A stretch of DNA of 64,000 bases, from positions 124,001-188,000 of the forward strand of contig CACYQI010000002.1 in the NCBI GenBank assembly GCA_902776455.1, given 5' to 3'. Origin of the DNA: an uncultured Bacteroidales bacterium (GTDB taxonomy: Bacteria > Bacteroidota > Bacteroidia > Bacteroidales > Bacteroidaceae). Positions 1 through 64,000 of this stretch are shown here, one piece after another. Position 1 is the first letter of the stretch; every line of letters starts with the position of its first letter. Both the position numbers and the translations under genes were made by a program. The notes under the pieces were generated by a model. It was not told where the DNA came from and did not search any database. It saw only the letters and a list, made by a program, of their open reading frames with translations.

Positions 1-693
1 AGCGAAAAGGACTGTAGCGGCAACCCTCCTTACCGCATCATCGGCGTCGTTCGCGACTTCAACCCAGGTCGGCAGTCGGAGCCAATACAGCCGATGCTGC
101 TTATGTTTGAGGGCTGGAGGAAGGGATATGACATCTTCAACGCTCATGGGATGCAGGGAAGAAACTACCTATTCGACGTGGCTGAGGGTCACGAGGACGA
201 CATCATCCATGAGCTGAAAGCGCTGGAGAAGGAACTCTATGGCACCACCGACCTGAAGTATCACTGGAAAGAAGACCAGCGCAAAGCGCTCTACAAAGAG
301 GACCAGCAGACAGCTCGCATCTTCTTCACCTTCTCGCTTTTGGCGATTGCCGTGACGTGCCTCGGCGTTCTTGGCCTGATGATGTTCGACGTGCGCCGCC
401 GCTACCGCGAGATTGCCCTCCGCAAGGTCAATGGCGCCACGTTCCTCGACATCGCCCTGCTGCTCTCGCGCCGCTACCTCATCGTCTTCGGCATTGCTGC
501 CGTCGCCTCCCTGCCCGTCAGCCTGCTTGCCATCCATCGCCTCATGGCAAGCTATACCATCCGCACCTCGTTCGCCTGGTGGATTCCCCTCCTGAGCATC
601 GCCATCGTGCTGCTGCTCTGCGCCCTCACGCTCTGGCAGCAAGTGTGGAAGGCAACAAGAATAAAACCATATGAAGTGTTGAAAGAACAATAG
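1..693 (+). CDS. ABC transporter permease, FtsX/MacB family (5' truncated)
   Basis: The reading frame is open from base 1, so the gene begins outside the window; 230 C-terminal residues are visible. They hold three hydrophobic segments and the family motif EIALRKVNGA between the first and second, which is the FtsX-type permease core, and the frame ends KPYEVLKEQ as MacB-like permeases do. It would sit in the inner membrane and couple ATP hydrolysis by the next gene to export or to periplasmic force transmission. An ATPase, an outer-membrane factor and a membrane-fusion protein follow on the same strand, so a MacAB-TolC-like tripartite pump is the natural reading. The substrate cannot be told from sequence. 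Confidence 0.9.
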   Translation, partial: SEKDCSGNPPYRIIGVVRDFNPGRQSEPIQPMLLMFEGWRKGYDIFNAHGMQGRNYLFDVAEGHEDDIIHELKALEKELYGTTDLKYHWKEDQRKALYKEDQQTARIFFTFSLLAIAVTCLGVLGLMMFDVRRRYREIALRKVNGATFLDIALLLSRRYLIVFGIAAVASLPVSLLAIHRLMASYTIRTSFAWWIPLLSIAIVLLLCALTLWQQVWKATRIKPYEVLKEQ

Positions 694-709
694 GAAACCG
701 GACCCTCTC

Positions 710-747
710 GGCCTCTCCCCTAACCCCTCTCCCGTGGGAGAAGGGAA
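710..747. repeat. CCCCTTTAGGGG-type palindromic element
   Basis: A degenerate copy of the CT-rich/GA-rich element seen at more than a dozen places here; its core is CCCCTCTCCCGTGGGAGAAGG. It lies between permease and ATPase, followed by short repeats of the form AAATGGTAAAT up to the ATPase start. Confidence 0.6.
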
Positions 748-788
748 ATAAATGATAGATAGAAAATGATTAAATGGTAAATAATTAA

Positions 789-1478
789 ATGGTAAATGAA
801 AATATGATTAGAACAATGAACCTCCAGCGTGCTTTTACGACAGAAGAGGTGCGCACTATCGCCTTGAACGGCGTGAACCTTGAGATTAACGAAGGCGAGT
901 TCGTCGCCATCATGGGCCCCAGCGGCTGCGGAAAGTCCACATTGCTGAACATTCTCGGCCTGCTTGATGCCCCGACGGGCGGACAGTATCTGCTTGGCGG
1001 ACAGGACGTGACGCCGCTCAGCGAACCCGAGCGCGACCGACTGCGCAAGGGACTCATCGGCTTCGTCTTCCAGAGTTTCAACCTCATCGACGACCTCAGC
1101 GTAGAGGAGAACATCGAACTGCCGCTGCTCTACATGCGGATGCCGAAGGCCGAGCGACGTAAGCGAGTGGAGGAAGCTATGCGGCGCATGGACATCAGCC
1201 ACCGCGCCAAGCACTTCCCTCGGCAGCTCTCAGGCGGTCAGCAGCAACGTGTCGCCATCGCCCGAGCCGTCGTCTCGCGTCCAAAACTCATCCTTGCCGA
1301 CGAGCCGACGGGCAACCTCGACTCGAAGAACGGACGCGAGGTGATGGAGCTGCTGAGCCAGCTGCACGACGAGGGAGCCACCATCGTCATGGTGACGCAC
1401 TCGCAGCGCGATGCAAGCTACGCCCAGCGCATCGTCAACCTCAGCGACGGACAAATCGTCACGGAAGTGGAAATGTAA
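789..1478 (+). CDS. ABC transporter ATP-binding protein, MacB/LolD type
   Basis: A 229-residue ATPase that energises the permease encoded just upstream. It has Walker [10 protein letters not shown] near residue 43, the signature LSGGQQQR near 145, Walker [13 protein letters not shown] directly after, and a switch histidine in MVTHSQ. Length and motifs match the LolD/MacB/FtsE class of stand-alone nucleotide-binding proteins. The start at 789 gives five residues before a second in-frame ATG at 804; either could be used. The adjacent permease, TolC-like and HlyD-like genes show it belongs to an efflux or secretion complex rather than to nutrient import. Confidence 0.95.
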
Positions 1479-1484
1479 TATCTT

Positions 1485-1554
1485 ATTGACCATTGACCAT
1501 TGACCATTGACCATTGACCATTAACCATTGACCATTGACCATTGAGAATTGACC
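1485..1554. repeat. Heptamer array (ATTGACC)n
   Basis: About ten near-perfect 7-nt units fill the gap between the ATPase stop and the TolC-family start. One unit differs (ATTAACC) and the last drifts to AGAATTGACC. The same heptamer occurs inside the aminopeptidase gene and in a signal peptide region further along. Confidence 0.9.
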
Positions 1555-1556
1555 AA

Positions 1557-2972
1557 ATGAGAAGGCCTTCGGCATTTCTTCTTTTCTTCATTTCTACATT
1601 CCTGTTCGCTCAGGAGTCGTTGCTGCTGACGCTCAGCGAGACTGTGGAGATGGCGCAGCAGCAGTCGAACGATGCCTTGGCGGCAAAGCACTCGCTGGAG
1701 GCGGCGGAATGGAACTACCGCTACTATCAGGCGAACTACTTGCCGTCGGTATCGCTCTCGTCATCGCCTTCGCTGAACCGACAGGTGAGCAGCATCACGC
1801 AGCCCGATGGTACCAATGTTTTTGTGCGGCAGAACCAACTAAGTACCGACCTGTCGCTCAGCATCAGACAGAATGTGGCGTTGACGGGTGGCACGCTGTT
1901 CGTGAACAGCAACATCTACCGTCAGGATGAGTTCGAGCAGCATACGCATGGCTATAGCACCGTACCGTTTTCCATCGGCTATCAACAGAGCATTTTTGGG
2001 CACAACAGCCTAAAGTGGGCAAAACGCACGGAACCATTGCGGGTACGCATTGCCAGGAAGCAGTATCAAGAGACCATGGAACTGGTGGCAGCACGGGCAA
2101 GCAGCTATTTCTTCATGCTGGCATCGGCTCAGACCAACCTCGACATTGCCCGACAGAACTATGCCGTGAGCGATACGTTGCACCAGTATGCCCTACGTCG
2201 CTACGAACGAGGCAGCATCACAGAAAACGAGATGTTGCAGCTGGAGGTGAGCCGTCTGACGGAAGAGACAAACCAGCTGAATGCAGAGGCAGAGGTGGAG
2301 GAGTCGATGCTGACACTCAAATCCTACTTGGGCATAAAGGACGCTGTTTCGCTGAGGGTTGTGCCCGACACGCTGATTCATGATGTCGTTATCGACGCGA
2401 GCGAAGCGTTGGCGCTTGCCCTCGAGAACAATCCAGACCCCGACCAACTGCGCCTCAACGTTTTGGAGAGCCAAAGTTCGCTGGCATCTGCAAAGGCGAA
2501 TCGCGGTTTGAAAGCCGACCTCTATGTGCAGTTCGGTCTCTCGCAGACGGGAACGACGCTCGGCGAAGCTTTTTCCAAACCGCTCAATCAGCAATACGGC
2601 AGTCTGACGCTATCGTTGCCCCTCTTGGATTGGGGACGCGGCAAAGGGCAGGTGCGCGTGGCAAAGTCGCGACTGGAACTGACGAAAACACAAAGCGAAC
2701 AGGCGATGGAGGACTTCCGACTGAACGTGCTGAAGATGGTGCGCCAATACAACTTGCAAGGCTATCGAGTCCGCATCGCCTATCGGACTCGCGAGACGGC
2801 TTTGCGTCGCTACGAAGTGGCACGGTGGCTGTATGTGCAGGGTCGCTCGTCGCTGCTGGAACTGAACACAAGCATCAACGAGAAGGATAATGCCCAACGG
2901 GCCTTCATCGGCGCATTGCAGACGTATTGGAGCCTGTACTATGGATTGAGGAGCTTAACTCTAAAAGAATGA
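1557..2972 (+). CDS. Outer-membrane efflux protein, TolC family
   Basis: A 471-residue protein that would form the outer-membrane channel of the tripartite pump. I chose the ATG at 1557 because it yields a clean signal peptide (MRRPSAFLLFFISTFLFAQ); a TTG 15 nt upstream lies inside the heptamer array. The body is helical and Gln/Ala/Leu-rich with two similar halves, as in the OEP family, for example LSETVEMAQQQSNDALAAK at the start of repeat one and ALALENNPDPDQLRL at the start of repeat two. The stop is one base from the next start, which implies translational coupling with the membrane-fusion gene. Confidence 0.93.
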   Translation: MRRPSAFLLFFISTFLFAQESLLLTLSETVEMAQQQSNDALAAKHSLEAAEWNYRYYQANYLPSVSLSSSPSLNRQVSSITQPDGTNVFVRQNQLSTDLSLSIRQNVALTGGTLFVNSNIYRQDEFEQHTHGYSTVPFSIGYQQSIFGHNSLKWAKRTEPLRVRIARKQYQETMELVAARASSYFFMLASAQTNLDIARQNYAVSDTLHQYALRRYERGSITENEMLQLEVSRLTEETNQLNAEAEVEESMLTLKSYLGIKDAVSLRVVPDTLIHDVVIDASEALALALENNPDPDQLRLNVLESQSSLASAKANRGLKADLYVQFGLSQTGTTLGEAFSKPLNQQYGSLTLSLPLLDWGRGKGQVRVAKSRLELTKTQSEQAMEDFRLNVLKMVRQYNLQGYRVRIAYRTRETALRRYEVARWLYVQGRSSLLELNTSINEKDNAQRAFIGALQTYWSLYYGLRSLTLKE

Positions 2973-2973
2973 T

Positions 2974-4212
2974 ATGGATATAAAGTTACCAAAGAAGCCG
3001 TGGTACGTAAGGTACCGCATGTATCTCATGGGCGGAGCTGTGCTTATCGCCCTGATTGTCTATGCCTTGGTGCTGCAACTTGGACCGCGAACGCTGAAGG
3101 TGGAAATCGATGATGCACAAATAGCGATGGCCAAGGAGGGCGAGTTTCTGGAATACATTGATGTGAACGGCGTTGTGTGCCCTGCCACAAGCATGCGAGT
3201 GAACGCGAAGGAAGGCGGTACGGTGGAGCAAATCTGCTGCCACAACGGCGATGTCCTGAAACGAGGCGACACAATTCTGGTTCTTTCCAACTCGAAGGTG
3301 CTTGAGGAGATAGCGGCAGAACGGCAGAGCTACGAGCTGCAACAGATGCAGCATCGTCAGCAACTCATTGAGATGCAGCAGAAGAGCATCACCCTCCGCA
3401 GCCAAGCCCTACAGGCAGACTTCGAACTGAAGAAGATGGAACAGGACTATGAGTTGGCCAAGGAGGAGGCGCAGATGGGAGTGAGAAGTCAGGCGCAGCT
3501 GAAGGTGGCAAAAGACGAATATGAATACAACCGCCGCCGAACGCTGCTGAACATTGAGAGCTTGCATCAGGATTCCGTACTGAACGTGATTAACCGTCAG
3601 CTCATCCAGCAACAGATGGCGATGGAGGCACAGAAGCTTGGGAACAGCAACCGCCGTCGCGAAGCACTCGTCATACTGGCTCCTACCGACGGACAGATTA
3701 GCAACCTCAACGCCGTCATTGGCGGACAGGTGTCTGCTGGCGAACAGGTGGGCGAAATCGGTGTGCTGACAGATTATAAGGTGACGGCGCGCCTGAACGA
3801 ATACTACATCGACCGCATACAAAGCGGTCTTCCTGCCACAGCCATGCTGAAAGGCCGTAAGCTTTCCTTTGAGGTCAGCCGCATCACGCCTCAGGTACAG
3901 GAACATAGCTTTGCTGTGGAACTGAGAGGGGAGTGTGCGAATCTCCGCTTGGGGCAAAGTCTTCACCTGCAAATCGAGCTTGGCGCACCTGAGCAGCGAC
4001 TCATCATTCCTCGTGGGAACTTTTACGCGCAGACGAGCGGCCAATGGATTATGAAAGTCGATGAGGCAGGCCACCAAGCTCGTCGCGTCCCCATCAAACT
4101 GGGGCGTCAGAACGCCGAACACTATGAGGTCGTAGAGGGACTTCATGCAGGCGACCACGTCCTTGTCAGTGGCTATGAGTCTTTCGGCGACGCTGAGGTC
4201 GTGACATGGTGA
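2974..4212 (+). CDS. Membrane-fusion (HlyD/MacA-like) periplasmic adaptor
   Basis: A 412-residue adaptor linking inner-membrane permease and TolC-like channel. It has one transmembrane segment at residues about 16-36, then a biotinyl-lipoyl-like half (EGGTVEQICCHNGDVLKRGD), a long Gln/Glu-rich coiled coil (about 110-215), a second lipoyl half (LAPTDGQISNLNAVIGGQVSAG, near 235) and a beta-barrel domain. This order is that of the HlyD/RND-adaptor superfamily. It closes the operon; its stop is followed by repeat elements and then a convergent gene. Confidence 0.92.
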   Translation: MDIKLPKKPWYVRYRMYLMGGAVLIALIVYALVLQLGPRTLKVEIDDAQIAMAKEGEFLEYIDVNGVVCPATSMRVNAKEGGTVEQICCHNGDVLKRGDTILVLSNSKVLEEIAAERQSYELQQMQHRQQLIEMQQKSITLRSQALQADFELKKMEQDYELAKEEAQMGVRSQAQLKVAKDEYEYNRRRTLLNIESLHQDSVLNVINRQLIQQQMAMEAQKLGNSNRRREALVILAPTDGQISNLNAVIGGQVSAGEQVGEIGVLTDYKVTARLNEYYIDRIQSGLPATAMLKGRKLSFEVSRITPQVQEHSFAVELRGECANLRLGQSLHLQIELGAPEQRLIIPRGNFYAQTSGQWIMKVDEAGHQARRVPIKLGRQNAEHYEVVEGLHAGDHVLVSGYESFGDAEVVTW

Positions 4213-4373
4213 TGACGGGGAGGGGATGGGGGTAGGCTTCTCTTTTAGGAGGAGGCTGGGGGTGGAGTTTTACGCTCTATGGAGCATCGGCCTACGCAAC
4301 GTGGAGCGTAGGCCGATGCAACGTGGAGCGTAAGCCGATGCTCCACGTTGTGTAAGATGGTACGCTGGTGGGG
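4213..4373. repeat. Convergent intergenic repeat block with CACAACGTGGAGC-type element
   Basis: The gap between two converging genes begins with a degenerate CCCCTTTAGGGG-type element (about 4213-4262). It continues with about 87 bp (4270-4356) of roughly 22-nt units such as GGAGCATCGGCCTACGCAACGT. Direct and inverted copies alternate, so the RNA could fold into a strong hairpin and may act as a bidirectional terminator. Related copies are at 21.8, 31.3 and 60.4 kb. Confidence 0.75.
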
Positions 4374-6038
4374 TCAGGCGTTTTCGGTGTTGGACTTCTT
4401 TCCGCGGCGGCCTCGGCCTCCTCGGCGGGAGCGCGATTTCTTAGCCTCGGGAACCGCTGTCTCTTCGGTGGCAGACACGCCTTCGCCCTCCTTTGAAGGC
4501 AGGGAGTCTCTCTCGGACGGATTGTCTTTCAGGTCCGAATCGGTTGCGGGATGTTCTTCGGCTAAAGCCTTAGGCGGTACTGCTGCCTTCTTCTCCTGTT
4601 TGCGATTGCCATTGGCCGGGTTTTGCTTCTGCTGTTCTTCGCTTCGCTCAGGCGCAGGCGGAGCGTCCCTACGGTCGGGCGCTGGCGTCGCTTTGCTCTC
4701 CTGCTCCCTGCCCCTTGCCTCATGCTCCTTGCCCCTTGCTCCTTGCTCCTTGCCCCTTGCCCCTTGCTCCTTGCGCGAGCCGGGACGGAATCCTTCGAGC
4801 CAGAGCTGCAAGGGCGTGTCGAGCACCACTGGTTCGCGTTGCTGTGCGTCCTGCATCCAGGTGCGACCGGCTGCTGTGCTGAGGTAGTAGTACTGTCGCA
4901 TGTAGGTGTCGAGGAGCTTGAGGTCGTCCATGGTGAGCACCATAGGCCGTTGCGGTTCATAGACGGTGCGCCATGTGCGGTCGTCGATGTCGTTGACGCG
5001 CTGCAGGTCGTCGCACATGCCGAGGGAACGGATGCCTACGGAGGTGTCGTTGGTGAGCAGGAGCACCTTCTTGCCAATGGCGAAGAGTTCTACGGTGCGT
5101 CGGATGATGGCAGGGTCGGCAAAGGATGCGTGGTGGCACTCGCTGCCGATGCCTTCGATGCGCAGTCGGTTCTCTTTCTGCTGTGCGAGCATGAGGCGTT
5201 TGGCCAGTCGGGCGGCCACGTTGCGGCAGAGAGCTTCGTCGTTCCAGTCGGCATCCTTGTAGTTGACGGGTTCCTGTGCGGTGGCGAAGCGGTCTATCTC
5301 TTCGTAGGTCTCGCTCATCACCATGAAGCGTCCGCCTATGCGTTTCATCATCTTGCTGAGGCTCTCCAGCTGCCGCTCGAACTGCAGGCGTGCGTTGACG
5401 CGCGGGTCGCTGTGGCTGGAGCTGTGGCCTACGAGGAGTTCGAGCCAGATGTTGGTGTCGGAGAGGACGATGTCGTAGTCGAGGACGGCGAGGAGAATGT
5501 GTTCGAGCTGTTCGCAGCGTCGCTGTGCATCCTCCCAAGTGAGCATCTGTATCTGCTGGTCGCTCAGGAAGGGAATCTTTCCTCCCTGGCTCATGAGGTC
5601 GCAGAAGTCGCGCACTTTGATGGACTGCATGGGGGGGATGGTGATGGGCTTCTGAGGCTTCTGAGGCTCTTGGGGCTTCTGAGGCTCTTGGGGCTTCTGA
5701 GGCTCGTGTGGCTCTTGAGGCTTCTGAGGCTCTTGGGGCTTCTGGGAAGCTTGAGGCGCTGGTGCTTCGGGCGCCTTTGCCGGTTCTTCGGCTAAAGCCT
5801 CAGGCGCAGGCGGTACTTCGGCGGTCTTCTTTTTCCTTGTCGTGCGCTTCTTTGCCGGCTTTTCGGCGGGTGTCTCTTCCTGAGCCTCTGCGGGCTGTGG
5901 TGTTTCGGCCAAAGCTTCAGGCACAGTTGGCTCTTCGGCAGGCTTCGTCTCTGCTTTCTTGCGAGTACGTGCCGGGCGTTTGGCCTTTAATGTTTCCTCT
6001 GTTGAAATGGTTTCTGTCTTGCTTTCTTTTTTCTTCAT
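4374..6038 (-). CDS. PIN-like domain protein with basic, proline-rich and repeat-derived tails
   Basis: A 554-residue protein. Residues 1-85 are Lys/Arg/Glu/Ala-rich. Residues about 95-130 are a run of QKP/QEP triplets coded by a 9-nt tandem repeat. Residues about 140-400 form a folded core with the acidic pattern of PIN nucleases: LSDTNIWLELL, MSETYEEIDRF, then LLLTNDTS. The C-terminus holds about 26 residues of KEQGARG repeats coded by a 7-nt array (4701-4774) and ends in an RGGRGRRGKK tail suited to binding RNA. I infer a cytoplasmic RNase or RNA-binding protein. There is no antitoxin-like partner beside it, so a VapC-type role is unlikely. The fold call rests on motif spacing only. Confidence 0.6.
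   Translation of the reverse strand: MKKKESKTETISTEETLKAKRPARTRKKAETKPAEEPTVPEALAETPQPAEAQEETPAEKPAKKRTTRKKKTAEVPPAPEALAEEPAKAPEAPAPQASQKPQEPQKPQEPHEPQKPQEPQKPQEPQKPQKPITIPPMQSIKVRDFCDLMSQGGKIPFLSDQQIQMLTWEDAQRRCEQLEHILLAVLDYDIVLSDTNIWLELLVGHSSSHSDPRVNARLQFERQLESLSKMMKRIGGRFMVMSETYEEIDRFATAQEPVNYKDADWNDEALCRNVAARLAKRLMLAQQKENRLRIEGIGSECHHASFADPAIIRRTVELFAIGKKVLLLTNDTSVGIRSLGMCDDLQRVNDIDDRTWRTVYEPQRPMVLTMDDLKLLDTYMRQYYYLSTAAGRTWMQDAQQREPVVLDTPLQLWLEGFRPGSRKEQGARGKEQGARGKEHEARGREQESKATPAPDRRDAPPAPERSEEQQKQNPANGNRKQEKKAAVPPKALAEEHPATDSDLKDNPSERDSLPSKEGEGVSATEETAVPEAKKSRSRRGGRGRRGKKSNTENA
4701..4774. repeat. CCTTGCC/CCTTGCT heptamer array in the PIN-like gene
   Basis: About ten 7-nt units; 21 nt (three units) code the seven-residue KEQGARG repeat. 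Confidence 0.9.
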
Positions 6039-6077
6039 TGTTTTGTTTGTCGTTAATGGGTGTGAATGGGCACGTCC

Positions 6078-8084
6078 TTACCTTACCAGTACCTTGTAGG
6101 TCTGCCCATTGATGCTAATGATGTGTACGCCCTTCTTGAGCTGCGGCCCTTCTTCTCCGCTGATGCCTTGTGCTTCAAGTGAGCCTTTGATGGAGAACAC
6201 GCTGTAGGGCGTGCCTCCGGGTACACCTTCGATGAACACGCTACGGCCCCAGACGTGTATCTCCGGCTGCGGCTTCTTGACGACATTCCCCGCGATGCCG
6301 TCAGCGTAGGCTTGGGCGTTGTAGCGGAGCTTGTTGTCCATCCAGGCGATGCGTCGGGCGATGTAGTCCCTGACGTTCTGCACCTCTGCCTCGTAGTTGC
6401 CCCAGAGCCTCGGGTTCTGGTGTACCTTCTTGTTCATGATGGGCCAGCGGATGAAGTTGAGGCGTTGCGACTCCATCAGCTCGCTCGCCATGCTGTCAAC
6501 GTATGCCTGCAGTTCCTCTGTGTCGATGCTGCCCCAGTATCTCGCGCTTGCCCACATTTCCCGAAGCTCGGCGGCTGAGGTGATGTCGGTGATGATGATG
6601 CGGTCAACGATGGACTTGAAATCGCCGGCCGACGAGCCTTTGGTGCGGTAGATGTAGTCCGTCTGACTACAGATGGGGTAGGTGCGATTGTCGTTCTCGA
6701 AGGCGAGGTCGAAGTCCCAGACAGGCTCCACGTAGAACTGCGTCTCGTAGCGGTCCTTGTACATGTAGGTACTCCAGTAGGTGTCGGTGTTGCCCGACAG
6801 CTCTCCCACGAGGAAGTGCCTGTGGAAGCTCGGGAGGTTGAGGTACTGGCGATAGCCTCTCTCGGGGTCCTTCCACGTGCCTCGGAAGATGGCGCTCTCG
6901 AAGGCGTTGTAGTGTTGGCGGATGTAGTTGTACTGTACGGTGAGGATGTCCTCATCGTCGGGATACTTGATGGTGACGGGCGTGGAGCGTGTCGAGGTGA
7001 AGTGTTTCGGTTCCTTCGATGCGTAGGCGTCAATCTCGATGAGGTAGCCGCCGGTCAGCAGGTCGCCTTCCGTGCAGGTGCTGTCCATCTCGTAGATGTC
7101 CACGCGGTGCTTGCGTATGTCGATGGCATCGCAGAGTTGGTAGCAACCCTTGTACTCGCCGTTCATGATGACATCTACAGGCTGGCAGTAGGGCGTGAAG
7201 CCAATGCCCATGCGTCGGCTAATCTCGAAGGCCAGGCAGTTGCGCAGCAGGGTCTTGTCGCCGTAGTTGTTGATGAGCGTCCACTTCTTGGCTTTGGCAG
7301 GAGCGTCGAGCGGACGTTGCTTCTCGTTGAACTTGATGCGGTAGGGCTTCTTGGGGTGCGTCATCGAGTTGTTGCCTCGCAGCCGCGACGTGCCGTCCTG
7401 TTCGAGGATGGTTCTGCCGCCGTCGGAGATGATGCTGATGCGGGAGTCCAGCTCGTTGACTTTATCGAATGGGTCGTAGCCCGAGAGGGTGTGTATGACT
7501 ACTGTCGGCAGGTTCGTCACCTGGTAGAAGCGTAGGTCGCTGCCCGTAGCATAGTACCCCCAGAACTCCAGTTCAGCTATGGTGCTTCGTGTGTCCTCTA
7601 TGCCTTTGTAGCGTACATAGCGGAAGGTGCGCGACACGCTTACGTCGGCATACGTCATCTCGTATTGCGGTGCTTCCTCCTTAATCAGGAAGAGAGGCAG
7701 GGCGTCGGAGAAGTCGGGATTGTTAGCCCCTTCGAAGAGGCCAAGCATGGTGCATGACGCTCCGTTGTTGCGTGGACTTGCGGCAAAGCCGACTCTCGTG
7801 ATGACATACGACTTGCCGAGGTCAAGCCCAACCCATCCGCCAGAGGAGGAAGAGGCAGCGAAGTAGGTGTCGAAGTCGCCGTCGAAGGCACAATCGCGGA
7901 TGTTGACGGAAGAGGAACTGTAGCCCGTGCTGAAGTTGTAGCCTTTAGGGGAACCTATGATGGTGCCTGTCAGCTTGCGGCCAACGGAGAAGGCTGGCAA
8001 GCTGACAAGTAGGAAGAGGAACAACAGCCCCCCTCCATACCTTCCCCCGAGAAGGGAGGCTTTAGGAACTTTGCTTTCAGTCAT
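6078..8084 (-). CDS. Secreted discoidin (F5/8C) + CotH-family protein
   Basis: A 668-residue secreted protein. After the signal peptide come an F5/8 type C-like domain (about 40-170; FDGDFDTYFAAS, WVGLDLGKSYVITRVG) and a CotH-like kinase fold (about 200-560). The latter has SRLRGNNSMTHPKKPYRIKF, KAKKWTLINNY, LTGGYLIEID and the metal-binding PVWDFDLAFEND. CotH homologues in spore formers are protein kinases; in Bacteroidetes secreted versions the substrate is unknown. The first ~20 residues, including part of the signal peptide (PKASLLGGRYGGGL), are coded by a copy of the CCCCTTTAGGGG-type element at 8027-8065. The C-terminus (INGQTYKVLVR) resembles short tails on the other secreted proteins here. 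Confidence 0.85.
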   Translation of the reverse strand: MTESKVPKASLLGGRYGGGLLFLFLLVSLPAFSVGRKLTGTIIGSPKGYNFSTGYSSSSVNIRDCAFDGDFDTYFAASSSSGGWVGLDLGKSYVITRVGFAASPRNNGASCTMLGLFEGANNPDFSDALPLFLIKEEAPQYEMTYADVSVSRTFRYVRYKGIEDTRSTIAELEFWGYYATGSDLRFYQVTNLPTVVIHTLSGYDPFDKVNELDSRISIISDGGRTILEQDGTSRLRGNNSMTHPKKPYRIKFNEKQRPLDAPAKAKKWTLINNYGDKTLLRNCLAFEISRRMGIGFTPYCQPVDVIMNGEYKGCYQLCDAIDIRKHRVDIYEMDSTCTEGDLLTGGYLIEIDAYASKEPKHFTSTRSTPVTIKYPDDEDILTVQYNYIRQHYNAFESAIFRGTWKDPERGYRQYLNLPSFHRHFLVGELSGNTDTYWSTYMYKDRYETQFYVEPVWDFDLAFENDNRTYPICSQTDYIYRTKGSSAGDFKSIVDRIIITDITSAAELREMWASARYWGSIDTEELQAYVDSMASELMESQRLNFIRWPIMNKKVHQNPRLWGNYEAEVQNVRDYIARRIAWMDNKLRYNAQAYADGIAGNVVKKPQPEIHVWGRSVFIEGVPGGTPYSVFSIKGSLEAQGISGEEGPQLKKGVHIISINGQTYKVLVR
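8027..8065. repeat. Palindromic element inside the CotH signal-peptide region
   Basis: CCCCCCTCCATACCTTCCCC followed by GAGAAGGGAGGCTTT; codes residues about 7-20 of the discoidin/CotH protein. Confidence 0.8.
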
Positions 8085-8090
8085 TTAGTA

Positions 8091-9218
8091 TTACCTCTTT
8101 TCCTCTTCTTGCAGAGGGGTTAAGGGCGAGGTTGTTGTCGGCCCATCGACCGTGAGGATGCCGTTCTCGTCGATGTTGAGCTTGTCGATAAGCACGACGC
8201 GCTCATCGGGGTTGTCCTTCATGCGGCCATGATAGACGCAGTAGCGGTTGCCGTCGGGCATGGTCAGCACCATGTTGTGGCCTGTGCCCATCACGCTGCC
8301 GCCGCGGCTCACGTTCTCCTGCAACACGGGGTTATTGTCGGCTTTGGTGAAGGGACCGAGCGGGTTGTCGGCCGTAGCATAACCTACGGCATAGTACTGT
8401 CCGCCATAGTGGTTCGCGCTATACATTATATAATATGTATTGCCTTCGCGGAACAGGTAGCTGCCTTCCGTCCAGCGGCGGTTCACTTCGCCGTGTGTGG
8501 CGCTGCGGCTTTCCCATTCGCTCTGACGGTCGGCAAGCTTGGTGGGCGGGCAGAGCAAGAGCACAGGCTCGCCAATGACGCCGCTGAAGTCGGGCTTCAG
8601 CTCCACGCCGTACACCCAGCTCTCCTCTATCTCCTGGAAGCTGCCGGCCTCGCGCAAGCTGTCGGCTATCTCGCTCTCCACGGCGTGCTTGTAGCAGCAA
8701 CGGCTGAAGTAGAGGTAGCACTTGCCGTTCTCGTCGTCGAAGAAGACGTTGGCATCGATGATGGGATACTCGGGGTTGAAGATGGGACGGTTGTAGAGGT
8801 CGGTGAAGGGGCCGGCAGGCGAGTCGCTGACGGCCACGCCTATCTTGAAGTTCTCGCCCTCGTTTGTCGGGTTCTCACGATAGTTGGAACTGAAGAAGAG
8901 GTAGTACTTGCCGTTGCGCTCATACACCTCTGGTGCCCAGAAGCAGTCGAGGTTCCATTGCTCGGGGCTACCGCCTTTATACACCTGTCCGCAGGAGTCC
9001 CACTGGACGAGGTCGTCGCTCACGAAAGCTTCGAAGCCGTCGGCGAGCGACGTGCCGTACATGTAGTAGCGTCCGTCGCTGGCATGCAGCAGGAAGGGGT
9101 CGCCCAGCTTCAGCGGAATAGGATTTGTCACGGTGCTTGTCTTCGTCTCAGCCTCCTTCTGCGTATTGCAAGCCACGAGGCACAGGCACAGCAGTGCCAT
9201 TAAGAGTTTAGAGTTCAT
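8091..9218 (-). CDS. GH43-family glycoside hydrolase, lipoprotein
   Basis: A 375-residue five-bladed beta-propeller enzyme of the GH43 type (arabinofuranosidase/xylosidase group). The N-terminus ends in a lipobox (LCLVACN), so it is probably an outer-membrane or periplasmic lipoprotein. Expected acidic residues are visible: LGDPFLL (general base), PIIDANVFFDD (pKa modulator) and EGSYLFREGNTYY (general acid). The stop lies 6 nt from the start of the CotH gene downstream, so the two are probably co-transcribed. The last residues (SPLTPLQEEEKR) are coded by a palindromic-repeat copy at about 8095-8131, suggesting that the original C-terminus was replaced. Substrate is not predictable. Confidence 0.88.
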   Translation of the reverse strand: MNSKLLMALLCLCLVACNTQKEAETKTSTVTNPIPLKLGDPFLLHASDGRYYMYGTSLADGFEAFVSDDLVQWDSCGQVYKGGSPEQWNLDCFWAPEVYERNGKYYLFFSSNYRENPTNEGENFKIGVAVSDSPAGPFTDLYNRPIFNPEYPIIDANVFFDDENGKCYLYFSRCCYKHAVESEIADSLREAGSFQEIEESWVYGVELKPDFSGVIGEPVLLLCPPTKLADRQSEWESRSATHGEVNRRWTEGSYLFREGNTYYIMYSANHYGGQYYAVGYATADNPLGPFTKADNNPVLQENVSRGGSVMGTGHNMVLTMPDGNRYCVYHGRMKDNPDERVVLIDKLNIDENGILTVDGPTTTSPLTPLQEEEKR

Positions 9219-9239
9219 AGTTTAGAGTTTAGAGTTATC

Positions 9240-9818
9240 CTAAAGGGTTTTGTATTCTTCGCTGGTTGTGACTGTCTGCGTGTTCTTTGGGTCGCTGTCG
9301 GCCTCGCGGAACCAGTCGCTGTACTCGATGTAGTGGCGGGCGTATGTCTTGTTGAGGGCTTGTGCCTGTTCGGGGTCAACCTTCTTGATGAACTTGGCAG
9401 GCACGCCGCCCCACAGTTCGCCGTCGCCGATTTGTGTGTTGCTGAGCACGAGCGCTCCCGCTGCTACGATAGCGCCTTTGCCTACCACGGCATGGTCGAG
9501 CACGGTGGCGCCCATGCCGACGAGTGCGCCGTCCCGGACTTCGCAGCCATGCAGGGTGACGCAATGGCCGATGGTCACGTCGTCGCCCAGAATGCAAGGC
9601 GCTTTGCCGTTGAGCGTATGGATGCAGGAGTTGTCCTGTACGTTTGTGCGGTTGCCTATCTTGACGAAATGCACGTCGCCGCGAATGACGGCGTTGAACC
9701 AAACGGTGCAGTCGTCGCCCATCTCTACGTCGCCCACTATCACTGCACCTTCGCTGAAGTAGCAATGCTTGCCGAAGCGGGGAGCGGGCATCCCCTTGAG
9801 AGTCTTGATGATTGCCAT
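9240..9818 (-). CDS. Gamma-class carbonic anhydrase-like hexapeptide protein
   Basis: A 192-residue left-handed beta-helix protein of the YrdA/CaiE/gamma-carbonic anhydrase family. The three metal-binding histidines are in place: one in SCIHTLN and two in IGHCVTLHGC. Hexapeptide turns run from about residue 20 to 150 and a C-terminal helix follows. I chose the ATG giving MAIIKTLKGM because a GGAGGAGG ribosome-binding sequence precedes it; a longer frame starting at 9866 adds 16 residues coded by a repeat element. Cytoplasmic; either CO2 hydration or an acyl-CoA-related role is possible, since family members differ in activity. Confidence 0.88.
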   Translation of the reverse strand: MAIIKTLKGMPAPRFGKHCYFSEGAVIVGDVEMGDDCTVWFNAVIRGDVHFVKIGNRTNVQDNSCIHTLNGKAPCILGDDVTIGHCVTLHGCEVRDGALVGMGATVLDHAVVGKGAIVAAGALVLSNTQIGDGELWGGVPAKFIKKVDPEQAQALNKTYARHYIEYSDWFREADSDPKNTQTVTTSEEYKTL

Positions 9819-9859
9819 GTGGCCTCCTCCAAACCTCCCCCTAAAGGGAGAGGCTTTTG

Positions 9860-10020
9860 TTATCAATTATTAATTATCAATTATCAATTCTTTTTCTTTT
9901 TCCTTCCTCCCTTCCCTTTAGGGGAGGGTTGGGGAGAGGCTTCTCCCTTCCCTTTAGGGGAGGGCTGGGGAGAGGCTTCTCCCTTCCCTTTAGGGGAGGG
10001 TTGGGGAGAGGCTTCTCCTT
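9860..10020. repeat. AT-rich heptamers followed by three 36-bp tandem copies of the palindromic element
   Basis: Positions 9860-9893 are short ATTATCA-type repeats. From about 9909 three nearly identical 36-nt units follow, each with CTTTAGGGGAGGGTTGGGG; 36 nt keeps reading frame, and the last copy codes the C-terminus of the aminopeptidase on the minus strand. Confidence 0.85.
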
Positions 10021-11927
10021 TCCTCTTCCGTCAGGTAGGGCGATAGCTCTTCATATACCTTCTTATGATATGCTTCGAGGTACGCCACTTCTTCCGGCGT
10101 CATCATGTCCCAGAGGACGGGTGTGAGGTCGATGGGACAAAGCGTGAGCGGTTCGAGACGCAGGAAGCGGCCGAACTCCGTTTCGCCGTCCTCGACGATG
10201 AGCATCGTGTTCTCGATGCGCACGCCATGCTTGCCTTGTCGGTAGATTCCGGGTTCGTTGGTGACGGTCATGCCTGCATGCAGCGGGGCAGGCTTCCATG
10301 TGTGACGTATCTGATGAGGCCCCTCGTGGACACAGAGATACGAGCCGACGCCGTGACCGGTGCCGTGTCCGTAGTTGATGCCGTGCTGCCACATGGCATA
10401 TCGGGCCAAGGCGTCAATCTGTGTGCCGCTGATGCCGTCGGGGAAACGTGTGAGTGCCAAGCGGATGTGTCCCTTGAGGACGAGCGTGTAGTCGAGCCGT
10501 TCTTCGTCCGTCAAAGGGCCGAGCGCGATGGTTCGCGTAATGTCGGTCGTGCCGTCCTGATACTGAGCGCCGCTGTCGAGCAGCAGCAGTCCTTTGGGTT
10601 CGAGCACGGCATCCGTCTCGGGCGTTGCTTCGTAGTGGACGATGGCGCCATGCGGTCCGTAGGCGGCAATCGTGTCGAAGGAGAGTCCTCTGTACAAGTC
10701 TTGTTCCGCCCTCAGCGACGTCAACTTCCTGTCGATGCTGATTTCCGTCTGCCCTCCGGCTTCCACGGCAGGCTTCAGCCAATGCAGGAACTTCACCATC
10801 GCCACGCCGTCGCGCACCATCGCCCTGCGGAAACCGGCTATCTCGGCAGCATTCTTGACCGACTTCAAAGACCCTACCAAACCTCCCCTTAAAGGGGAGG
10901 CTTTCTGAGCCTTGTCCTCTCCCTTTAAGGGAGAGATAGAGAGGGTCTGGAATTCTCCGTATGGTTTTACCCTTACACCTATTTTATTTAGGTAGTTCTT
11001 AACGCTGTCGTCGAGCTTTTCGCTGTCGATGAAGAGCGTCACGTCGTTCTGTGTGAGCAGGACATAGCTGACGAAGACGGGGTTGCAATGTACGTCGGAG
11101 CCGCGAAGGTTGAGGAGCCAGGCGATCTCGTCCAGTTGGGAGATGAGGATGCCCTCTGCCTTTTGCTCACGAAGCGCCTGCCGTACGCGTTCTATCTTGC
11201 TTTGGGCCGACTCTCCGGCGAACTCCAAAGGCTGAATCTCCACCTTGTTCATGGGGATGGGCGGACGGTCTGTCCAAAGCTCTTCGGCAGGGTCGAGGTC
11301 CGTGCGAAGCTTGATGCCGGCCTTGTCCAAAGCAGACCTCAGCTCCTCAATCTCAGATGGAGTGAAGACAGAGCCGTCGATACCGACCGTCTGCTCATTG
11401 ACCATTGACCGTTGACCATTGACCATTGCTTCGCCCGGCTCATTGAGCGTTGAACGTTGTTCATTGACCATTGACCATTGACCATTGACCATTGCTTCGC
11501 CCGGCTCATTGAGCGTTGAACGTTGTTCATTGACCATTGACCGTTGACCATTGACCATTGCTTCGCCCGGCTCATTATGAATTATGAATTGTGAATTATG
11601 AATTATATTGGTGAGCCACTCTTCGATGGAGGGCGTTTCAGGCAATCCGTCTTTCATTAGGCAGAATGGCGTGCCCTGGAGCTGCTGTTCGGCGGCGATG
11701 AAGTAGCGGCTGTCGGTCCATAGCGCCGCGTCGGAAAGTGTGACGACCGCTGTGCCGGCGCTTCCGTCGAAACCCGAGATCCACTTGCGCGTCTGCCAAT
11801 GTTCGGGCACGTACTCGCCCTGATGCGGGTCGGTGCTGGGGAAGATGAAGGCACACAGCCCGTTCCGCCGCAGGTATTCCCGCAGTTTTTCAACGCGTTC
11901 GTTAATGCTATTTGTAGTGTTACTCAT
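9990..11927 (-). CDS. pepP: Xaa-Pro aminopeptidase (M24B) with repeat-derived inserts
   Basis: A 645-residue cytoplasmic metallopeptidase that removes N-terminal residues preceding proline. The creatinase-type N-domain begins FIFPSTDPHQGEY, and the C-terminal pita-bread domain has all dinuclear-metal ligands: DSGAQYQDGTTDITR, GHGTGHGVG, VTNEPGIY and RIENTM. Three stretches look foreign. Residues about 107-177 contain NEPGEAMVNGQ..MVNEQRSTL units coded by three 66-bp tandem copies (11396-11608). Residues about 327-352 (SISPLKGEDKAQKASPLRGG) come from inverted palindromic elements. The end (RRSLSPTLP) comes from the 36-bp repeats. All keep frame and no catalytic residue is lost. Without the inserts, length would be near the usual ~590-600. 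Confidence 0.92.
   Translation of the reverse strand: MSNTTNSINERVEKLREYLRRNGLCAFIFPSTDPHQGEYVPEHWQTRKWISGFDGSAGTAVVTLSDAALWTDSRYFIAAEQQLQGTPFCLMKDGLPETPSIEEWLTNIIHNSQFIIHNEPGEAMVNGQRSMVNEQRSTLNEPGEAMVNGQWSMVNEQRSTLNEPGEAMVNGQRSMVNEQTVGIDGSVFTPSEIEELRSALDKAGIKLRTDLDPAEELWTDRPPIPMNKVEIQPLEFAGESAQSKIERVRQALREQKAEGILISQLDEIAWLLNLRGSDVHCNPVFVSYVLLTQNDVTLFIDSEKLDDSVKNYLNKIGVRVKPYGEFQTLSISPLKGEDKAQKASPLRGGLVGSLKSVKNAAEIAGFRRAMVRDGVAMVKFLHWLKPAVEAGGQTEISIDRKLTSLRAEQDLYRGLSFDTIAAYGPHGAIVHYEATPETDAVLEPKGLLLLDSGAQYQDGTTDITRTIALGPLTDEERLDYTLVLKGHIRLALTRFPDGISGTQIDALARYAMWQHGINYGHGTGHGVGSYLCVHEGPHQIRHTWKPAPLHAGMTVTNEPGIYRQGKHGVRIENTMLIVEDGETEFGRFLRLEPLTLCPIDLTPVLWDMMTPEEVAYLEAYHKKVYEELSPYLTEEERRSLSPTLP
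11396..11608. repeat. 66-bp tandem repeats of ATTGACC heptamers in pepP
   Basis: Three copies of GCTTCGCCCGGCTCATTGAG at 66-bp spacing (11428, 11494, 11560), separated by ATTGACC heptamers, and then an (AATTATG)n array. The 66-bp period equals 22 codons, so copy-number change by one unit preserves frame. Confidence 0.92.
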
Positions 11928-12012
11928 TTCGTTTTTTCAGTTATCCATGCATAGTTTGCATTAGTTCCCATGTAGTTGGAAAAATACACACATGGTGTTC
12001 TTCCCATTGCTT

Positions 12013-12431
12013 TCAGTTCGTTTGTGTTTGCTCTTGTATAAACTTCACGATGCAGTCAATACATATCGGCTTTCCCGTCACTTCATCAATAAAGACATTA
12101 GCGGGGTGCATGTCTTCGAGTGCCAAGCTCTAGCCCATTTTTCGATGAGTTGTTCTTGCCGCTCATCTATTTCCCAATTTGTTGGGCTTCTTTTGCTGCC
12201 TTCAGCATTGACACCTGCTGTAAGGCTTGTTGTCGCGTAGCTCGCGATGACGGACGCCCCAATGAGAGGCGCACCTGCTGTGCAGAGTCCTGCATGCTCT
12301 GATAGATTGAATCGAGGAAAATCTTCTGTCCCATTTTGTATGTCCTTTATGTAGGTATTGATCTCTTGTATGGTGATGTCGGCAAAGCCCTTTTGGGCAA
12401 TGATTTCGTAGAGATGCTCTAATCTGTCCAT
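12013..12431 (-). pseudogene. Frameshifted remnant of a kinase-like Bacteroidales gene
   Basis: The frame from 12431 codes 117 residues (MDRLEHLYEIIAQKGF...), stopping at 12078. Around 12135 the sequence shifts frame and continues sensibly: LEDMHPANVFIDEVTGKP and then ICIDCIVKFIQEQ, ending at 12013. The second part resembles the catalytic loop and metal-binding aspartate of aminoglycoside-phosphotransferase/HipA-like kinases (D-x-H-x-x-N ... ID). A kinase lobe is missing between the halves, so an internal deletion that broke frame is the simplest reading. The family call is from memory of similar Bacteroidales proteins and is tentative; the frameshift itself is visible. Confidence 0.5.
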
Positions 12432-12535
12432 AGTCTTTCAGCGTCTGATTCTTTTAGCATTAGTAGGCAGCTCAGGTCGCATACGGCCTCGTCATGCGAC
12501 TTCTCTTCCACTCTTTCTGCTATGTCTGTTACCAT
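12419..12535 (-). CDS. Small hypothetical protein, coupled to the following remnant
   Basis: A 38-codon frame, MVTDIAERVEEKSHDEAV to ESDAERLWTD, whose stop overlaps the start of the kinase-like remnant (TGGACAGATTAG region). Overlap in this order is typical of small first genes in Bacteroidales accessory pairs. The acidic, helical composition is compatible with a real protein, but I recognise no family. Confidence 0.4.
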   Translation of the reverse strand: MVTDIAERVEEKSHDEAVCDLSCLLMLKESDAERLWTD

Positions 12536-12554
12536 ATTCTACGTGTTGCTTTCG

Positions 12555-12620
12555 TTGCTCCTACATGTAAGAGCAATTGCTCCTACATGAAGGAGTGATT
12601 GCTCTTACATGTAGGAGCAA
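12555..12620. terminator. 23-bp perfect inverted repeat with inner half-copy
   Basis: Arms 12555-12577 and 12598-12620 are exact reverse complements (TTGCTCCTACATGTAAGAGC...). The 20-nt loop contains a third partial copy, TGCTCCTACATGAAGGAG. It lies just downstream of the 1519-codon gene's stop and upstream of the small frame, so a terminator or attenuator hairpin is plausible; there is no clear U-tract. Confidence 0.5.
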
Positions 12621-12635
12621 AGGATTCTCTTAGGG

Positions 12636-15600
12636 CTATCTTGTGCCGCGGAACGCTTTCTTCTTTCCTTCCGTGATGTAAATGCCTTGCCATTTGCCGT
12701 TTAGCCATTTGCCATTTGCTATCTTGCGGCCGCTCAGGTCATAGACCGCCTCATTATTATCTGTTATGAATTGAGAATCGTGAGCGGTCTCGATGCCGTC
12801 GGGACTCTCGTTGTAGTACGAATCCCCGTAGGGCCAGACGGGCAGATGCCTGTTGTCGGGCACGGGGAAGGGGTCCTCGTCGAGCGTCTGGAACCAGGCC
12901 TGCTTCTCCTCTGTCCTGCCGGCATTGAGGAGACAGCACAGCTGGCCGCTCCCCATCTCGAGGGAGTCGGTGCTGATGGCATCGGCGGGAATGCCTGCGC
13001 TCCAGCCGGGGAGGAAGTAGGTGTCGGAGAGGATGGCGCTACTATTGTTGCGACAGATGAGGTCGCAGCCATCCGTCCTGATGTTCATCGCGCCCGCCAT
13101 GAAGCAATTCGAAATGTATCCGATGCTGGAAGCCCATCCCACGAGGCCTCCGCAGCTGTGTACGTTGTCGCCGCTGATGCTGCCGGCAAAGATGCAGTCC
13201 TGCACCAGAGGGAACTCCGGCCCCTCGTTGAAGAGAGCGGCCAGCCCGCCATGTGTGCCGTCGCCATTGATGGTGGCCACGATGTCGATGTAGCTCTGGC
13301 AGCGAATCAGTTTGCCTCCGGCAAGGTTGGCAGCAAGGCCGGCGAACTTGCCGGAAGTGGTAATCGTGCCGCGCAGGGTTAGGTCGTGAACCGTTCCCGA
13401 CAGTTGTCCGAAGAGTCCGGCAAAGTCCGAAGTCCTGTGAAGGTCGATGGTGACGGTGTGTCCGCCGCCGTCGAAGGTGCCGCCGAACGTCCTGTTGTCG
13501 CCAATCATCGTGGTGGGATAGCCGGTGAAGTCGATGTCGTCGGTCAGCACGCCGCAGATGTCGGTCTGTCCGTCCTCTATCATCTTGGCAAACATGTTGA
13601 GCATGTTGGCCGATGCTATGACGTAGTAGCCGCGTTCATCGCGTGGGAAGTTGTCCGCGTCGAAGTATCCGCAGACCACGCAGATGCCGTCCTGGAAGCG
13701 ATGTTCGTCCTGATGGTTTTGCGAAGCGTCGTTGGTGAACAGGCCGTAAGTCGTGTAGGGCGTGCCGTCGCAATACAGGTGGGAGGAGCTATAGACGATG
13801 CTGTGGGAAGCATCCGGCAGGGGCGTCGGGTCTGTGCCGAGCGTCTGTCGCCACGGAGTGCTGCCCGGCATTCGGCCTTCGAGCAGGAAGCAGGCATCGC
13901 CGCTGCTCAGCTGATTTTCTGTCAGTTCAGTCATCTCGCCGCAATCATTCGCAGCACCCCAGTCGTTCAGGTAGTAGTTGCCGGAGGAAACGACGTTCTG
14001 GCTGTTGCGCGACAGCAGGTCGCTACCGTTTGTGCCTACCGTGAAACGGCTCGTGATGAGGCATCGGGAGATGTTCGTCGTGCCGTCGGCCCAGCCCGAA
14101 ACGCCTCCGCAGCAGTCCGTCCGGAAGCCCGTCATGCTGCCGCTGATGAGGCAGTCGCGGATGATGGTTCCTGCATGCGAGACGCCGACGATGCCGCCAT
14201 GTGTGCCGTCGCCCCGCACCGAACTGATGATGTCCACACGGCTCTGGCAACGCTCTATCGTGGCATTCTCCGTGTCGGCCGCTATGCCGGCGGCGAACTT
14301 GGAAGAGGTGGTGATGCTACCCGTCGTGGTGAGGTCGTGCACGTAGCCAGCGAGGAAGCAGAACAGTCCGGCATGGTCAGCATCGCGATGCAAGGCGAGA
14401 GTCACGGTGTGGCCTGCCCCGTCGAACTCGCCCTTGTACTGGCTGCTCGTCCCAATCATGGTGCCCGGGTAGTCGGTGAAGTCGATGTCGGCCTTCAGCA
14501 CGGCGCAAAGCGAGGTGCTCCCCGCGTTGACGCGGGCTGCGAAGTTCGCCAGGTCGGCCGCTGAAGCTATCTCCACCAACTCCTCCTCCTCTTCGTCGTG
14601 ATGCTTGTCCGACATCATGTCGAGCCACGGGATGCGGTTCTCGACGTATTCCTTCATCCAGCCCACTTCGACCTCATACGAGCCGCCGGCCCTCGGATTG
14701 ACCTGTACTGTCTGGTCCAGAATGGGCCATCGCATGAAGTTGAGGCGTTGCGACTGCATCAGCTCTGCGGCCGTGGAGTCGATGTAAGCGTTGAGACTCT
14801 CTGCCGTGATGCCCCTTTCGGCTCGTGCCGCGTTCCACATGGCCGCCATCGAGTCGCGAAGAACCTCGTCGGAGAACAGGCGTTTGAGCAATGTCCTTGC
14901 GTTGCCGGCACCGCCACGGGCAAGGGAGAGGTAGTCGCCCTGCTGGTTGGTGGGGAAATTGCGGTAGTCGTTGTCGAAGGCATTATCGAAGTCCCAGACC
15001 GGACCGACGTGGAACTTCTCGTCGTTCCTCTCTTTCGTGATGAAGCAACTCCAGAAGGCATCGGGATTGCCGGCCAGCTCTTCGATGAGGAAGTACTGCA
15101 GGAGGCTCCTTTCGTCGAGTCGCGAACGGAAGCCCAGCTCAGGGTCGTCGAAGTTGGGAGCAAGGATGGTGGCTTCCATGCTGTTGAACTCGTCTTTGAT
15201 GTACTGCGACTGCTCGGTCGTGATGTCGTCTTCGTCGGGACTCTTGATGGTGACAGGATTGCCTGCCTTGCTTGTGAACCACGAGACCTCCCCGCTGGCG
15301 TAGCCGTCGAGTTCGAGCAGGTAGCCGCCCGTCAGCGAGTCGCCCTCGACGTCCCACGGCTCCATCTCTGTGATGTTCACGCGGTTCTTATCGACCGTCA
15401 GCTGGTCGGTGAGTTGGTAGCAGCCACGGTATTCGCCGTTGACGATGACGTCCACCGGCTTGCTCCACGGCACATAGTCCTGGCCCATGCGACGTGCTAT
15501 CTCGAAGGCTACAAGGTTGCGCATCAGCGTCTTGTCGTCGTAGTTGTTGATGAGTGTCCACTTCTTTGCCTTCGCTTTGGAGCGCATGTCGGAGTTCTTG

Positions 15601-17195
15601 AAGATGCGGTGCGACTCGTTGAACTTGATGCGGTAGGGCTTCTTGGGATGTTGCATCGAAGCATTGCCGCGCAGTCGCGACGTGCCGCTCTCTTCCTGAA
15701 TCATCGTGCCGTCGGCATAGATGAAGGTGAAGCACGAAGCGATTTCGTTCACCTTGTCGTAAGGCTCCACGTTGTCGGCTGTATGGAAGGAGACGGTCGG
15801 CAGGTTGGTCAGCTGGTAGAAGCGTGTGTCGTCGCCCTCTCCGGCATGGCCGTAGAACTCGACCTCCGCCACGTTGCAGCGCGCATCGGCAGGACCGACG
15901 TAGCGCACATAGCGGAAGCCGCGCGACACCTGCACGTCGGCATAGCTCATCTCGCCTATCGTTCCTTCCTTATCTATTAAGTAAAGGGGGACGGCATCCA
16001 TGAAGTCGGGACTGTTGGCACCTTCGAAGAGAGCCAGCAGCATACGCTTCGGGCCGAGACCATCGTTGCGGGGCGACCAGCCGACACGTGTGATGACATG
16101 CGCTTCGCCAAGGTCGAGGCCGACCCACGTCCTGCTGCGTTCGAAGGAAGCGAAGTAGGTGGAGAGGTCGCCGTCGAAGGCATTGGCGGCAGTATTCACG
16201 GTCGTACTGGCTTGTCCGTTAGCGTAATCGACGCTCAGCTCCGTGCCGATGACCGTGCCGGAAAGCAGTTCGTCCTGAGCTTTGCCGTTCAGGGAGAAAC
16301 TCGAAGCCAGCAAGAGCAGCACTAAGGGCAAGGTAGCATTCGTAGGCTTCTTTGCCTGCTTCAAGCCGCAAAAAGGACAGAAGTGGGCGCCGGCGGGCAA
16401 GGGAGAACCGCATTCGGGGCAGTTCTCCTCTTTGCGGCCTGGCTTGTGGTCGTGTACCATCTGAGCGCTGACGATACCCGTCGGCACGGCCATGATGGTG
16501 TAGCCCATGAGCATGACTATCGCAGAGAGCACCCGGCCCATGAACGTGGCAGGCGCTATGTCGCCATAGCCCACGGTAGTCATCGTCACGACTGCCCAGT
16601 AGATGCTCGTAGGAATGTCGGTAAACGGCGTACCGGGAATGCTGCCTTCCACGATATACATGAGTGTGCCCATGCTGATGACCAGTATGACCATGAAGAG
16701 AAAGAAGACGCCTATCTTCGGTGCGCTGATGATGATGGAGCGCATCAGCAGGTCGCCTTCTTGCAGGAAGCTGAAGAGCTTGAACACCCGAAAGACGCGA
16801 ATCAGGCGGAATGTACGTATGACCATGAGGTAACGCACAGGGCCGAAGAGCCATCCGATGTAGAGCGGCAGCGTGCTCAGCAGGTCGATGATGCCAAAGA
16901 AGCTCAGAGCATACTCTCGCGGCTTGTCCGAACAATAGAGACGGCACAGGTACTCCAAGGTGAAGAAGAACGTGAAGACGTACTCCAGCACGGTAAAAAC
17001 AAGCTTTGCCGTCGGCGGTATGGCCTGCAAGCTCTCTATCACGACAAGCAGAATGCTTGCCACGATGCTGACGAGCAGCGCGACGTCGAAAGCCTTTCCC
17101 AAAGGGGTGTCGCTCTGGAAGATGATGATGCGAAGCTTCTCTCGCATTGCGTCATTGCTCATGGCTTTCTGCCACAGACGTCGAAGGGTGTTCAT
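12636..17195 (-). CDS. In-frame fusion: voltage-gated-type K+ channel + zinc ribbon + discoidin/CotH/GLUG secreted protein
   Basis: A single 1519-codon frame. Residues 1-255 are a six-helix channel with S4 arginines (VIRTFRLIRVFRVFK) and the potassium filter TVGYGDIAP. Residues about 259-277 are a CxxC..CxxC zinc ribbon (NCPECGSPLP, HFCPFCG). Immediately after comes KQAKKPTNATLPLVLLLLAS and a cleavage-like GKAQ, which looks like a signal peptide. The rest is a secreted architecture: F5/8C-like domain (about 320-450), CotH fold (about 470-860; GPVWDFDNAFDND), two GLUG-like beta-rich modules (about 890-1480) and a tail. TTG at 16364 could restart translation as a separate secreted protein. Either the genes fused by loss of a stop and an ATG, or both products arise. 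C-terminal GKWLNGKWQG comes from a 7-nt repeat. Confidence 0.8.
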   Translation of the reverse strand: MNTLRRLWQKAMSNDAMREKLRIIIFQSDTPLGKAFDVALLVSIVASILLVVIESLQAIPPTAKLVFTVLEYVFTFFFTLEYLCRLYCSDKPREYALSFFGIIDLLSTLPLYIGWLFGPVRYLMVIRTFRLIRVFRVFKLFSFLQEGDLLMRSIIISAPKIGVFFLFMVILVISMGTLMYIVEGSIPGTPFTDIPTSIYWAVVTMTTVGYGDIAPATFMGRVLSAIVMLMGYTIMAVPTGIVSAQMVHDHKPGRKEENCPECGSPLPAGAHFCPFCGLKQAKKPTNATLPLVLLLLASSFSLNGKAQDELLSGTVIGTELSVDYANGQASTTVNTAANAFDGDLSTYFASFERSRTWVGLDLGEAHVITRVGWSPRNDGLGPKRMLLALFEGANSPDFMDAVPLYLIDKEGTIGEMSYADVQVSRGFRYVRYVGPADARCNVAEVEFYGHAGEGDDTRFYQLTNLPTVSFHTADNVEPYDKVNEIASCFTFIYADGTMIQEESGTSRLRGNASMQHPKKPYRIKFNESHRIFKNSDMRSKAKAKKWTLINNYDDKTLMRNLVAFEIARRMGQDYVPWSKPVDVIVNGEYRGCYQLTDQLTVDKNRVNITEMEPWDVEGDSLTGGYLLELDGYASGEVSWFTSKAGNPVTIKSPDEDDITTEQSQYIKDEFNSMEATILAPNFDDPELGFRSRLDERSLLQYFLIEELAGNPDAFWSCFITKERNDEKFHVGPVWDFDNAFDNDYRNFPTNQQGDYLSLARGGAGNARTLLKRLFSDEVLRDSMAAMWNAARAERGITAESLNAYIDSTAAELMQSQRLNFMRWPILDQTVQVNPRAGGSYEVEVGWMKEYVENRIPWLDMMSDKHHDEEEEELVEIASAADLANFAARVNAGSTSLCAVLKADIDFTDYPGTMIGTSSQYKGEFDGAGHTVTLALHRDADHAGLFCFLAGYVHDLTTTGSITTSSKFAAGIAADTENATIERCQSRVDIISSVRGDGTHGGIVGVSHAGTIIRDCLISGSMTGFRTDCCGGVSGWADGTTNISRCLITSRFTVGTNGSDLLSRNSQNVVSSGNYYLNDWGAANDCGEMTELTENQLSSGDACFLLEGRMPGSTPWRQTLGTDPTPLPDASHSIVYSSSHLYCDGTPYTTYGLFTNDASQNHQDEHRFQDGICVVCGYFDADNFPRDERGYYVIASANMLNMFAKMIEDGQTDICGVLTDDIDFTGYPTTMIGDNRTFGGTFDGGGHTVTIDLHRTSDFAGLFGQLSGTVHDLTLRGTITTSGKFAGLAANLAGGKLIRCQSYIDIVATINGDGTHGGLAALFNEGPEFPLVQDCIFAGSISGDNVHSCGGLVGWASSIGYISNCFMAGAMNIRTDGCDLICRNNSSAILSDTYFLPGWSAGIPADAISTDSLEMGSGQLCCLLNAGRTEEKQAWFQTLDEDPFPVPDNRHLPVWPYGDSYYNESPDGIETAHDSQFITDNNEAVYDLSGRKIANGKWLNGKWQGIYITEGKKKAFRGTR

Positions 17196-17202
17196 GCTGT
17201 TT

Positions 17203-17256
17203 CGGAGTAATCAGAGTTATCGGAGCATTCGGAGTGTTCGGAGAATTCAGAGTCTT
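17203..17256. repeat. 9-nt tandem array (CGGAGnnTT)
   Basis: Six degenerate 9-nt units (CGGAGTAAT, CAGAGTTAT, CGGAGCATT and so on) fill the gap between nagA and the channel/CotH gene and run into the nagA stop codon. Confidence 0.75.
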
Positions 17257-18419
17257 CAGAACAATGTGTTCTCAATGATTTTGCCCATCTGCCAGACACA
17301 GCGGACGGCGAGCTTCTCGTCGAGGATGACGATGTCGGCATCCTTGCCTCGTGCCAAGGCTCCCTTGCGGCCGAAGACGCCCATGATGTGTGCCGGTGTT
17401 TCGCTGGCCATGCGGACTGCATCCTCCAAGGGCACTTCGGCTTGCTGCACCATGGTGCGAACAAGGCGGTCGGTCGTAGCGATGGAGCCGGCCAAAGCCG
17501 AGCGGTCGGCAAGCTTGCAAACGCCGTCTTCGATGATGACGCGGTCGTCGAAGGCTTTTGCATCAGGGGGCGCTGCTGCCACAGCCAAGGCGTCGGTGAT
17601 GAGGGCCATGCGTTCTACGCCTTTTATCTTATAGGCCATGCGGAGAATGGTGGGTGGAACGTGGATGCCGTCGGCGATGCATTCGATGGTCATGTCGTCG
17701 ATGAGATAGACGCTCTCCACCGTGCCTTCGTACTTGTAGCCCATCTTGTTGTGGAAGCCAGGCATGGCGTTGTAGAAGTGGGTGACGTGGGTGAAGCCGG
17801 CTTCGAAAGCGGCTTTCACGTCGTCGTATTCAGCGTTGGTGTGTGCGATGCTTGGCAGGATGCCCTTCTCGGCACAGTAGCGTCCGAACTGCAAGGCTCC
17901 GGGAAGCTCGGGAGCAGCGTCCCAGCGGGAGAGACACTCCGAGTTCTCCACGATAGGAATGTACTCGTTGGGGTCGGGATTCTTAATCCATTCGGGCTGT
18001 TGCGCCCCGGCTTTCGTGGGACTGAGATAGTGGCCTTCGAGGTGCAGGCCGAGGATGGGCGAATCCTTCTCCTTCATCAGTTCGGAGCAAGTCTTCACGG
18101 CTTTCTCTATCATGGGCACGGTGCTGCTCGAGAGGGTAGGGAAGATGCTGGTCGTGCCGTGTTTAGCATGAGCGGCAACGGCTGTGCGGAATGCTTCGGC
18201 CGTGCCTTCTTGGAAGTCTCTTCCGCCGCCGCCGTGAACGTGCATGTCGATGAATCCGGGCACGACGCACATGCCTTTCGCGTCGATGAGGTCTGCGCCG
18301 ATGACGGCGAGGTCGCAGTTTGTCACTTCCAGTATCTTGTTGTCGCGCAAGATGACGCTGCCATTCTTGAGCCATCCTTGTGGCGTCAGAATCTTTGCAT
18401 TGATGATTTGTGTTAACAT
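17256..18419 (-). CDS. nagA: N-acetylglucosamine-6-phosphate deacetylase
   Basis: A 387-residue amidohydrolase that deacetylates GlcNAc-6-P to glucosamine-6-P in the cytoplasm, the first committed step of amino-sugar catabolism. Metal-binding DMHVHGGGGRDF near residue 58, HLEGHYLSP near 128, IAHTNAEYDD and the catalytic aspartate in LITDALAV are all present, and the length is normal. The neighbour glmM, on the same strand 80 bp upstream, uses the downstream glucosamine phosphates, so the pair may balance catabolism and cell-wall precursor supply. The last codons overlap a 9-nt repeat array. Confidence 0.95.
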   Translation of the reverse strand: MLTQIINAKILTPQGWLKNGSVILRDNKILEVTNCDLAVIGADLIDAKGMCVVPGFIDMHVHGGGGRDFQEGTAEAFRTAVAAHAKHGTTSIFPTLSSSTVPMIEKAVKTCSELMKEKDSPILGLHLEGHYLSPTKAGAQQPEWIKNPDPNEYIPIVENSECLSRWDAAPELPGALQFGRYCAEKGILPSIAHTNAEYDDVKAAFEAGFTHVTHFYNAMPGFHNKMGYKYEGTVESVYLIDDMTIECIADGIHVPPTILRMAYKIKGVERMALITDALAVAAAPPDAKAFDDRVIIEDGVCKLADRSALAGSIATTDRLVRTMVQQAEVPLEDAVRMASETPAHIMGVFGRKGALARGKDADIVILDEKLAVRCVWQMGKIIENTLF

Positions 18420-18499
18420 AGTTGTTAGATCGTTTGTTTTCCTGTTGCGTTATGACGTGATTTCGTTATGACGTTATAACGATAGTCTAATTTTACTTT

Positions 18500-19885
18500 T
18501 TACACCATACTATATACCACGTCCATTATCTCCTTGCCGATGGCGTCGGCAGCCTCCATGGTGCTGGCCTCGCTATAGACGCGGATGATGGGTTCCGTAT
18601 TGCTCTTGCGCAGATGTACCCACTTGTCGGGGAAGTCTATCTTGACACCATCGATGTCGTTCACCTCTTCGTTCTTGTACATCTCCTTGACTTTTGCCAA
18701 GATAGCATCGACGTCTGTCTCGGGAGTAAGGTCGATGCGGTTCTTCGCGATGAAGTAGGGAGGATAGGTGGCACGCAGTTGGCTTGCCGTCATGCCCTTC
18801 TTGGCCATGTAGGTGAGGATGAGAGCGATGCCTACCAGAGCGTCGCGGCCGTAATGGGCAGCCGGGTAGATGACGCCGCCGTTGCCTTCGCCGCCGATGA
18901 CGGCATTCGTCTCCTTCATCTTCGTCACCACGTTCACTTCGCCCACGGCTGCTGCGTTGTACTCGCAGCCGTACTTCCGCGTTACGTCTCTCAGGGCACG
19001 GGTGGAGCTGAGGTTGCTGACCGTGTTGCCTGGGGTGTGCTGCAGGATGTAGTCGGCCACCGTGACGAGTGTATATTCTTCGCCGTACATCGTGCCGTCT
19101 TCGCAGAAGAGGGCGAGGCGGTCCACGTCGGGGTCAACGACGAAGGCGATGTCGTGCTCTCCCTTCTGCATCAAGGCTTTGATGTCGGCAAGGTTCTTCT
19201 CGAGCGGTTCGGGGTTGTGCTGGAAGTCGCCCGTCGGTTCGGTGAAGAGGCCTGTGACGGTCTTTACGCCGAGCTGTTCGAGGAGCTTTGGCAGGATAAC
19301 GCCGCCGACGCTGTTGACGCTGTCGAAGGCTACGCGGAAGTTCGCCTTCTTGATGGCTTCCACGTCCACCAGGTCGAGGCCGAGCACGAGGTCGATGTGC
19401 TTCTGGTCGTAGGTGTTGTCTTCGCGATAAGAGCCAAGGTGATCGACGTCGGCGTACTCGAAGTCTTCGGCTTCGGCGATGCGGAGCACCTCGTTGCCTT
19501 CAGCGGCATTGAGGAACTCGCCGCGGGAGTTGAGCAGCTTCAAGGCGTTCCACATGCGGGGGTTGTGGCTGGCTGTGATGATGATGCCGCCGCAGGCGCC
19601 TTCCATGGTGACGGCAATTTCGGTGGTGGGTGTTGTGGCGAGGCCGATGTTGACCACGTCGAAGCCCATGCCCATGAGCGTGCCGCAGACCACGTTCTTC
19701 ACCATAGGGCCGGAGATGCGTGCGTCTCTGCCGACCACTATCTTGTTGCTCTTCACCGTTGAAGTGCGGCGGATGAGGGTTGCGTAAGCTGATGTGAATT
19801 TCACGATGTCGAGGGGGTTGAGCGTATTGCCTGCTCTTCCTCCGATGGTGCCTCGGATGCCCGAGATGGATTTGATGAGTGTCAT
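18500..19885 (-). CDS. glmM: Phosphoglucosamine mutase
   Basis: A 461-residue alpha-D-phosphohexomutase. It carries the phosphoserine loop ITASHNPRMWN (near 103), the metal loop VDPDVDRLALF (near 245), the sugar-binding GGEGNGGVI (near 330) and the phosphate-binding RKSNTEPIIRVY near the end. In Bacteroidetes this clade interconverts glucosamine-6-P and glucosamine-1-P for UDP-GlcNAc synthesis; phosphomannomutase activity cannot be excluded from motifs alone. It precedes nagA in the same direction. Upstream (19903-19936) is a copy of the palindromic element rather than a recognisable promoter. Confidence 0.9.
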   Translation of the reverse strand: MTLIKSISGIRGTIGGRAGNTLNPLDIVKFTSAYATLIRRTSTVKSNKIVVGRDARISGPMVKNVVCGTLMGMGFDVVNIGLATTPTTEIAVTMEGACGGIIITASHNPRMWNALKLLNSRGEFLNAAEGNEVLRIAEAEDFEYADVDHLGSYREDNTYDQKHIDLVLGLDLVDVEAIKKANFRVAFDSVNSVGGVILPKLLEQLGVKTVTGLFTEPTGDFQHNPEPLEKNLADIKALMQKGEHDIAFVVDPDVDRLALFCEDGTMYGEEYTLVTVADYILQHTPGNTVSNLSSTRALRDVTRKYGCEYNAAAVGEVNVVTKMKETNAVIGGEGNGGVIYPAAHYGRDALVGIALILTYMAKKGMTASQLRATYPPYFIAKNRIDLTPETDVDAILAKVKEMYKNEEVNDIDGVKIDFPDKWVHLRKSNTEPIIRVYSEASTMEAADAIGKEIMDVVYSMV

Positions 19886-19902
19886 GGTGATAAATTGTTT
19901 GG

Positions 19903-20026
19903 ACCCCCCGACCCCCTTTAGGGGGAGAATGGGTCCTTGATTATTATTGAAATTATTATTTAATGTCTATTTGTGTCTGTTTGTCTTCTCTACTTTATTT
20001 GTTCCCCCTAAAGGGGGTTAGGGGGT
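19903..20026. repeat. Two palindromic elements with AT-rich spacer
   Basis: Copies at 19903-19936 (CCCCCTTTAGGGGGAG) and 19999-20026 (CCCCCTAAAGGGGGTTAGGG) flank an AT-rich stretch with TTATTATT/TATTTGTGTCTG repeats between glmM and the upstream GH43 gene. The second copy codes the GH43 C-terminus. Confidence 0.8.
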
Positions 20027-21092
20027 CTATGTATGGCCATCCCTCCTTGTCCCACTGGATGCGGGAGATGAAGAGCGGTCGGCTGCCGGGCCTTCGGCTT
20101 CCCTTGACGTGGCAATGGTAGAAGATGTACTCGCCTCCGTCCTTCGCCTTGAATATCTCGCCGCAATGGCCGGGGCCGTAGAACTTGTCGCCCTCGTTGC
20201 TGCGGAGTACTGTAGTGGCGAAGCCTTCCTTCATGGGGCGCCCTTCTCTATCGACGAAAGTGTCGGTCAGCTTCTTTGCCCTGCCCACTTGCAGCTGGTA
20301 GGTGTGGTCGCCGAAGAAGCCTGAGCTGACGAAAAGGTACCAGTAGCCGTCGTGGCGGTGCAGGTAGGAGCCTTCGAACACTTTCGAGCGGTCGGGACAT
20401 TCCTCGACGGTGAGGCCTGCCACGTGCTCGTACTTCGCCCCTTGCCCCTTGCTCCTTGCTCCTTGCTCCTTGCTCCTTGCCCCTTGCTCCTTGCTCCTTG
20501 CTCCTTGACCGTTGCTTCTTGCCCCTTGCCCCCTGCCCCTTGCCCCCTGCTTCAGGGAGAGTCCGTCCTTCTCAAGCTCAACGCGATATATGCCGCCCAC
20601 GCTTCCGAAGAAGAGCCACACCTTTCCCGTCTTGGGGTCGGTGACGACTTCGGGGTCGATGGTGTCGTGGATGCCAGTCACGCTGCTGCTTGTGATGATG
20701 CCCACAAACTGGAACTGCCCGGGAGCATACTCCTGCAGCACGCCGATGCTGCTGTCCTCGGCACTATTGTAGAGGGTGAGGTAGAGGTTGCGCTTGCCTG
20801 CCACGGTTGCCACGTCGGGTGCCCAGAAGCGCTCGGCTATGGCTTGCATCTTGCCCCAAGACGCCATGTCGATGGGAGCCACGTCCGACATCTCCCAATG
20901 GAAGAGGTCGTCGCTCACGAGAGCGCGTACAGGATTGGTGGCGAGACAATGGTAGCGGCCGTCCTCGCCAAGCCAGACAGTCGGGTCGGGCCAGTTGTGC
21001 GGCCAAACGGGATTTGTCACGTCTTGAGTCGTAGCCGTGCCTGCCCATAGCATAGCAAGCAGGAGAGTGAGAAAGCGAAACTTGCTCTTCAT
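19995..21092 (-). CDS. GH43-like secreted glycoside hydrolase with heptamer-coded insert
   Basis: A 365-residue secreted five-bladed propeller (signal peptide MKSKFRFLTLLLAMLWAG). GH43 landmarks are visible: WPDPTVWLGEDG (base aspartate), FWAPDVATVAGKRNLY, IDPEVVTDPKTGKVW (modulator region) and FEGSYLHRHDGYWYL (acid). Residues about 181-218 are a low-complexity KQGARGRGQGARSNGQ-type run coded by a (CCTTGCT/CCTTGCC)n array at 20437-20551. It sits between two blades, so it probably forms a surface loop. The C-terminal DPLTPFRGNK is coded by a palindromic element. Both foreign parts keep the frame. Substrate is unknown. Confidence 0.85.
   Translation of the reverse strand: MKSKFRFLTLLLAMLWAGTATTQDVTNPVWPHNWPDPTVWLGEDGRYHCLATNPVRALVSDDLFHWEMSDVAPIDMASWGKMQAIAERFWAPDVATVAGKRNLYLTLYNSAEDSSIGVLQEYAPGQFQFVGIITSSSVTGIHDTIDPEVVTDPKTGKVWLFFGSVGGIYRVELEKDGLSLKQGARGRGQGARSNGQGARSKEQGARSKEQGARSKGQGAKYEHVAGLTVEECPDRSKVFEGSYLHRHDGYWYLFVSSGFFGDHTYQLQVGRAKKLTDTFVDREGRPMKEGFATTVLRSNEGDKFYGPGHCGEIFKAKDGGEYIFYHCHVKGSRRPGSRPLFISRIQWDKEGWPYIDPLTPFRGNK
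20437..20551. repeat. CCTTGCC/CCTTGCT heptamer array in the GH43 gene
   Basis: About sixteen 7-nt units, same sequence family as 4701-4774 and 22145-22272, coding QGARSKE-type residues. Confidence 0.92.
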
Positions 21093-21235
21093 TTAATTTA
21101 CGATTTGACGATCCTATGTAATTTACTATTTGACTATTTACGATTTACGATTTATGTACTATTTAGCAATTTAGCTATTTACAGCGCGGCTGGTAACTTT
21201 GATTTTTCACTTTTCACTTTTCACTCTTCACTTCG
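21093..21235. repeat. Heptamer arrays ATTTACT/ATTTACG and TTCACTT with terminal palindrome
   Basis: Upstream of the GH43 gene lie degenerate ATTTACG/ATTTACT/ATTTGAC units (about 21093-21182). They are followed by GTAACTTTGATTTTTCACTT, further TTCACTT units and the palindrome TCGCCGAAGGCGA. The second part recurs almost base for base at 30788-30840. The palindrome truncates a PIN-domain gene. Confidence 0.85.
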
Positions 21236-21281
21236 CCGAAGGCGATAGCAGACAATTTGTGTCGAGAACTACATACCTCAT
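21228..21281 (-). pseudogene. Truncated PIN-domain (VapC-like) toxin remnant
   Basis: The frame MRYVVLDTNCLLSPSAK begins with the strand and first acidic residue typical of VapC-like PIN toxins, then stops after 17 codons. The last few codons belong to the TCGCCGAAGGCGA/TTCACTT repeat element. Its ATG overlaps the antitoxin stop by 4 bp (ATGA), the usual arrangement for such pairs. The toxin body appears to have been removed or replaced by the repeat. Confidence 0.6.
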
Positions 21282-21508
21282 TGAGCGTGCTTATAAGGTG
21301 TGCGCATGTGTTCGTGCTGCCATGCTGCTACATGTGCATCTGTCAGACTGCCGTTATCCCACAAATGGTCGATTTCCTTTTGCAGACGTGAGTTCAGGAA
21401 CTGGACAATGACAGACTTCAATTCTGACACGTCTTCATCGCTGTTGATGCAGGACAACAGATTGATGATTTCATACTGCGCAGTTGTCAAACCCTGTAAT
21501 TGTTCCAT
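21278..21508 (-). CDS. Antitoxin-like small protein of a Bacteroidales PIN toxin pair
   Basis: A 76-residue acidic, helical protein: MEQLQGLTTAQYEIINLLSC, an SDEDVSELKSVIVQFL stretch, then IDHLWDNGSLTD and a C-terminal HEHMRTPYK. I recognise this pattern as a common Bacteroidales small gene preceding a PIN toxin, though I cannot confirm the family by search. A Bacteroidetes-type promoter (21547-21554, minus strand) lies about 40 bp upstream. The partner toxin is reduced to 17 codons, so this gene is an orphan. Confidence 0.6.
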   Translation of the reverse strand: MEQLQGLTTAQYEIINLLSCINSDEDVSELKSVIVQFLNSRLQKEIDHLWDNGSLTDAHVAAWQHEHMRTPYKHAQ

Positions 21509-21546
21509 AGCTTCATGTTGTTTTCAGTAATGCTGTTTCGCATTTG

Positions 21547-21554
21547 CAAAGGTA
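21547..21554 (-). promoter_or_regulatory. Bacteroidetes -7 element (TACCTTTG) for the antitoxin-like gene
   Basis: Minus-strand TACCTTTG, with a TTTG-containing stretch about 20 nt further upstream, about 39 bp before the ATG. Confidence 0.5.
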
Positions 21555-22144
21555 AACAGAAAAAGCCAAACTGCCAAACAAAAGAAGGTAAAATGTCATG
21601 TAATTACCAAAAAGAGCAGGTAAAGTTCGGTTTCTGCTGCATTCCTCGTCGCGGAACTATGAGCGATGATGCTTGCCTGCGTTTTGTCAATCTGATAGGT
21701 GAAAGCATTGTTCCGCTTGCAATATGTCACTACTCAAAGTGGCGAAAAAGCGGGCAAAACACGTCGAATTTGACGTCGAAGCGTGGGGTGTCGGTCGATG
21801 CTCCGTGCTGTGTCGGCCTACACTCCACGGAGTATCTCCTGTTTCGGCACGTTGTGTTTGGTGATTATTCAGCCGAAAATGTGCCGAAAAACGCTAAAAA
21901 TCGCCCGATTTTGTAAGGCACAGGTTACAATTCTTAATTCTTATTTCTTAATTCTTAATTATAACATATTGTGTTTCAGCGTGCATTCGATTTAAGCGCA
22001 TTTCTTTGAAAAAACGACCAAAACCATGCCTGAAGCCGTTTGAAGCGATTTTTGAAGGCTTGCACAAAGTCAAAAAGTAAGCAAACGAGGCAATTCTGTG
22101 GCAAAGTGTCATGTATTTAAGTTTCAGAAGCTTTGCTTCCTTTT

Positions 22145-22272
22145 AGGGGCAAGGAGCAAGGGGCAAGGGGCAAGAGGATAGCATAACGTCTGTCTCCCCA
22201 GAGTCTCTTTGTTTCCTATTTACCCTTCTTATCATTTCTCTTGCTCCTTGCCCCTTGCTCCTTGCCCCTTAG
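22145..22272. repeat. Inverted pair of CCTTGCC/CCTTGCT heptamer arrays
   Basis: Arms 22145-22174 and 22240-22272 are reverse complements with one mismatch, separated by about 65 nt. Confidence 0.85.
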
Positions 22273-22398
22273 AAACTGAGGAAGTGCAAACTTCCGGAAG
22301 TTGAGTCAAGTACAATAAACGGCAGAATCCGGCGCACTTCCCAGCGCACCGGAACCGTCGGAATTCCACTTGATTACTAACTTAAAACTTTATTAACC

Positions 22399-24180
22399 TT
22401 ATTCGCGTACGAACCTGTAGTTCGTGACGCCGCAATCCTTCATAATGCTCTTGATGCGGTCGATGTGCTTCTGCGGAACGCCCTTGCAGACGTTGATGCG
22501 GACGCTATGGTCGCTGCGGATAGCCACCTCTTTCAGGTGGTCGCTGATGTCATCGACGTCCCACTTCCACGAGCAGATGGTGTAGTTCTTCCAGCTGAAG
22601 CCGTCGAAGTTGCCTCGCCGTTCCCAGATGGTAGTCTTGGTGCCGCAGTCCTTGGGAGGCGTGCCCGTCAGCAGGATGGTCAGCTCGGGATTGATGTTAC
22701 CCTTCACGCCAGCGGGTATCTGGACTGGCTTCGTGGTGAGGTTGACCGTTAGCTTCTCCCCCTTCGACCGCATCTGTATCTCCACCTTCTTCAAGGCCGA
22801 GGCAGGCAGGTTGGGCAGGTTGTTGACATCGAGCTGCTTGCCGTCGAGCATGACGTCGTAGTACTTCGTATGAAACGCCATAGGATAGCCGCAATCGGGA
22901 TGCTCCTCGATGAAGGAGTTGTCGCCCTTCACCACCCAAGTGCCCTTGAGCCACGAGACCGCAATGGCCGGCCCATGCTTCTTGATGAAGTCCTTTGCGT
23001 TGTCCTTCGGAATAAAGGCATTCAGCATTCTGTCCTTATAGAATTCTCGTACTTCATCCGTCGTTACGATTCCCATTCCAGGTACAGCGACCGTTACAGG
23101 GCCAGTCTCTTCCCTCGTTCCCTCAGCCGAGGAGGTGGGTGTTTCTGCGGCCGAAAGTTTCTCCTCCTCGTTGGAGAGGTTTGTAGATGGGGCTGAGGCC
23201 ATTGGCTTTGCCCAAGCAACGAGGGCCAGAGCCATGATTGCCGGCAGGATGAGAGCCTTGCCCATCAGCCAGCGGTTCGTTTTGTGTGTGTGCATCATGT
23301 TGATTCTTTTCTTAAGTGAATGGTGACTGAGGTTGTTGCAGACCGTCTGCAGTCGGCTGCCCACAGCTTTCGTCACGAGTAGGAGTTGATATGTCTTTGC
23401 ATCGATGCCAAAGGAAAGTACCGCGTCGTCGGCCTCGTACTCGTGTACGGCCTTGAGGTCACGCCCCAGGAGATAGACGAAAGGGTTGAACCACTGGACG
23501 GCCTTCACGGCTTCGAGCAGCAGGAGGTCGTAGGTGTGACCGAGGCGGATGTGAGCCTGCTCGTGAGCCAGGATAGGACGTCGCAGGTGCTCGTAGTCCG
23601 ACGCGCTTATTATTATATAATGTAGGAAGCTGAAGGGTGCGAAGTCGCCAGCATGAATGACGACCGTGTTGCCCAGCTCGTCCTTCGTATGCACGCCGCT
23701 TCTTATCTCCTGAAAGAGACGGAAGAGTTCGACGATGAAGAAGGCGACGGAGGCAATGAAGCCGAGGAGATAGATGGCTGCGGCCCAACTCCGAACCCCC
23801 CAGCCCCCTTTAGGGGGAGTAAGGAGCGCCTCATTCCCGCTGGCTTGGGGAACTTCGTGACGTGCGCTGGGGGGTACTGCCCGTCCTATGGCGTTTGCAG
23901 CCTGTTCTGTCTGTTCGGAAGGATTTGCACTCCGGACGTATTGAATACAGGGATTTGCAATCCCGCCATTCTTGTTGTCACTTTGCAGCATCGCCAAGGT
24001 AAGCTCAGGCTTCTGTATGGTAAGCCGTATGAAAGGCAGCACCATCGAGGCGACGAGCACGCTAAGCAGAGCGATTCTGTTGAAGCGATGGAACGTCTCG
24101 CGGCTCAGCAGCAAGGCGAAGCCTCCGTAGAGGACTGCCAGCAGCAAACTGGACTTTAACAGATAGGGCATCATAATCAT
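22399..24180 (-). CDS. M56 (BlaR1/MecR1-type) membrane metallopeptidase
   Basis: A 593-residue sensor-protease. Transmembrane segments lie near residues 5-25, 35-52, 132-152 and about 310-327, and the zinc motif HEQAH is at 206-210 with a downstream YEADD glutamate. The C-terminal ~250 residues are an extracytoplasmic domain of Prevotella type rather than a penicillin-binding sensor. It overlaps the BlaI-type repressor by 4 bp, and family knowledge says the peptidase relieves that repressor on signal. Residues about 119-130 (LLTPPKGGWGVR) are a palindromic-element insert in the loop before the third membrane segment. The signal and regulon are unknown; antibiotic sensing should not be assumed. 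Confidence 0.9.
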   Translation of the reverse strand: MIMMPYLLKSSLLLAVLYGGFALLLSRETFHRFNRIALLSVLVASMVLPFIRLTIQKPELTLAMLQSDNKNGGIANPCIQYVRSANPSEQTEQAANAIGRAVPPSARHEVPQASGNEALLTPPKGGWGVRSWAAAIYLLGFIASVAFFIVELFRLFQEIRSGVHTKDELGNTVVIHAGDFAPFSFLHYIIISASDYEHLRRPILAHEQAHIRLGHTYDLLLLEAVKAVQWFNPFVYLLGRDLKAVHEYEADDAVLSFGIDAKTYQLLLVTKAVGSRLQTVCNNLSHHSLKKRINMMHTHKTNRWLMGKALILPAIMALALVAWAKPMASAPSTNLSNEEEKLSAAETPTSSAEGTREETGPVTVAVPGMGIVTTDEVREFYKDRMLNAFIPKDNAKDFIKKHGPAIAVSWLKGTWVVKGDNSFIEEHPDCGYPMAFHTKYYDVMLDGKQLDVNNLPNLPASALKKVEIQMRSKGEKLTVNLTTKPVQIPAGVKGNINPELTILLTGTPPKDCGTKTTIWERRGNFDGFSWKNYTICSWKWDVDDISDHLKEVAIRSDHSVRINVCKGVPQKHIDRIKSIMKDCGVTNYRFVRE

Positions 24181-24581
24181 TTGCTTCCCCTAAAGGGGGT
24201 TGAGGGGTCTATTAACTCAAGTATCTCTTTCAGCTCCTCGTCGGTGAGATCTTCGTCCTGTATGAGGAAGGAGCAGAAGTTCTTGGCCGAGCTGCCGAAG
24301 AGCGTGTCCTTCACGTCGTTCACTACATGGCGGGTGTACTTCTCGCGCGAGAGCATGGGCGAATAGTAGAAGGTGCGGCCCGTCTCCTCCTTCTTCCTGT
24401 GCTCCACATAGCCCTTCGCTTCGAGTATCTTCAGGAAGGTAGCGACGGTGGTGTAGGCAGGTCGAGGCTCGGCATAGCCTTCCACAATCTCGTTGACCGT
24501 CATGGCGTGTTCGGCGTCCCAAAGGACATTCATCACATCCATTTCTGCTTTAGTGAGCGGTTTCATTGTCTTCTTCTCCAT
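24177..24581 (-). CDS. BlaI/MecI-family transcriptional repressor
   Basis: A 134-residue winged-helix repressor: LTKAEMDVMNVLWDAEHAMT, then YTTVATFLKILEAKGYVEHRK as recognition helix and wing, and a C-terminal dimerisation helix. It would bind dyad operators near its own promoter and be cleaved through the M56 partner whose start it overlaps. The last ten residues (DPSTPFRGSK) are coded by the palindromic element at about 24184-24211, which also provides the sequence just before the next gene's ATG. I expect the native end to be near LELI. Confidence 0.92.
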   Translation of the reverse strand: MEKKTMKPLTKAEMDVMNVLWDAEHAMTVNEIVEGYAEPRPAYTTVATFLKILEAKGYVEHRKKEETGRTFYYSPMLSREKYTRHVVNDVKDTLFGSSAKNFCSFLIQDEDLTDEELKEILELIDPSTPFRGSK

Positions 24582-24604
24582 GCTTCATTGTGTTTTTTCT
24601 ACTG

Positions 24605-24612
24605 CAAAGGAA
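24605..24612 (-). promoter_or_regulatory. Possible -7 element (TTCCTTTG) for the BlaI/M56 operon
   Basis: Minus-strand TTCCTTTGCAGT lies about 24 bp before the repressor ATG. The first base deviates from TAnnTTTG, so support is weak. No clear BlaI operator dyad was picked out by eye. Confidence 0.35.
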
Positions 24613-24779
24613 CGGACTTTGCGGCACGTCGGCAAGCGATACGAGGAAAAATAATGCGTAGCGTGCTTGCTTTTAACATTTTTGTTTAGTTTGTACGAAC
24701 TTATTTATTAGTAGTTAACAAAAGAGCTTCGGAGCTGAGCTTTTTTTGCTTTTTGTTTTGATGTTAAGCAGAAAAAGTG

Positions 24780-24787
24780 TAACTTTG
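24780..24787 (+). promoter_or_regulatory. Bacteroidetes promoter (TAACTTTG) for the first GH31 gene
   Basis: TAACTTTG with a TTTTG -33 element ending about 20 nt upstream (24757-24760), 28 bp before the chosen ATG. Confidence 0.65.
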
Positions 24788-24814
24788 CAGGCAAATGAAG
24801 TAAAGCCTATCAAT

Positions 24815-27148
24815 ATGAACTACCAGCACAGCCTTTCATTCTTTCACTCTTTCATTCTTTCATTCCTTTTCGCGTCTCTTTCTTTTGCTGAAGACGTGCT
24901 TAACCCTGTGGCCGACCCCGCGGCAGTCGTCACCTCCGGCAACGCACGCTTCACTGTGCTGACGAGCAGGATGATACGCATCCAGTACAGCGAGACGGCT
25001 CAGTTTGAGGACCGCGCCACGTTTGCCATCGTCAACCGACGACTGCCTGTACCTGCCTTCACCACCGAGACGGCCGACGGCTACCTCTACATCCGCACAG
25101 CCGACGTCACGCTACGCTACAAGGAAGGCAGCGTCTTCAAGCAGTCCGACAAGAAGCCCGACAACCTGATGGTCACGTTCCAGATGAACGGACGCACCGT
25201 CACTTGGTACCCCGGCAAGGACGACTCCATGAACCTGCTGGGCACGAACCGCACACTCGACCAAGCTTGGGGCGACAACAAACGCGGCAGCCTCGAGAAG
25301 GGACTGCTGTCGAGGGCTGGCTGGAGCATCGTCGATGAGAGTCCTTCTGCCCTCCGAGGCGACGGAAGTTCCTCTTACGCCTTTGAACCCAAGGAGGACG
25401 GCATCACCTGGTGGGCCAACCCTATCGACAGGACGGCTACCGACTGGTACTTCCTTGGCTACGGACACGACTACAAGGCATGCCTCGGCGACTTCATCAA
25501 AGTGGGAGGCCGTGTGCCGATGCCGCCTAAATACATCCTCGGCTACTGGTACAGCCGCTACTGGGCCTACTCGCAAGCCGAGTTCCAGCAGATAGTCCGC
25601 GACGTGGAGAACTACGACATCCCGATGGACGTGCTCATCATGGACATGGACTGGCACAAGAGCGGCTGGACGGGCTGGAGCTGGAACACGAACCGCATCC
25701 CGCAACCCAAGGCGCTCATCAACTACATGCACCAGCACGGCCTCAAGACTGCCCTCAACCTCCATCCCTCCGACGGCGTTGGCACCCATGAGGACTACTA
25801 CAGGGCAATGGCTCGCGACCTCGGCGACGACTCGGGGAAAACACTCATCTGGAAGGTGGAGGACTACGACTACATGAAGGCGCTCTTCAAGGACGTCATC
25901 CGTCCGCACGAACAGGAGGGCGTCGATTTCTGGTGGCTCGACTGGCAGCAGGCGCTCACCGTCGGCAAGCACGGACAGGAGAAGAGCTACACGCCCGCCG
26001 AGGGTTCCGAGACGTTGGGCGAGACCTTCTGGTGCAACCACACGTTCTTCGAGGACATGCAGAAGAACCGTCCCGACCTTCGTCCCGTCATCTATCACCG
26101 CTGGGGCGGCCTCGGCTCGCATCGCTACCCCATCTGCTTCTCCGGCGACGCTTGGGCTGCATGGTCAACACTCGGCTACGAAATCTACTTCACCAGCAAT
26201 GCCAGCAACGTACTCTACGACTATTGGGGGCACGACCTCGGCGGACATCAGGGCGGCAACAACGACCCCGAGCTGCTTCTCCGCTGGTTGCAGTTTGGCG
26301 TCTATACTCCCATCTTCCGTACACATGCCACCAACGACGGCCGACTGGAGCGCCGCATCTGGAAGTACTCGAACTTCACCCAGCTGCGCGAAGCAGTCCG
26401 CGACCGCTACCGCCTCTTTCCTTATTTATATACGGCTGCAAGAGAGACCTACGAAACGGGCATCGGCATGAACCGTCCCCTCTATTATGACTATCCCGAA
26501 GACGGCAACGCCTACATCTACGAGGACGAGTACATGTTCGGCAACGACATGCTCGTGGCTCCCATCTACACGCCTTCGCAGAACGGCTACTCGGGTCGCA
26601 CAATATGGTTCCCCGAAGGGAAGTGGTGGGACGTGACGCACGCTCGCCTGATTCGTGGCAGCCAGGCGTTTTATAGCGCCTACACGCTCGACGAGTTCCC
26701 CGTCTTCTATCGTGCCGGCAGCATCATCCCCTTCTATCCCGTTCGCCGTACAGTCGTAGGCGACCCGGGCGAGATTATCCTCAAAGTAGTGCCCGGAGGA
26801 GGCGGCACAGGCAAGCTCTATGAGGACATGGGCGACAATCAGGACTATAAAGGCAACGCTTGGACAATGACGCTTTTCGTGCAGAACCGCAACGAAGACA
26901 GCGTCTCCCTCACCATTGGCCGACGTCAAGGCAGCTTCGAAGGCATGCCGACCGAGAGGAAATGGACCGTTCAGTTCCTCGGCACACCTCCCTCCTTCGT
27001 CGCCGAAGGCATAACAGTCAATGGCCAACCCGCCAGCGATTCCGACATCATATACGATGTTGAGACAGAGACACTCACAGTAACTGTCAGCACGGACAAC
27101 CTTTCCGCCCCCATCACTATCAATGTCCCACTGGGAGAAATAGCGTAA
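24815..27148 (+). CDS. GH31-family glycoside hydrolase (secreted)
   Basis: A 777-residue alpha-glycosidase. I chose ATG 24815 because the promoter at 24780 lies inside the longer frame and because it gives a signal peptide (SLSFFHSFILSFLFASLSFA). That peptide is largely coded by an 8-nt TTTCATTC repeat. The N-terminal beta-sandwich is followed by the catalytic barrel: MDVLIMDMDWHKSGW, the nucleophile region VDFWWLDWQQA and the acid/base region FSGDAWAAW. WWLDWQQ rather than WxDMNE places it in a GH31 branch distinct from classic alpha-glucosidases. It probably acts on alpha-linked glucose, xylose or galactose chains in the periplasm or at the surface. It is followed by a repeat-filled spacer and a binding-type protein. 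Confidence 0.9.
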   Translation: MNYQHSLSFFHSFILSFLFASLSFAEDVLNPVADPAAVVTSGNARFTVLTSRMIRIQYSETAQFEDRATFAIVNRRLPVPAFTTETADGYLYIRTADVTLRYKEGSVFKQSDKKPDNLMVTFQMNGRTVTWYPGKDDSMNLLGTNRTLDQAWGDNKRGSLEKGLLSRAGWSIVDESPSALRGDGSSSYAFEPKEDGITWWANPIDRTATDWYFLGYGHDYKACLGDFIKVGGRVPMPPKYILGYWYSRYWAYSQAEFQQIVRDVENYDIPMDVLIMDMDWHKSGWTGWSWNTNRIPQPKALINYMHQHGLKTALNLHPSDGVGTHEDYYRAMARDLGDDSGKTLIWKVEDYDYMKALFKDVIRPHEQEGVDFWWLDWQQALTVGKHGQEKSYTPAEGSETLGETFWCNHTFFEDMQKNRPDLRPVIYHRWGGLGSHRYPICFSGDAWAAWSTLGYEIYFTSNASNVLYDYWGHDLGGHQGGNNDPELLLRWLQFGVYTPIFRTHATNDGRLERRIWKYSNFTQLREAVRDRYRLFPYLYTAARETYETGIGMNRPLYYDYPEDGNAYIYEDEYMFGNDMLVAPIYTPSQNGYSGRTIWFPEGKWWDVTHARLIRGSQAFYSAYTLDEFPVFYRAGSIIPFYPVRRTVVGDPGEIILKVVPGGGGTGKLYEDMGDNQDYKGNAWTMTLFVQNRNEDSVSLTIGRRQGSFEGMPTERKWTVQFLGTPPSFVAEGITVNGQPASDSDIIYDVETETLTVTVSTDNLSAPITINVPLGEIA

Positions 27149-27371
27149 CACCCGAAGAAATTCTTAATTCTTAATTCTTAATTCTTAATTCTTAATTAAA
27201 ATTAAGGCTACGCCCTTGACAATTCATAATTCATAATTCATAATTCATAATTAGGCTACGCCCGAAGAAATTCTTAATTCTTATTTCTTAATTCTTAATT
27301 AAAATTAAGGCTACGCCCTTGACAATTCATAGTTTTCAATTTTCAATTTTCAACTTTCAACTTTCATTAAG
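27149..27371. repeat. Composite heptamer block: (ATTCTTA)n and (AATTCAT)n with GGCTACGCCC motifs
   Basis: The whole gap is repeat. The order CCCGAAGAAA, (TTCTTAA)n, TTAAGGCTACGCCCTTGACA, (ATTCATA)n, AGGCTACG is followed by a second, shorter copy of the same order. The last part changes to TTTCAAC units. Each AT-rich array is bounded by a GC-rich GGCTACGCCC motif, and arrays of different heptamer sequence alternate. Confidence 0.9.
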
Positions 27372-28298
27372 ATGAAGCTTCGCACTCTTTTTCTCATATT
27401 TCTGCTCTTCTTTCAATGGTCAATGGTCAATGTTCAATGTTCAATGGCATTCGCCCAGACGCGCCTTTTTGTGCGTGGTTCTGCTGTACCGGGTGGCTTG
27501 CAGGAACTGACACGTTTCCAAACGAGTACGGCCAACCGCTACACCTTCAAGTTCCACGGAACGCTGTTGCCCGGCGACCTCTACATCACGACAACCGATT
27601 CGCCGAGAACTGCTTCGCGCTACTACATGCCGAAGCTCGTCGATACAAGCATCGTGACGGAAAAGGCCGACTACGTCATCAAGACAGACAGCACCGGAGC
27701 CGAGTGGGCAGTCCTCTTCGCAGGCGACAACTACCGCTTCACGGTCGATACCTATAACAAGCAAGTCAGCGGCGAGCTTTTCAACCGCTGGTACGAAGCT
27801 TGGATATGCGGCGGTTGCGTAGAAGACGGGCAGGAGGGTCATTGGCAGATTACTGCAGGCAAGCAGATGGAACAGAGCTGGGACGACCCCAACGTCTTTG
27901 AATGGACCGGGTTGCTGAAGGCTTACAGCTACAATCAGGAACCCAAGCGCTTCAAGATAAACGGGCAGTACGGCTGGGGGCCGAAGGTGTTGCACCCCTT
28001 CACCCAAGACGCTTCCATCCTCACAGCCAAGCAGGTATGGTACAATGGCTCAGAGGATTACAAGTGGGCCATCAGCAGAGACGGCTACTACCACATCACC
28101 GTCAACGTCTTCAAGGAGACCATCACGGCCGAATACCTCGGCGCAGAGCTGCCCGATGGCATCGAAACAATTAAAAATGACGAAATCGTAAATAGTAAAT
28201 CGTCAAATAGTAAATGGTATAACCTTGCAGGCCAACGTCTGAGCAAGCCTCGTCCCGGGTTGAATATCATTGGAGGCAAGAAAGTTTTTGTCAGATAG
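27372..28298 (+). CDS. Secreted SusE/SusF-like carbohydrate-binding protein (tentative)
   Basis: A 308-residue secreted protein between two GH31 genes. The signal peptide (MKLRTLFLIFLLFFQW) runs into SMVNVQCSM, which is coded by a (CAATGGT/CAATGTT) heptamer array at 27411-27447. The mature part has at least two aromatic-rich beta modules of the type F-x-G-x-L-x-P-G-D-L-Y and KRFKINGQYGWGPK, reminiscent of the SusE/SusF-type starch-binding modules. There is no lipobox. Residues about 270-283 (NSKSSNSKW) come from another heptamer array, and the tail GLNIIGGKKVFVR is a short secreted-protein ending common in Prevotella. Function in glucan capture is inferred from neighbours. Confidence 0.55.
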   Translation: MKLRTLFLIFLLFFQWSMVNVQCSMAFAQTRLFVRGSAVPGGLQELTRFQTSTANRYTFKFHGTLLPGDLYITTTDSPRTASRYYMPKLVDTSIVTEKADYVIKTDSTGAEWAVLFAGDNYRFTVDTYNKQVSGELFNRWYEAWICGGCVEDGQEGHWQITAGKQMEQSWDDPNVFEWTGLLKAYSYNQEPKRFKINGQYGWGPKVLHPFTQDASILTAKQVWYNGSEDYKWAISRDGYYHITVNVFKETITAEYLGAELPDGIETIKNDEIVNSKSSNSKWYNLAGQRLSKPRPGLNIIGGKKVFVR

Positions 28299-28438
28299 GG
28301 AGAAGAATAAGGAATGAAGAGTGAAGAGTGAAGAATTTGCTATCGCCCTAAACTTGTCAACTTGTTAACTTGTCAACTTGTTAACTTGTCAACTTGTCAA
28401 CTTGTCAACTTTCAACTTAAATTAATTAAGATACAATC
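28299..28438. repeat. Heptamer/octamer arrays GTGAAGA and CTTGTCAA
   Basis: The spacer before the second GH31 gene holds GTGAAGA units and then about eight CTTGTCAA/CTTGTTAA octamers, ending in TTTCAACTT. Confidence 0.9.
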
Positions 28439-30619
28439 ATGAAACATAAACTCTACGTCTTTGCCTTGGCTTGCAGTCTTGCAGCCCAGGCACAGCAGAG
28501 CTACATGGCATCCCCCGATGTAGCAGTCTTTTATCCTGCTCAGTACGATGCAGCGGCGCACAGTCCGTCGCCCATCTTCATTCGCGAGCTGGCTCCGCAG
28601 GGCGCAGTCAGCCCGTCATGGAAGCTTCGTCCCGCCTTCTCCACTGAAGAGGGTAAGAGCGTAGTCCGCATCAAGGTGGATGCCGATGCCGACCTCTATG
28701 GAGGCGGCGAAGTGTGGGGACCCCTGCGTCGCAACGGCAAGACCATCGAGTTCTGGAACGTCGATACGCCCTGTTATGGCGTTGACGACGGCACTCACCT
28801 CTATCAGAGTCACCCCTGGGTGCTTGGCCTTCGCAGCGACGGCACCAGCTTCGGCATCATTGCCGACAACACCTGGCAGGCTTGGATGACCACCGACACT
28901 GAGGTCGTCTTCCGCAGCATGGGACCCGCCTTCCGCATGGTCATCATCGAGAAGAACTCGCCGCAAGAGGTCATGCAGGAACTCGTGAACCTCACCGGCA
29001 CGATGGAGATGCCGCCCCTCTGGTCGCTCGGCTACCAGCAATGCCGCTACAGCTACCATCCCGATACGCGCGTCAAGGAGATAGCCGATACGTTGCGCTA
29101 CCACAAGATACCTTCCGATGTTATCTGGATGGACATCCACTACATGGACCAGTACAAGATCTTCACCTTCCATCCTCAGGAGTTCTCTCAGCCCAAGGCA
29201 CTCAACGACTACTTGCACAGCAAGAACTTCAAGAGCGTCTATATGATTGACCCGGGCGTCAAGGTGCAGAAAGGCTATTGGGTGGACGATGAGCTCATGG
29301 CAAACGGCTATGCCGTGCGCGACGAAGAGGGCAACGCCTACGTCGGCAAGGTATGGCCGGGTGACTGCCACTTCCCCGATTTTACGCGTCCCGAGGTGCG
29401 TTCCTGGTGGAGCACACTCTATCCTCCCTTCATGGCACAAGGCGTCGATGGCATCTGGAACGACATGAACGAGCCGGCCGTCTTCGAAGGTCCGCGTTCC
29501 TCCATGCCCATCATGAACATGCACCAGGGCGGCGACGGCTTGCGGCCCGACGTACACTTGCGCTACCATAATATATATGGCTTGAACATGGTACGCGCCA
29601 GCCGTCAAGGACTCCTTCTCGCGAATCCCACGAAACGACCTTTCATCCTGAGCCGGAGCAACTTCCTCGGCGGTCATCGCTACGCAGCCACCTGGACGGG
29701 CGACAACTATTCCAACTGGGAGCAGTTCATGGCCTCCATCCCCATGTCCATTACGCTCGGCCTGAGCGGACAGCCCTTCAACGGCCCCGATATGGGCGGC
29801 TTCTGCGGCGACAGCAACGGGAAACTCGTGGCTAACTGGACAGCCGTGGGCGTCTATTTCCCCTTCGTTCGCAACCATTGCATCGATGGCGGACGTGCAC
29901 AAGAGCCTTGGGCCTTCGACCAGGAGTGCCTCGACGTCTGCCGCACGGCTATCAATCGCCGCTACCGCCTCATGCCCTACGTCTATACCCTCTTCCAAGA
30001 GGCCAGCAAGGACGGCATGCCCGTGATGCGCCCCGTCTTTATGGCAGATGCTAAGGACAAGAGCCTGCGTGCCGAGGAGAAAGCCTTCATGCTGGGCGGC
30101 GACTTGATTATCATCCCTCGCTGGGCAGGTGATGCCAACCTTCCCGCAGGCGACTGGGACATCCTGCCGCTCGAGGACAAGGACGACGGCTTCCAGCCCT
30201 ATCTGGCACAGCGTCCCGGCTCCATCATCCCGATGGCAAACCTCTATCAGAACACCGTCGAGATGAAGACCGACAGCCTTACGCTCCTCGTCAATCCCGA
30301 CAGCGAGGGTAGGGCAGAAGGCCGCCTCTACGAAGATGCAGGCGACGGCTTCGACTACCAACAAGGCCAGTTTGCCGAGTACAAGCTGCAGGCATCGACC
30401 GAAGGCAAGCAGCTGACTGTCAGCCTCCGCCAAGTGGATGGCAAGGCAGCAAGCAAGCAGCGCACCCTTCGCCTCGGCATCGTTTGCGACGGCAAAGTGA
30501 CCTACAGCCCTTGGACGAAAGGCAGCTCCGTCACCATGAAGGCAGTGGCCGACAAGCAGCCCGCTATCGACAAGAAGAAGCTCACCTTCCCGCAGGTGCC
30601 CGACCTAAATGGAAATTAA
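28439..30619 (+). CDS. GH31-family alpha-glucosidase (secreted)
   Basis: A 726-residue enzyme with a signal peptide ending QAQQ. The N-terminal sandwich has DLYGGGEVWGPL, and the barrel carries the classic GH31 nucleophile motif GIWNDMNEPAVF (near 345) and the acid/base TWTGDNYSNW (near 423), followed by GADIGGF-like PDMGGFCGDS. These are the motifs of alpha-glucosidases acting on malto- or isomalto-oligosaccharides. It lies downstream of another GH31 and a binding-type protein on the same strand, so a small alpha-glucan set is plausible. It ends KKLTFPQVPDLNGN with no added domain. Confidence 0.93.
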   Translation: MKHKLYVFALACSLAAQAQQSYMASPDVAVFYPAQYDAAAHSPSPIFIRELAPQGAVSPSWKLRPAFSTEEGKSVVRIKVDADADLYGGGEVWGPLRRNGKTIEFWNVDTPCYGVDDGTHLYQSHPWVLGLRSDGTSFGIIADNTWQAWMTTDTEVVFRSMGPAFRMVIIEKNSPQEVMQELVNLTGTMEMPPLWSLGYQQCRYSYHPDTRVKEIADTLRYHKIPSDVIWMDIHYMDQYKIFTFHPQEFSQPKALNDYLHSKNFKSVYMIDPGVKVQKGYWVDDELMANGYAVRDEEGNAYVGKVWPGDCHFPDFTRPEVRSWWSTLYPPFMAQGVDGIWNDMNEPAVFEGPRSSMPIMNMHQGGDGLRPDVHLRYHNIYGLNMVRASRQGLLLANPTKRPFILSRSNFLGGHRYAATWTGDNYSNWEQFMASIPMSITLGLSGQPFNGPDMGGFCGDSNGKLVANWTAVGVYFPFVRNHCIDGGRAQEPWAFDQECLDVCRTAINRRYRLMPYVYTLFQEASKDGMPVMRPVFMADAKDKSLRAEEKAFMLGGDLIIIPRWAGDANLPAGDWDILPLEDKDDGFQPYLAQRPGSIIPMANLYQNTVEMKTDSLTLLVNPDSEGRAEGRLYEDAGDGFDYQQGQFAEYKLQASTEGKQLTVSLRQVDGKAASKQRTLRLGIVCDGKVTYSPWTKGSSVTMKAVADKQPAIDKKKLTFPQVPDLNGN

Positions 30620-31861
30620 GGATTTCAACTATCGCTGGTAATGAGAACCCAGCGTAGGAAACGCCCCCAAGCCCACTTCTAACCCCTCCCAAGCCTCTCC
30701 TAAATCCTCCCCTAAAGGGAACCGATAGGTCGACGGCCAAAGGGAAAGTCAAGGATTTTTCCCTGCCTCCCCCGCTGGCGGAGGGTAGTAACTTTGATTT
30801 TTCACTTTTCACTCTTCACTTTTCACTTCGCCGAAGGCGAGCTTTCCGTGTGATAACCCCCACCCCTAACCCCTCCCCTTCGAGGGGAGGGGAACCGCGG
30901 GCAGAACTACTTTGCTGCATGGCCGATTGGATTGGTACGCAGGCGTCTCGCCTGCGGTCAGGGCTTTCTATGGATTTAATGCTGTCCGGGGAACATTTCT
31001 TCCTCTGCCTTTTCTGTTTTCCGTGTGAGATATTACCCCACCCCTAACCCCTCCCCTTCGAGGGGAGGGGAAGGGAGGCGAGAGGGTCGTTTGTCAGAAG
31101 TTTTCGCATTGAGACGCGTTCTGGCGGCGTTTCTTTGCTTCTCTGGCACTTAGGGCCGGAAAGAGCAGGAAATGGGCTTATTTTGAATCGCTGCTGGGAA
31201 TCAATAGGTTAGGAAGGGACGTTTTGTCGAGGAGAGTTAAGAAAGTGTCATGTCGGCATGGTATGCCGACAAACGGAACAAAGAAAGGAGGGGAAAAGTG
31301 AAAGTTGAAAAGGGAAAGTTAACATGGAGGAAAAAGCTACACAACGTGGAGCATCGGCTTACACAACGTGGAGCATCGAAAAGGACGGCGTGCAGGGGAG
31401 GCATTTTCCCTACAGAGAGGGAGGAAATGGTGTCGTGGATTTTCGGGCTAGCTCCTCTGCCTTTGAGGGAGGAAAACGGCGTCCAAGTGGACCTGAACAT
31501 CGCCTTTGCCGCCTAAGCACCTACCGGCACCATGCTTCCTGTTCTTGTGCATTTGCCATCCGCTCGTATGAAGTAGAGGGATTTTCCATCTCGCTTTCCT
31601 TGTTTCTTGGCATTACGAATGCTTTTACCCAATGCTGTTGGATTGCAAATCCGCCAGAACGATACCTTTGGCCTTTCGCGCAAATCGGACGATTCGTGTT
31701 CGGAACAACGCGTCGCAACCTTTCAACCACGAATGTCCCGTATGGTACGAAAGGTTGTGCGGGCAACAATAAAAAACAAAAAGTTACATCATTAAATCAT
31801 TTTCTTCTGTTTCATTTGGAGAATAATGCCGTTCTTTGCAAACAAAAAAGAACTTTTCCTT
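30620..31861. other. 1.2-kb gene-free repeat region
   Basis: No supported gene. Palindromic elements occur at about 30665-30780, 30853-30893 and 31035-31077; the last two are near-identical, with AACCCCTCCCCTTCGAGGGG. A TTCACTT array ending in TCGCCGAAGGCGA lies at 30788-30840, almost identical to 21190-21235. A CACAACGTGGAGCATCGG pair is at 31336-31380. Small plus-strand frames at 31250-31516 and 31324 onward run through these repeats and look like chance. Confidence 0.65.
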
Positions 31862-34495
31862 ATGAAAAACCTAACGTTTCATCGGCTGGCACTGCTGTTT
31901 TGCCTCCTCTTGCCTCTGACCCCCTGTTTCATGTCGAATGCCCTTGGGTGGACCAACCCGATGGTTCTGCCCGGACTCGAAAACCGCAGCCTCGGCGACC
32001 CCTACATCATGAAGTACCGAGGCTACTACTACCTCTACGTGAGCGCCGGCGACCGCAACATCTACTGCTGGCGGACGAAGGACCTCATGGAGTGGTCCGA
32101 GCCGTACATCTGCTGCACCGACGAGACGACAGCCGTTGCCTATGCGCCCGAAGTAATCTATTGGAACGGACGCTTCTACATGTGTACCTCTCCCCGAGGC
32201 GGCGGGCACTACCTGCTCACGAGCGACAGCCCGACGGGTCCCTTCACGCACCAGACGGGCAACCTGGGGCGCGACATCGACGGCTCGATGTTCGTCAACG
32301 ACGACGGCAAGTGGTACTTCTACCACGCCAACAACGGCGGCATACGCGGTTGCCTCATGCCCACCCACCTCACCTTCGGCGACGATGTTGACCTCGGCTG
32401 CCGCATCTCAGGCCAATGGACCGAGGGGCCTTGCGTCTTCAAGCGCAACAACCTCTTCTACCTCATCTACACGGGCAACCATGTCTGGACGAATGGCTAC
32501 CGCATCGACTACGCTATGTCCAGCTCCGGTCCGCTCTCCGGCTTCCGTCCGCAAAGCGAGCAGAACCCCATCCTCGTCGATACGGAAACGCCGACCCACA
32601 AGGCTTTGGGCCACGGCACAGCTTTCGTCGGCCCAGACCTCGACACCTATTTCTTCTGCTACCACAACCTTCAGGACAACAAGGCCCGGCGCCTCTTGAA
32701 CTTCGAGCGCATCGCATGGAACGGCGACAAGCTGATGATGACAGGCCCCACCGACTGGGAGCAGGACCGTCCGCTCGTGGCAGAGAACGACTACTTCGAG
32801 CGCTCCGAGTTGGGCGACCGCTGGAAGGTGACTGTACAAGGTTGGCAGACAGACGCCAAGAACCAGTGCCTCGATTTCTTCCCCCTAACGGAGGAGAACT
32901 CCGACCCTGCAGGCGAAGGCCAGGAAAAGGCTGATACCTGCTTCGCCCTCTTCCAGACGGAAGCCTTCCAGGACTATACCGCCGAGTTCACGATGGTTTC
33001 CCCCATTCCCTCCCGAGGAGGCGGGATGGGGGCCGTATTCTCCTATATCGACGAGGACAACTACTGCCTCGCAGCCATCAATGCCGAGACGAACAAGTTC
33101 GAAATCATCACAGTCCTCGAAGGCGAGGAATTGCCGAAGAAAAACTTCAGCCTGCCTGCCGACTTCGACCCTGCCTGCTGGCACACCGTCCGCATAGAGA
33201 AGAACGGAACGCGCGTGCGAGCCTACATCGACGGCATGCGCAAGACGCAGTTCACCCTCAGCACAGGTGCGGGACGCGTTGGCTATGCCGCTCTCGGCTC
33301 TCCAGCTCGTTTCGGCTACATCGCTGTCAGCCCGTATGTTGACGGCAGCGCTTCGCTTCAGGTCAGCCAGCCCTTGCCCGGCATGATTGCCGCCAATCTC
33401 TGTGCAGAGAAGAACGAGCAGGTATCGGCCACTTCCGCCAGTCTGTCGGTCGGCAAGTACAGCCTCATGCGTTGCGACCCGGGTGCCGCCATGACCTACA
33501 ACGTCAACATCCAGCGCGACGGCCTCTACAACATCGGCCTCCGCTACCGCTCCACCACACTCTCCCACGCCCGTCTGCTCTTCGACGGCGAGCTTCTGAT
33601 GAACAACATCGAGCTGCCTAACACGCGTTCTAACTTTCAGGTACTGACACTCAAAGACCTCGACCTCCCGGGCGGACATCATCGTCTGACCCTTGAGCTT
33701 GTGGATGGACGTGCTTTCGTCATGGAGTACAACATCAAACGCGGCGTGCAGAATCCACATCCGATGGCCGATAACTTCACGGACGGCTTCAGCAGCGAGT
33801 GGGGCTACCGTGAGGGCAACTGGACTATCGTTGACGGACAACTGGAATCGACAGGGCGCTACGGCAAGATGCTCATGGGCGGCTTCGACGACATCCACCT
33901 GACGGACTACACCGTGGAGTGCGACGTCTTCTACCCCAACGGGCAGACCAACGGCGGACTGCTCTTCCGCACCACCAATGCCAGCACAGGCGGAGCGGAC
34001 GACAACCCGGTGCTGGGCACCGACTTCCTACAGGGCTACGTGTTCCTGGCCAGCGGCTCGTCGTCCACACTCGGCAAGCATAACTTCGGCTGGCAGGCAC
34101 TTCAGACCGTCAACCACAGCATCGACATCTCGAAGCCCCACCACATGAAGGTGGAAGTGGAAGGCGCCACCATCCGCTGCTATCTGGACGATATGGACTC
34201 CCCCCTCATCACCTATACCGACCCCGTGCCTTTCATCACCGGACGCGCCGGCTTCCGTGCCCACGACAGCGTGCTGCGCTTCGACAACTTCCTGGTGACG
34301 CCCAAGCCCAGCACACCTACGCCTATCGCCCTTCCCGAAGCCGACGATCCAGAGGGCGACAATGCCTCGGCACCCGTCTGTTACTACAATCTGATGGGAC
34401 AGCCCGTCGGTTCCGGCACCCAGCCCTGCGGCATCTATATCCGCACCCAAGGCAGCAAGAACCGCATCATCGTTGGCTCGCCACGATGTCGGTAA
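31862..34495 (+). CDS. Multidomain secreted GH43-type enzyme
   Basis: An 877-residue secreted protein; ATG 31862 gives the signal peptide MKNLTFHRLALLFCLLLPLT. A propeller domain (about 30-320) has RSLGDPYIMKYRG, VAYAPEVIYWNG and GPCVFKRNNLFYLIY, consistent with GH43. Next comes a concanavalin-like beta-sandwich (about 330-510) like the C-terminal domain of beta-xylosidases, then a CBM6/35-like module (about 530-650; YNIGLRYRS). A second LamG/DUF1080-like sandwich follows (about 655-830; WTIVDGQLESTG). The tail (CGIYIRTQGSKNRI) is a short secreted ending. It probably debranches arabinoxylan- or arabinan-type polymers; the specificity is inferred only from domain order. Confidence 0.85.
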   Translation: MKNLTFHRLALLFCLLLPLTPCFMSNALGWTNPMVLPGLENRSLGDPYIMKYRGYYYLYVSAGDRNIYCWRTKDLMEWSEPYICCTDETTAVAYAPEVIYWNGRFYMCTSPRGGGHYLLTSDSPTGPFTHQTGNLGRDIDGSMFVNDDGKWYFYHANNGGIRGCLMPTHLTFGDDVDLGCRISGQWTEGPCVFKRNNLFYLIYTGNHVWTNGYRIDYAMSSSGPLSGFRPQSEQNPILVDTETPTHKALGHGTAFVGPDLDTYFFCYHNLQDNKARRLLNFERIAWNGDKLMMTGPTDWEQDRPLVAENDYFERSELGDRWKVTVQGWQTDAKNQCLDFFPLTEENSDPAGEGQEKADTCFALFQTEAFQDYTAEFTMVSPIPSRGGGMGAVFSYIDEDNYCLAAINAETNKFEIITVLEGEELPKKNFSLPADFDPACWHTVRIEKNGTRVRAYIDGMRKTQFTLSTGAGRVGYAALGSPARFGYIAVSPYVDGSASLQVSQPLPGMIAANLCAEKNEQVSATSASLSVGKYSLMRCDPGAAMTYNVNIQRDGLYNIGLRYRSTTLSHARLLFDGELLMNNIELPNTRSNFQVLTLKDLDLPGGHHRLTLELVDGRAFVMEYNIKRGVQNPHPMADNFTDGFSSEWGYREGNWTIVDGQLESTGRYGKMLMGGFDDIHLTDYTVECDVFYPNGQTNGGLLFRTTNASTGGADDNPVLGTDFLQGYVFLASGSSSTLGKHNFGWQALQTVNHSIDISKPHHMKVEVEGATIRCYLDDMDSPLITYTDPVPFITGRAGFRAHDSVLRFDNFLVTPKPSTPTPIALPEADDPEGDNASAPVCYYNLMGQPVGSGTQPCGIYIRTQGSKNRIIVGSPRCR

Positions 34496-34538
34496 AAAGT
34501 TATCCTACATAGAAAGGTCTCCAGCAGCGAAGTTGTCT

Positions 34539-34640
34539 CACACAGGCCCCCCATCCCCCTTTAGGGGAGTATACTCTCTCCCGCGGGAGAGGGATGGGGA
34601 GAGGCTTTTCCTTTAGGAGAGGGATAGGGAGAGGCTTTCC
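34539..34640. repeat. Palindromic-element cluster at a convergent junction
   Basis: Two to three copies (CCCCCTTTAGGGGAGT, CTCTCCCGCGGGAGAGGG, TTTAGGAGAGGGATAGGGAG) sit between the GH43 stop and the convergent CotH gene and code that gene's last ~25 residues (PYPSPKGKASPHPSPAGE). Confidence 0.85.
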
Positions 34641-36480
34641 CATCGACAGAATAGGTCCGCCCGTCCTTTATGATGTAGAGGTGCCTGCCCAGCAAGGTTT
34701 TCCGTGCGGAATGGCTGTCGGCGGTCACGTCCTGAATGTGGTCGGGGTCGAAGTGGAAATGGTTGTCGAGGAGCGCGATGCGTTCTGCTATCCATTCTCC
34801 TGCCCGCTTTTCGTCCTCTTTCCCGCCCAGTTGCTTGTAGGGCCTGTCTTCTTCCGACGTGTCGGTAGCGGTCCAGATGCGGTATCGAAGGGTACATTTG
34901 TCGCCTGCATGGTACGTCTCTTCGCTGGAGAATGCGGGGTAGTCGTTGAAGTTCTCCCAGTTGTCCTCGGTTGTCCAGTTGGGGCTTGCGATTGTCTCGA
35001 TGCAGCACGGGCTGTCGTACCATTGCGTGTATTCCAGTTCGAAGCCCAGCGGACCGATTCTCTCCTGCCAGGCTTCGAGGTAGCCGACGTACCTCTTGGC
35101 GTCGATGAGCTGTTTCTCGCGGAGCGCGATGTAGCGGTCGCGAACCTCGTCGAGATAGTACTTCAGGAAGAGGTTCTGTAGGCTGGGACCCATGGCGAAC
35201 TCGTAGAAGTGCGTGCCGAAGTGGAAGTTCCATTCGGGCGGCATGACGATGAGGCCGGAGGCGTGGTGGCCGAAGGTGCAGTCGAGGTCGTAGGGCTGGA
35301 CGTACCACTTCGTGCCGTCGTAGCTGCACCATTGCCAGTTCTTCTGGTGGCCGTCGTAGTTGTTCGTCACGAGCGAGTGGACGATGTAGTCGGTGAGTCC
35401 CTGCGTGTCGAAGTACTGCGAGAACTTCCGCTTGAAGTCCTCGGCGGTCGGGTTGGTGTTGTCCAGCGCTTTCAGTTCTGCATAGCGGCCCGAAAGCTTC
35501 CTGAGCGACTGCTTCACCCTGTTTGTCAGTACGTGTCTCGGGTTGGCGGGGTCGTAGCAGGTCATTGTCGAGTCGATGAGTTCCCTTGGGTTGTCGCCGT
35601 CGTAGAGCTTGCAGACGGGGGTGTTTCCCACCAGCTCTGTGCAGTAGAGGCTGTCGGGCGTGCGTACCTCGAACATGCTCCAGTCGATGGTGCCCCTGAA
35701 GAGCGTCTCGTCGGATAGCGTGCCGTCGATGTAAATGTGCTGGGGGTTGTCCTTTTCCAGCCCCATGTTCTTGCGGCTCTTCTTCAGCTGCCATGTGTAG
35801 ATGCCGTAGAACCATCCCCCCACATAGACGTAGCACGGAAAGCCGTTGGGGTGGCACATCGCCTTGGCGGAAGCCGTCGTGACGCCTGCACGTTGCCACG
35901 GAAGGGGTTGCTCGCGGTCGGACGTGATGTCGTCGTAGATGTCGTAGGCCACCTTGCCGCATCCGCGCAGGTAGTCCGTGTAGTAGGCTTTGAGGTGGAA
36001 GACGTCCTGCTTCATCCAGTTTCCGAAGGAGATGTCGGTCGTGGCGCCTTCGCCCCAATCCTCTTCGTAGAACCGGACAGAGACGTTCTTCTTTGCCATA
36101 CGGATAGAGGAGTTTCCCTGTGCGTTAAGGACGACGCGCTTCTTGAAGTAGTTGCCCTCTCCGTCGTAGAACTCCAGCCAGGCCTGTGTGTTCTGTGTCT
36201 TTAGGGTCGGCATGAACCAAGTGCCTGTGATGTTGACGTATGCGCATCGCGGCTCAGCGAGCTTGATTTTCTGCTCAGCGGTCAGGTCGTGTACCGTGGC
36301 AGCGTCGTAGCCATGCTCCCGGAGGATGTATTGCCAGGTGTCGTCCGCAGCAGCGAGGGGCGAGGAGCCTCCCATAACAAAATGAAAGAATGAAAGAATG
36401 AAAAAATGAAAGACTACTTTCACCCGGTGACAGCCAGCTTTCCTATTGTCTTTAACTCCTTTAACTTCTTTAACTCCCAT
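34561..36480 (-). CDS. Secreted CotH-family protein
   Basis: A 639-residue secreted protein. The signal segment (VVFHFFILSFFHFVMGG) is coded by an 8-nt GAATGAAA repeat, and the residues before it (MGVKEVKGVKDNRK) by a 9-nt GTTAAAGAA-type repeat. A CotH fold follows: NAQGNSSIRMAKKNVSVRF, WMKQDVFHLKAYYTD, WQLKKSRKNMG and the late acidic motif VQPYDLDCTFGHH, which replaces the usual WDFD. The tail LYIIKDGRTYSVDGK is shared with three neighbouring proteins, and the residues after it are repeat-derived. The target of the kinase-like domain is unknown. Confidence 0.82.
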   Translation of the reverse strand: MGVKEVKGVKDNRKAGCHRVKVVFHFFILSFFHFVMGGSSPLAAADDTWQYILREHGYDAATVHDLTAEQKIKLAEPRCAYVNITGTWFMPTLKTQNTQAWLEFYDGEGNYFKKRVVLNAQGNSSIRMAKKNVSVRFYEEDWGEGATTDISFGNWMKQDVFHLKAYYTDYLRGCGKVAYDIYDDITSDREQPLPWQRAGVTTASAKAMCHPNGFPCYVYVGGWFYGIYTWQLKKSRKNMGLEKDNPQHIYIDGTLSDETLFRGTIDWSMFEVRTPDSLYCTELVGNTPVCKLYDGDNPRELIDSTMTCYDPANPRHVLTNRVKQSLRKLSGRYAELKALDNTNPTAEDFKRKFSQYFDTQGLTDYIVHSLVTNNYDGHQKNWQWCSYDGTKWYVQPYDLDCTFGHHASGLIVMPPEWNFHFGTHFYEFAMGPSLQNLFLKYYLDEVRDRYIALREKQLIDAKRYVGYLEAWQERIGPLGFELEYTQWYDSPCCIETIASPNWTTEDNWENFNDYPAFSSEETYHAGDKCTLRYRIWTATDTSEEDRPYKQLGGKEDEKRAGEWIAERIALLDNHFHFDPDHIQDVTADSHSARKTLLGRHLYIIKDGRTYSVDGKASPYPSPKGKASPHPSPAGESILP

Positions 36481-36494
36481 AACATGCAGAAACT

Positions 36495-37631
36495 TCAGTT
36501 CATTACTTCATTCTTCATTATCTCTTTCCCGTCGATGGAATAGGTCTTGCCGTCATGGATGATGTAGAGGTGCTTGTTCTGGATGAACTTGCGCGAATTG
36601 CCATCCTTGTCTCGCTGAGCTGTCTTTATTATTGACTTTGCGATGGTGGAGGCTATGGCCTTTTGAATCCAGGGGACATACACTGTCTTGCCGTCTCTGC
36701 TTGTCATTGTGCCGCACCCATAGTTTATCGAATCGTTTACGGTCGTGGGATGCCAGCCCCATGTTATTCCGCCAATCCTTTCCGTCTTCCCGATGGGATT
36801 ACCCAAAGCATTGACTCCCACGAACTGGGAATGCAGTACGGAGCGGTTGTAGTTGTCCTCTGTGGGTTCTATCCGTCCGTCTGTGCCAGTTATGGTGCGG
36901 ACGAACTCATCAGCTGTGAAGCCCAGCTTCTTGTCCAAAGCACAATAGGCCACATTATGCCTGAGGGCCAGCATTCGCGAAGACTCGTTGTAGGTTGTGC
37001 GCGAAGGCAGCCAATGGCTGCATATCAGAATCTGAATGTTGGGGTTCCACTCCTTCAGTTGCTTGATGACATAGTCGAAGGCCCCTGCATGTTGATTCTC
37101 GCCCGCTGCCTCTTCCTTGTGACTTTTGTACCATGCCACGGATCGACTTTGGTAGTCCTTCTCGGGGAGCAGCACGTCGTAGTTGTGTGAGTGGAAAATA
37201 ATGACGGCTCCAACCTCGTCGAATACATCTCGGTTGCTTGAGATAAACAGGCTGCCATGTGGTTTGGCGGAGTTGGCATCCAGTATCCGTGCTGCCACAT
37301 TCGTCATGATGTTGGTGCTACCTTGTGCTTTTGTAATGACTTCTATGCCCGTCATGTCCTGCATGAGTTTGTCCCATCCATTGTTTGGTGCTGCAAAGGA
37401 TGCTCCAGTTAGGAGAATCTTCTGTCCCTGCTGGAGGAAGATGTAATTGTTAAGGACAGAAGACGACATCAGGGAGTCACCTTCTGCCGCAAATGTAATG
37501 CTGTCCAATCTTGCCATGCTGATTTCGGCAACTTGATTGTCTGCCAGATGGAGCATCACCTGTTGCGCCCATGCCGTTTGCAGGGCTGCAACCATCGCAA
37601 TCGTAATGAAATATCTTTTGAACGTAATCAT
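36495..37631 (-). CDS. Secreted SGNH-hydrolase-like protein (DUF5040-like)
   Basis: A 378-residue protein with signal peptide MITFKRYFITIAMVAALQTAWA. The N-terminal stretch LADNQVAEISMARLDSITF is a short beta motif common at the start of Prevotella secreted proteins. The catalytic-like block ILLTGASFAAPNNGWDKLM fits a degenerate GDS(L)/SGNH motif I with Ser in GAS. Later IFHSHNYDVLLPEKD and ICSHWLP could supply other SGNH blocks. The C-terminal tail LYIIHDGKTYSIDGK matches those of the adjacent CotH proteins. It lies between two CotH genes with gaps of about 12-14 bp, so it belongs to the same operon. A deacetylase or esterase role on polysaccharide is inferred. Confidence 0.6.
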   Translation of the reverse strand: MITFKRYFITIAMVAALQTAWAQQVMLHLADNQVAEISMARLDSITFAAEGDSLMSSSVLNNYIFLQQGQKILLTGASFAAPNNGWDKLMQDMTGIEVITKAQGSTNIMTNVAARILDANSAKPHGSLFISSNRDVFDEVGAVIIFHSHNYDVLLPEKDYQSRSVAWYKSHKEEAAGENQHAGAFDYVIKQLKEWNPNIQILICSHWLPSRTTYNESSRMLALRHNVAYCALDKKLGFTADEFVRTITGTDGRIEPTEDNYNRSVLHSQFVGVNALGNPIGKTERIGGITWGWHPTTVNDSINYGCGTMTSRDGKTVYVPWIQKAIASTIAKSIIKTAQRDKDGNSRKFIQNKHLYIIHDGKTYSIDGKEIMKNEVMN

Positions 37632-37642
37632 AGCTTCTCGAT

Positions 37643-40600
37643 TTACTTTGTCCTCTTCCCGTTGATGGAGTATGTCTTGTTGTCCTTTATGATATAGAGA
37701 TGCTTGTCGCGGATGACCTTGCGGGGCTGTGCCAGTCTGTCTGCTTCTGTATTCTGAACACTATCCAATATGTCGGGGTCGCAGGGATAGTTGCATTTCG
37801 GGTTCATCGCTTCTATGAGAGTCTTTACTGATGCGAACTGCTGGTCAAGCCAATTGATATGACCTAAAAGGAAAGTCCTTAGTATCTCAACATCTTCTGC
37901 CGTCGTGCGTGGTTGGGCAGAGGGCTTTAGAATGCTGGGATAGCTGCCCCATAGCAAGTCGTTGGTTCTGCCAGCTTCAGCAAAATAGGCATGTTTAGCG
38001 TCTATCTCGCCACCAGTTGCCACACAGCTCATAATGAATGGGCGTGCCACGTTCCAATACGCATCGTATGTCATCTGGCACAGTATGGGATCGGGATACC
38101 ATTTCTTGTAATATATATAGCTCAAATTATGTACGAGAGTGTAAAAGAATTTTACGTTGGAGTCAGTAGTCCAGCAAGCGCAAGCGTGGTCGAAGTCCCA
38201 AACCGGCCCGAAGTTGAGCTTGCCGTTGTAGTCAATAAAGGAATACCTACTATTGGTGGGATCGCCTTGTCCCATAATCTCGTTAACTAACCATACTCCC
38301 ACCATTGATTCCATGTCGGCATACTTCGAGAAGTTCTTGCCTTCGCAGGTGGGGACTCTACTGTACTCTGCTTCAAAGTCATTCCAAAAGTTTGTTACAT
38401 AAGAAAACATTTCATTATTGGTGGAGAGATACTCTGGAGCGCTGACTTCAAAATGCACATTCCCAGGTGTCGTGAACTGTGTCTTGCCATCTTTCTTGGC
38501 TGTGGCTTCAAACATGTAACCTTTATGTATGTCGTATCCGTCATACAAACAGTAGTCGTTCAGGTTATATGATTTCCCTTTATAATTGGCAATTCCATCG
38601 GTTACCCAAGAGAGATTGCTTTTCATCGTCTCTTTGAGTGATTCCCTGTCTGCTTCAACAAGGTTGTCTTCCTCTTTGACAAACTCAAACAGAACATCTG
38701 CAATGGATTCCGCTTCATCTTCCCAGTCGAAGATATCCACGCTGTTCTTATCAACCCTGACATGTTGGCTCAGCATGTAGCAGCCCTTTACTTCACCATT
38801 GAGCACCACATCCACCCATGTCATTTTCATGCCCATTGTGCCTAATTGCCTTGCAAGCTCACTGGCAATGTAGTTGCGCAGGCAACTTTTATCGTTGAAG
38901 TTGGGAATTAGAATCCAGTGTTTGCTTTTGGGAAATCCAAAGAGTTTGGTATTCTTGGCAAGCTTCAGTTTGTAGGGCTTCTGAGGGTATTGATTCCAGG
39001 AGGTGGTACCTCGTCCCCTAATTTCTGCGATGCCAGAATACTGTTGCTCATAGTTCTCGTTTCCTTGAATGCGGAGATTGGCAGAAACATAGTAATCTTT
39101 GGAAGTAATGTCTTGTTCGTTATCTGTATCGATATACAGGACGGGCAGCTTGCTTATCCATGTATCCTTGGTGAATACCATATCGCCGGCACTGTCGCTT
39201 ATGGTCACGCGCAGCCAGTGCTCGTAGTCATCTTCTTTGATTACATAGGCGGGGGTGGCAGATAAGGCTTTTGCATCATCGAAAGAACCTGTTGCATCTC
39301 CTTTTGTCCATTTGAAGGTGAGGCCGGACAGGTTGTCCAAAGAAGACGATATGGAAAGCGTGTCTCCTCGGGCAGGTTGCTCTGTCCCGTTCAAGACGAA
39401 AGTCCCTTCGGGCATCTCTGACCACTGGATGTTCCCATCATTTGTGTTCAATGTTGGTAGCAAATCGTTCAATTCATCATATCTTGTCGCAAACCATTGG
39501 CGGAGTTTTTCGATGGTGGTTGCCATGTCGTCCAATGTATTACCATGCCATCTCTTGACATTTGCCTGTGTAGAAAGATCTATTGCTTGTGCCAATTCTG
39601 TCTCGGCGAGTGATTCGTAGAAGTTGGTTATCTCGGCCATGATGCGTTCCTTCTCCGATTCCCATATCCGAACCATTTCGCGAGCTAACATTTTATTGGG
39701 ACTATTCTGCAACATTTGCCTGAAGTAATGTCCCGACATGACGGGCGTAAAAGAACCTTGAATGCCGAACGAAGAATCAAAGTCCCATAAAGTTCCCATC
39801 AGGAACTTTGACTGATTGTCGTTCCGAATGAGGAACACATTGCTTCCCGCTCCGTCTTTTGAGCCAAGAAGTTGGTGTGCGAGAAGCCATCTGGCGCAAC
39901 TTTCCACATCAATATAGTATGGATATCCTCCTGTGGCTATTGAGGCATCGAGCTGGTCAACATAATCCTTAAATACATCCAATTGCTCCTGCGTAATCTC
40001 GTCACTGTCTGGGTATTTGAAGGTGAACTTGTATGCATTTGTAGCCTGTTGGATGAGAGAGCTTTCCACATAGACATCTTCGTTCCACCAGTAGGGGTCC
40101 ATCTCGGATATGTAGCCAGTGGCTTCGTCCACATCAATCCTGCATTTCTCGTTTCGCTTGACGGTTTCCGTCAAGTAGTAGAACCCTCGGAAATCGTCAT
40201 TGACAATAAGGTTTACATATTGCCCGGCAGGAATCCAGTCTGCAACGTGGAAAATCTCTGTTATTTTGTTACCTATCATGGTGATAATGGGGCAGGGATG
40301 TTTGGAACCGACGGTTGGCCTGATTAAAGCCCAGTCCTTGTCAGAGTATTTCTTGTCGCCGCGCATCAGCATGTCGGCCTTCTTCTGCAGCTTTATCTTG
40401 AACGGATTCTTCGGTCTCATGGCGGAGGTGTTGCCACGAATTTTGAATGTCATGCCGCTGATGTTCTCGGCGTATTCTCCGCTGTCAAAGATGGGGTTTT
40501 CTGCATCCCCGGGATTGTATATCCTTACGCGTCCCGGCACTTTTGTGGCGTTTATGATGCTCTTTCCCAAGCACCCCTCTGGGGCAACCACTCGTTCGGC

Positions 40601-40744
40601 TGTCGGCTCTTCACCGTTTACTGTGTTTACTACTACAACTGGAAGGCCATAACCGAGAGCTTCCTCAAGGGTTTGTGCTTGGCAAGTATTGGATACCAGG
40701 AATATGGAGAAAGATATTATAGTGAAGAGAAATAGCTTTTTCAT
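37643..40744 (-). CDS. Secreted protein with two tandem CotH modules
   Basis: A 1033-residue protein. After the signal peptide come CotH module one (about 50-430; FKIRGNTSAMRPKNPFKIKL and GTLWDFDSSFG) and an Ig-like linker (about 450-540). Module two follows (about 545-940; EIRGRGTTSWNQYPQKPYKL, HWILIPNFNDKS and GPVWDFDHACACW). The tail is LYIIKDNKTYSINGK. Both modules keep the R-G-N/R-T-S...K-P-Y/F-K-x-K-L and WDFD signatures, so both could bind nucleotide. Two CotH domains in one chain is uncommon. It is followed at 12 bp by the SGNH-like gene and preceded at 33 bp by another CotH gene. Confidence 0.85.
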   Translation of the reverse strand: MKKLFLFTIISFSIFLVSNTCQAQTLEEALGYGLPVVVVNTVNGEEPTAERVVAPEGCLGKSIINATKVPGRVRIYNPGDAENPIFDSGEYAENISGMTFKIRGNTSAMRPKNPFKIKLQKKADMLMRGDKKYSDKDWALIRPTVGSKHPCPIITMIGNKITEIFHVADWIPAGQYVNLIVNDDFRGFYYLTETVKRNEKCRIDVDEATGYISEMDPYWWNEDVYVESSLIQQATNAYKFTFKYPDSDEITQEQLDVFKDYVDQLDASIATGGYPYYIDVESCARWLLAHQLLGSKDGAGSNVFLIRNDNQSKFLMGTLWDFDSSFGIQGSFTPVMSGHYFRQMLQNSPNKMLAREMVRIWESEKERIMAEITNFYESLAETELAQAIDLSTQANVKRWHGNTLDDMATTIEKLRQWFATRYDELNDLLPTLNTNDGNIQWSEMPEGTFVLNGTEQPARGDTLSISSSLDNLSGLTFKWTKGDATGSFDDAKALSATPAYVIKEDDYEHWLRVTISDSAGDMVFTKDTWISKLPVLYIDTDNEQDITSKDYYVSANLRIQGNENYEQQYSGIAEIRGRGTTSWNQYPQKPYKLKLAKNTKLFGFPKSKHWILIPNFNDKSCLRNYIASELARQLGTMGMKMTWVDVVLNGEVKGCYMLSQHVRVDKNSVDIFDWEDEAESIADVLFEFVKEEDNLVEADRESLKETMKSNLSWVTDGIANYKGKSYNLNDYCLYDGYDIHKGYMFEATAKKDGKTQFTTPGNVHFEVSAPEYLSTNNEMFSYVTNFWNDFEAEYSRVPTCEGKNFSKYADMESMVGVWLVNEIMGQGDPTNSRYSFIDYNGKLNFGPVWDFDHACACWTTDSNVKFFYTLVHNLSYIYYKKWYPDPILCQMTYDAYWNVARPFIMSCVATGGEIDAKHAYFAEAGRTNDLLWGSYPSILKPSAQPRTTAEDVEILRTFLLGHINWLDQQFASVKTLIEAMNPKCNYPCDPDILDSVQNTEADRLAQPRKVIRDKHLYIIKDNKTYSINGKRTK

Positions 40745-40777
40745 AACATGGGGTACGATTGTGGGAGGTCATATAAC

Positions 40778-42196
40778 TTATCTTATCCTCCTCCCATCGG
40801 GGGAGTAGGCCTTGCCGTCCTTTATGATGTAAATGCCATTATTGCGAATCTCTTTCCTAATGACAGCCTTCGATGCCGGATTCTCTCTTGGCATCCTTAT
40901 TGAGGTCGTTTCGTCGCTGAGTATCTGCATAAGGGAGTCTATATGCTGTTCCCTGTCGGTGAACCACTTGGCCCCAGCCTCTGACATCTTTTCTACATCG
41001 TAAACTTTTGTACCCCATCGCTTGGCATGATGTGGATAAGAAAGTTTCAACCCTTGCCCTTGATTTGTAGAGGGAAAAGCCAAACATGCCTCTGCCATGC
41101 GTTGCATCACTTTAGCTTGTTTGACGCGTTTCCATTCATTCATGAATTGTATGCTGAAATCCTGGCAGAATTGATTGTCAAATAGTTTTCGAATGAAGAT
41201 GCCAGGTTCAATATGAGTCCTGGACCATACGTCGATGTGTTCCATTGATGATGCCAAATCCCATCCAACGGGCATCCGCATCAGAGAGGAAGCATCCCTG
41301 TTCTTCCTGGCGACAAATAAGTTGGTGCCGGCAGGGTCATGCGTACTCAAAATGTCTTGCAAGAGTGTCCAACGAGCTACGGATTTGGTGTCTATCACCT
41401 CAGAATAGTCGTGGCTGGTGGCAGACTTCTCCAATCGGTCAATGTCGCTCCTTATTTCTTCTTCCTGCTCTTCTGAGAGGTCATCAGTCTCTGGATACTT
41501 GAAAGTCCACGCCAATACATGCGTGAAAATAGAAGGAACGGACAGAGCCTCTTTCCAGTGATATGCATTCAATTCGATGATATAACCGCCATTTACATCC
41601 ACATCCACACGATTGTTGGCGCGTTTTATATTCTCCGATAGAATGTAAATTCCACGATAGTCGTTGTTGATGACGACGTTGACGAATTCCTCCCTCGTTG
41701 GGAATTCCATGTCAATCATAGTCTCCAGCCAGTAGCCATAAATCGTATTCAGGGAAAAGGAACTATTAAGGAGAACCCAGTGCTTGCTTCTTCTGTCTGT
41801 GTCGTCGTCGTAGGGGGTCATTACCAAGTCAGCCTTCTTTTGAAGAGTAAGTTTGAAGGGTTTGTTTGGGTAGTAGACTGCCGACGTGTTGCCACGATGC
41901 TTGATTATCATCCCTGACTTGTCTTTCTCGTAATCTCCGCTGTCGTACCAAAGCGTGTCGGCTCTGTATATCTGCATTCTTGCCTCTTTGGGGACGACAT
42001 TCGTTATGCTTGAACCAACATATGAGCCTTCGGGGTGCATGATGCTCTCCGAAGTTGGGTCCAAGCCGTCGGTCGTTGTGATACAAATCAATGGCAGCCC
42101 CAGACCGGAATACTCTTTCAGTACATCCTCCGATGTCTGTGCCAGGGACGTCAGAGGCATCATCAGCAGCATCAGATAAAGGAAACGATACTTCAT
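40778..42196 (-). CDS. Secreted CotH-family protein
   Basis: A 472-residue protein, signal peptide MKYRFLYLMLLMMPLTSLAQ. It has IIKHRGNTSAVYYPNKPFKL, KHWVLLNSSFSLN, VVINNDYRGIYILSENIKR and MPVGWDLASS where WDFD would be expected, so the metal-binding aspartates are partly changed (WDLAS). It ends IYIIKDGKAYSPDGRRIR, the same tail type as its neighbours. Its N-terminal region (EYSGLGLPLICITTTDGLDP) parallels that of the tandem-CotH protein (EALGYGLPVVVVNTVNG), which points to local gene duplication. First gene of the CotH operon; a promoter at 42319-42326 serves it. Confidence 0.83.
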   Translation of the reverse strand: MKYRFLYLMLLMMPLTSLAQTSEDVLKEYSGLGLPLICITTTDGLDPTSESIMHPEGSYVGSSITNVVPKEARMQIYRADTLWYDSGDYEKDKSGMIIKHRGNTSAVYYPNKPFKLTLQKKADLVMTPYDDDTDRRSKHWVLLNSSFSLNTIYGYWLETMIDMEFPTREEFVNVVINNDYRGIYILSENIKRANNRVDVDVNGGYIIELNAYHWKEALSVPSIFTHVLAWTFKYPETDDLSEEQEEEIRSDIDRLEKSATSHDYSEVIDTKSVARWTLLQDILSTHDPAGTNLFVARKNRDASSLMRMPVGWDLASSMEHIDVWSRTHIEPGIFIRKLFDNQFCQDFSIQFMNEWKRVKQAKVMQRMAEACLAFPSTNQGQGLKLSYPHHAKRWGTKVYDVEKMSEAGAKWFTDREQHIDSLMQILSDETTSIRMPRENPASKAVIRKEIRNNGIYIIKDGKAYSPDGRRIR

Positions 42197-42318
42197 TTTT
42201 CAATCTTTCTTTTTTCCCCTTTCCCCCTTTTTCCCTTTTCCCTTTCGTCTGTCGGTGGGATATTATATGGGATATTATAATAGGACTCGCATGGGAAAAT
42301 AATGTATGCTTTCGTGTG

Positions 42319-42326
42319 CAAAGATA
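42319..42326 (-). promoter_or_regulatory. Bacteroidetes -7 element (TATCTTTG) of the CotH operon
   Basis: Minus-strand TATCTTTG about 123 bp before the first CotH ATG. The leader carries pyrimidine-rich CTTTTTCCC-type repeats (about 42195-42245). Confidence 0.6.
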
Positions 42327-42381
42327 CATGTTTTTGGTAAACTGACAAAGATTTTTGCGTCCCAAGAGGTCCCAACTTATG

Positions 42382-42490
42382 TTAAGAAATCTTAATGGCG
42401 TGCTTTTTCGCCCTTATTAGCTTGCCGCCTTTGTTGATGTAGAAGTGCCATCGCGGATGATGTCGTCCCGAATGAACTCCCATCTGTCGT
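42382..42490 (-). pseudogene. C-terminal remnant of a secreted CotH-type protein
   Basis: Reading the minus strand, DDIIRDG in one frame continues after a one-base shift as HFYINKGGKLIRAKKH and a stop. This matches the IRxxxLYIIKDGKTY tails of the neighbouring secreted proteins. It is cut off on its 5' side near the outer end of the left iteron repeat, as though the element interrupted or replaced the upstream gene. Confidence 0.35.
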
Positions 42491-42508
42491 ATGATAATCA
42501 AGCACAAA

Positions 42509-42620
42509 GAACCCCAAAAGGATGAAATTACATCTGTCACATCTGTCATATATGTCACTTTCATTTTATTCATCGGTATTCTGGGAGTGACAGATTATGT
42601 GACAGATGTGACAGATAAAC
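42509..42620 (-). repeat. Left ~112-bp terminal inverted repeat with 9-nt iterons
   Basis: The reverse complement of this block aligns along its whole length with 45504-45615. It contains ATCTGTCAC iterons (inner side), a short unique middle and GTGACAGAT iterons (outer side), ending in TTCATCCTTTTGGGG. Confidence 0.85.
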
Positions 42621-42696
42621 GCCCAAAAGTGGATTTCACATGCATTTTCCGTATTTTTTTTCTTTGCCAAAATTTGGATTTCTGCCGTTTTATTAC

Positions 42697-42704
42697 TAAT
42701 TTTG
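42697..42704 (+). promoter_or_regulatory. Bacteroidetes promoter (TAATTTTG) of the VapE unit
   Basis: TAATTTTG with TTTG at 42673-42676 as -33 element, inside the element and downstream of the left inverted repeat, 124 bp before the first gene. Confidence 0.6.
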
Positions 42705-42827
42705 TAGTCTAAAACACAAGATGAAAACACTAAGTATCTCTACTTTCGCAAGCTCAAGTGGAGTGGGGCAAAGAGTATGCTCCTATAATTGATCGAATGT
42801 GAAACTTAAGTAAACAATCTTTTTTTC

Positions 42828-43262
42828 ATGGGAAACGAAATTGACTATTCAACTATGCCGCACAACTATGAAGTGTGCTGGCATCGCACTTGCCCCATGG
42901 CGGAAACGTGCCTCAGACAGCTGGCCGCAGAACATCTGGAGGATAACGTGCGCTTCGTGAAGAGCGTGAACCTGCTGGCCGTACATCCCGAGACCGGCAC
43001 TTGCCGCAACTTCCGCCCTGTCCGGTACGTGCGTCATGCCTACGGCTTGCGCCACATCTACGACCAGGTGCCCTCTTCCGTCAAGAGAAAAATCTACTTC
43101 GATATCTGGAAACAGCTTGGCAACACGATGTACTACCACTACTACAACGAGCGACGTCCCATCACGCCTCGCGAACAGGCCATCATCGAGGCGGCCTTCC
43201 GCAAGCACGGCTTTGAGGGTCCCGTCAACTACCGGCGCACCGTGGAGGTCATCGACTGGTGA
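42828..43262 (+). CDS. DUF6078-like protein
   Basis: A 144-residue cytoplasmic protein without signal or membrane segments. Cysteines in EVCWHRTCPMAETCLRQLA near residue 16-33 and in TGTCRNFRPV near 65 could bind a metal or cluster. The C-terminal half is helical and basic, with RHIYDQVPSSVKRKIYFDI. I recognise the pattern as the DUF6078 family of Bacteroidales, whose function is unknown. It precedes the VapE-type gene by 109 bp and shares its element, so a role in replication or regulation of that element is a reasonable guess. Confidence 0.6.
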   Translation: MGNEIDYSTMPHNYEVCWHRTCPMAETCLRQLAAEHLEDNVRFVKSVNLLAVHPETGTCRNFRPVRYVRHAYGLRHIYDQVPSSVKRKIYFDIWKQLGNTMYYHYYNERRPITPREQAIIEAAFRKHGFEGPVNYRRTVEVIDW

Positions 43263-43371
43263 AGCCCCGGTTCTTACACCCTGCCTGTAAAATTTTTATC
43301 TCAATGATGTAAATTTTTTACACGCTGGGTGTAAAATGATTACACCTAACCTGTAAAACTTATATAAATAA

Positions 43372-45489
43372 ATGAAAAACACAAAAATGCACAAGGCAAT
43401 GGTTTTCACGTCATTGCGCACCAACCGCAAGACGCACAAGGTGCATCTGCGGAACATGTCGCTCACGACATTGACGGACATGATACGGCGAGAGTCGAAG
43501 CGGAACCAACTCGACAAGTTCCGCAGCATGACGCCCTTCCTCGAGGAACTGAGCGGCAAGATAGAGTTTAACATGCAGCGCATCAGCGTGGCGGCCAGTT
43601 TCCGCAAAGATGGAGCAGACGGCTGGTGCTTTGCGGCATACAACGGAGTGGTGCTGCTCAGCGTCGGACAACTGACAGGGCTGGACGAGGCACGGCTCGT
43701 GAAGCACCTGGCTACGCTGCACCCCTCGACGCTGGCCGCCTTCGTGGGCAGCAGCGGACGTAGCGCAAAAATCCTGGTGCGCGTGAGCCGAATAGATGGT
43801 TCGCTGCCCTCGACCGAGAGCGAAGCCCTTGCCTTCCACCGCAAAGCATACCTGCGTGCCTACACCACCTACGAGGGGACGCTGAACTTCCCCGTCACGC
43901 CCGCAGTTCCGACCCTGGAGCAGAACTTCCTGCGCACCTACGACCCTCAGCCCTATGTAAACCCGAAAGCCGCCCCGCTACTCGTGGACGAGAGCCTGGA
44001 TGCCATGCTGACAACGAAAGAGTCCTCTGCACTTCCGCCCCAACCGATGGAGCGGCTCGAACCGGGCCTGGAACAGTATGCAGAACTGGAGAAACGCTTC
44101 ACGGCAGTCATTACGAAACTGATGCTCACGGAGGCCAATCGGAAACTGGCAAAGGAAGAGCCGGAAGTCTTCTTCTCCAAACTGGCTCGCGAATGCTGCC
44201 GCACAGGTTTTCCGCAGGAGGAGGCAATATGTCACGCATGCAACGACTTCGGCAACTTACTCGACAAGGAGACCCTGCGCACGCTCTTCGAGAGCGCCTA
44301 CCAATTAGAGTCCGTCAGATTCGGAACGCAGTCGGGATACAACAAGACTCAACGCACCGCCATGATGCTGCACGAGTTCATGAAGAGTCGCTACGTGCTG
44401 AGACACAATGTGATACAGGATACTACCGAGTTTCGCGAAAACACCACTTGGGACACCAGCTTCCGCCTCCTCGACGACCGCATGCTCGGTAAGATGGTGT
44501 GCGAGGCACGACTGCGCGGCATCGACGTCTGGGACAAAGACGTGCGGCGCTATGCCCTCTCCACCGACACCCCATCGTTCGACCCCGTGGAGGCATTCCT
44601 CAGTTCTGTAAGCGGCTGTTGGGACGGAGTGGACCGCATAACTCAGCTGGCCGACACCGTAAAGACCCGCAATCCGCAGTGGCACAAGTGGTTCCGCCGC
44701 TGGTTCCTGTCGATGACAGCTCAGTGGATGGGCGTGATGGGAGCCTACGGCAACAGCGTCGCACCCCTGCTCATCGGGCGGCAGGGCTGGCGAAAGTCCA
44801 CCTTCTGCCGTCAGCTGCTGCCCGACGAACTGCAGTTCGGCTACACCGACCAGCTCGACCTCTCGAGCAAGAAGGAGGTGGACCGCACCATTTGCCAGTA
44901 TCTGCTGGTGAACCTCGACGAATTCGACCAACTGTCGCGCCACAATCAAGACGGCTACCTGAAGAACCTCCTGCAGCGAGCCGACATCCGCGCACGCAAA
45001 CCCTACAAGACACAGGTCAGCACCATGCGACGCTATGCCTCGTTCATCGGCACCAGTAACCAAAGCGACCTGCTCACCGACCCGTCGGGAAGCCGCCGCT
45101 ATCTGTGCGTGGAACTGTCGGGGCCCATCGATGTCGCTTGCCGCCCCAACTACCGCCAGCTCTATGCCCAGGCCGTGCAGCTCGTGGAACAGGGCGAGCG
45201 CTACTGGTTCGACGACAACGATGTGGAGGAAATCATGGAGAACAACCGCCGGTACATGAACATGGGCGTGGCCGAACTGACCTTCCACGATCTCTTCCGT
45301 CCGGCACAGCCCGACGAGGAGGGCTGCGAGTGGCTCAGCTCCACCGTCCTGCTCGAGGAAATCCGCAAGCACGTAGGCAGCCGTACCACCCTTTCGGCCA
45401 TCACCTTCGGACGCTACCTGAACGGCTTGCCCGGAATGCGTACCAAACGCACTTCACACGGCAACAAATTCTGCCTAAAACGCATCTGA
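43372..45489 (+). CDS. VirE/VapE-type P-loop protein with BT4734-like N-terminal domain
   Basis: A 705-residue protein. Residues about 1-190 match the BT4734/VirE N-terminal type (FRSMTPFLEELSGKIEF, DGWCFAAYNGVVLLSVGQL), related to archaeo-eukaryotic primase folds. A linker with a helical region follows. The C-terminal VapE-like ATPase (about 390-600) has Walker A LLIGRQGWRKSTFCRQLLP, where Arg takes the usual Gly position before Lys, Walker B YLLVNLDEFDQ and a sensor IGTSNQSDLL. The last ~80 residues are a winged-helix-like DUF3874-type tail. Such proteins occur in phage satellites and in Bacteroides near capsule loci. It ends 14 bp before the right iteron repeat. Confidence 0.82.
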   Translation: MKNTKMHKAMVFTSLRTNRKTHKVHLRNMSLTTLTDMIRRESKRNQLDKFRSMTPFLEELSGKIEFNMQRISVAASFRKDGADGWCFAAYNGVVLLSVGQLTGLDEARLVKHLATLHPSTLAAFVGSSGRSAKILVRVSRIDGSLPSTESEALAFHRKAYLRAYTTYEGTLNFPVTPAVPTLEQNFLRTYDPQPYVNPKAAPLLVDESLDAMLTTKESSALPPQPMERLEPGLEQYAELEKRFTAVITKLMLTEANRKLAKEEPEVFFSKLARECCRTGFPQEEAICHACNDFGNLLDKETLRTLFESAYQLESVRFGTQSGYNKTQRTAMMLHEFMKSRYVLRHNVIQDTTEFRENTTWDTSFRLLDDRMLGKMVCEARLRGIDVWDKDVRRYALSTDTPSFDPVEAFLSSVSGCWDGVDRITQLADTVKTRNPQWHKWFRRWFLSMTAQWMGVMGAYGNSVAPLLIGRQGWRKSTFCRQLLPDELQFGYTDQLDLSSKKEVDRTICQYLLVNLDEFDQLSRHNQDGYLKNLLQRADIRARKPYKTQVSTMRRYASFIGTSNQSDLLTDPSGSRRYLCVELSGPIDVACRPNYRQLYAQAVQLVEQGERYWFDDNDVEEIMENNRRYMNMGVAELTFHDLFRPAQPDEEGCEWLSSTVLLEEIRKHVGSRTTLSAITFGRYLNGLPGMRTKRTSHGNKFCLKRI

Positions 45490-45503
45490 ATCGACGGAAA
45501 AGC

Positions 45504-45615
45504 CTTTCATCTGTCACATCTGTCACACCATCTGTCACTCCCGAAACCCCGATGAACAATGTGAAAGTGACAGATGTAACAGATGTGACAGATGTTTTTC
45601 ATCGTTTTGGGTTTG
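45504..45615 (+). repeat. Right ~112-bp terminal inverted repeat with 9-nt iterons
   Basis: Contains ATCTGTCAC ATCTGTCAC ACC ATCTGTCAC, a middle CCGAAACCCCGATGAACAA, then GTGACAGAT GTAACAGAT GTGACAGAT and an outer TTTTCATCGTTTTGGG. It aligns in reverse orientation with 42509-42620. Confidence 0.85.
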
Positions 45616-45782
45616 TCTACTATTACTTAGGCAGTGCCTATCGTGACCTGAAAGACTACCCGCGGGCGGTGAATCATTTCCTGATGGCTGTAGATACAGC
45701 CAGACAATCGAAGTGCGCCGATACCCTGATATGGCAAAATACGAAGGCTTCAGATGAGCGTGGCGTACAACTCTTCCATTAA
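45597..45782 (+). pseudogene. TPR-protein fragment at the right border of the VapE unit
   Basis: About 60 codons reading FVYYYLGSAYRDLKDYPRAV and DTARQSKCADTLIWQ, a clear tetratricopeptide repeat, with no gene start of its own. Its upstream side merges into the outer end of the iteron repeat and its stop overlaps the convergent glycosyltransferase by 4 bp. It looks like the stump of a larger Bacteroidales TPR protein. Confidence 0.55.
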
Positions 45783-46984
45783 AAGTTAGGACTATTTGGG
45801 ATTGTCTGAGCCCCGTTTCCCACGTTTTTGGTAGAGAAGGCAGGCTGATGTTCGGCCCTTTTGGTGGGGTATTTCAGCAGTTCATCGTATTCCTTAATGA
45901 CTTTCTCTATATCAAATTTCTCCACTGCTATTTCATGACTACGTCGTGCCATTGCGCATTTTTCCTGCTCACTGAGTCCAATGAAACATTCCATGGCACT
46001 GACCAAAGATTGCACCTCTCCCTTTGCGACGAGGTATCCGTTCGCACCATCCTCCACCGTCTCCCTGCATCCGGGAATGTCCGTCGTTATTATAGGACGG
46101 CCGATGGCGCACGCCTCCATGAGCGAGCGGTTCAGCCCTTCCCCGTATTTGCTGGGTACCACCATGACGACGTCCTCCCTGCTCACAATGTCATCGACTA
46201 CGGGAGCGACTCCCAGGTATCGGACGATGCCCTCTTGCCGGTCCCTTTCGAACACGTCCTGCGGTACTCCCATTGGGCTGTCGTAGGCTAACGGGCCTAA
46301 CAGTTCGAAGTTGGCGTCGGGGTGCTTCTTCTTTACTATCCTGGCGGCATCGAGATATTCAGAGTAGCCTTTGTCGTACAGAATCCTCGATACCATCAGG
46401 AAGGTTGTTCCCCGGCTGTAATCGGCAGGCTTGTAGGCATATCTCTGCAGATTGACTCCTTCGCCTCCCTTCATCAATAGCAGTTTCTCCGCACTGGTCA
46501 TCTCGTACTCCAACATCAGGTCGTAGTTCATCTGATTGAGGACCATGATTCTGTCTGCCTTGCTGAGGCCGTACTTGTAAAGCCTCAGTCCGAAGGCTTT
46601 CAGGAATCCTTTGCCTTCGAACATATAGCCCAGCCCTGCCAGCATGCAGAACACGCGGCTGCCGCACATCTTGGCTGCAATGCTGCTGTATATGTTGGGC
46701 TTTATGGTGTAGTTGAAGACCACGTCGGGCCGTTCTCTCCGGTAAATACGCAGATAGTCGGCAAAGAGGCGCAGGTCGCGAACGGGATTGGTGCCCGAAG
46801 GCTGCATGCGGGCCTCTATGATGCGTACCCCTTCCGGGACTTGCTCTCCCACTTTGTCCCAACTGTTCGTGGCTGGAGGCACAAGGAGGCACACGTCGTG
46901 CCCCGCCTCCGCAAAATGCTTGATGATGTCGATGCGAAAGCCCAACAGCCCTCCGAGCCGGTTATCACAGAAGAATATCTTCAT
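45779..46984 (-). CDS. Glycosyltransferase family 4 (GT-B)
   Basis: A 401-residue cytoplasmic or membrane-associated transferase that would add a hexose or acetamido sugar to a lipid-linked repeat unit. It has the N-domain glycine-rich start FFCDNRLGGLLGFR, a central VFNYTIKPNIYSSIAAK like PglA/Cap1E-type enzymes, and the C-domain EX7E motif in EGLNRSLMEACAIGRP with retaining geometry. Last gene of the leftward exopolysaccharide cluster; the stop overlaps the TPR remnant. A (GTTAAGA)n array and pyrimidine-rich repeats separate it from the upstream GT2 gene. Confidence 0.9.
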   Translation of the reverse strand: MKIFFCDNRLGGLLGFRIDIIKHFAEAGHDVCLLVPPATNSWDKVGEQVPEGVRIIEARMQPSGTNPVRDLRLFADYLRIYRRERPDVVFNYTIKPNIYSSIAAKMCGSRVFCMLAGLGYMFEGKGFLKAFGLRLYKYGLSKADRIMVLNQMNYDLMLEYEMTSAEKLLLMKGGEGVNLQRYAYKPADYSRGTTFLMVSRILYDKGYSEYLDAARIVKKKHPDANFELLGPLAYDSPMGVPQDVFERDRQEGIVRYLGVAPVVDDIVSREDVVMVVPSKYGEGLNRSLMEACAIGRPIITTDIPGCRETVEDGANGYLVAKGEVQSLVSAMECFIGLSEQEKCAMARRSHEIAVEKFDIEKVIKEYDELLKYPTKRAEHQPAFSTKNVGNGAQTIPNSPNF

Positions 46985-47159
46985 TGCTTATCTTTAAATT
47001 AAGAGTTAAGAGTTAAGAATTAAGAGTTAATTGAAGGAGATAGAGGAAGATAATGGACGTTAGTTTTGCCGCCCACGCTTTGCCATCAGCCGTGGTATCG
47101 TCCTCTATTTTCTTTTATCTTCTTATCTTCTTTTGTCTTCTTCTATATTCCTCTATTTT
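46985..47159. repeat. GTTAAGA heptamers and CTTCTTTT/CCTCTATTTTC repeats
   Basis: The gap starts with four GTTAAGA/ATTAAGA heptamers and GAAGGAGATAGAGGAAGATA, and ends with pyrimidine-rich TCTTCTTTTGTCTTCTTCTA-like repeats. The two halves are partly complementary. Confidence 0.8.
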
Positions 47160-47885
47160 CTATAGGTACAACTTCATAATGTGTTTTAGTATTGTCATCC
47201 GATACCTAATCTTAAACCATAGTGTGTTTTTGCTTTTTCCTCCGCTTGTGGTCTTGCTGTTTGTATGCTTCCGATATCGTATGAGTTTCTTTCTCACTAT
47301 TTTTGTTGTGAAATACCTGTCTGCTATTATACCAAGCCATAGGTCGTGCCCTGCCATTGTCTTGGGGAATGGCATGGCCCTCAGGACTACCTCTTTTCGC
47401 ATGGCCATGCAACATCCGAGATATGTGGCTTTCACCCAGTTCTTCCACACTCCTTGGTGTATGCCGATGTAATTGAAATACGATGGATGAATGACGTCTT
47501 CCATGTTGTCGTCAACGACTATACAATCGTGTATGGCAAGGTCGGCATCTTGCAGTTCTGCCAGCATCGTCTCTACTTTCCCTTCTATCCACACATCATC
47601 TTGGTCGGCAAGGAACAGAATGTCGCCCTTTGCGTGCCGGAGTGCATTCTCGAAGTTGTGCGTAGGGCGGTCCAGGGGGAAGGTCGTCGTCACCAGGCTC
47701 GGGTCGTGATGCAGGACTCGGATTCTTGCGTCGTGGTACGACTCAATCAGAGCCAGAGTCCCGTCTGTGGAGCTGTCGTCGGAGATGACCACTTCATCCT
47801 CCTTGCCTATCTGTGCCAGAATGCTGTCGAGCTGCTGGCGCAGATAATGTTCTCCGTTGTATGTTGCTATGCAGACTGAAATCAT
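47160..47885 (-). CDS. Glycosyltransferase family 2 (rhamnosyltransferase-like)
   Basis: A 241-residue GT-A enzyme: CIATYNGEHYLRQQLDSIL at the N-terminus, DDSSTDGT for UDP binding, and LADQDDVW as the DxD-type metal site near residue 97. The length is that of short rhamnosyl- or galactosyltransferases. The donor cannot be predicted. It belongs to the leftward cluster but is separated on each side by repeat-filled gaps of 175-203 bp, which could hold internal promoters. Confidence 0.9.
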   Translation of the reverse strand: MISVCIATYNGEHYLRQQLDSILAQIGKEDEVVISDDSSTDGTLALIESYHDARIRVLHHDPSLVTTTFPLDRPTHNFENALRHAKGDILFLADQDDVWIEGKVETMLAELQDADLAIHDCIVVDDNMEDVIHPSYFNYIGIHQGVWKNWVKATYLGCCMAMRKEVVLRAMPFPKTMAGHDLWLGIIADRYFTTKIVRKKLIRYRKHTNSKTTSGGKSKNTLWFKIRYRMTILKHIMKLYL

Positions 47886-48088
47886 CTATTTCATTTACGA
47901 TTTAACTATTTACTATTTACTATTTATTTTATTTAGCCATTTACGATTTAGCTATTTACTAGACTCAAGCCTCATCTCCAAACCTCCCCCCTAAGGGGAG
48001 GCTTTCTTCGTCTGGGTTTCTCCCCTTTAAGGGGGAGTTAGAGGGGGTCTGTTTTCCCCTCCTCCTCAGGGAGAGGGTAGGAGGGGCT
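47886..48088. repeat. ATTTACT/ATTTACG heptamers and palindromic elements
   Basis: Heptamers at about 47888-47962 (same type as 21093-21182) are followed by three palindromic elements at about 47975-48088 (CCCCCCTAAGGGGAGG, CCCCTTTAAGGGGGAG, CTCCTCAGGGAGAGGG). Confidence 0.85.
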
Positions 48089-48808
48089 TTACCATTTTTC
48101 GTTCAGAAGTCTTCGTTTTGCTCTTTGCAGGATGCCCCAGCAGTAGGGCAAGAGACCCACAGCCCGACATACCTTCTGCCGTCGCTCTTTTAGGAAGTCG
48201 TAGTCCTTGGTGCTTGAACTCAGTCCGTCAGCATCGTTGTAGGTGCAGATTGTTTCTGCGATGTAGCGGAAACGGATGCCGTCGGATAGCAGTCGCAGGT
48301 TGTAGTCCCAGTCGGCAACGCTTCTATATTTCTCGCTGTATTGGTATTTGCCATATACCGATTTCGGGTAGAAGATACTCTGGTGGCAGGGGTTGCGATG
48401 TCCCCATGTCCAGCGCGTGAAGGCTCCGTTGTAGAGCTTTTGATGTGTCTTCAGCATAACGTCACCGTAAACGACATCGTCGTTGCCTGTCATCTTGGCG
48501 GCGACCCTCTCTAATACGCCTTGGTCAAAGAAAGTGTCGTCGGCTCCCAGAAATATCAGGTAGTCGCCGCTTGCCATTTTCAGTCCCTTGTTCATGGCAT
48601 TGTAGATGCCAGAGTCCTTTTCCGAGATAAATGTCATTCTGGCATCGCCGATGCTTTCCAGCACCTCCACCGTACCGTCCGTACTCTTGCCGTCAACAAC
48701 GATATATTCCAGCTCCCAGTATGTCTGGCCGAGGACTGAGGCTATCGTCTCGCGGATGGTGGCTGAGGCGTTATAGCAGACTGTTATGACGGTGAACTTG
48801 ATATTCAT
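48089..48808 (-). CDS. Glycosyltransferase family 2
   Basis: A 239-residue GT-A enzyme; ATG 48808 gives MNIKFTVITVCYNASATI and overlaps the upstream stop by 4 bp (ATGA), showing translational coupling. Nucleotide-binding VVDGKSTDGT and metal site IFLGADDTFF are present, and the C-terminal half (WGHRNPCHQSIFY) resembles WcaA/colanic-acid type GT2s. Likely adds one sugar of the repeat unit. The C-terminal residues KRRLLNEKW abut a palindromic element. Confidence 0.9.
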   Translation of the reverse strand: MNIKFTVITVCYNASATIRETIASVLGQTYWELEYIVVDGKSTDGTVEVLESIGDARMTFISEKDSGIYNAMNKGLKMASGDYLIFLGADDTFFDQGVLERVAAKMTGNDDVVYGDVMLKTHQKLYNGAFTRWTWGHRNPCHQSIFYPKSVYGKYQYSEKYRSVADWDYNLRLLSDGIRFRYIAETICTYNDADGLSSSTKDYDFLKERRQKVCRAVGLLPYCWGILQRAKRRLLNEKW

Positions 48809-49662
48809 ATCTTGATGTGTTTCTTCCAAAAGCTCTCGTAGTCCCACTTCTCGAAGGCGTGACAGCCGAAGGGCAGTTTGCGGCCTATTTTGTTGAAAAG
48901 GTATTCAGGGTGTACCTCTATCGAGAAGCGTGCAGCCTCCAGCTCGTCGGGCACACGGCAGGTCAGCCCCCAGGCGTTGTGTGCCCAGAAGGAGATGATG
49001 GCATCCTCCTCGCAAGCCGACTTGCGGAACTGCGCAATGGTGTTGCGGAAGCCGAACACTTTGGCAATGAACAGTGGCAGCAGTCCCAGACGCTTCAGCG
49101 GGTACTTTGTGTATTCCTCGTTGTAAAGGAAACCGTACCAGTATATCTTGGCGAGGATGCCAGGCTTGAGAAATATCCTGTGCTGGTCGGCGCGGATGAT
49201 ACCGAGGCAGTGCTCAATCCTGCGCAGGCAGAAACCGCCGTTGCCGATGCCGTAGAAGATGTGGGTGAATCGCTTTTTGTTGTAAGGGAAGTAGATAGGC
49301 GCGCCGATGTAGTCGTAGCCCAGGCTGCACCAGTAGTCCAGCTCGTCGCGGAACACCCAAGCATCTGTCTGGCAGATGAGCATGTACTCATAATCCTTGA
49401 AGCGCAGGTAGAACTCCTCCGAGAAGCACAGGTCGCTGTAGTGTGCCGTCGAGTCGAAGTAGCCTGCGTCGAACAGCTCCGTGCGCAACGTGCCCTGCTC
49501 TGCCTCAACGATTTCCCGATAGGCATCGAGCCGGCAATCCGCATGTGTGACAAAGACTATATCGTGCCGCCCCAGTACACGGAAGGTCTGGCGGATCGAC
49601 GCACATTCACTTCGCGTGGGTACATCTTTGTATATGGGTATGATGACGATGCAATTCTTCAT
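48805..49662 (-). CDS. DUF5672-family glycosyltransferase-like protein
   Basis: A 285-residue protein beginning CIVIIPIYKDVPTRSECASI, with a GT-A-like first strand, then CQTDAWVFRDELDYWCSLGY, DYIGAPIYF and GNGGFCLRR. These are hallmarks of the DUF5672 proteins found in polysaccharide loci; the DAW block may be the metal-binding site. Its stop overlaps the next GT2 start and it begins 7 bp after the TIM-barrel gene, so it is firmly in the operon. Confidence 0.82.
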   Translation of the reverse strand: MKNCIVIIPIYKDVPTRSECASIRQTFRVLGRHDIVFVTHADCRLDAYREIVEAEQGTLRTELFDAGYFDSTAHYSDLCFSEEFYLRFKDYEYMLICQTDAWVFRDELDYWCSLGYDYIGAPIYFPYNKKRFTHIFYGIGNGGFCLRRIEHCLGIIRADQHRIFLKPGILAKIYWYGFLYNEEYTKYPLKRLGLLPLFIAKVFGFRNTIAQFRKSACEEDAIISFWAHNAWGLTCRVPDELEAARFSIEVHPEYLFNKIGRKLPFGCHAFEKWDYESFWKKHIKI

Positions 49663-49669
49663 TCTCTAT

Positions 49670-50782
49670 TCACTTTTCCCTAAAGATAAGAATGTCTCCA
49701 GCGGAAAGCGTATATACTGTCTTTAGGCTCTCAGCTTTCAGGTTCTTGCAGATGCGTACGAGATAGTCATCGGTGCGAATGCCTATGGTTACATTCTTGA
49801 AGGCACTCTTATTGACGAAACAAGTGTAGCGCTTGCCTTCTTTCGTGAAGTGCGACTCAAGGACCTCGCCATCGATACATTTCCGGTGTTTGATGTTCGT
49901 CACTTTGCTTTGCCAGAAGAGGTTTGCCACAGACTTCAACTCTGTGTTCATCTTCTTGACTATTTCGTAGGTGCGGCCTTTCTTACCGTTGCGTAGCAGA
50001 GGGCCGTCGTGGAAGTCATACTGTTCGGTTGGTGCAGGTGTAGAGTAGGAGAAGTAGAGTATGCCTTGTGCGCCGTAGGCCAGATTGACATAGCATTGCA
50101 GGCGCAAATGCCCGAGGGTAGGCATGGGATAAATGAAGTGCGGGACACACAGGATGTATGCCCAGAAGGGCTTCCTGGTGCGGAGGCTTTCGTTCCTAAT
50201 GTCATCCAGCATGGGATACCACTTGTTGCCCATCACGGTTTTACCTTGAACAGGATAAAAGTCGTAGGATATTTGTGGCTGCTCAATCTTGCTGAACTCC
50301 TTCAGGTATTCCGGGTAGCTGTTCAGCCCGATGGACTTCAGTACATCCTTACTGCTGTTTGGAAGCAGGTTGATGTAGCATTTGGCGTTGGAATCAACCT
50401 TCTTGATGCGCTTCTGTAGTTCATTCAGTTTTTCCCATTTCTTCATGGTAGGCTCGTCGGCGAGATAGTATTGCCATAGTGCTTCATGCTTCATGACAAG
50501 TGGGATATACTTATTGGGATTGTCAATGAATAAATTACTGTACAGAATTACTTTCATGCCATGCCTCTGTGCATTTACCAGGGCAGCCTGCATCTTTTCG
50601 GGTGTCTTGCATCTGCACATGCAAGCATTGAATCCAGCCTTGTGGATGTCACGGAATCGTTTCGCATCATACAATTCGGTATGTAAAATGTCGGCGATGA
50701 TGGGAAATCCCTGCGGCTCGCTTGCCCTTGTCATGTGCAGGGATAGGATACTTAGAAATGTCAGTATGAGTCGTCTTTTCAT
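49670..50782 (-). CDS. Secreted TIM-barrel glycoside-hydrolase-like protein in the polysaccharide locus
   Basis: A 370-residue protein. ATG 50782 gives signal peptide MKRRLILTFLSILSLHMTRA; a longer frame extends into the upstream polymerase gene. The core reads like a (beta/alpha)8 barrel: GFPIIADILHTELYD, GMKVILYSNLF, then WQYYLADEPTMKKW with an acidic pair at a strand end, YDFYPVQG and a small C-terminal beta domain. The glutamate of LADEP fits the acid/base of GH42/clan-A-like enzymes. Secreted hydrolases inside Wzy loci can trim or release polymer. Family assignment is open. Confidence 0.55.
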   Translation of the reverse strand: MKRRLILTFLSILSLHMTRASEPQGFPIIADILHTELYDAKRFRDIHKAGFNACMCRCKTPEKMQAALVNAQRHGMKVILYSNLFIDNPNKYIPLVMKHEALWQYYLADEPTMKKWEKLNELQKRIKKVDSNAKCYINLLPNSSKDVLKSIGLNSYPEYLKEFSKIEQPQISYDFYPVQGKTVMGNKWYPMLDDIRNESLRTRKPFWAYILCVPHFIYPMPTLGHLRLQCYVNLAYGAQGILYFSYSTPAPTEQYDFHDGPLLRNGKKGRTYEIVKKMNTELKSVANLFWQSKVTNIKHRKCIDGEVLESHFTKEGKRYTCFVNKSAFKNVTIGIRTDDYLVRICKNLKAESLKTVYTLSAGDILIFREK

Positions 50783-50805
50783 GTCTGAATATAATTTTGT
50801 CGGGC

Positions 50806-51852
50806 TTAGTGGAAATAAACCTCGTTGTACATTTGTACGAGATAATATATTAAGGAGAATGCTGCTAAGCCAATACGGACAATATAGCGCGGTTTGATGA
50901 TGTACAGACATTGCGTGCAGGCCAGCACATTGAACATGCCAAAAAGCTCGTGGAGGCGGTTGCCCAGCACCTCTATCTCTGCGAACATGATGAAGTATCC
51001 CATCTCAAGTGCCAGTACTTTTATAAGTATAGGAGCGTATATACAATGCTTCTTTATTGTGTCATAAAAATATATGAAGAGGTATAGTAACGTAAACTCA
51101 AAGACAAATACGATTTGTTTATATGGTACATATTTTTTTCCCCATAATCCCATTTCACTCATGTCCTTGTAGATGTCTAATTTACCTTCAATCATGGATT
51201 TGGGTATGAGGTTGAAGGCACTGAATCCTGCAAGGTACAGCAACAGGCATATGGGAATGGATACCCCCAGTATCCACTTCCAGTATTTGCCGACCTCAAT
51301 GTTACCAAAAATAAGGATTGGCAAGAAAGCCAGACTAGAATAATGGAACATTGTGGCGACCAGTGTCAGTAACAATGCTTGGAGATATTGTCTCTTCTCC
51401 AGAGGGATTATTGCAAAAAAGAGAAAGGCTGTTGCCACGCCGCATCGTATTTGTACAACCTCGTGCAAGGGATAATAGATGCCTACATAGACAATCATGC
51501 CAGTGAAGATGAAGGGCATCAGTTTCCAAAGCATCGTCAGTTTCAGTGGAATTGCAATCAAAGCATAAGTCAGGAAGATGGCTGTAATGCTAAAACCCAT
51601 AGACAGAAAGAGGCGGCTCAGAAACCTGTATGAGGGTTCGACTGACATTTCTACGATGGCGTCATCGTACTGATAGAAGTATGTCTCATAGTTGATGGCA
51701 TCGGCAGTTGTCATGGGCTTGAATGTTGACACGCATATCAAGACAACACCCATGGCTAGCAGAATCATAACCTTCTGCCACGATGGCATATAGTCCTCCA
51801 GGAAGGACAATATCACGACAATGGAAAATATAGACAGAATCAGAGCATTCAT
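50806..51852 (-). CDS. EpsG-like polysaccharide polymerase (Wzy role)
   Basis: A 348-residue integral membrane protein with about ten hydrophobic segments. The first periplasmic loop has DAINYETYFYQYDD and VEPSYRFLSRLFLSMGF, the pattern of the EpsG family, and ATMFHYSSLAFLPILIF follows at mid-length. In this position it would polymerise lipid-linked repeat units delivered by the flippase. It is 9 bp from the Wzz-like gene and 23 bp from the TIM-barrel gene. Confidence 0.85.
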   Translation of the reverse strand: MNALILSIFSIVVILSFLEDYMPSWQKVMILLAMGVVLICVSTFKPMTTADAINYETYFYQYDDAIVEMSVEPSYRFLSRLFLSMGFSITAIFLTYALIAIPLKLTMLWKLMPFIFTGMIVYVGIYYPLHEVVQIRCGVATAFLFFAIIPLEKRQYLQALLLTLVATMFHYSSLAFLPILIFGNIEVGKYWKWILGVSIPICLLLYLAGFSAFNLIPKSMIEGKLDIYKDMSEMGLWGKKYVPYKQIVFVFEFTLLYLFIYFYDTIKKHCIYAPILIKVLALEMGYFIMFAEIEVLGNRLHELFGMFNVLACTQCLYIIKPRYIVRIGLAAFSLIYYLVQMYNEVYFH

Positions 51853-51861
51853 CTGTCGTCG

Positions 51862-52902
51862 TTAGGTTTTCTGGTTCTTGGCGATAATATAGGCAGTGCA
51901 GCCAAAGCATGCCATGAACATCAGTGCCAGAGTAATCAGTACGCGCTTGGGACCGGCTGGTTTCTGTGGCACGGAGGCTCCTTGTAATACGGTAGTTACG
52001 GGGGTTGCCTCCTGCAACTTTGCCTTGGCAGCCTCCAGCTTCTGTGCAGCAGCCGAGAAGGTCTGATATTTCAGTGTCTTGTCGTTGGAAAGCGCCTCCA
52101 GTCGTGCCTTGGCCGTTTCGTTGACGAGATCCCAGTTCGCATCTACCGCTGCCACGTACCGCTCGTTGCTTTCTTCATATTCTGCTTTCGTCTGAGTATA
52201 GATAAGCTGTGTATATTCCAAATCGTTGCGAGCTTTTTTTGTACGATAGTCCATGATGAAATTCTGCAGCTTGTTGCTGATTGTATCCGCAATCAAGGCA
52301 CAGACCAGAGGGTCGAAATCCTTTACCTCAACAGAAACCACACCGGTTTTCCGGTCGTAGTCGTAAGTCAACTTTCCTGCGATTGTGTTTGAAATATTGT
52401 ATTGGTCTTTGGTCAAGAAGAAACTTGGAGAGACGGACTTCCTCTCCATACTTGGGGCGTTGACACGCTCCTCTTTCGGTTTCAACAGGTGTTGCACCTT
52501 ACCTATGAGAAACATATACCACGAGGTTTTGTTGTGGTGCAGGAGATAGTCATAGTAAGTTGTGGTCAGTTTTCCGTCGAGTGTGGTGATTTCAACGGGA
52601 AACATCGATACGATGAAATCTTTTGAGTTCATCAAATCAGGGTAGAGGTTTGGCGAGATGGCATCATTTGTTGTTGGTGCTTCACCAAAACCGAATGAAC
52701 TCAGGATCGAGTTCATTCCCGAACCATCCGTAGCCTCTGGAGCTAACATGATTTGACATGTATAGTAGCGTGGTATTGTAAAGACAAACACAAGCGAAAA
52801 TATGATGACACCCACGATGCAATAGGCATACAGCTTCCATCTCTTGAGCAGCATGGGAACGATTACCGTCAGGTCCAGTATGTTTTCTTTCTTTTCTTCC
52901 AT
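51862..52902 (-). CDS. Wzz-type chain-length determinant
   Basis: A 346-residue inner-membrane protein with one transmembrane helix near 18-40, a large periplasmic coiled-coil domain (about 180-300; DYRTKKARNDLEYTQLIYTQ) and a second helix near 318-340 preceded by the proline-rich PQKPAGPKR. The architecture is that of polysaccharide co-polymerases without a fused tyrosine kinase. It sets polymer length with the EpsG-like polymerase and the Wza-like exporter that flank it. Confidence 0.92.
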   Translation of the reverse strand: MEEKKENILDLTVIVPMLLKRWKLYAYCIVGVIIFSLVFVFTIPRYYTCQIMLAPEATDGSGMNSILSSFGFGEAPTTNDAISPNLYPDLMNSKDFIVSMFPVEITTLDGKLTTTYYDYLLHHNKTSWYMFLIGKVQHLLKPKEERVNAPSMERKSVSPSFFLTKDQYNISNTIAGKLTYDYDRKTGVVSVEVKDFDPLVCALIADTISNKLQNFIMDYRTKKARNDLEYTQLIYTQTKAEYEESNERYVAAVDANWDLVNETAKARLEALSNDKTLKYQTFSAAAQKLEAAKAKLQEATPVTTVLQGASVPQKPAGPKRVLITLALMFMACFGCTAYIIAKNQKT

Positions 52903-52949
52903 AGTTTTTCAGTTGGTGAAGAATAAAAATGGTAAATAGCTAAATGCCA

Positions 52950-55313
52950 CTATCTTCTCAATGCACTGATGAGGATTGCTCCGACGGTGGAGAGTGTGCT
53001 GACGCCGGCCATTATCATTGATGTCTTTTGTGGATCAGTCGGCTTTTCGGGTCTGGTTGGTATCACTATTTCACAGCCAGGCTGGATGCTACCACGTTTC
53101 GCTCGACTCACTTGGCCGTTGGCATAGATGATAAATGCTTTGCTGCGATGGCCTTTGCTGCTGACGCCACCTGCTTGGTTTATGTAGTATGATGCACGTT
53201 TTTTTTCAACAAATGGTACGGTGTTGGGGTAGAGTACGTCGCCGCTGATGCGCACGGTGTTGTCTCGTTGTGGGATGATGATTTGGTCGCCATTGCGGAG
53301 GATTACGTCTTCTGTGCAGCCTGGCTTTTTTATCGCTGTCGTCAAATCCACTCCTACGGAATACCTGTCCTTGATAGCAATCTTTTCAATGTCTATGGAG
53401 TCAGAGCTATGCGCTATTTCCAATAATTGTTTTGCGCGCTCCCTTTCGTTGGGCATCAAGGCTCTGGTGAATCGTGTACCTTCAGCAAATCCGGCTTCTG
53501 TGAGACCTCCTGCTCGCTTTATTAGGTCGCTTAGACGTTCATCCCTTTTCTGGAGGCTGTAGTTGCCGGGGTATTTGACTTCTCCGCCGATATAGACAAC
53601 TGAAACATCGGCAAAGTTGGGATCTTTCTTGATGGTAATCACGTCAAATGGTTTCAAGGCGAAGTTCTGCCCTTCCTTTACCAACAGTCCGTTCTCGATG
53701 TTGAAGGTGAAGATTTTCGCTTTGGTATTAAAGGTGGAGTCTCTTTCGTCGGTGTATTGTATGCGGCGGGCAATCTCGATGTTGGTCAGTAATGCCTCTT
53801 CTCTCAACCCTCCTGCTGCGACGATGGCGTCCTCCAGCGTCATGTTCTCGACGTAAGGGTATTCGCCCTGTTTGGCAATGGGGCCGAAGATGTGGTATTT
53901 GCGTGCCCGAGTGATTTCTTCGTCTGACGAGACGACCAGCGAGTCCTCATTTTCAAGGATGACATCTGGAGCCTTGTCGTTCAAGATGCTTGCCAGATCG
54001 ATACTCATCGCCTTGCGTGTACGGTTCTCGTTCATGCGGAAGAGGACAATCAGATTAGTGTAGGCATTCTCTTTCACGCCGCCGGCTTTCTCTATCAAGG
54101 TGCGGACACTGTTGCATTCGTTTGAGATTTCATAGTGTCCAGGATAGAAGACCGAACCGCTGACCTCTACCATGTTCTGATACCTGCCTATGATGCCTTT
54201 TGCTATGACGACATCGCCGTCCTGGACTGCAAATGTAGGGAAATCCCATTCATCTATGGTGTGAACGGTAAGTCCGTCGGTGGTGTGGCGCTCTATACTG
54301 ACTGACTTTTTGTTTGCGATGCTTTTAAAGCCACCGGCATATTCAAGGAGTGCTTTGATTGATTCTCCTTCCTTCATCTCGTAATACATGGGGCGCTTGA
54401 TTGCTCCTCGGACGGCGACGAGCGCATCGTATGCGCCTACGATGATGGCATCGTTGTCTTGCAGCAGGATGTTGCCGGTCAGTTTTCCGTTGAGGATGTA
54501 GTCATAGACGTCTATCTTGGAGATGATCTTACCTCCTCGGCTTACTTTGATGTTTCGGAGGGTACCGATTTCCGTAATACCTCCAGCAAGGTACAGGGCA
54601 TTGAAGACAGTGGAAAATGCCGACAAGGTGTAGGTACCGGGGTTGACTACTTCGCCCAAAACATTGACAACGACAGTTCTGGTCTGTCCTACTGTCAGTT
54701 TAATGCTGGAGCCTTGATAATGTTGTCCCATTTTAGCGTTCACTCTTGCCTGAGCCTGGTCGATGGTGAGGCCTGCGACGTTGACGGGGCCAATCTTTTC
54801 GACGATGATTGTGCCTTCGGGAGAAATAGCATACTTTTTGCTGCTTTGTGATGTGCCATAGACATCAATCAGCACTTCGTCGCCCGGTCCTAAGACGTAG
54901 CTGGCCGGGGTGGCTATGTTCATGTTCGGTTCAAACGAGAGTTTGTCGCTCTGGAAGATGTCGTGGCCAAAGATTTCCTTCACTTCGGCTACGACGTTCT
55001 TGACGGACTGGTTGCTCTTTTCTGTCTTTGCCTGCGTTTCGCCATTAGCTTGACGTGTGCGAGTTCCTGCAGCTACGGGTGCACTTTGGCTTACTTCGAA
55101 AGAACCCTGAGCTGCTTCATATTGTTCTTTCAGGCGAAGCAGTTGCTCTTTCTTTACTCCTTTCCTTTGCAAGTCCATTAGGATAGCTGTCTGGCTTTTT
55201 CCTGCTTCATGCTCTTCTTGGACGAATTGAATCACTTCTTCGTCGCTCATCTGAGCAGACACTTGACCTGCGGCAAACAGTACAAGTGCCAGTGCAATTA
55301 AATACTTCTTCAT
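52950..55313 (-). CDS. Wza-like polysaccharide export outer-membrane protein with SLBB repeats
   Basis: A 787-residue protein; ATG 55313 gives signal peptide MKKYLIALALVLFAAGQVSA. A small helical N-terminal region (SDEEVIQFVQEEHEAGKSQT) is followed by the Poly_export domain (YVLGPGDEVLIDVYGTSQ near 155) and five to six SLBB-type modules (for example VVNPGTYTLSA, VKYPGNYSLQ). It ends in a short hydrophobic C-terminus MIMAGVSTLSTVGAILIS. The larger size compared with Wza (~380) is normal for Bacteroidetes. The first gene of the leftward operon, with a good promoter upstream; its 5' part has a decayed duplicate at 57.6-57.8 kb. Confidence 0.93.
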   Translation of the reverse strand: MKKYLIALALVLFAAGQVSAQMSDEEVIQFVQEEHEAGKSQTAILMDLQRKGVKKEQLLRLKEQYEAAQGSFEVSQSAPVAAGTRTRQANGETQAKTEKSNQSVKNVVAEVKEIFGHDIFQSDKLSFEPNMNIATPASYVLGPGDEVLIDVYGTSQSSKKYAISPEGTIIVEKIGPVNVAGLTIDQAQARVNAKMGQHYQGSSIKLTVGQTRTVVVNVLGEVVNPGTYTLSAFSTVFNALYLAGGITEIGTLRNIKVSRGGKIISKIDVYDYILNGKLTGNILLQDNDAIIVGAYDALVAVRGAIKRPMYYEMKEGESIKALLEYAGGFKSIANKKSVSIERHTTDGLTVHTIDEWDFPTFAVQDGDVVIAKGIIGRYQNMVEVSGSVFYPGHYEISNECNSVRTLIEKAGGVKENAYTNLIVLFRMNENRTRKAMSIDLASILNDKAPDVILENEDSLVVSSDEEITRARKYHIFGPIAKQGEYPYVENMTLEDAIVAAGGLREEALLTNIEIARRIQYTDERDSTFNTKAKIFTFNIENGLLVKEGQNFALKPFDVITIKKDPNFADVSVVYIGGEVKYPGNYSLQKRDERLSDLIKRAGGLTEAGFAEGTRFTRALMPNERERAKQLLEIAHSSDSIDIEKIAIKDRYSVGVDLTTAIKKPGCTEDVILRNGDQIIIPQRDNTVRISGDVLYPNTVPFVEKKRASYYINQAGGVSSKGHRSKAFIIYANGQVSRAKRGSIQPGCEIVIPTRPEKPTDPQKTSMIMAGVSTLSTVGAILISALRR

Positions 55314-55373
55314 GTATGGTATTGTTTTGTTGTTATTGTCTTTCGTCAGGGCACCGTTTAGGCTAATGCGGCG

Positions 55374-55381
55374 CAAAGGTA
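55374..55381 (-). promoter_or_regulatory. Bacteroidetes -7 element (TACCTTTG) of the exopolysaccharide operon
   Basis: Minus-strand TACCTTTG about 61 bp upstream of the wza-like ATG. It diverges from the tmRNA promoter about 110 bp away. Confidence 0.6.
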
Positions 55382-55486
55382 CATAATTTACTTTATAATA
55401 ATAACGCGCACGGACGGACATTTATTGTGTTTTCTGTTAATTATTCAAAAAAAGACTTTTAATTTTGCAGTTTCCGATTTTCTTCG

Positions 55487-55494
55487 TATCTTTG
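55487..55494 (+). promoter_or_regulatory. Bacteroidetes promoter (TATCTTTG) of tmRNA
   Basis: TATCTTTG with TTTTG at 55463-55467 as -33 element; predicted start is about 20-25 nt before the mature tmRNA 5' end. Confidence 0.7.
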
Positions 55495-55522
55495 CACCCG
55501 AAAAGACGAAGCACGTCACTTC

Positions 55523-55923
55523 GGGGCTGACTGGATTTGACAGCAGGTTGAGGTGTTGTGTAAGCACGCAGAGAGTTGGTTGTCGCTCTCTATAATCTCT
55601 GATTACCGAACATTTAATTGGCGCAAACACTTACGCTCTCGCTGCCTGACCGAAGCACAGTAGGTTACTGGCCTAATCTCGGCACCAGGTGCTGAGACGA
55701 GACATCGCTCAGAAGCTGTTGTTCCGAAGCGTCTGACAAAGCGGTGCAGGAAAATCGGAAATAGTCCGGGGAGACGTCTCTATCCCTTGATGAAGTTTTC
55801 AGAGAATAAGGCAGTGATTGGTGGTCCGGGTCTTGTCGCTGCTCGAAAACGAAGTCCGGAATAAGCGTGTAGAAAGCACAGGGCGTCCCTGTTTGGACGA
55901 GGGTTCAATCCCCTCCAGCTCCA
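55523..55923 (+). ncRNA. ssrA: tmRNA (ssrA), tag GANTYALAA
   Basis: A 401-nt tmRNA that rescues stalled ribosomes. The 5' end GGGGCTGACTGGATTTGACA pairs with the 3' CAGCTCC to form the acceptor stem, followed by an unpaired A; CCA is not encoded. The TPsiC arm GGGTTCAATCCCC is intact. The tag reading frame at 55620-55649 reads GGC GCA AAC ACT TAC GCT CTC GCT GCC TGA, that is GANTYALAA, which fits the ...NYALAA pattern of Bacteroidetes. It diverges from the wza-like gene. Its 3' end recurs three times downstream. Confidence 0.96.
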
Positions 55924-56099
55924 CTGGCATTGCGCTGTAGGGGGTTAAACCCTCGTGAGGGTTCTTCGCTCTGCTCAGGCGGCAGAGCCGGAACAATCCC
56001 ATCCAGCTCCACTGGCATTGCGCTGTAGGGGGTTAAACCCTCGTGAGGGTTCTTCGCTCTGCTCAGGCGGCGGAGCCGGAACAATCCCCTCCAGCTCCA
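55924..56099 (+). repeat. Two 88-bp tandem repeats ending in the tmRNA 3' end
   Basis: Exact spacing of 88 bp separates the tmRNA 3' end (55907-55923) from copies at 55995-56011 and 56083-56099, each reading AATCCCxTCCAGCTCCA. Each 88-bp unit also has the hairpin AACCCTCGTGAGGGTT, which may terminate tmRNA transcription. Confidence 0.9.
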
Positions 56100-56559
56100 T
56101 TGGCATTACGCTGCGGATAAATACTTTTTCAGTGGCATGGAATTATTTCCAAGGTTTTGAAAAAGTTTTTATTCAAGTTTCGCATGCTTTACTTCGTTTA
56201 AGCAACCATGTTTTCTCATACGTGAGAAATCAATTTATCACATGTGAGAATTCAGTTTATCACACATGAGAAAAAAGGAAGCGACGTGTGGCGATTTGAT
56301 GGAACTCTGTTTATGCACAGGCCAAACGCCAGAGACTTTACCCGAAATCTGCTACGAATCTGCCACATTTCCCACAATCTGCAACAAATCTGCCACACGT
56401 ATATCATCCTGTATATCAAAACGATAATGCATGTATGTAGCAGATTGGCAGATTTTTTAGGGAAAAACTCTGGTGACGCGCGCATACGTAACATTAATGC
56501 GAAACTTGAAAGTTTTTTGTCGCAGGCATTGTGGGATTTTGTTGTTCGTGGGAATGGAA
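56100..56559. other. Gene-free stretch with CACATGTGAG and AATCTGCCAC repeats
   Basis: No supported gene. Three CACATGTGAG-like units lie at about 56217-56272. Four to five AATCTGCnAC units occur at 56345-56398, with an inverted partner GTAGCAGATTGGCAGATT at about 56437-56454. Confidence 0.55.
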
Positions 56560-57390
56560 TTATGGACTGGTACGTTTTTGAAGACGCTTCGTAAGCCCGG
56601 CAAAGCATCCCCGCAGGATGGCTGTGAGTTTCCTCATCCTGTTGCTTTCGAACAGGAGTATGATGCCAATCTGTTTCATGAGGCCGTTCCTGAAATCCTT
56701 TCTGATGTACGAGAACTGCGGGTATTTCCTTGCGAGGATGATGTTGTTGCGGTACATGCCGTAGAGACGGGTGGGCGGGTAGTTTCTGAGCGTCAGTGTG
56801 TGTCCCAGGAACTTTCTTGCTTTGGGATTTCCCAGGCTGTGCTGCATCTCGATACCCTTCACGGCATAAGCCTTGATGCCGAGCGAATGGGCATGCAGGC
56901 AGAACTCGTCGTCCACGCCATCGATCCGGAACTCTTCGTCCCAGCCTCCTATTCTGTCTATCAGGGCTACGGGTATCAGCATCCCGGATGTAATGGGTCT
57001 GGGTATTTCCACAAAGTCCTGTGTGAGCTCTATGTTCATTTCCCTGACAGGCGGAGTGTAAATCCCCTCCGGCGCATCCCCGTTGAATATCGTCTGTTTC
57101 AGGTAATGGGAAAAGTTCCTGAAGCAGGAGTCCTGGTCCATCGTGAGCAGGTGGTCATAGCCACCAGCTTTTGCGTATTGCCAGGAGTAGTTAAGTGCGT
57201 GGGATATGCTGTTGGTGCCGTCCCCGTGGTACTCTGCCTTCTCGTGGTTGATGAACCTGTACTCCCTGCACCGGTCGGCAGGCGTGTTCTCCCATATCAG
57301 CACTTTGTCAACGCAGTCGATGAATGCGCTGATGTTTTTGGTAAGAAGCTCTTTTTCGGGGAAGTAGGTGGCTATAACTGCTAATATCAT
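56560..57390 (-). CDS. Glycosyltransferase family 2 (rhamnosyltransferase-like)
   Basis: A 276-residue GT-A enzyme: VIATYFPEKELLTKNISAFI start, IWENTPADR, LLTMDQDSCFRNF as metal site near residue 83, and GWDEEFRIDGVDDEFCLHA as acceptor/catalytic block, as in RfbF/WsaF-type rhamnosyltransferases. It is isolated from the main leftward cluster by the tmRNA and lies between the tmRNA 3' copies and the duplicated wza fragment, so it may have arrived with the duplication. Confidence 0.88.
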   Translation of the reverse strand: MILAVIATYFPEKELLTKNISAFIDCVDKVLIWENTPADRCREYRFINHEKAEYHGDGTNSISHALNYSWQYAKAGGYDHLLTMDQDSCFRNFSHYLKQTIFNGDAPEGIYTPPVREMNIELTQDFVEIPRPITSGMLIPVALIDRIGGWDEEFRIDGVDDEFCLHAHSLGIKAYAVKGIEMQHSLGNPKARKFLGHTLTLRNYPPTRLYGMYRNNIILARKYPQFSYIRKDFRNGLMKQIGIILLFESNRMRKLTAILRGCFAGLTKRLQKRTSP

Positions 57391-57589
57391 ATCTTGTCAA
57401 GCATTTTAATGTAGGACATCCATTTCCTTCTGCGGTGGTCGAGGGCCTATATGAGTGTGTTTTTCTGTATGATATGGTTGGAATGCCACTTCAGAAAAAC
57501 CTCGTTTCGCGTGTCGTGGTCTGGCAGCAACAGTCCTGGCATGAGATGATTCCTCCAGTATGCATATATGAGGTTGGACAGGTCTCTCT

Positions 57590-57790
57590 TTGTGTCGCCG
57601 TTCCTTTAATCGTAGCAGTTGCTCTTTCCTTTTCTCCCTTCCTTTGTGGGTTCGGCAGGATAGCTGTCTGACTTTTCCCTGCCTCATGCTTCTCTTGGAC
57701 GGATTGAATTATATCTTCGTCGTACATCTGAGCGGACGATTGATTCATGGCAAACAGGACTAACACCAGCGCAAATAGATACTTCTTCTT
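57590..57790 (-). pseudogene. Decayed duplicate of the wza-like gene 5' end
   Basis: The minus strand codes YLFALVLVLFAMNQSSAQ and DIIQSVQEKHEAGKSQTAIL, closely matching the signal peptide and first ~45 mature residues of the 52950-55313 protein. The start codon equivalent (57788-57790) is AAG instead of ATG. Beyond about residue 60 similarity is lost. The upstream non-coding DNA (ATAATAACGCGCGCGGATAT) also matches that of the intact gene. Confidence 0.8.
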
Positions 57791-57918
57791 GTAGGGCTTT
57801 GTTTCCCTTTAAGTTTGTTTCCCTTTAGATAATAACGCGCGCGGATATTTTTTTATTGTGTGTACCAGCTAGGAAATCAAAAAATAGAGAATTATTTTGC
57901 AATCCCTGAATTTCTTCG

Positions 57919-57926
57919 TATCTTTG
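57919..57926 (+). promoter_or_regulatory. Duplicated tmRNA promoter (TATCTTTG)
   Basis: Same -7 sequence and flanks (CTTCGTATCTTTGCACCCG) as the real tmRNA promoter. It lies about 120 bp before the flippase gene, so it may now drive that gene. Confidence 0.6.
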
Positions 57927-57947
57927 CACCCGAAAAGACGAAGCACG

Positions 57948-58010
57948 TCACTTCGGGGCTGACTGGATTTGACAGCAGGTTGAGAACCGGAACAATCCCC
58001 TCCAGCTCCA
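57948..58010 (+). pseudogene. Internally deleted tmRNA copy
   Basis: About the first 35 nt of tmRNA (GGGGCTGACTGGATTTGACA and on to GCAGGTTGAG) are joined directly to ACCGGAACAATCCCC and the tmRNA 3' end (57994-58010). The tag frame and most of the structure are gone. The junction sequence matches the end of the 88-bp repeats at 55.9-56.1 kb. Confidence 0.85.
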
Positions 58011-58040
58011 CTTCGTTCCACCTCTGGAATATTGAACTAT

Positions 58041-59609
58041 ATGAACCAAGACGGCAACAGCAGAATGGCACGGAACACACTTGTACTGTATTTCCGTATG
58101 GCTTTCCAGATGGCGGTGTGTCTTTACACCTCCCGTGTTGTCCTCCGTATGCTGGGTGTCCAGGACTATGGCATATACGATGTTGTTGCAGGGATTGTCG
58201 TCATGTTAAGCTTCCTGAACAACAGCCTGACGACTTGTACGCTGCGTTTCATCACCGTTGCCTTGGGGAAGGGCGAGCACGCATACCTGAACGATGTCTA
58301 TTCGGTCAGTATCAGCATACATGTACTTATGGCTTTGTTTGTACTGCTTCTTGGCGAGACGGTGGGACTGTGGTATGTTCTGACGCAGCTGGTCTTCCCG
58401 CCTGAGATGCTGTGGCCTGTCGTTGTCTGCTATCAATGCTCCTTGGCGATGGGCATGTTGATGATTGTCAGCATGCCATACAATGCAACGATTATCGCAT
58501 ACGAACGCATGACGGCTTTTGCCGGCATTACGGTGATGGACGCCATGTTGAAGCTTGGAGTGGCTTCTGCCTTGTGCCTGTTTGCCGAAGGCCGGCGATT
58601 GGTGCCGTATGCTTTGCTGATGCTGTGTGCTGCCGTTATTACACGTGTTTCCTATAGTGTGTATTGCCGACGTGCTTTCCCACAGCTTCGGTTCCACTTC
58701 TGCCGTGACCGTGGCATCGTGCGTGAGATGTTGTCCTTCGCAGGCTGGAGCACGTTTGGCAATGCCTCGATTGCTTGCAACACGCAGGGCTTGAACCTGG
58801 TGCTCAACAGTGTGGGCGGACCGGCTGTGAATGCTGCACGAGGAGTGGCGTTCCAGGTACAAATGGCTGTGACGCAGTTTGTCGCTAGTTTTCAGATGGC
58901 TATCAATCCGCAGATTACAAAGTCATACGCTCAGGGTGATGTGGCTCGGACACGGGAACTTGTGCTGCGCTCGTCGCGCCTGTCGTACATGATGATACTC
59001 ATCATTGCGATTCCTTTATTTCTTGCTGCGCCGTGGGTGCTGGATGTGTGGCTGGATAGAGTGCCAGACCATGCCGTTAATTTCATGCGGCTGATGCTGC
59101 TGACGTCGATGGTCGATGCCATAGCTAATCCTATGATGATTGCAGCTGCTGCCACGGGACGTATTCGCAGATACCATACATGTATAGGCACAATCCTTCT
59201 CTTGACGCTTCCCGTCGCGATGGTGTGCGTGAAGTGGCTCGCCATGCCAGTTGAGGCGGTGTTCGTCGTCCTGCTGTTGATGACTGTCCTTGCCCAGTGT
59301 GCCCGCATGGTGCTGTGCCGTAGCCTCTTCGGACTTGGGATAAGCGACTTCTGTCGTCGGGTGCTGTCGCGGGTCGTCATAGTGTCTGTGCTGACCGTCG
59401 CCCCGTTGTCTGTTCTGTTCAGACATGTGGCGGACGTATGGCAGGCAGTAGGGGCATGCTTCCTCTCTGGGGCATGGCTCGTGGCTGTTATAGTGGCGGT
59501 GGGACTGCAGGGGGATGAGCGAATGTTCATGGTGGAGAAAATAAGAAATTCGATAATAGGGAAATTACTCCGTAGGAGATTTAGGAAAGAAGAAATTCAG
59601 AAAGTATGA
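58041..59609 (+). CDS. Polysaccharide flippase (Wzx/MATE-like)
   Basis: A 522-residue membrane protein with about 12-14 hydrophobic segments that would move lipid-linked repeat units across the inner membrane. ATG 58041 (MNQDGNSRMARNTL) is preferred over a TTG 9 nt upstream. N-terminal TLVLYFRMAFQMAVCLYTSR and VLRMLGVQDYGIYDVVAGIV are typical of Bacteroidetes O-antigen flippases of the MOP superfamily. It is transcribed away from the main cluster behind the duplicated tmRNA promoter and overlaps the acyltransferase start by 4 bp. Confidence 0.9.
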   Translation: MNQDGNSRMARNTLVLYFRMAFQMAVCLYTSRVVLRMLGVQDYGIYDVVAGIVVMLSFLNNSLTTCTLRFITVALGKGEHAYLNDVYSVSISIHVLMALFVLLLGETVGLWYVLTQLVFPPEMLWPVVVCYQCSLAMGMLMIVSMPYNATIIAYERMTAFAGITVMDAMLKLGVASALCLFAEGRRLVPYALLMLCAAVITRVSYSVYCRRAFPQLRFHFCRDRGIVREMLSFAGWSTFGNASIACNTQGLNLVLNSVGGPAVNAARGVAFQVQMAVTQFVASFQMAINPQITKSYAQGDVARTRELVLRSSRLSYMMILIIAIPLFLAAPWVLDVWLDRVPDHAVNFMRLMLLTSMVDAIANPMMIAAAATGRIRRYHTCIGTILLLTLPVAMVCVKWLAMPVEAVFVVLLLMTVLAQCARMVLCRSLFGLGISDFCRRVLSRVVIVSVLTVAPLSVLFRHVADVWQAVGACFLSGAWLVAVIVAVGLQGDERMFMVEKIRNSIIGKLLRRRFRKEEIQKV

Positions 59610-60253
59610 GAAAACTGGTGTTTAAACTTTTCATAGCGATTGGCTCGCTATGTGGCAAGCTGTTTCCCGAAAGGTTGAGACTCGTTTTGCAAAATTTGAT
59701 GAACGAATGCTATGCCGCATACCTCAGGCACTACTTCGTAGGGGCCGAAAACTTGATTATAGACAGCAAGCCAATACATTTCCTTGGAGGTAAGTACATC
59801 AGGGTAGGGAAGCAAGTCTCGTTGGGACGCCATGCCTGCATCAATGCCATATATCGCTGGGAAAACTGCGGGCAGGAGTTCACGCCGAAGGTAGTTCTTG
59901 GAGACCATGTGGTCATAGCTCCCTTCACGCGCATCGGCTGCATCAACAGAGTTGAGATAGGGGAGTGGACCACGACTGGGCAGCGCGTCTATATTACCGA
60001 CCATACGCATGGAGATGTGTCCTATGAGCAATTGAACCTGCCGCCGCGCCATCGTCCGCTCTATTCTAAGGGGCCTGTCATCATAGGAGCTTATGTTCAC
60101 ATCGGCGAGGGTGCCTGCATCATGCCGGGCGTTACCATTGGCGACCACAGCGTCATCGGTGCCGGTTCCGTTGTCACCCGCGACATTCCGCCCTACAGCG
60201 TGGCGGCCGGCAGTCCTGCAAGGGTGCTGAAGACTGTGCAGCCGACCGGCTGA
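59606..60253 (+). CDS. Left-handed beta-helix acyltransferase
   Basis: A 215-residue hexapeptide-repeat O-acyltransferase (WcaF/LacA/CapG-like). Hexapeptide turns run from about 55 to 200; catalytic-type histidine in ITDHTHGD near 131; the closing VIGAGSVVTRDIPPYSVAAG is characteristic. It probably acetylates the exported polysaccharide or a precursor in the cytoplasm. The start overlaps the flippase stop (ATGA). Confidence 0.9.
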   Translation: MRKLVFKLFIAIGSLCGKLFPERLRLVLQNLMNECYAAYLRHYFVGAENLIIDSKPIHFLGGKYIRVGKQVSLGRHACINAIYRWENCGQEFTPKVVLGDHVVIAPFTRIGCINRVEIGEWTTTGQRVYITDHTHGDVSYEQLNLPPRHRPLYSKGPVIIGAYVHIGEGACIMPGVTIGDHSVIGAGSVVTRDIPPYSVAAGSPARVLKTVQPTG

Positions 60254-60848
60254 GGATGATTCGGCAGCCTCTTATGTCTCAGTGCCTTGATGAAACTCTG
60301 AAATATCTTTACATGAAAATCCGCTCCAAGCAGGTCTTTGGAAGGGCTTGGCGTGGGGCGTCGGCCGATGCTACACGTTGTGTAGGCTCACACTCCACGT
60401 TGCATCGGCTGATGCCTTGTGCTTTGTTCACCTTCGCCTAATGCCGTTTTTGCCTTAAAAGTGTGCTTATTTTGTCGGTGCTGTGTTCTGCCGTGATATT
60501 TTCTTAACAAGGCGGCAGAAAATGCGCCTTGCTAAGTCCTTGATAGCCAATGCACATTCGTTTTGAGCCCATTTCATGCGTTTGGGGTAGCAAGGTGCCA
60601 CCGCGACCGAAAAAGGCCGCCAGAGAGCGTCGAGTTACGAACTTCCTTTACAAAAGCAAGGTGCTATCCAACGTGAAAAAGCACAAAGCAGAGGCTGGAT
60701 TCCGTTGGCGACAGCCGCGCCATTCCTGCCTTCTGATGTGCATTTCGTGGGTTAGCATTGGCGAATTTTCTGCTTTTTTCGGAAAATTCCTTGTTTTGTG
60801 ACACATTATTTAATAACTTTGCATGCGGAAACCTTTATTTAATGCATT
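60254..60848. other. 595-bp gene-free region with CACAACGTGGAGC-type element and promoter
   Basis: Holds one element at about 60359-60414 (GTCGGCCGATGCTACACGTT, then CACTCCACGTTGCATCGG) and a promoter TAACTTTG at 60814-60821. An 83-codon plus-strand frame (60550-60801) has no recognisable features and is probably chance. Confidence 0.6.
60814..60821 (+). promoter_or_regulatory. Bacteroidetes promoter (TAACTTTG) of the serine hydrolase gene
   Basis: TAACTTTG with TTTTG around 60794-60798 as -33 element; 28 bp before the ATG. Confidence 0.65.
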
Positions 60849-62066
60849 ATGAAGAAGCTAATTTTCCTTTTTGCTGTCACATTCTGTCTGTCTCTCGGAG
60901 CACAGAAGAAAGTTATCGATTCTAAGACTACGTTTGCTCGCGAGGCCTTGCAACCTTATGTTGACCGTGGCGAACTGCCCGGCGCTATCAGTATTTTCTA
61001 CAACGACGGAGTGCAGGAGACGTGCTGCATCGGCTATGCCAACGTCGAAAAGAAGCGTCCCATCCGCCTCGACAACGTCTTCATGCAATGCTCGCAGACG
61101 AAGGGCTTCTGCGGCGTGACCATCGCGAAGCTCGTGGAGGAGGGGAAGCTCTCGCTCGACGACCCTGTGTCGAAGTATCTGCCTGAGTTCAAGGAACTAT
61201 GGGTGCTGGACAGCGACAAGGACGGCATCCGTACGTTGCACAAGGCTAAGAACGAGCTGACCGTGCGCATGGTGTTGAACCACACGGGCGGCTTCCCCTT
61301 CGAGTGCAGCGCCAAGCGCAATGATGTGCGTGGCGGCGGCTGGTCGGGTGGCGCACCGCTCCGGCAGGTGGCAGCCGTTGCTGCGGGTTCGCCCATCATG
61401 TTCGAGCCTGGCACGAAGGACCTTTACTCCAATACGGGCATCGACATCGGTGCAGCCGTTGTGGAAGTCATCACGGGCATGAAGTGGGAGCAGTACCTGA
61501 AGAAGGAAGTGCTCGCCCCGCTCGGTATGAAATCCACTTGGTTCTGGCCCACCGACAAGCAGCTGAAGACGCAAGTGGAGATGTACGACACCCACAAGGA
61601 CGCTCCGGCTACCTATCGCCTCGAGAACCCGTGGGAACAGCGTCCCTACAACGATGGCCACGTGTTCGCCTCTGCCGGTGCAGGCCTCTGGACTACGGCC
61701 AACGACCAGCTGAAGTTCTACAAGATGCTGATGAACCTTGGCGTGGGCGACAATGGCGTGCGCATCCTCAAGGAAGAGACCGTCAAGTCTATCCTTGCCG
61801 TCACGACGCGTCCCGACAACCTCGGCGGTTATTCTCTCGGCCTGAATGCTCCGAAGAAGGACGGCGAGAACGAGTGGTTCGGCCACGGCGGTGCTTGGGG
61901 AACCAATTGCATGGTCAACTGGCACAAGAAGCAACTCAAGCTGTGGGTGGTGCAGCTCAACGGAGGGCAGCCATGGAACGGCGCGATGAACGAAGCCGCC
62001 AATAAGTTCTTCTCGCAGACCATCGACACGTCCGGCATCGATGCCTATACAGGAAGGACGAAGTGA
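60849..62066 (+). CDS. Secreted serine hydrolase, beta-lactamase/PBP4-like family
   Basis: A 405-residue protein with a signal peptide ending SLGAQ. The nucleophile motif SQTK is at 82-85, the YSN triad motif in DLYSNTGIDI near 200, and the third motif is probably WFGHGGAWGTN, as in class C-type serine hydrolases and esterases. Family members include esterases, D-amino peptidases and penicillin-binding enzymes; antibiotic resistance should not be assumed. A promoter lies just upstream. The next gene starts 14 bp after the stop, so it is probably co-transcribed. Confidence 0.9.
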   Translation: MKKLIFLFAVTFCLSLGAQKKVIDSKTTFAREALQPYVDRGELPGAISIFYNDGVQETCCIGYANVEKKRPIRLDNVFMQCSQTKGFCGVTIAKLVEEGKLSLDDPVSKYLPEFKELWVLDSDKDGIRTLHKAKNELTVRMVLNHTGGFPFECSAKRNDVRGGGWSGGAPLRQVAAVAAGSPIMFEPGTKDLYSNTGIDIGAAVVEVITGMKWEQYLKKEVLAPLGMKSTWFWPTDKQLKTQVEMYDTHKDAPATYRLENPWEQRPYNDGHVFASAGAGLWTTANDQLKFYKMLMNLGVGDNGVRILKEETVKSILAVTTRPDNLGGYSLGLNAPKKDGENEWFGHGGAWGTNCMVNWHKKQLKLWVVQLNGGQPWNGAMNEAANKFFSQTIDTSGIDAYTGRTK

Positions 62067-62080
62067 AAGCCTCTCCCTCA

Positions 62081-62926
62081 ATGATAACAAGCACACAAAA
62101 CCCGCGCATCAAGCATCTGCTCCTGTTGCAGCAGAAGTCGTCGCAGCGCAGGGCAGACGGCCTCTTCGTCGTTGAAGGGCGTCGGGAGGTGGAGCATTGC
62201 CTCGAGGCGGGATATAAGCTTCGCACAGTCTTCGTTTGCAGCGAAATCAGCCCCCTCCCTGCCCCCACAGGGGAGTGCTCCGGAGCGTTGTGGCAGCGAG
62301 AATGTAGCATGCTCCCAAAGGGGGAGCGGGAAGGGGGCTTTGACGCTGAAGTCGTTCCCGTCAGCCGCAATGTCTATGAACGTATCGCCTATCGCGGCGG
62401 CACAGAGGGCATCGTGGCTGTAGTGGAAACGCGATGCCTCTCGCTCCGCGACCTCCGGCTCTCCGAGTCGCCTCTCATCGTGGTGCTCGAGAGTGTGGAG
62501 AAGCCCGGCAACCTCGGTGCCGTACTGCGCAGTGCCGATGCTGCCGGTGCCGATGCCGTAGTGGTGTGCGACCCCTTGACCGACCTCTACAACCCCAACC
62601 TCATCCGAGCCGCCATAGGTGCCGTCTTTACGGTGCCCTGCGTGGCTTGCAGCACGGAGGAGTGCATCTCGTTCTTCAAGGAGAAAGGCATTCGCATCCT
62701 CACAGCACAGTTGCAGGACTCCAGCCTCTATTATGACACGCCGATGACAGGCCCTACTGCCATCGTAATGGGTACGGAGGCGACGGGACTGACCGACGAA
62801 TGGCGCCTTGCTGCTGATGCTCACATCCGCATCCCCATGCTTGGCCGTTTGGACTCGCTCAACGTCTCGGTAAGCGCTGCCATTTTGCTTTTTGAGGCCG
62901 TAAGGCAGCGACAAATAGAAAAATAA
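62081..62926 (+). CDS. SpoU/TrmH-family RNA 2'-O-methyltransferase with repeat insert
   Basis: A 281-residue SPOUT methyltransferase. ATG 62081 (MITSTQNPRIKHLLLL) fits the usual start. It has the N-terminal substrate-binding domain (RADGLFVVEGRREVEHC) and the trefoil-knot catalytic domain (ESVEKPGNLGAVLRSADAAG; MGTEATGLTDEW; LDSLNVSVSAAILLFE). Residues about 58-85 (SPLPAPTGECSGALWQRECS and MLPKGEREGG) are coded by a compound palindromic element at 62255-62336, lying in the linker region of the N-domain. The catalytic part is intact, so 2'-O-ribose methylation of rRNA or tRNA is likely retained. Confidence 0.9.
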   Translation: MITSTQNPRIKHLLLLQQKSSQRRADGLFVVEGRREVEHCLEAGYKLRTVFVCSEISPLPAPTGECSGALWQRECSMLPKGEREGGFDAEVVPVSRNVYERIAYRGGTEGIVAVVETRCLSLRDLRLSESPLIVVLESVEKPGNLGAVLRSADAAGADAVVVCDPLTDLYNPNLIRAAIGAVFTVPCVACSTEECISFFKEKGIRILTAQLQDSSLYYDTPMTGPTAIVMGTEATGLTDEWRLAADAHIRIPMLGRLDSLNVSVSAAILLFEAVRQRQIEK

Positions 62927-62970
62927 GTAAAATAATTGCCTCATTCTTCTGTTCTTTAAGGAAATAATAC

Positions 62971-62978
62971 TATATTTG
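62971..62978 (+). promoter_or_regulatory. Bacteroidetes -7 element (TATATTTG)
   Basis: TATATTTG about 41 bp before the calpain-like gene; the -33 region (TGTTCTTT) is a weak match. Confidence 0.5.
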
Positions 62979-63018
62979 CAGGGAAAATGACTTGTAATAA
63001 CCTCTTAACTAAACAAAA

Positions 63019-64000
63019 ATGAATACAAAAAGACTCTTGAGCGCAGTTTTGCTAATGCTGGCTCTCTGTACAGTTTCCTTAGCGCAGCAACAACAGCAGC
63101 GATTGGACATCATTCTCAGCGACGGCGTTGTGTCCTGCTCTTTGGACGACATTCGCTACCTGGAGATTGTGGAGGGTGCAGCCCCCGGCGAACTGGATGG
63201 CGTGTGGTACTTGGGGTGGAAGGTCCTCAACAATGGTTCAGGGAACAGAACTCACTACGATGGCACCGAGATTCTCGTCTTTACGGCAGGCCCGAAGATG
63301 AAGTGGATTAAGCCCGACGGGGAAAGTGTTTATGATTTGATCTATTCAGAAACCGGCGGTCAGGAAGGTAATACTTTCAGCGGCCAGAAGCAGGGTTTAA
63401 GCACCAAAATCACTTTCCAGATTGTTGCCAAGGAGGGAGACTTGCTCCTCCTCAAGCAGGGCATGGCCCGCTACTACTTCTATAAGTCGAAGGATGCTGC
63501 GCGCTTGTCGGAATTCGTGTCCTATCCGACGCGTGCCACCATCTACACTGATTCCGAAAAGCTCTGGGCAGCCAGCATCAAAGGCGGTTCGTCGTATTCC
63601 GACCAAACCCCTATGGGCAGCCACTTCGCAAGGTATGCCGCAGCCACAGACGACGATAAGGCCTGGCTTGCCAATCCCAGCAATCAGCCCGACCTGACAT
63701 ACCATGAGCTGAGTGGCTCGTGGTCGGCTAAGTCCGTCACACTCTATCCCTTCGGCTCTCCCCAGCCTGCCGACGTCAACCAGCACGGCATCGGCGACTG
63801 CTGCATGTGTGCCGTCTTCGCTTCCTTCGCTTATATCTATCCCGAATGGATCAAGACTATCATCGAGCAGAACGGTAACAACTACACCGTCCACATGTTC
63901 GACCCCATGGGCAACCCCATTGATGTCGTGGTCGATAACAAGTTCCTGGATTATCAAGTGACGGGCAAGAACGGCAAGTTCTGCTGGTCGTCTGTCATGG
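63019..64000 (+). CDS. Secreted calpain-like cysteine protease (3' truncated)
   Basis: The frame from ATG 63019 stays open to the window end (327 codons). A signal peptide (MNTKRLLSAVLLMLALCTVSLAQ) is followed by a short motif, IILSDGVVSCSLDDIRYLEI. The same kind of motif opens the SGNH-like protein at 36.5-37.6 kb. A lipocalin-like beta region comes next (about 55-150). Near residue 258, HGIGDCCMCAVFASFAYIYP matches the C2 (calpain) active-site cysteine block, and NYTVHMFDPMGNPIDVVVD matches the following strand. Catalytic His and Asn would lie beyond the edge. Substrate unknown. Confidence 0.7.
   Translation, partial: MNTKRLLSAVLLMLALCTVSLAQQQQQRLDIILSDGVVSCSLDDIRYLEIVEGAAPGELDGVWYLGWKVLNNGSGNRTHYDGTEILVFTAGPKMKWIKPDGESVYDLIYSETGGQEGNTFSGQKQGLSTKITFQIVAKEGDLLLLKQGMARYYFYKSKDAARLSEFVSYPTRATIYTDSEKLWAASIKGGSSYSDQTPMGSHFARYAAATDDDKAWLANPSNQPDLTYHELSGSWSAKSVTLYPFGSPQPADVNQHGIGDCCMCAVFASFAYIYPEWIKTIIEQNGNNYTVHMFDPMGNPIDVVVDNKFLDYQVTGKNGKFCWSSVM

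Follow-up and report, generated by a model that had tools for sequence, protein, structure and literature searches.

Our analysis showed that the VapE-type gene of the window, the whole 64-kb stretch of DNA examined here, is enclosed by its own pair of inverted arms built from short iterons (Table 1), and that this locus belongs to a large Bacteroidales class. As far as their sequence tells, the arms resemble origins of the kind that an initiator recognises, and together with VapE they look like a selfish repeat family made from replication parts, with no transposase. On balance we favour, if only slightly, an initiator-origin module in which origin-like arms bracket the gene and are multiplied in trans, working in the manner of a REPtron with an unrelated protein.

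Table 1. Features of the window locus and of the solo arm found in the same window.
Feature	Positions	Strand	Description
Left arm	42510..42622	+	three ATCTGTCAC-type iterons, spacer containing TTTATTCATCGG, three inverted iterons
DUF6078 gene, 144 aa	42828..43262	+	PF19555, 1e-33
Cluster of palindromic TTACAC..TGTAAAA repeats	43274..43365	+	just 5' of VapE gene
VapE-type initiator, 705 aa	43372..45489	+	BT4734-like_N 67-195, VapE helicase 416-629, DUF3874 633-700
Right arm	45502..45614	-	inverted left-arm copy; begins 12 nt past VapE stop codon
Solo arm, AATCTGCCA family	56331..56470	-	between ORFs; the single one in the window

The reverse complement of the left arm aligns with the right arm over ~113 bp (alignment score 134), and in a similarity search the pair was recovered with an E value of 7e-28, ~110 bp being ~85% identical. 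The 112-bp inverted iteron repeats claimed in the first-pass annotation are thus real, with their coordinates shifted to those of Table 1 and with one-base gaps needed in the alignment (ungapped over the 112-nt coordinates, 32/112 positions are identical). The order of iterons that it gave also holds: reading outward from the genes, ATCTGTCAC comes first and GTGACAGAT lies at the outer end in both arms. On the plus strand, the iterons of the left arm lie at 42532, 42541 and 42550 in one orientation (>) and at 42587, 42599 and 42608 in the other (<), and those of the right arm at 45509, 45518 and 45530 (>) and at 45567, 45576 and 45585 (<). Nine of these 12 are exact, the copies at 42541, 42550 and 45576 having one mismatch; the whole window contains nine exact copies of the 9-nt iteron, every one inside the two arms, for a random 9-mer expectation of ~0.5. 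A 17-nt double iteron has three copies in the 87%-complete assembly, all within these arms. Each arm also contains a self-inverted repeat (I2, I3; 95%), and the single-strand DNA folds of the two arms have z scores of -7.6 and -7.2.

Between the arms, ORF and Pfam searches found only DUF6078 and VapE, and no integrase, transposase or packaging gene; the immediate neighbours of the locus are CotH-type and glycosyltransferase genes. The gene pair had been called DUF6078-like and VirE/VapE at first sight, and Pfam agrees (PF19555 for the former; PF08800 (BT4734-like_N, 2.4e-26), PF05272 (VapE) and PF12990 (DUF3874) for the latter). The nearest solved structure to the VapE protein in a fold search is the SaPI initiator PriRep1 (7pds, E 3e-15), and a sequence profile links the protein to Rep/PriRep-type initiator helicases (E 4e-13). 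Its C-terminal DUF3874 domain looks winged-helix-like from our reading of the model. The N-terminal PF08800 domain is shared with the BT4734-like family, which is listed among the AEP families as belonging to no clade, with a motif I of the form hhhDhD/E (PMC5862659). This motif was not found here: among 41 aligned proteins, and with the motif placed by eye, position 97 is acidic in 21/41 and position 99 in 3/38 listed, and the metal-binding motif I of this AEP-derived domain seems to have been lost, provided that it was placed correctly. The alignment (A4) covers 41 of 81 proteins; L124 and L139 were omitted for an internal stop, L113, L132, L157, L159, L166, L169, L170, L173 and L174 were left out following an earlier list, with no test of their own, and the remaining proteins never entered it. 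An alignment of 29 DUF6078 proteins has cysteines 17, 22 and 28 in every row and Cys 59 in nearly all, and a PDB fold search with the window's DUF6078 protein gave no match; this Cys-rich protein is probably a regulator or loader, which is a guess. Inspection by eye also showed palindrome clusters, with other sequences, in L207 and, at L065, upstream of the VapE gene.

Inverted arms surround the gene in 42 of 81 homologous loci, a set made up of the best 80 of 533 relatives plus the window, at an inverted-repeat score cut of 36, with shuffle maxima never above 33; the two-arm test failed in the other 39, which include one-arm loci or short contigs. When left arms are compared with right arms, 42/72 pairs from one locus match, as against 130/5,112 pairs from different loci, the top scores among the latter coming largely from loci that share iterons. 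In 38 of the 42 loci the right arm begins no more than 60 nt from the end of the VapE match, and the outer boundary of arm-to-arm similarity is abrupt in many loci. Among 19 elements chosen for a clear 8-mer, 37/38 arms have iterons in two orientations around a spacer (median 39 nt, range 29-69). A self-inverted signal is present just 3' of the gene in 26/42 loci versus 1/74 in control DNA 2 kb away; it was also scored in 9/38 loci negative for inverted repeats, including L132 (an artefact of an N run) and some plain hairpins. An earlier set of 40 loci had nine with inverted repeats scoring 36 or more: in L048, L049, L057, L060 and L068 the gene lies between iteron arms, the repeats of L065, L077 and L081 are of other kinds, and the nature of the repeat in L072 is ambiguous. 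The initial linking of these repeats to VapE/DUF6078 pairs stands in part for their placement and falls for their sequence: the window's own repeat sequence is absent from the other loci, about half of which have a version of their own at the corresponding position.

Across elements, iterons of 8-9 nt are arranged in arms of ~110 bp, and some twenty iteron versions, counted by eye, occur in this one geometry. Judged from the sequences, iteron turnover is fast, since L110 and L111 have helicase regions 90% identical and different iterons, whereas L107 and L111, at 83% identity, have their iterons in common. The N-domain had been put forward as the reader of the iterons, a proposal that found no support: in 34 elements (561 non-independent pairs), its similarity was not linked to shared iterons once helicase similarity was controlled (partial rho 0.018, p 0.67), and L066 and L068, in which Pfam finds DUF3874 and no BT4734-like_N, still have an iteron arm downstream, and L068 one upstream too. 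The C-terminal region came closest of the domains, as a weak hint (partial rho 0.081, p 0.055), and co-variation across these elements mapped iteron reading to no single domain. A further triplet comparison drew on few proteins.

Relatives also have arms at a distance from any VapE gene, which makes the arm itself the dispersed unit. We examined gene-free arm copies in B. bouchesdurhonensis (19), B. faecichinchillae (16) and B. faecalis (4), and all 39 avoid ORFs of 120 aa or more, which 509 of 760 random windows overlap. B. congonensis has a 535-bp two-arm unit without VapE, a second arm family has 10 matches in B. faecis, none of them on the contig bearing the L119 element, and a 665-bp unit lies at two sites in one genome, 97% identical (L272/L273). 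For the L106 family, two of the eight genomes searched contain the element's own two arms alone and three gave no match. Of the dispersed-arm loci fetched from B. bouchesdurhonensis, 14/18 are occupied in B. faecichinchillae as well, and much of the spread is therefore old. Cross-species arm identities are mixed, with one solo site favouring recent copying within B. faecalis, and site Z being 95-99% alike across species and just 86-90% like other compared arms. The window's solo arm is matched (score 131 versus a shuffle maximum of 48.5) by the left arm of a different VapE element; this element, consisting of DUF6078, VapE and the left arm, lies elsewhere in the genome, on a separate contig (G000:C1, L047:3209-3348). 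Repeats without the genes, which the first-pass annotation took as an argument against their association, thus occur in relatives (the 39 copies in three genomes), while the window locus's own iteron family has no solo copies in its assembly. The annotation's suggestion of origin-like sites, or of a replicative element without an integrase, is partly supported, by the initiator-like and origin-like look of the parts and by the lack of integrase and transposase between the arms. A closed element whose ends occur nowhere else finds no support, the arms being dispersed in relatives.

Empty sites, also proposed at that stage as a check, were sought by locating the flanks of L125, L119, L118, L243, L244 and L272 in close relatives. 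Base-by-base comparison of seven sites revealed neither a clean empty site nor a target-site duplication; the sites are occupied in the relative, rearranged, or different by more than the arm, the nearest case being L281/L302, where B. faecichinchillae lacks one arm plus neighbouring bases. Circular forms from virome records were set aside, the six MT83xxxx records inspected being linear (unverified) and free of exact terminal direct repeats. Inverted repeats scoring at least 36 flank the gene in 3/6 of these virome records and in 1/4 fetched PLSDB matches.

If the arms were the TIRs of an ordinary transposon, mobilised by an unlinked host DDE or HUH transposase, the solo arms would be MITEs and VapE would be cargo. 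The existence of solo and two-arm gene-free copies and the abrupt outer end of the arm similarity fit this idea, as does the lack of a transposase inside the window unit, which at the same time sets it apart from a DDE/HUH insertion sequence or MITE. We nevertheless consider it unlikely: the sequence of the arms goes with the particular VapE gene that they flank, a single external transposase would hardly be expected to read so many iteron versions, the right arm keeps its short distance from VapE, and, as far as the seven site comparisons reach, target duplications were not seen. P. gingivalis, itself one of the Bacteroidales, also has miniature repeats scattered over its genome, BrickBuilt and related MITEs, with 12-nt IS5-type-like terminal repeats and internal 23-nt tandem repeats; the words VirE, helicase and primase are absent from that text (PMC4596501).

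The second explanation, that VapE and its arms are the replication block of a defective phage satellite or integrated replicon, with two origins, stranded in chromosomes, is to our minds improbable as well. It gains from PriRep1 being the closest fold, from VapE matches in 249 phage records (MT83xxxx among them) and to PHROG helicase/primase families, and from an iteron-like stretch seen by eye 3' of the gene in two of five viral-contig loci (L325, L326). In SaPIs one iteron cluster lies 3' of the initiator gene, and one window cluster lies directly 3' of VapE. The window arms are like SaPI origins as these are described in PMC9894130, where opposed repeats load two head-to-head helicases, and their layout is also that described for SV40 origins; the likeness to SaPIs/PICIs extends to a Rep/PriRep-type initiator helicase and, in layout only, to opposed iterons around a spacer. 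In contrast to SaPIs/PICIs, two inverted clusters flank the window gene, genomes contain additional copies at other sites, and the arms enclose no gene for integration, excision or packaging. Moreover, an IMG/VR scan returned only five close relatives, the four fetched PLSDB matches have chromosomal-type genes near VapE (e.g. priA, shikimate kinase, argC, mnmE), and the dispersed arms would be left unexplained. Parvovirus-like replicons have hairpin terminal repeats with initiator iterons, an HUH nicking domain in Rep and a free linear form; the folding and layout of the window arms would be compatible with hairpin terminal repeats; the VapE N-domain is AEP-type. The replication protein of the crenarchaeal plasmid pRN1 is a primase-helicase. 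According to the part of PMC4234260 available, the minimal pRN1 replicon has an essential stretch directly downstream of the replication protein gene, an adjacency shared by our locus, although pRN1 is a plasmid and that part of the paper speaks of no dispersed copies.

Alternatively, a domesticated VapE could serve the host by reading the arms as sites for regulation, for termination-like functions or for chromosome organisation, with selection on gene expression maintaining their dispersal. The location of all 39 dispersed arms outside ORFs, their strong inverted-repeat folding and the many sites common to several species would agree with such a role, but it is made quite unlikely by the multiplicity of VapE genes within single genomes (eight Bacteroides genomes searched had 3-14 PF08800 matches each), by fast iteron turnover and by the duplicated L272/L273 unit. 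Lastly, chance clusters of short repeats near the gene, with no functional link, are scarcely credible despite other short tandem tracts in the window, being contradicted both by the pairing of arms with their own partners rather than with strangers' and by the self-inverted signal relative to controls.

We therefore return to the initiator-origin module and its resemblance to REPtrons. REP repeats have a GTAG-type motif. As described in PMC8266576, palindromes border the REPtron coding sequence, most repeats lie genome-wide, the protein and repeat families have co-evolved, and there is no evidence for movement of the protein gene itself. The gene in the window and in about half of its relatives is likewise bordered by its own repeats, and such repeats are mostly dispersed and extragenic in three Bacteroides genomes, the window genome having one solo arm, of another family. 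The protein here is a VapE/AAA+-type initiator rather than an HUH nuclease (TnpA-REP/RAYT), and the repeats are ~110-bp two-sided clusters of 8-9-nt iterons, whereas REP palindromes measure 20-40 bp (PMC3733652). In the mechanism we propose, the VapE protein would recognise its own arms by their iterons, the likely reader being the putative winged-helix-like C-terminal domain, and within each arm it would load as two head-to-head hexamers where the iterons oppose one another. The resulting unwinding and replication would serve the module in keeping and copying its arms, with one inverted arm kept on each side of the gene and extra arms spreading in trans to intergenic sites. More tentatively, and with rather more doubt than confidence, we suggest a new class of transposable repeats, in which AAA+/SF3-type replication initiators, in place of transposases or recombinases, have origin-like iteron arms as mobile units, each initiator spreading its own family into intergenic DNA via local replication, with pairs co-changing quickly and several independent pairs in each Bacteroidales genome.

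If this is right, the uncharacterised PF08800 protein group would acquire a testable job, and its natural series of matched initiator/iteron pairs could give access to the DNA-recognition rules of such helicases. It would also explain a class of intergenic Bacteroides repeats of which we found no description in the open-licence literature searched. Replication initiators would then drive dispersed bacterial repeat families, a role so far proposed for the HUH transposases of REPtrons.

Our analysis showed that the VapE-type gene of the window lies, together with a DUF6078 gene, between two inverted iteron arms, as the first-pass annotation had claimed for both the arms and the gene pair. The arms are about 85% identical, with small gaps, when one is inverted against the other (see table), and in each of them a spacer separates three ATCTGTCAC-type 9-mers from an opposing trio of GTGACAGAT-type 9-mers. 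Nine of the twelve iterons are exact and are the only exact copies in the 64-kb window; an assembly-wide search found the double iteron solely in these two arms. The VapE gene encodes a BT4734-like_N/VapE/DUF3874 protein, and on the opposite strand the element has a CotH-type gene as one neighbour and a glycosyltransferase gene as the other. An open frame directly outside the right arm resembles, by eye, a TPR-type protein's C-terminal part (GSAYRDLKDYPRAVNHFLMA...), with no N-terminal part noticed left of the element; it is perhaps a gene damaged by element insertion, or an older remnant. Tandem-repeat tracts with inverted copies are another short-repeat kind in the source genome.

Coordinates of arms, repeats and neighbouring features in the window and in the loci compared (L numbers)
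Feature	Location	Relation	Basis
Left arm	window 42510-42622	inverted relative to right arm	alignment
Right arm	window 45502-45614	inverted copy of left arm	alignment
Solo arm	window 56331-56470	aligns with L047 left arm	
TPR-type frame	window 45612-45782	directly outside right arm	by eye
Palindrome cluster	window 43274-43365	upstream of VapE gene	
~7-nt tandem-repeat tracts	window 1485-1545, 4709-4774, 11396-11560, 20437-20546, 22145-22270, 27159-27298		
HU-type gene	L057:6299-6937	just outside right arm	PF18291
HU-type gene	L060:1519-2130	just outside right arm	tblastn or eye only
~248-bp palindrome cluster	L243:1975-2222		
Homology break	L116:6956-6976	inside right arm	
Second-family arm	L273:1170-1280	adjoins repeat unit	by eye

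The window locus belongs to a class. VapE-type matches number five in the source assembly and occur in 27 of the 61 genomes searched (source genome counted), and a scan in which a single genome stood for each species gave 533 relatives; the best 80 of them, which were kept, come from Bacteroides, Prevotella, Parabacteroides and other Bacteroidales. Among these best 80 and the window (81 loci), inverted arms flank the VapE gene in 42 at a score of at least 36, the highest shuffle score listed being 33 (maximum of five shuffles per locus). The first-pass annotation had set VapE/DUF6078 loci lacking the window's repeats against its own reading; iteron sequence does differ between elements, but about half of the loci have arms of their own, and 39 of the 81 fail the two-arm test. 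Aligned arms of the two-arm loci are mostly ~90-140 bp long. Upstream, 37-1,197 nt separate the left arm from the VapE match; the start of the right arm ranges from 37 nt before the end of that match to 184 nt beyond it, and in 38 of the 42 it falls within the first 60 nt beyond. DUF6078 is between the arms in 22 and just outside them in two. Two elements, L057 and L060, have an HU-type gene beside the right arm.

Iteron sequence is element-specific, with ATCTGTCAC in the window and ATCTTCCAC, AATCTGCCA, TTGCATACAC, TTTGTTGTCA, GTGAGGGCAA, GGTGATAG and others elsewhere; arm geometry is constant. Of 38 arms, taken from 19 elements chosen for a clear 8-mer, 37 hold iterons of both orientations, and the spacer measures 29-69 nt, with a median of 39. 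Left and right arm of one locus match in 42 of the 72 loci whose flanks are long enough, against 130 of 5,112 pairs in which the right arm is a stranger's; in 30 of the 72, the one best match of the left arm is its own partner. Loci L110 and L111 have different iterons despite 90% identical helicase regions, and L107 and L111 have iterons in common though their proteins are more distant. Some arms with different iterons (window, L006 and L019) hold the same spacer word, TTTATTCATCGG or its complement, a shortened form of which occurs in several Bacteroides arms.

Arms without a VapE gene exist in several Bacteroides genomes. B. congonensis has a 535-bp unit with both arms and no VapE, and its VapE element recurs in another genome (G079) at 85% identity, with similarity that extends 53 and 33 nt beyond the arms. 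Four arms of B. faecalis lie away from its VapE element (L118) and are 86-98% identical to the left arm of that element; three of them are part of longer repeats (~440-600 bp) with internal palindromes. With VapE-adjacent arms left out, B. bouchesdurhonensis has at least 19 dispersed arms and B. faecichinchillae at least 16, both lower bounds from 20 regions taken per genome. None of the 39 dispersed arms lies in an ORF of at least 120 aa (overlap at most 8%), whereas 509 of 760 random windows from the same DNA overlap such an ORF by half or more. A second iteron family, that of L106, has 10 matches in B. faecis, all on contigs other than the one with the L119 element, matches only the element's own two arms in B. 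bouchesdurhonensis and B. faecichinchillae, and has zero matches in three of the eight genomes searched.

A ~248-bp palindrome cluster is itself dispersed, with many sites in B. faecichinchillae (G064), B. bouchesdurhonensis (G067), B. congonensis (G061) and genomes G062, G076, G079 and G087, and adjoins an arm at some places; clusters of other sequence are found upstream of the window's VapE gene and, by eye, in L207 and L065.

The source genome holds a further BT4734/VapE element (L047, contig C1), in which a left arm of AATCTGCCA iterons accompanies the DUF6078 and VapE genes, with no iterons seen by eye in the 220 nt after the VapE gene. The solo arm of the window aligns with this left arm over 140 bp at a score of 131 (maximum 48.5 in 300 shuffles), against 60 with the window's own left arm. 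The window thus shows arm dispersal in trans, though for a family other than its own. Repeats without the genes, which the first-pass annotation had set against its own reading, are found in Bacteroides relatives (the 39 dispersed arms), but no solo copy of the window's own family was seen in the assembly, which is 87% complete.

The picture of recent arm copying is mixed. At one solo site the B. faecalis arm shares 98% identity with the VapE left arm, as against 93-95% for the corresponding site of two sister species; at another site, Z, the three species agree at 95-99%, and the other arms compared reach only 86-90% likeness to it. Fourteen of 18 dispersed-arm loci taken from B. bouchesdurhonensis are occupied in B. 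faecichinchillae too, so that the spread is largely old. The empty sites sought after the first pass did not turn up, site comparisons between close relatives yielding neither a clean empty site nor a target duplication. At L116 the B. bouchesdurhonensis sequence follows the B. faecalis element only as far as ~20 nt into the right arm and differs in the flank beyond, perhaps marking a truncated or one-ended product. At L273, by eye, an arm of a second iteron family (GTGAGAGCA) adjoins a GGTGATAG-family repeat unit; this arm is absent from the matching B. faecichinchillae site (L293), although the compared insertion exceeds the arm in size.

The VapE model (mean pLDDT 84.9, pTM 0.56) has its best structure match in PriRep1 (7pds, six chains, E 3e-15 to 1.6e-14), followed by other primase-helicases, and a sequence profile likewise matches 7pds (E 4e-13). 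PriRep1 is a SaPI initiator. The AEP-type N-domain appears to have lost motif I (as defined in PMC5862659) at the position where we placed it, and the secondary structure of the model lets the chain end be read as winged-helix-like. Two VapE proteins with DUF3874 and without the N-domain (Pfam) also have an iteron arm downstream (L066 and L068), as do, by eye, L073 and L075 among 16 such loci inspected; of these four, only L068 has an upstream arm as well (arm-pair score 51). DUF6078 is a compact Cys-rich protein (model pLDDT 93.4), with a best PDB match at E 0.95.

SaPI origins, like that of SV40, load two head-to-head helicases on oppositely oriented repeats, according to PMC9894130. Window-type arms fit this plan in their layout, from which we infer that VapE loads on its arms; they differ from it in that two inverted origin-like arms surround the gene and further arms are dispersed. 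The closest organisation is the REPtron, with REPs genome-wide, a mostly single-copy tnpA-REP gene and, according to PMC8266576, no evidence of gene mobility. By analogy, we read VapE and its arms as a REPtron-like system run by a replication initiator, in which arms would be copied, at a guess, by template switching during local replication. Copying could also take a strand-based route, since eight chosen arms are predicted to fold as single strands better than shuffles (z -7.6 to -3.1). VapE elements may also have a phage link: a viral-contig scan gave only five related loci, of which two (L325 and L326) have by eye an iteron-like stretch after the VapE gene, and three of six virome records inspected have flanking inverted repeats. 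Among the open-licence papers listed by our literature searches, titles and abstract starts gave no description of the arms or of a link between them and VapE. Each half of the system has a known counterpart, and we propose, tentatively and at somewhat less than an even chance, that initiator-driven arms could represent a new class of repeat mobiliser.
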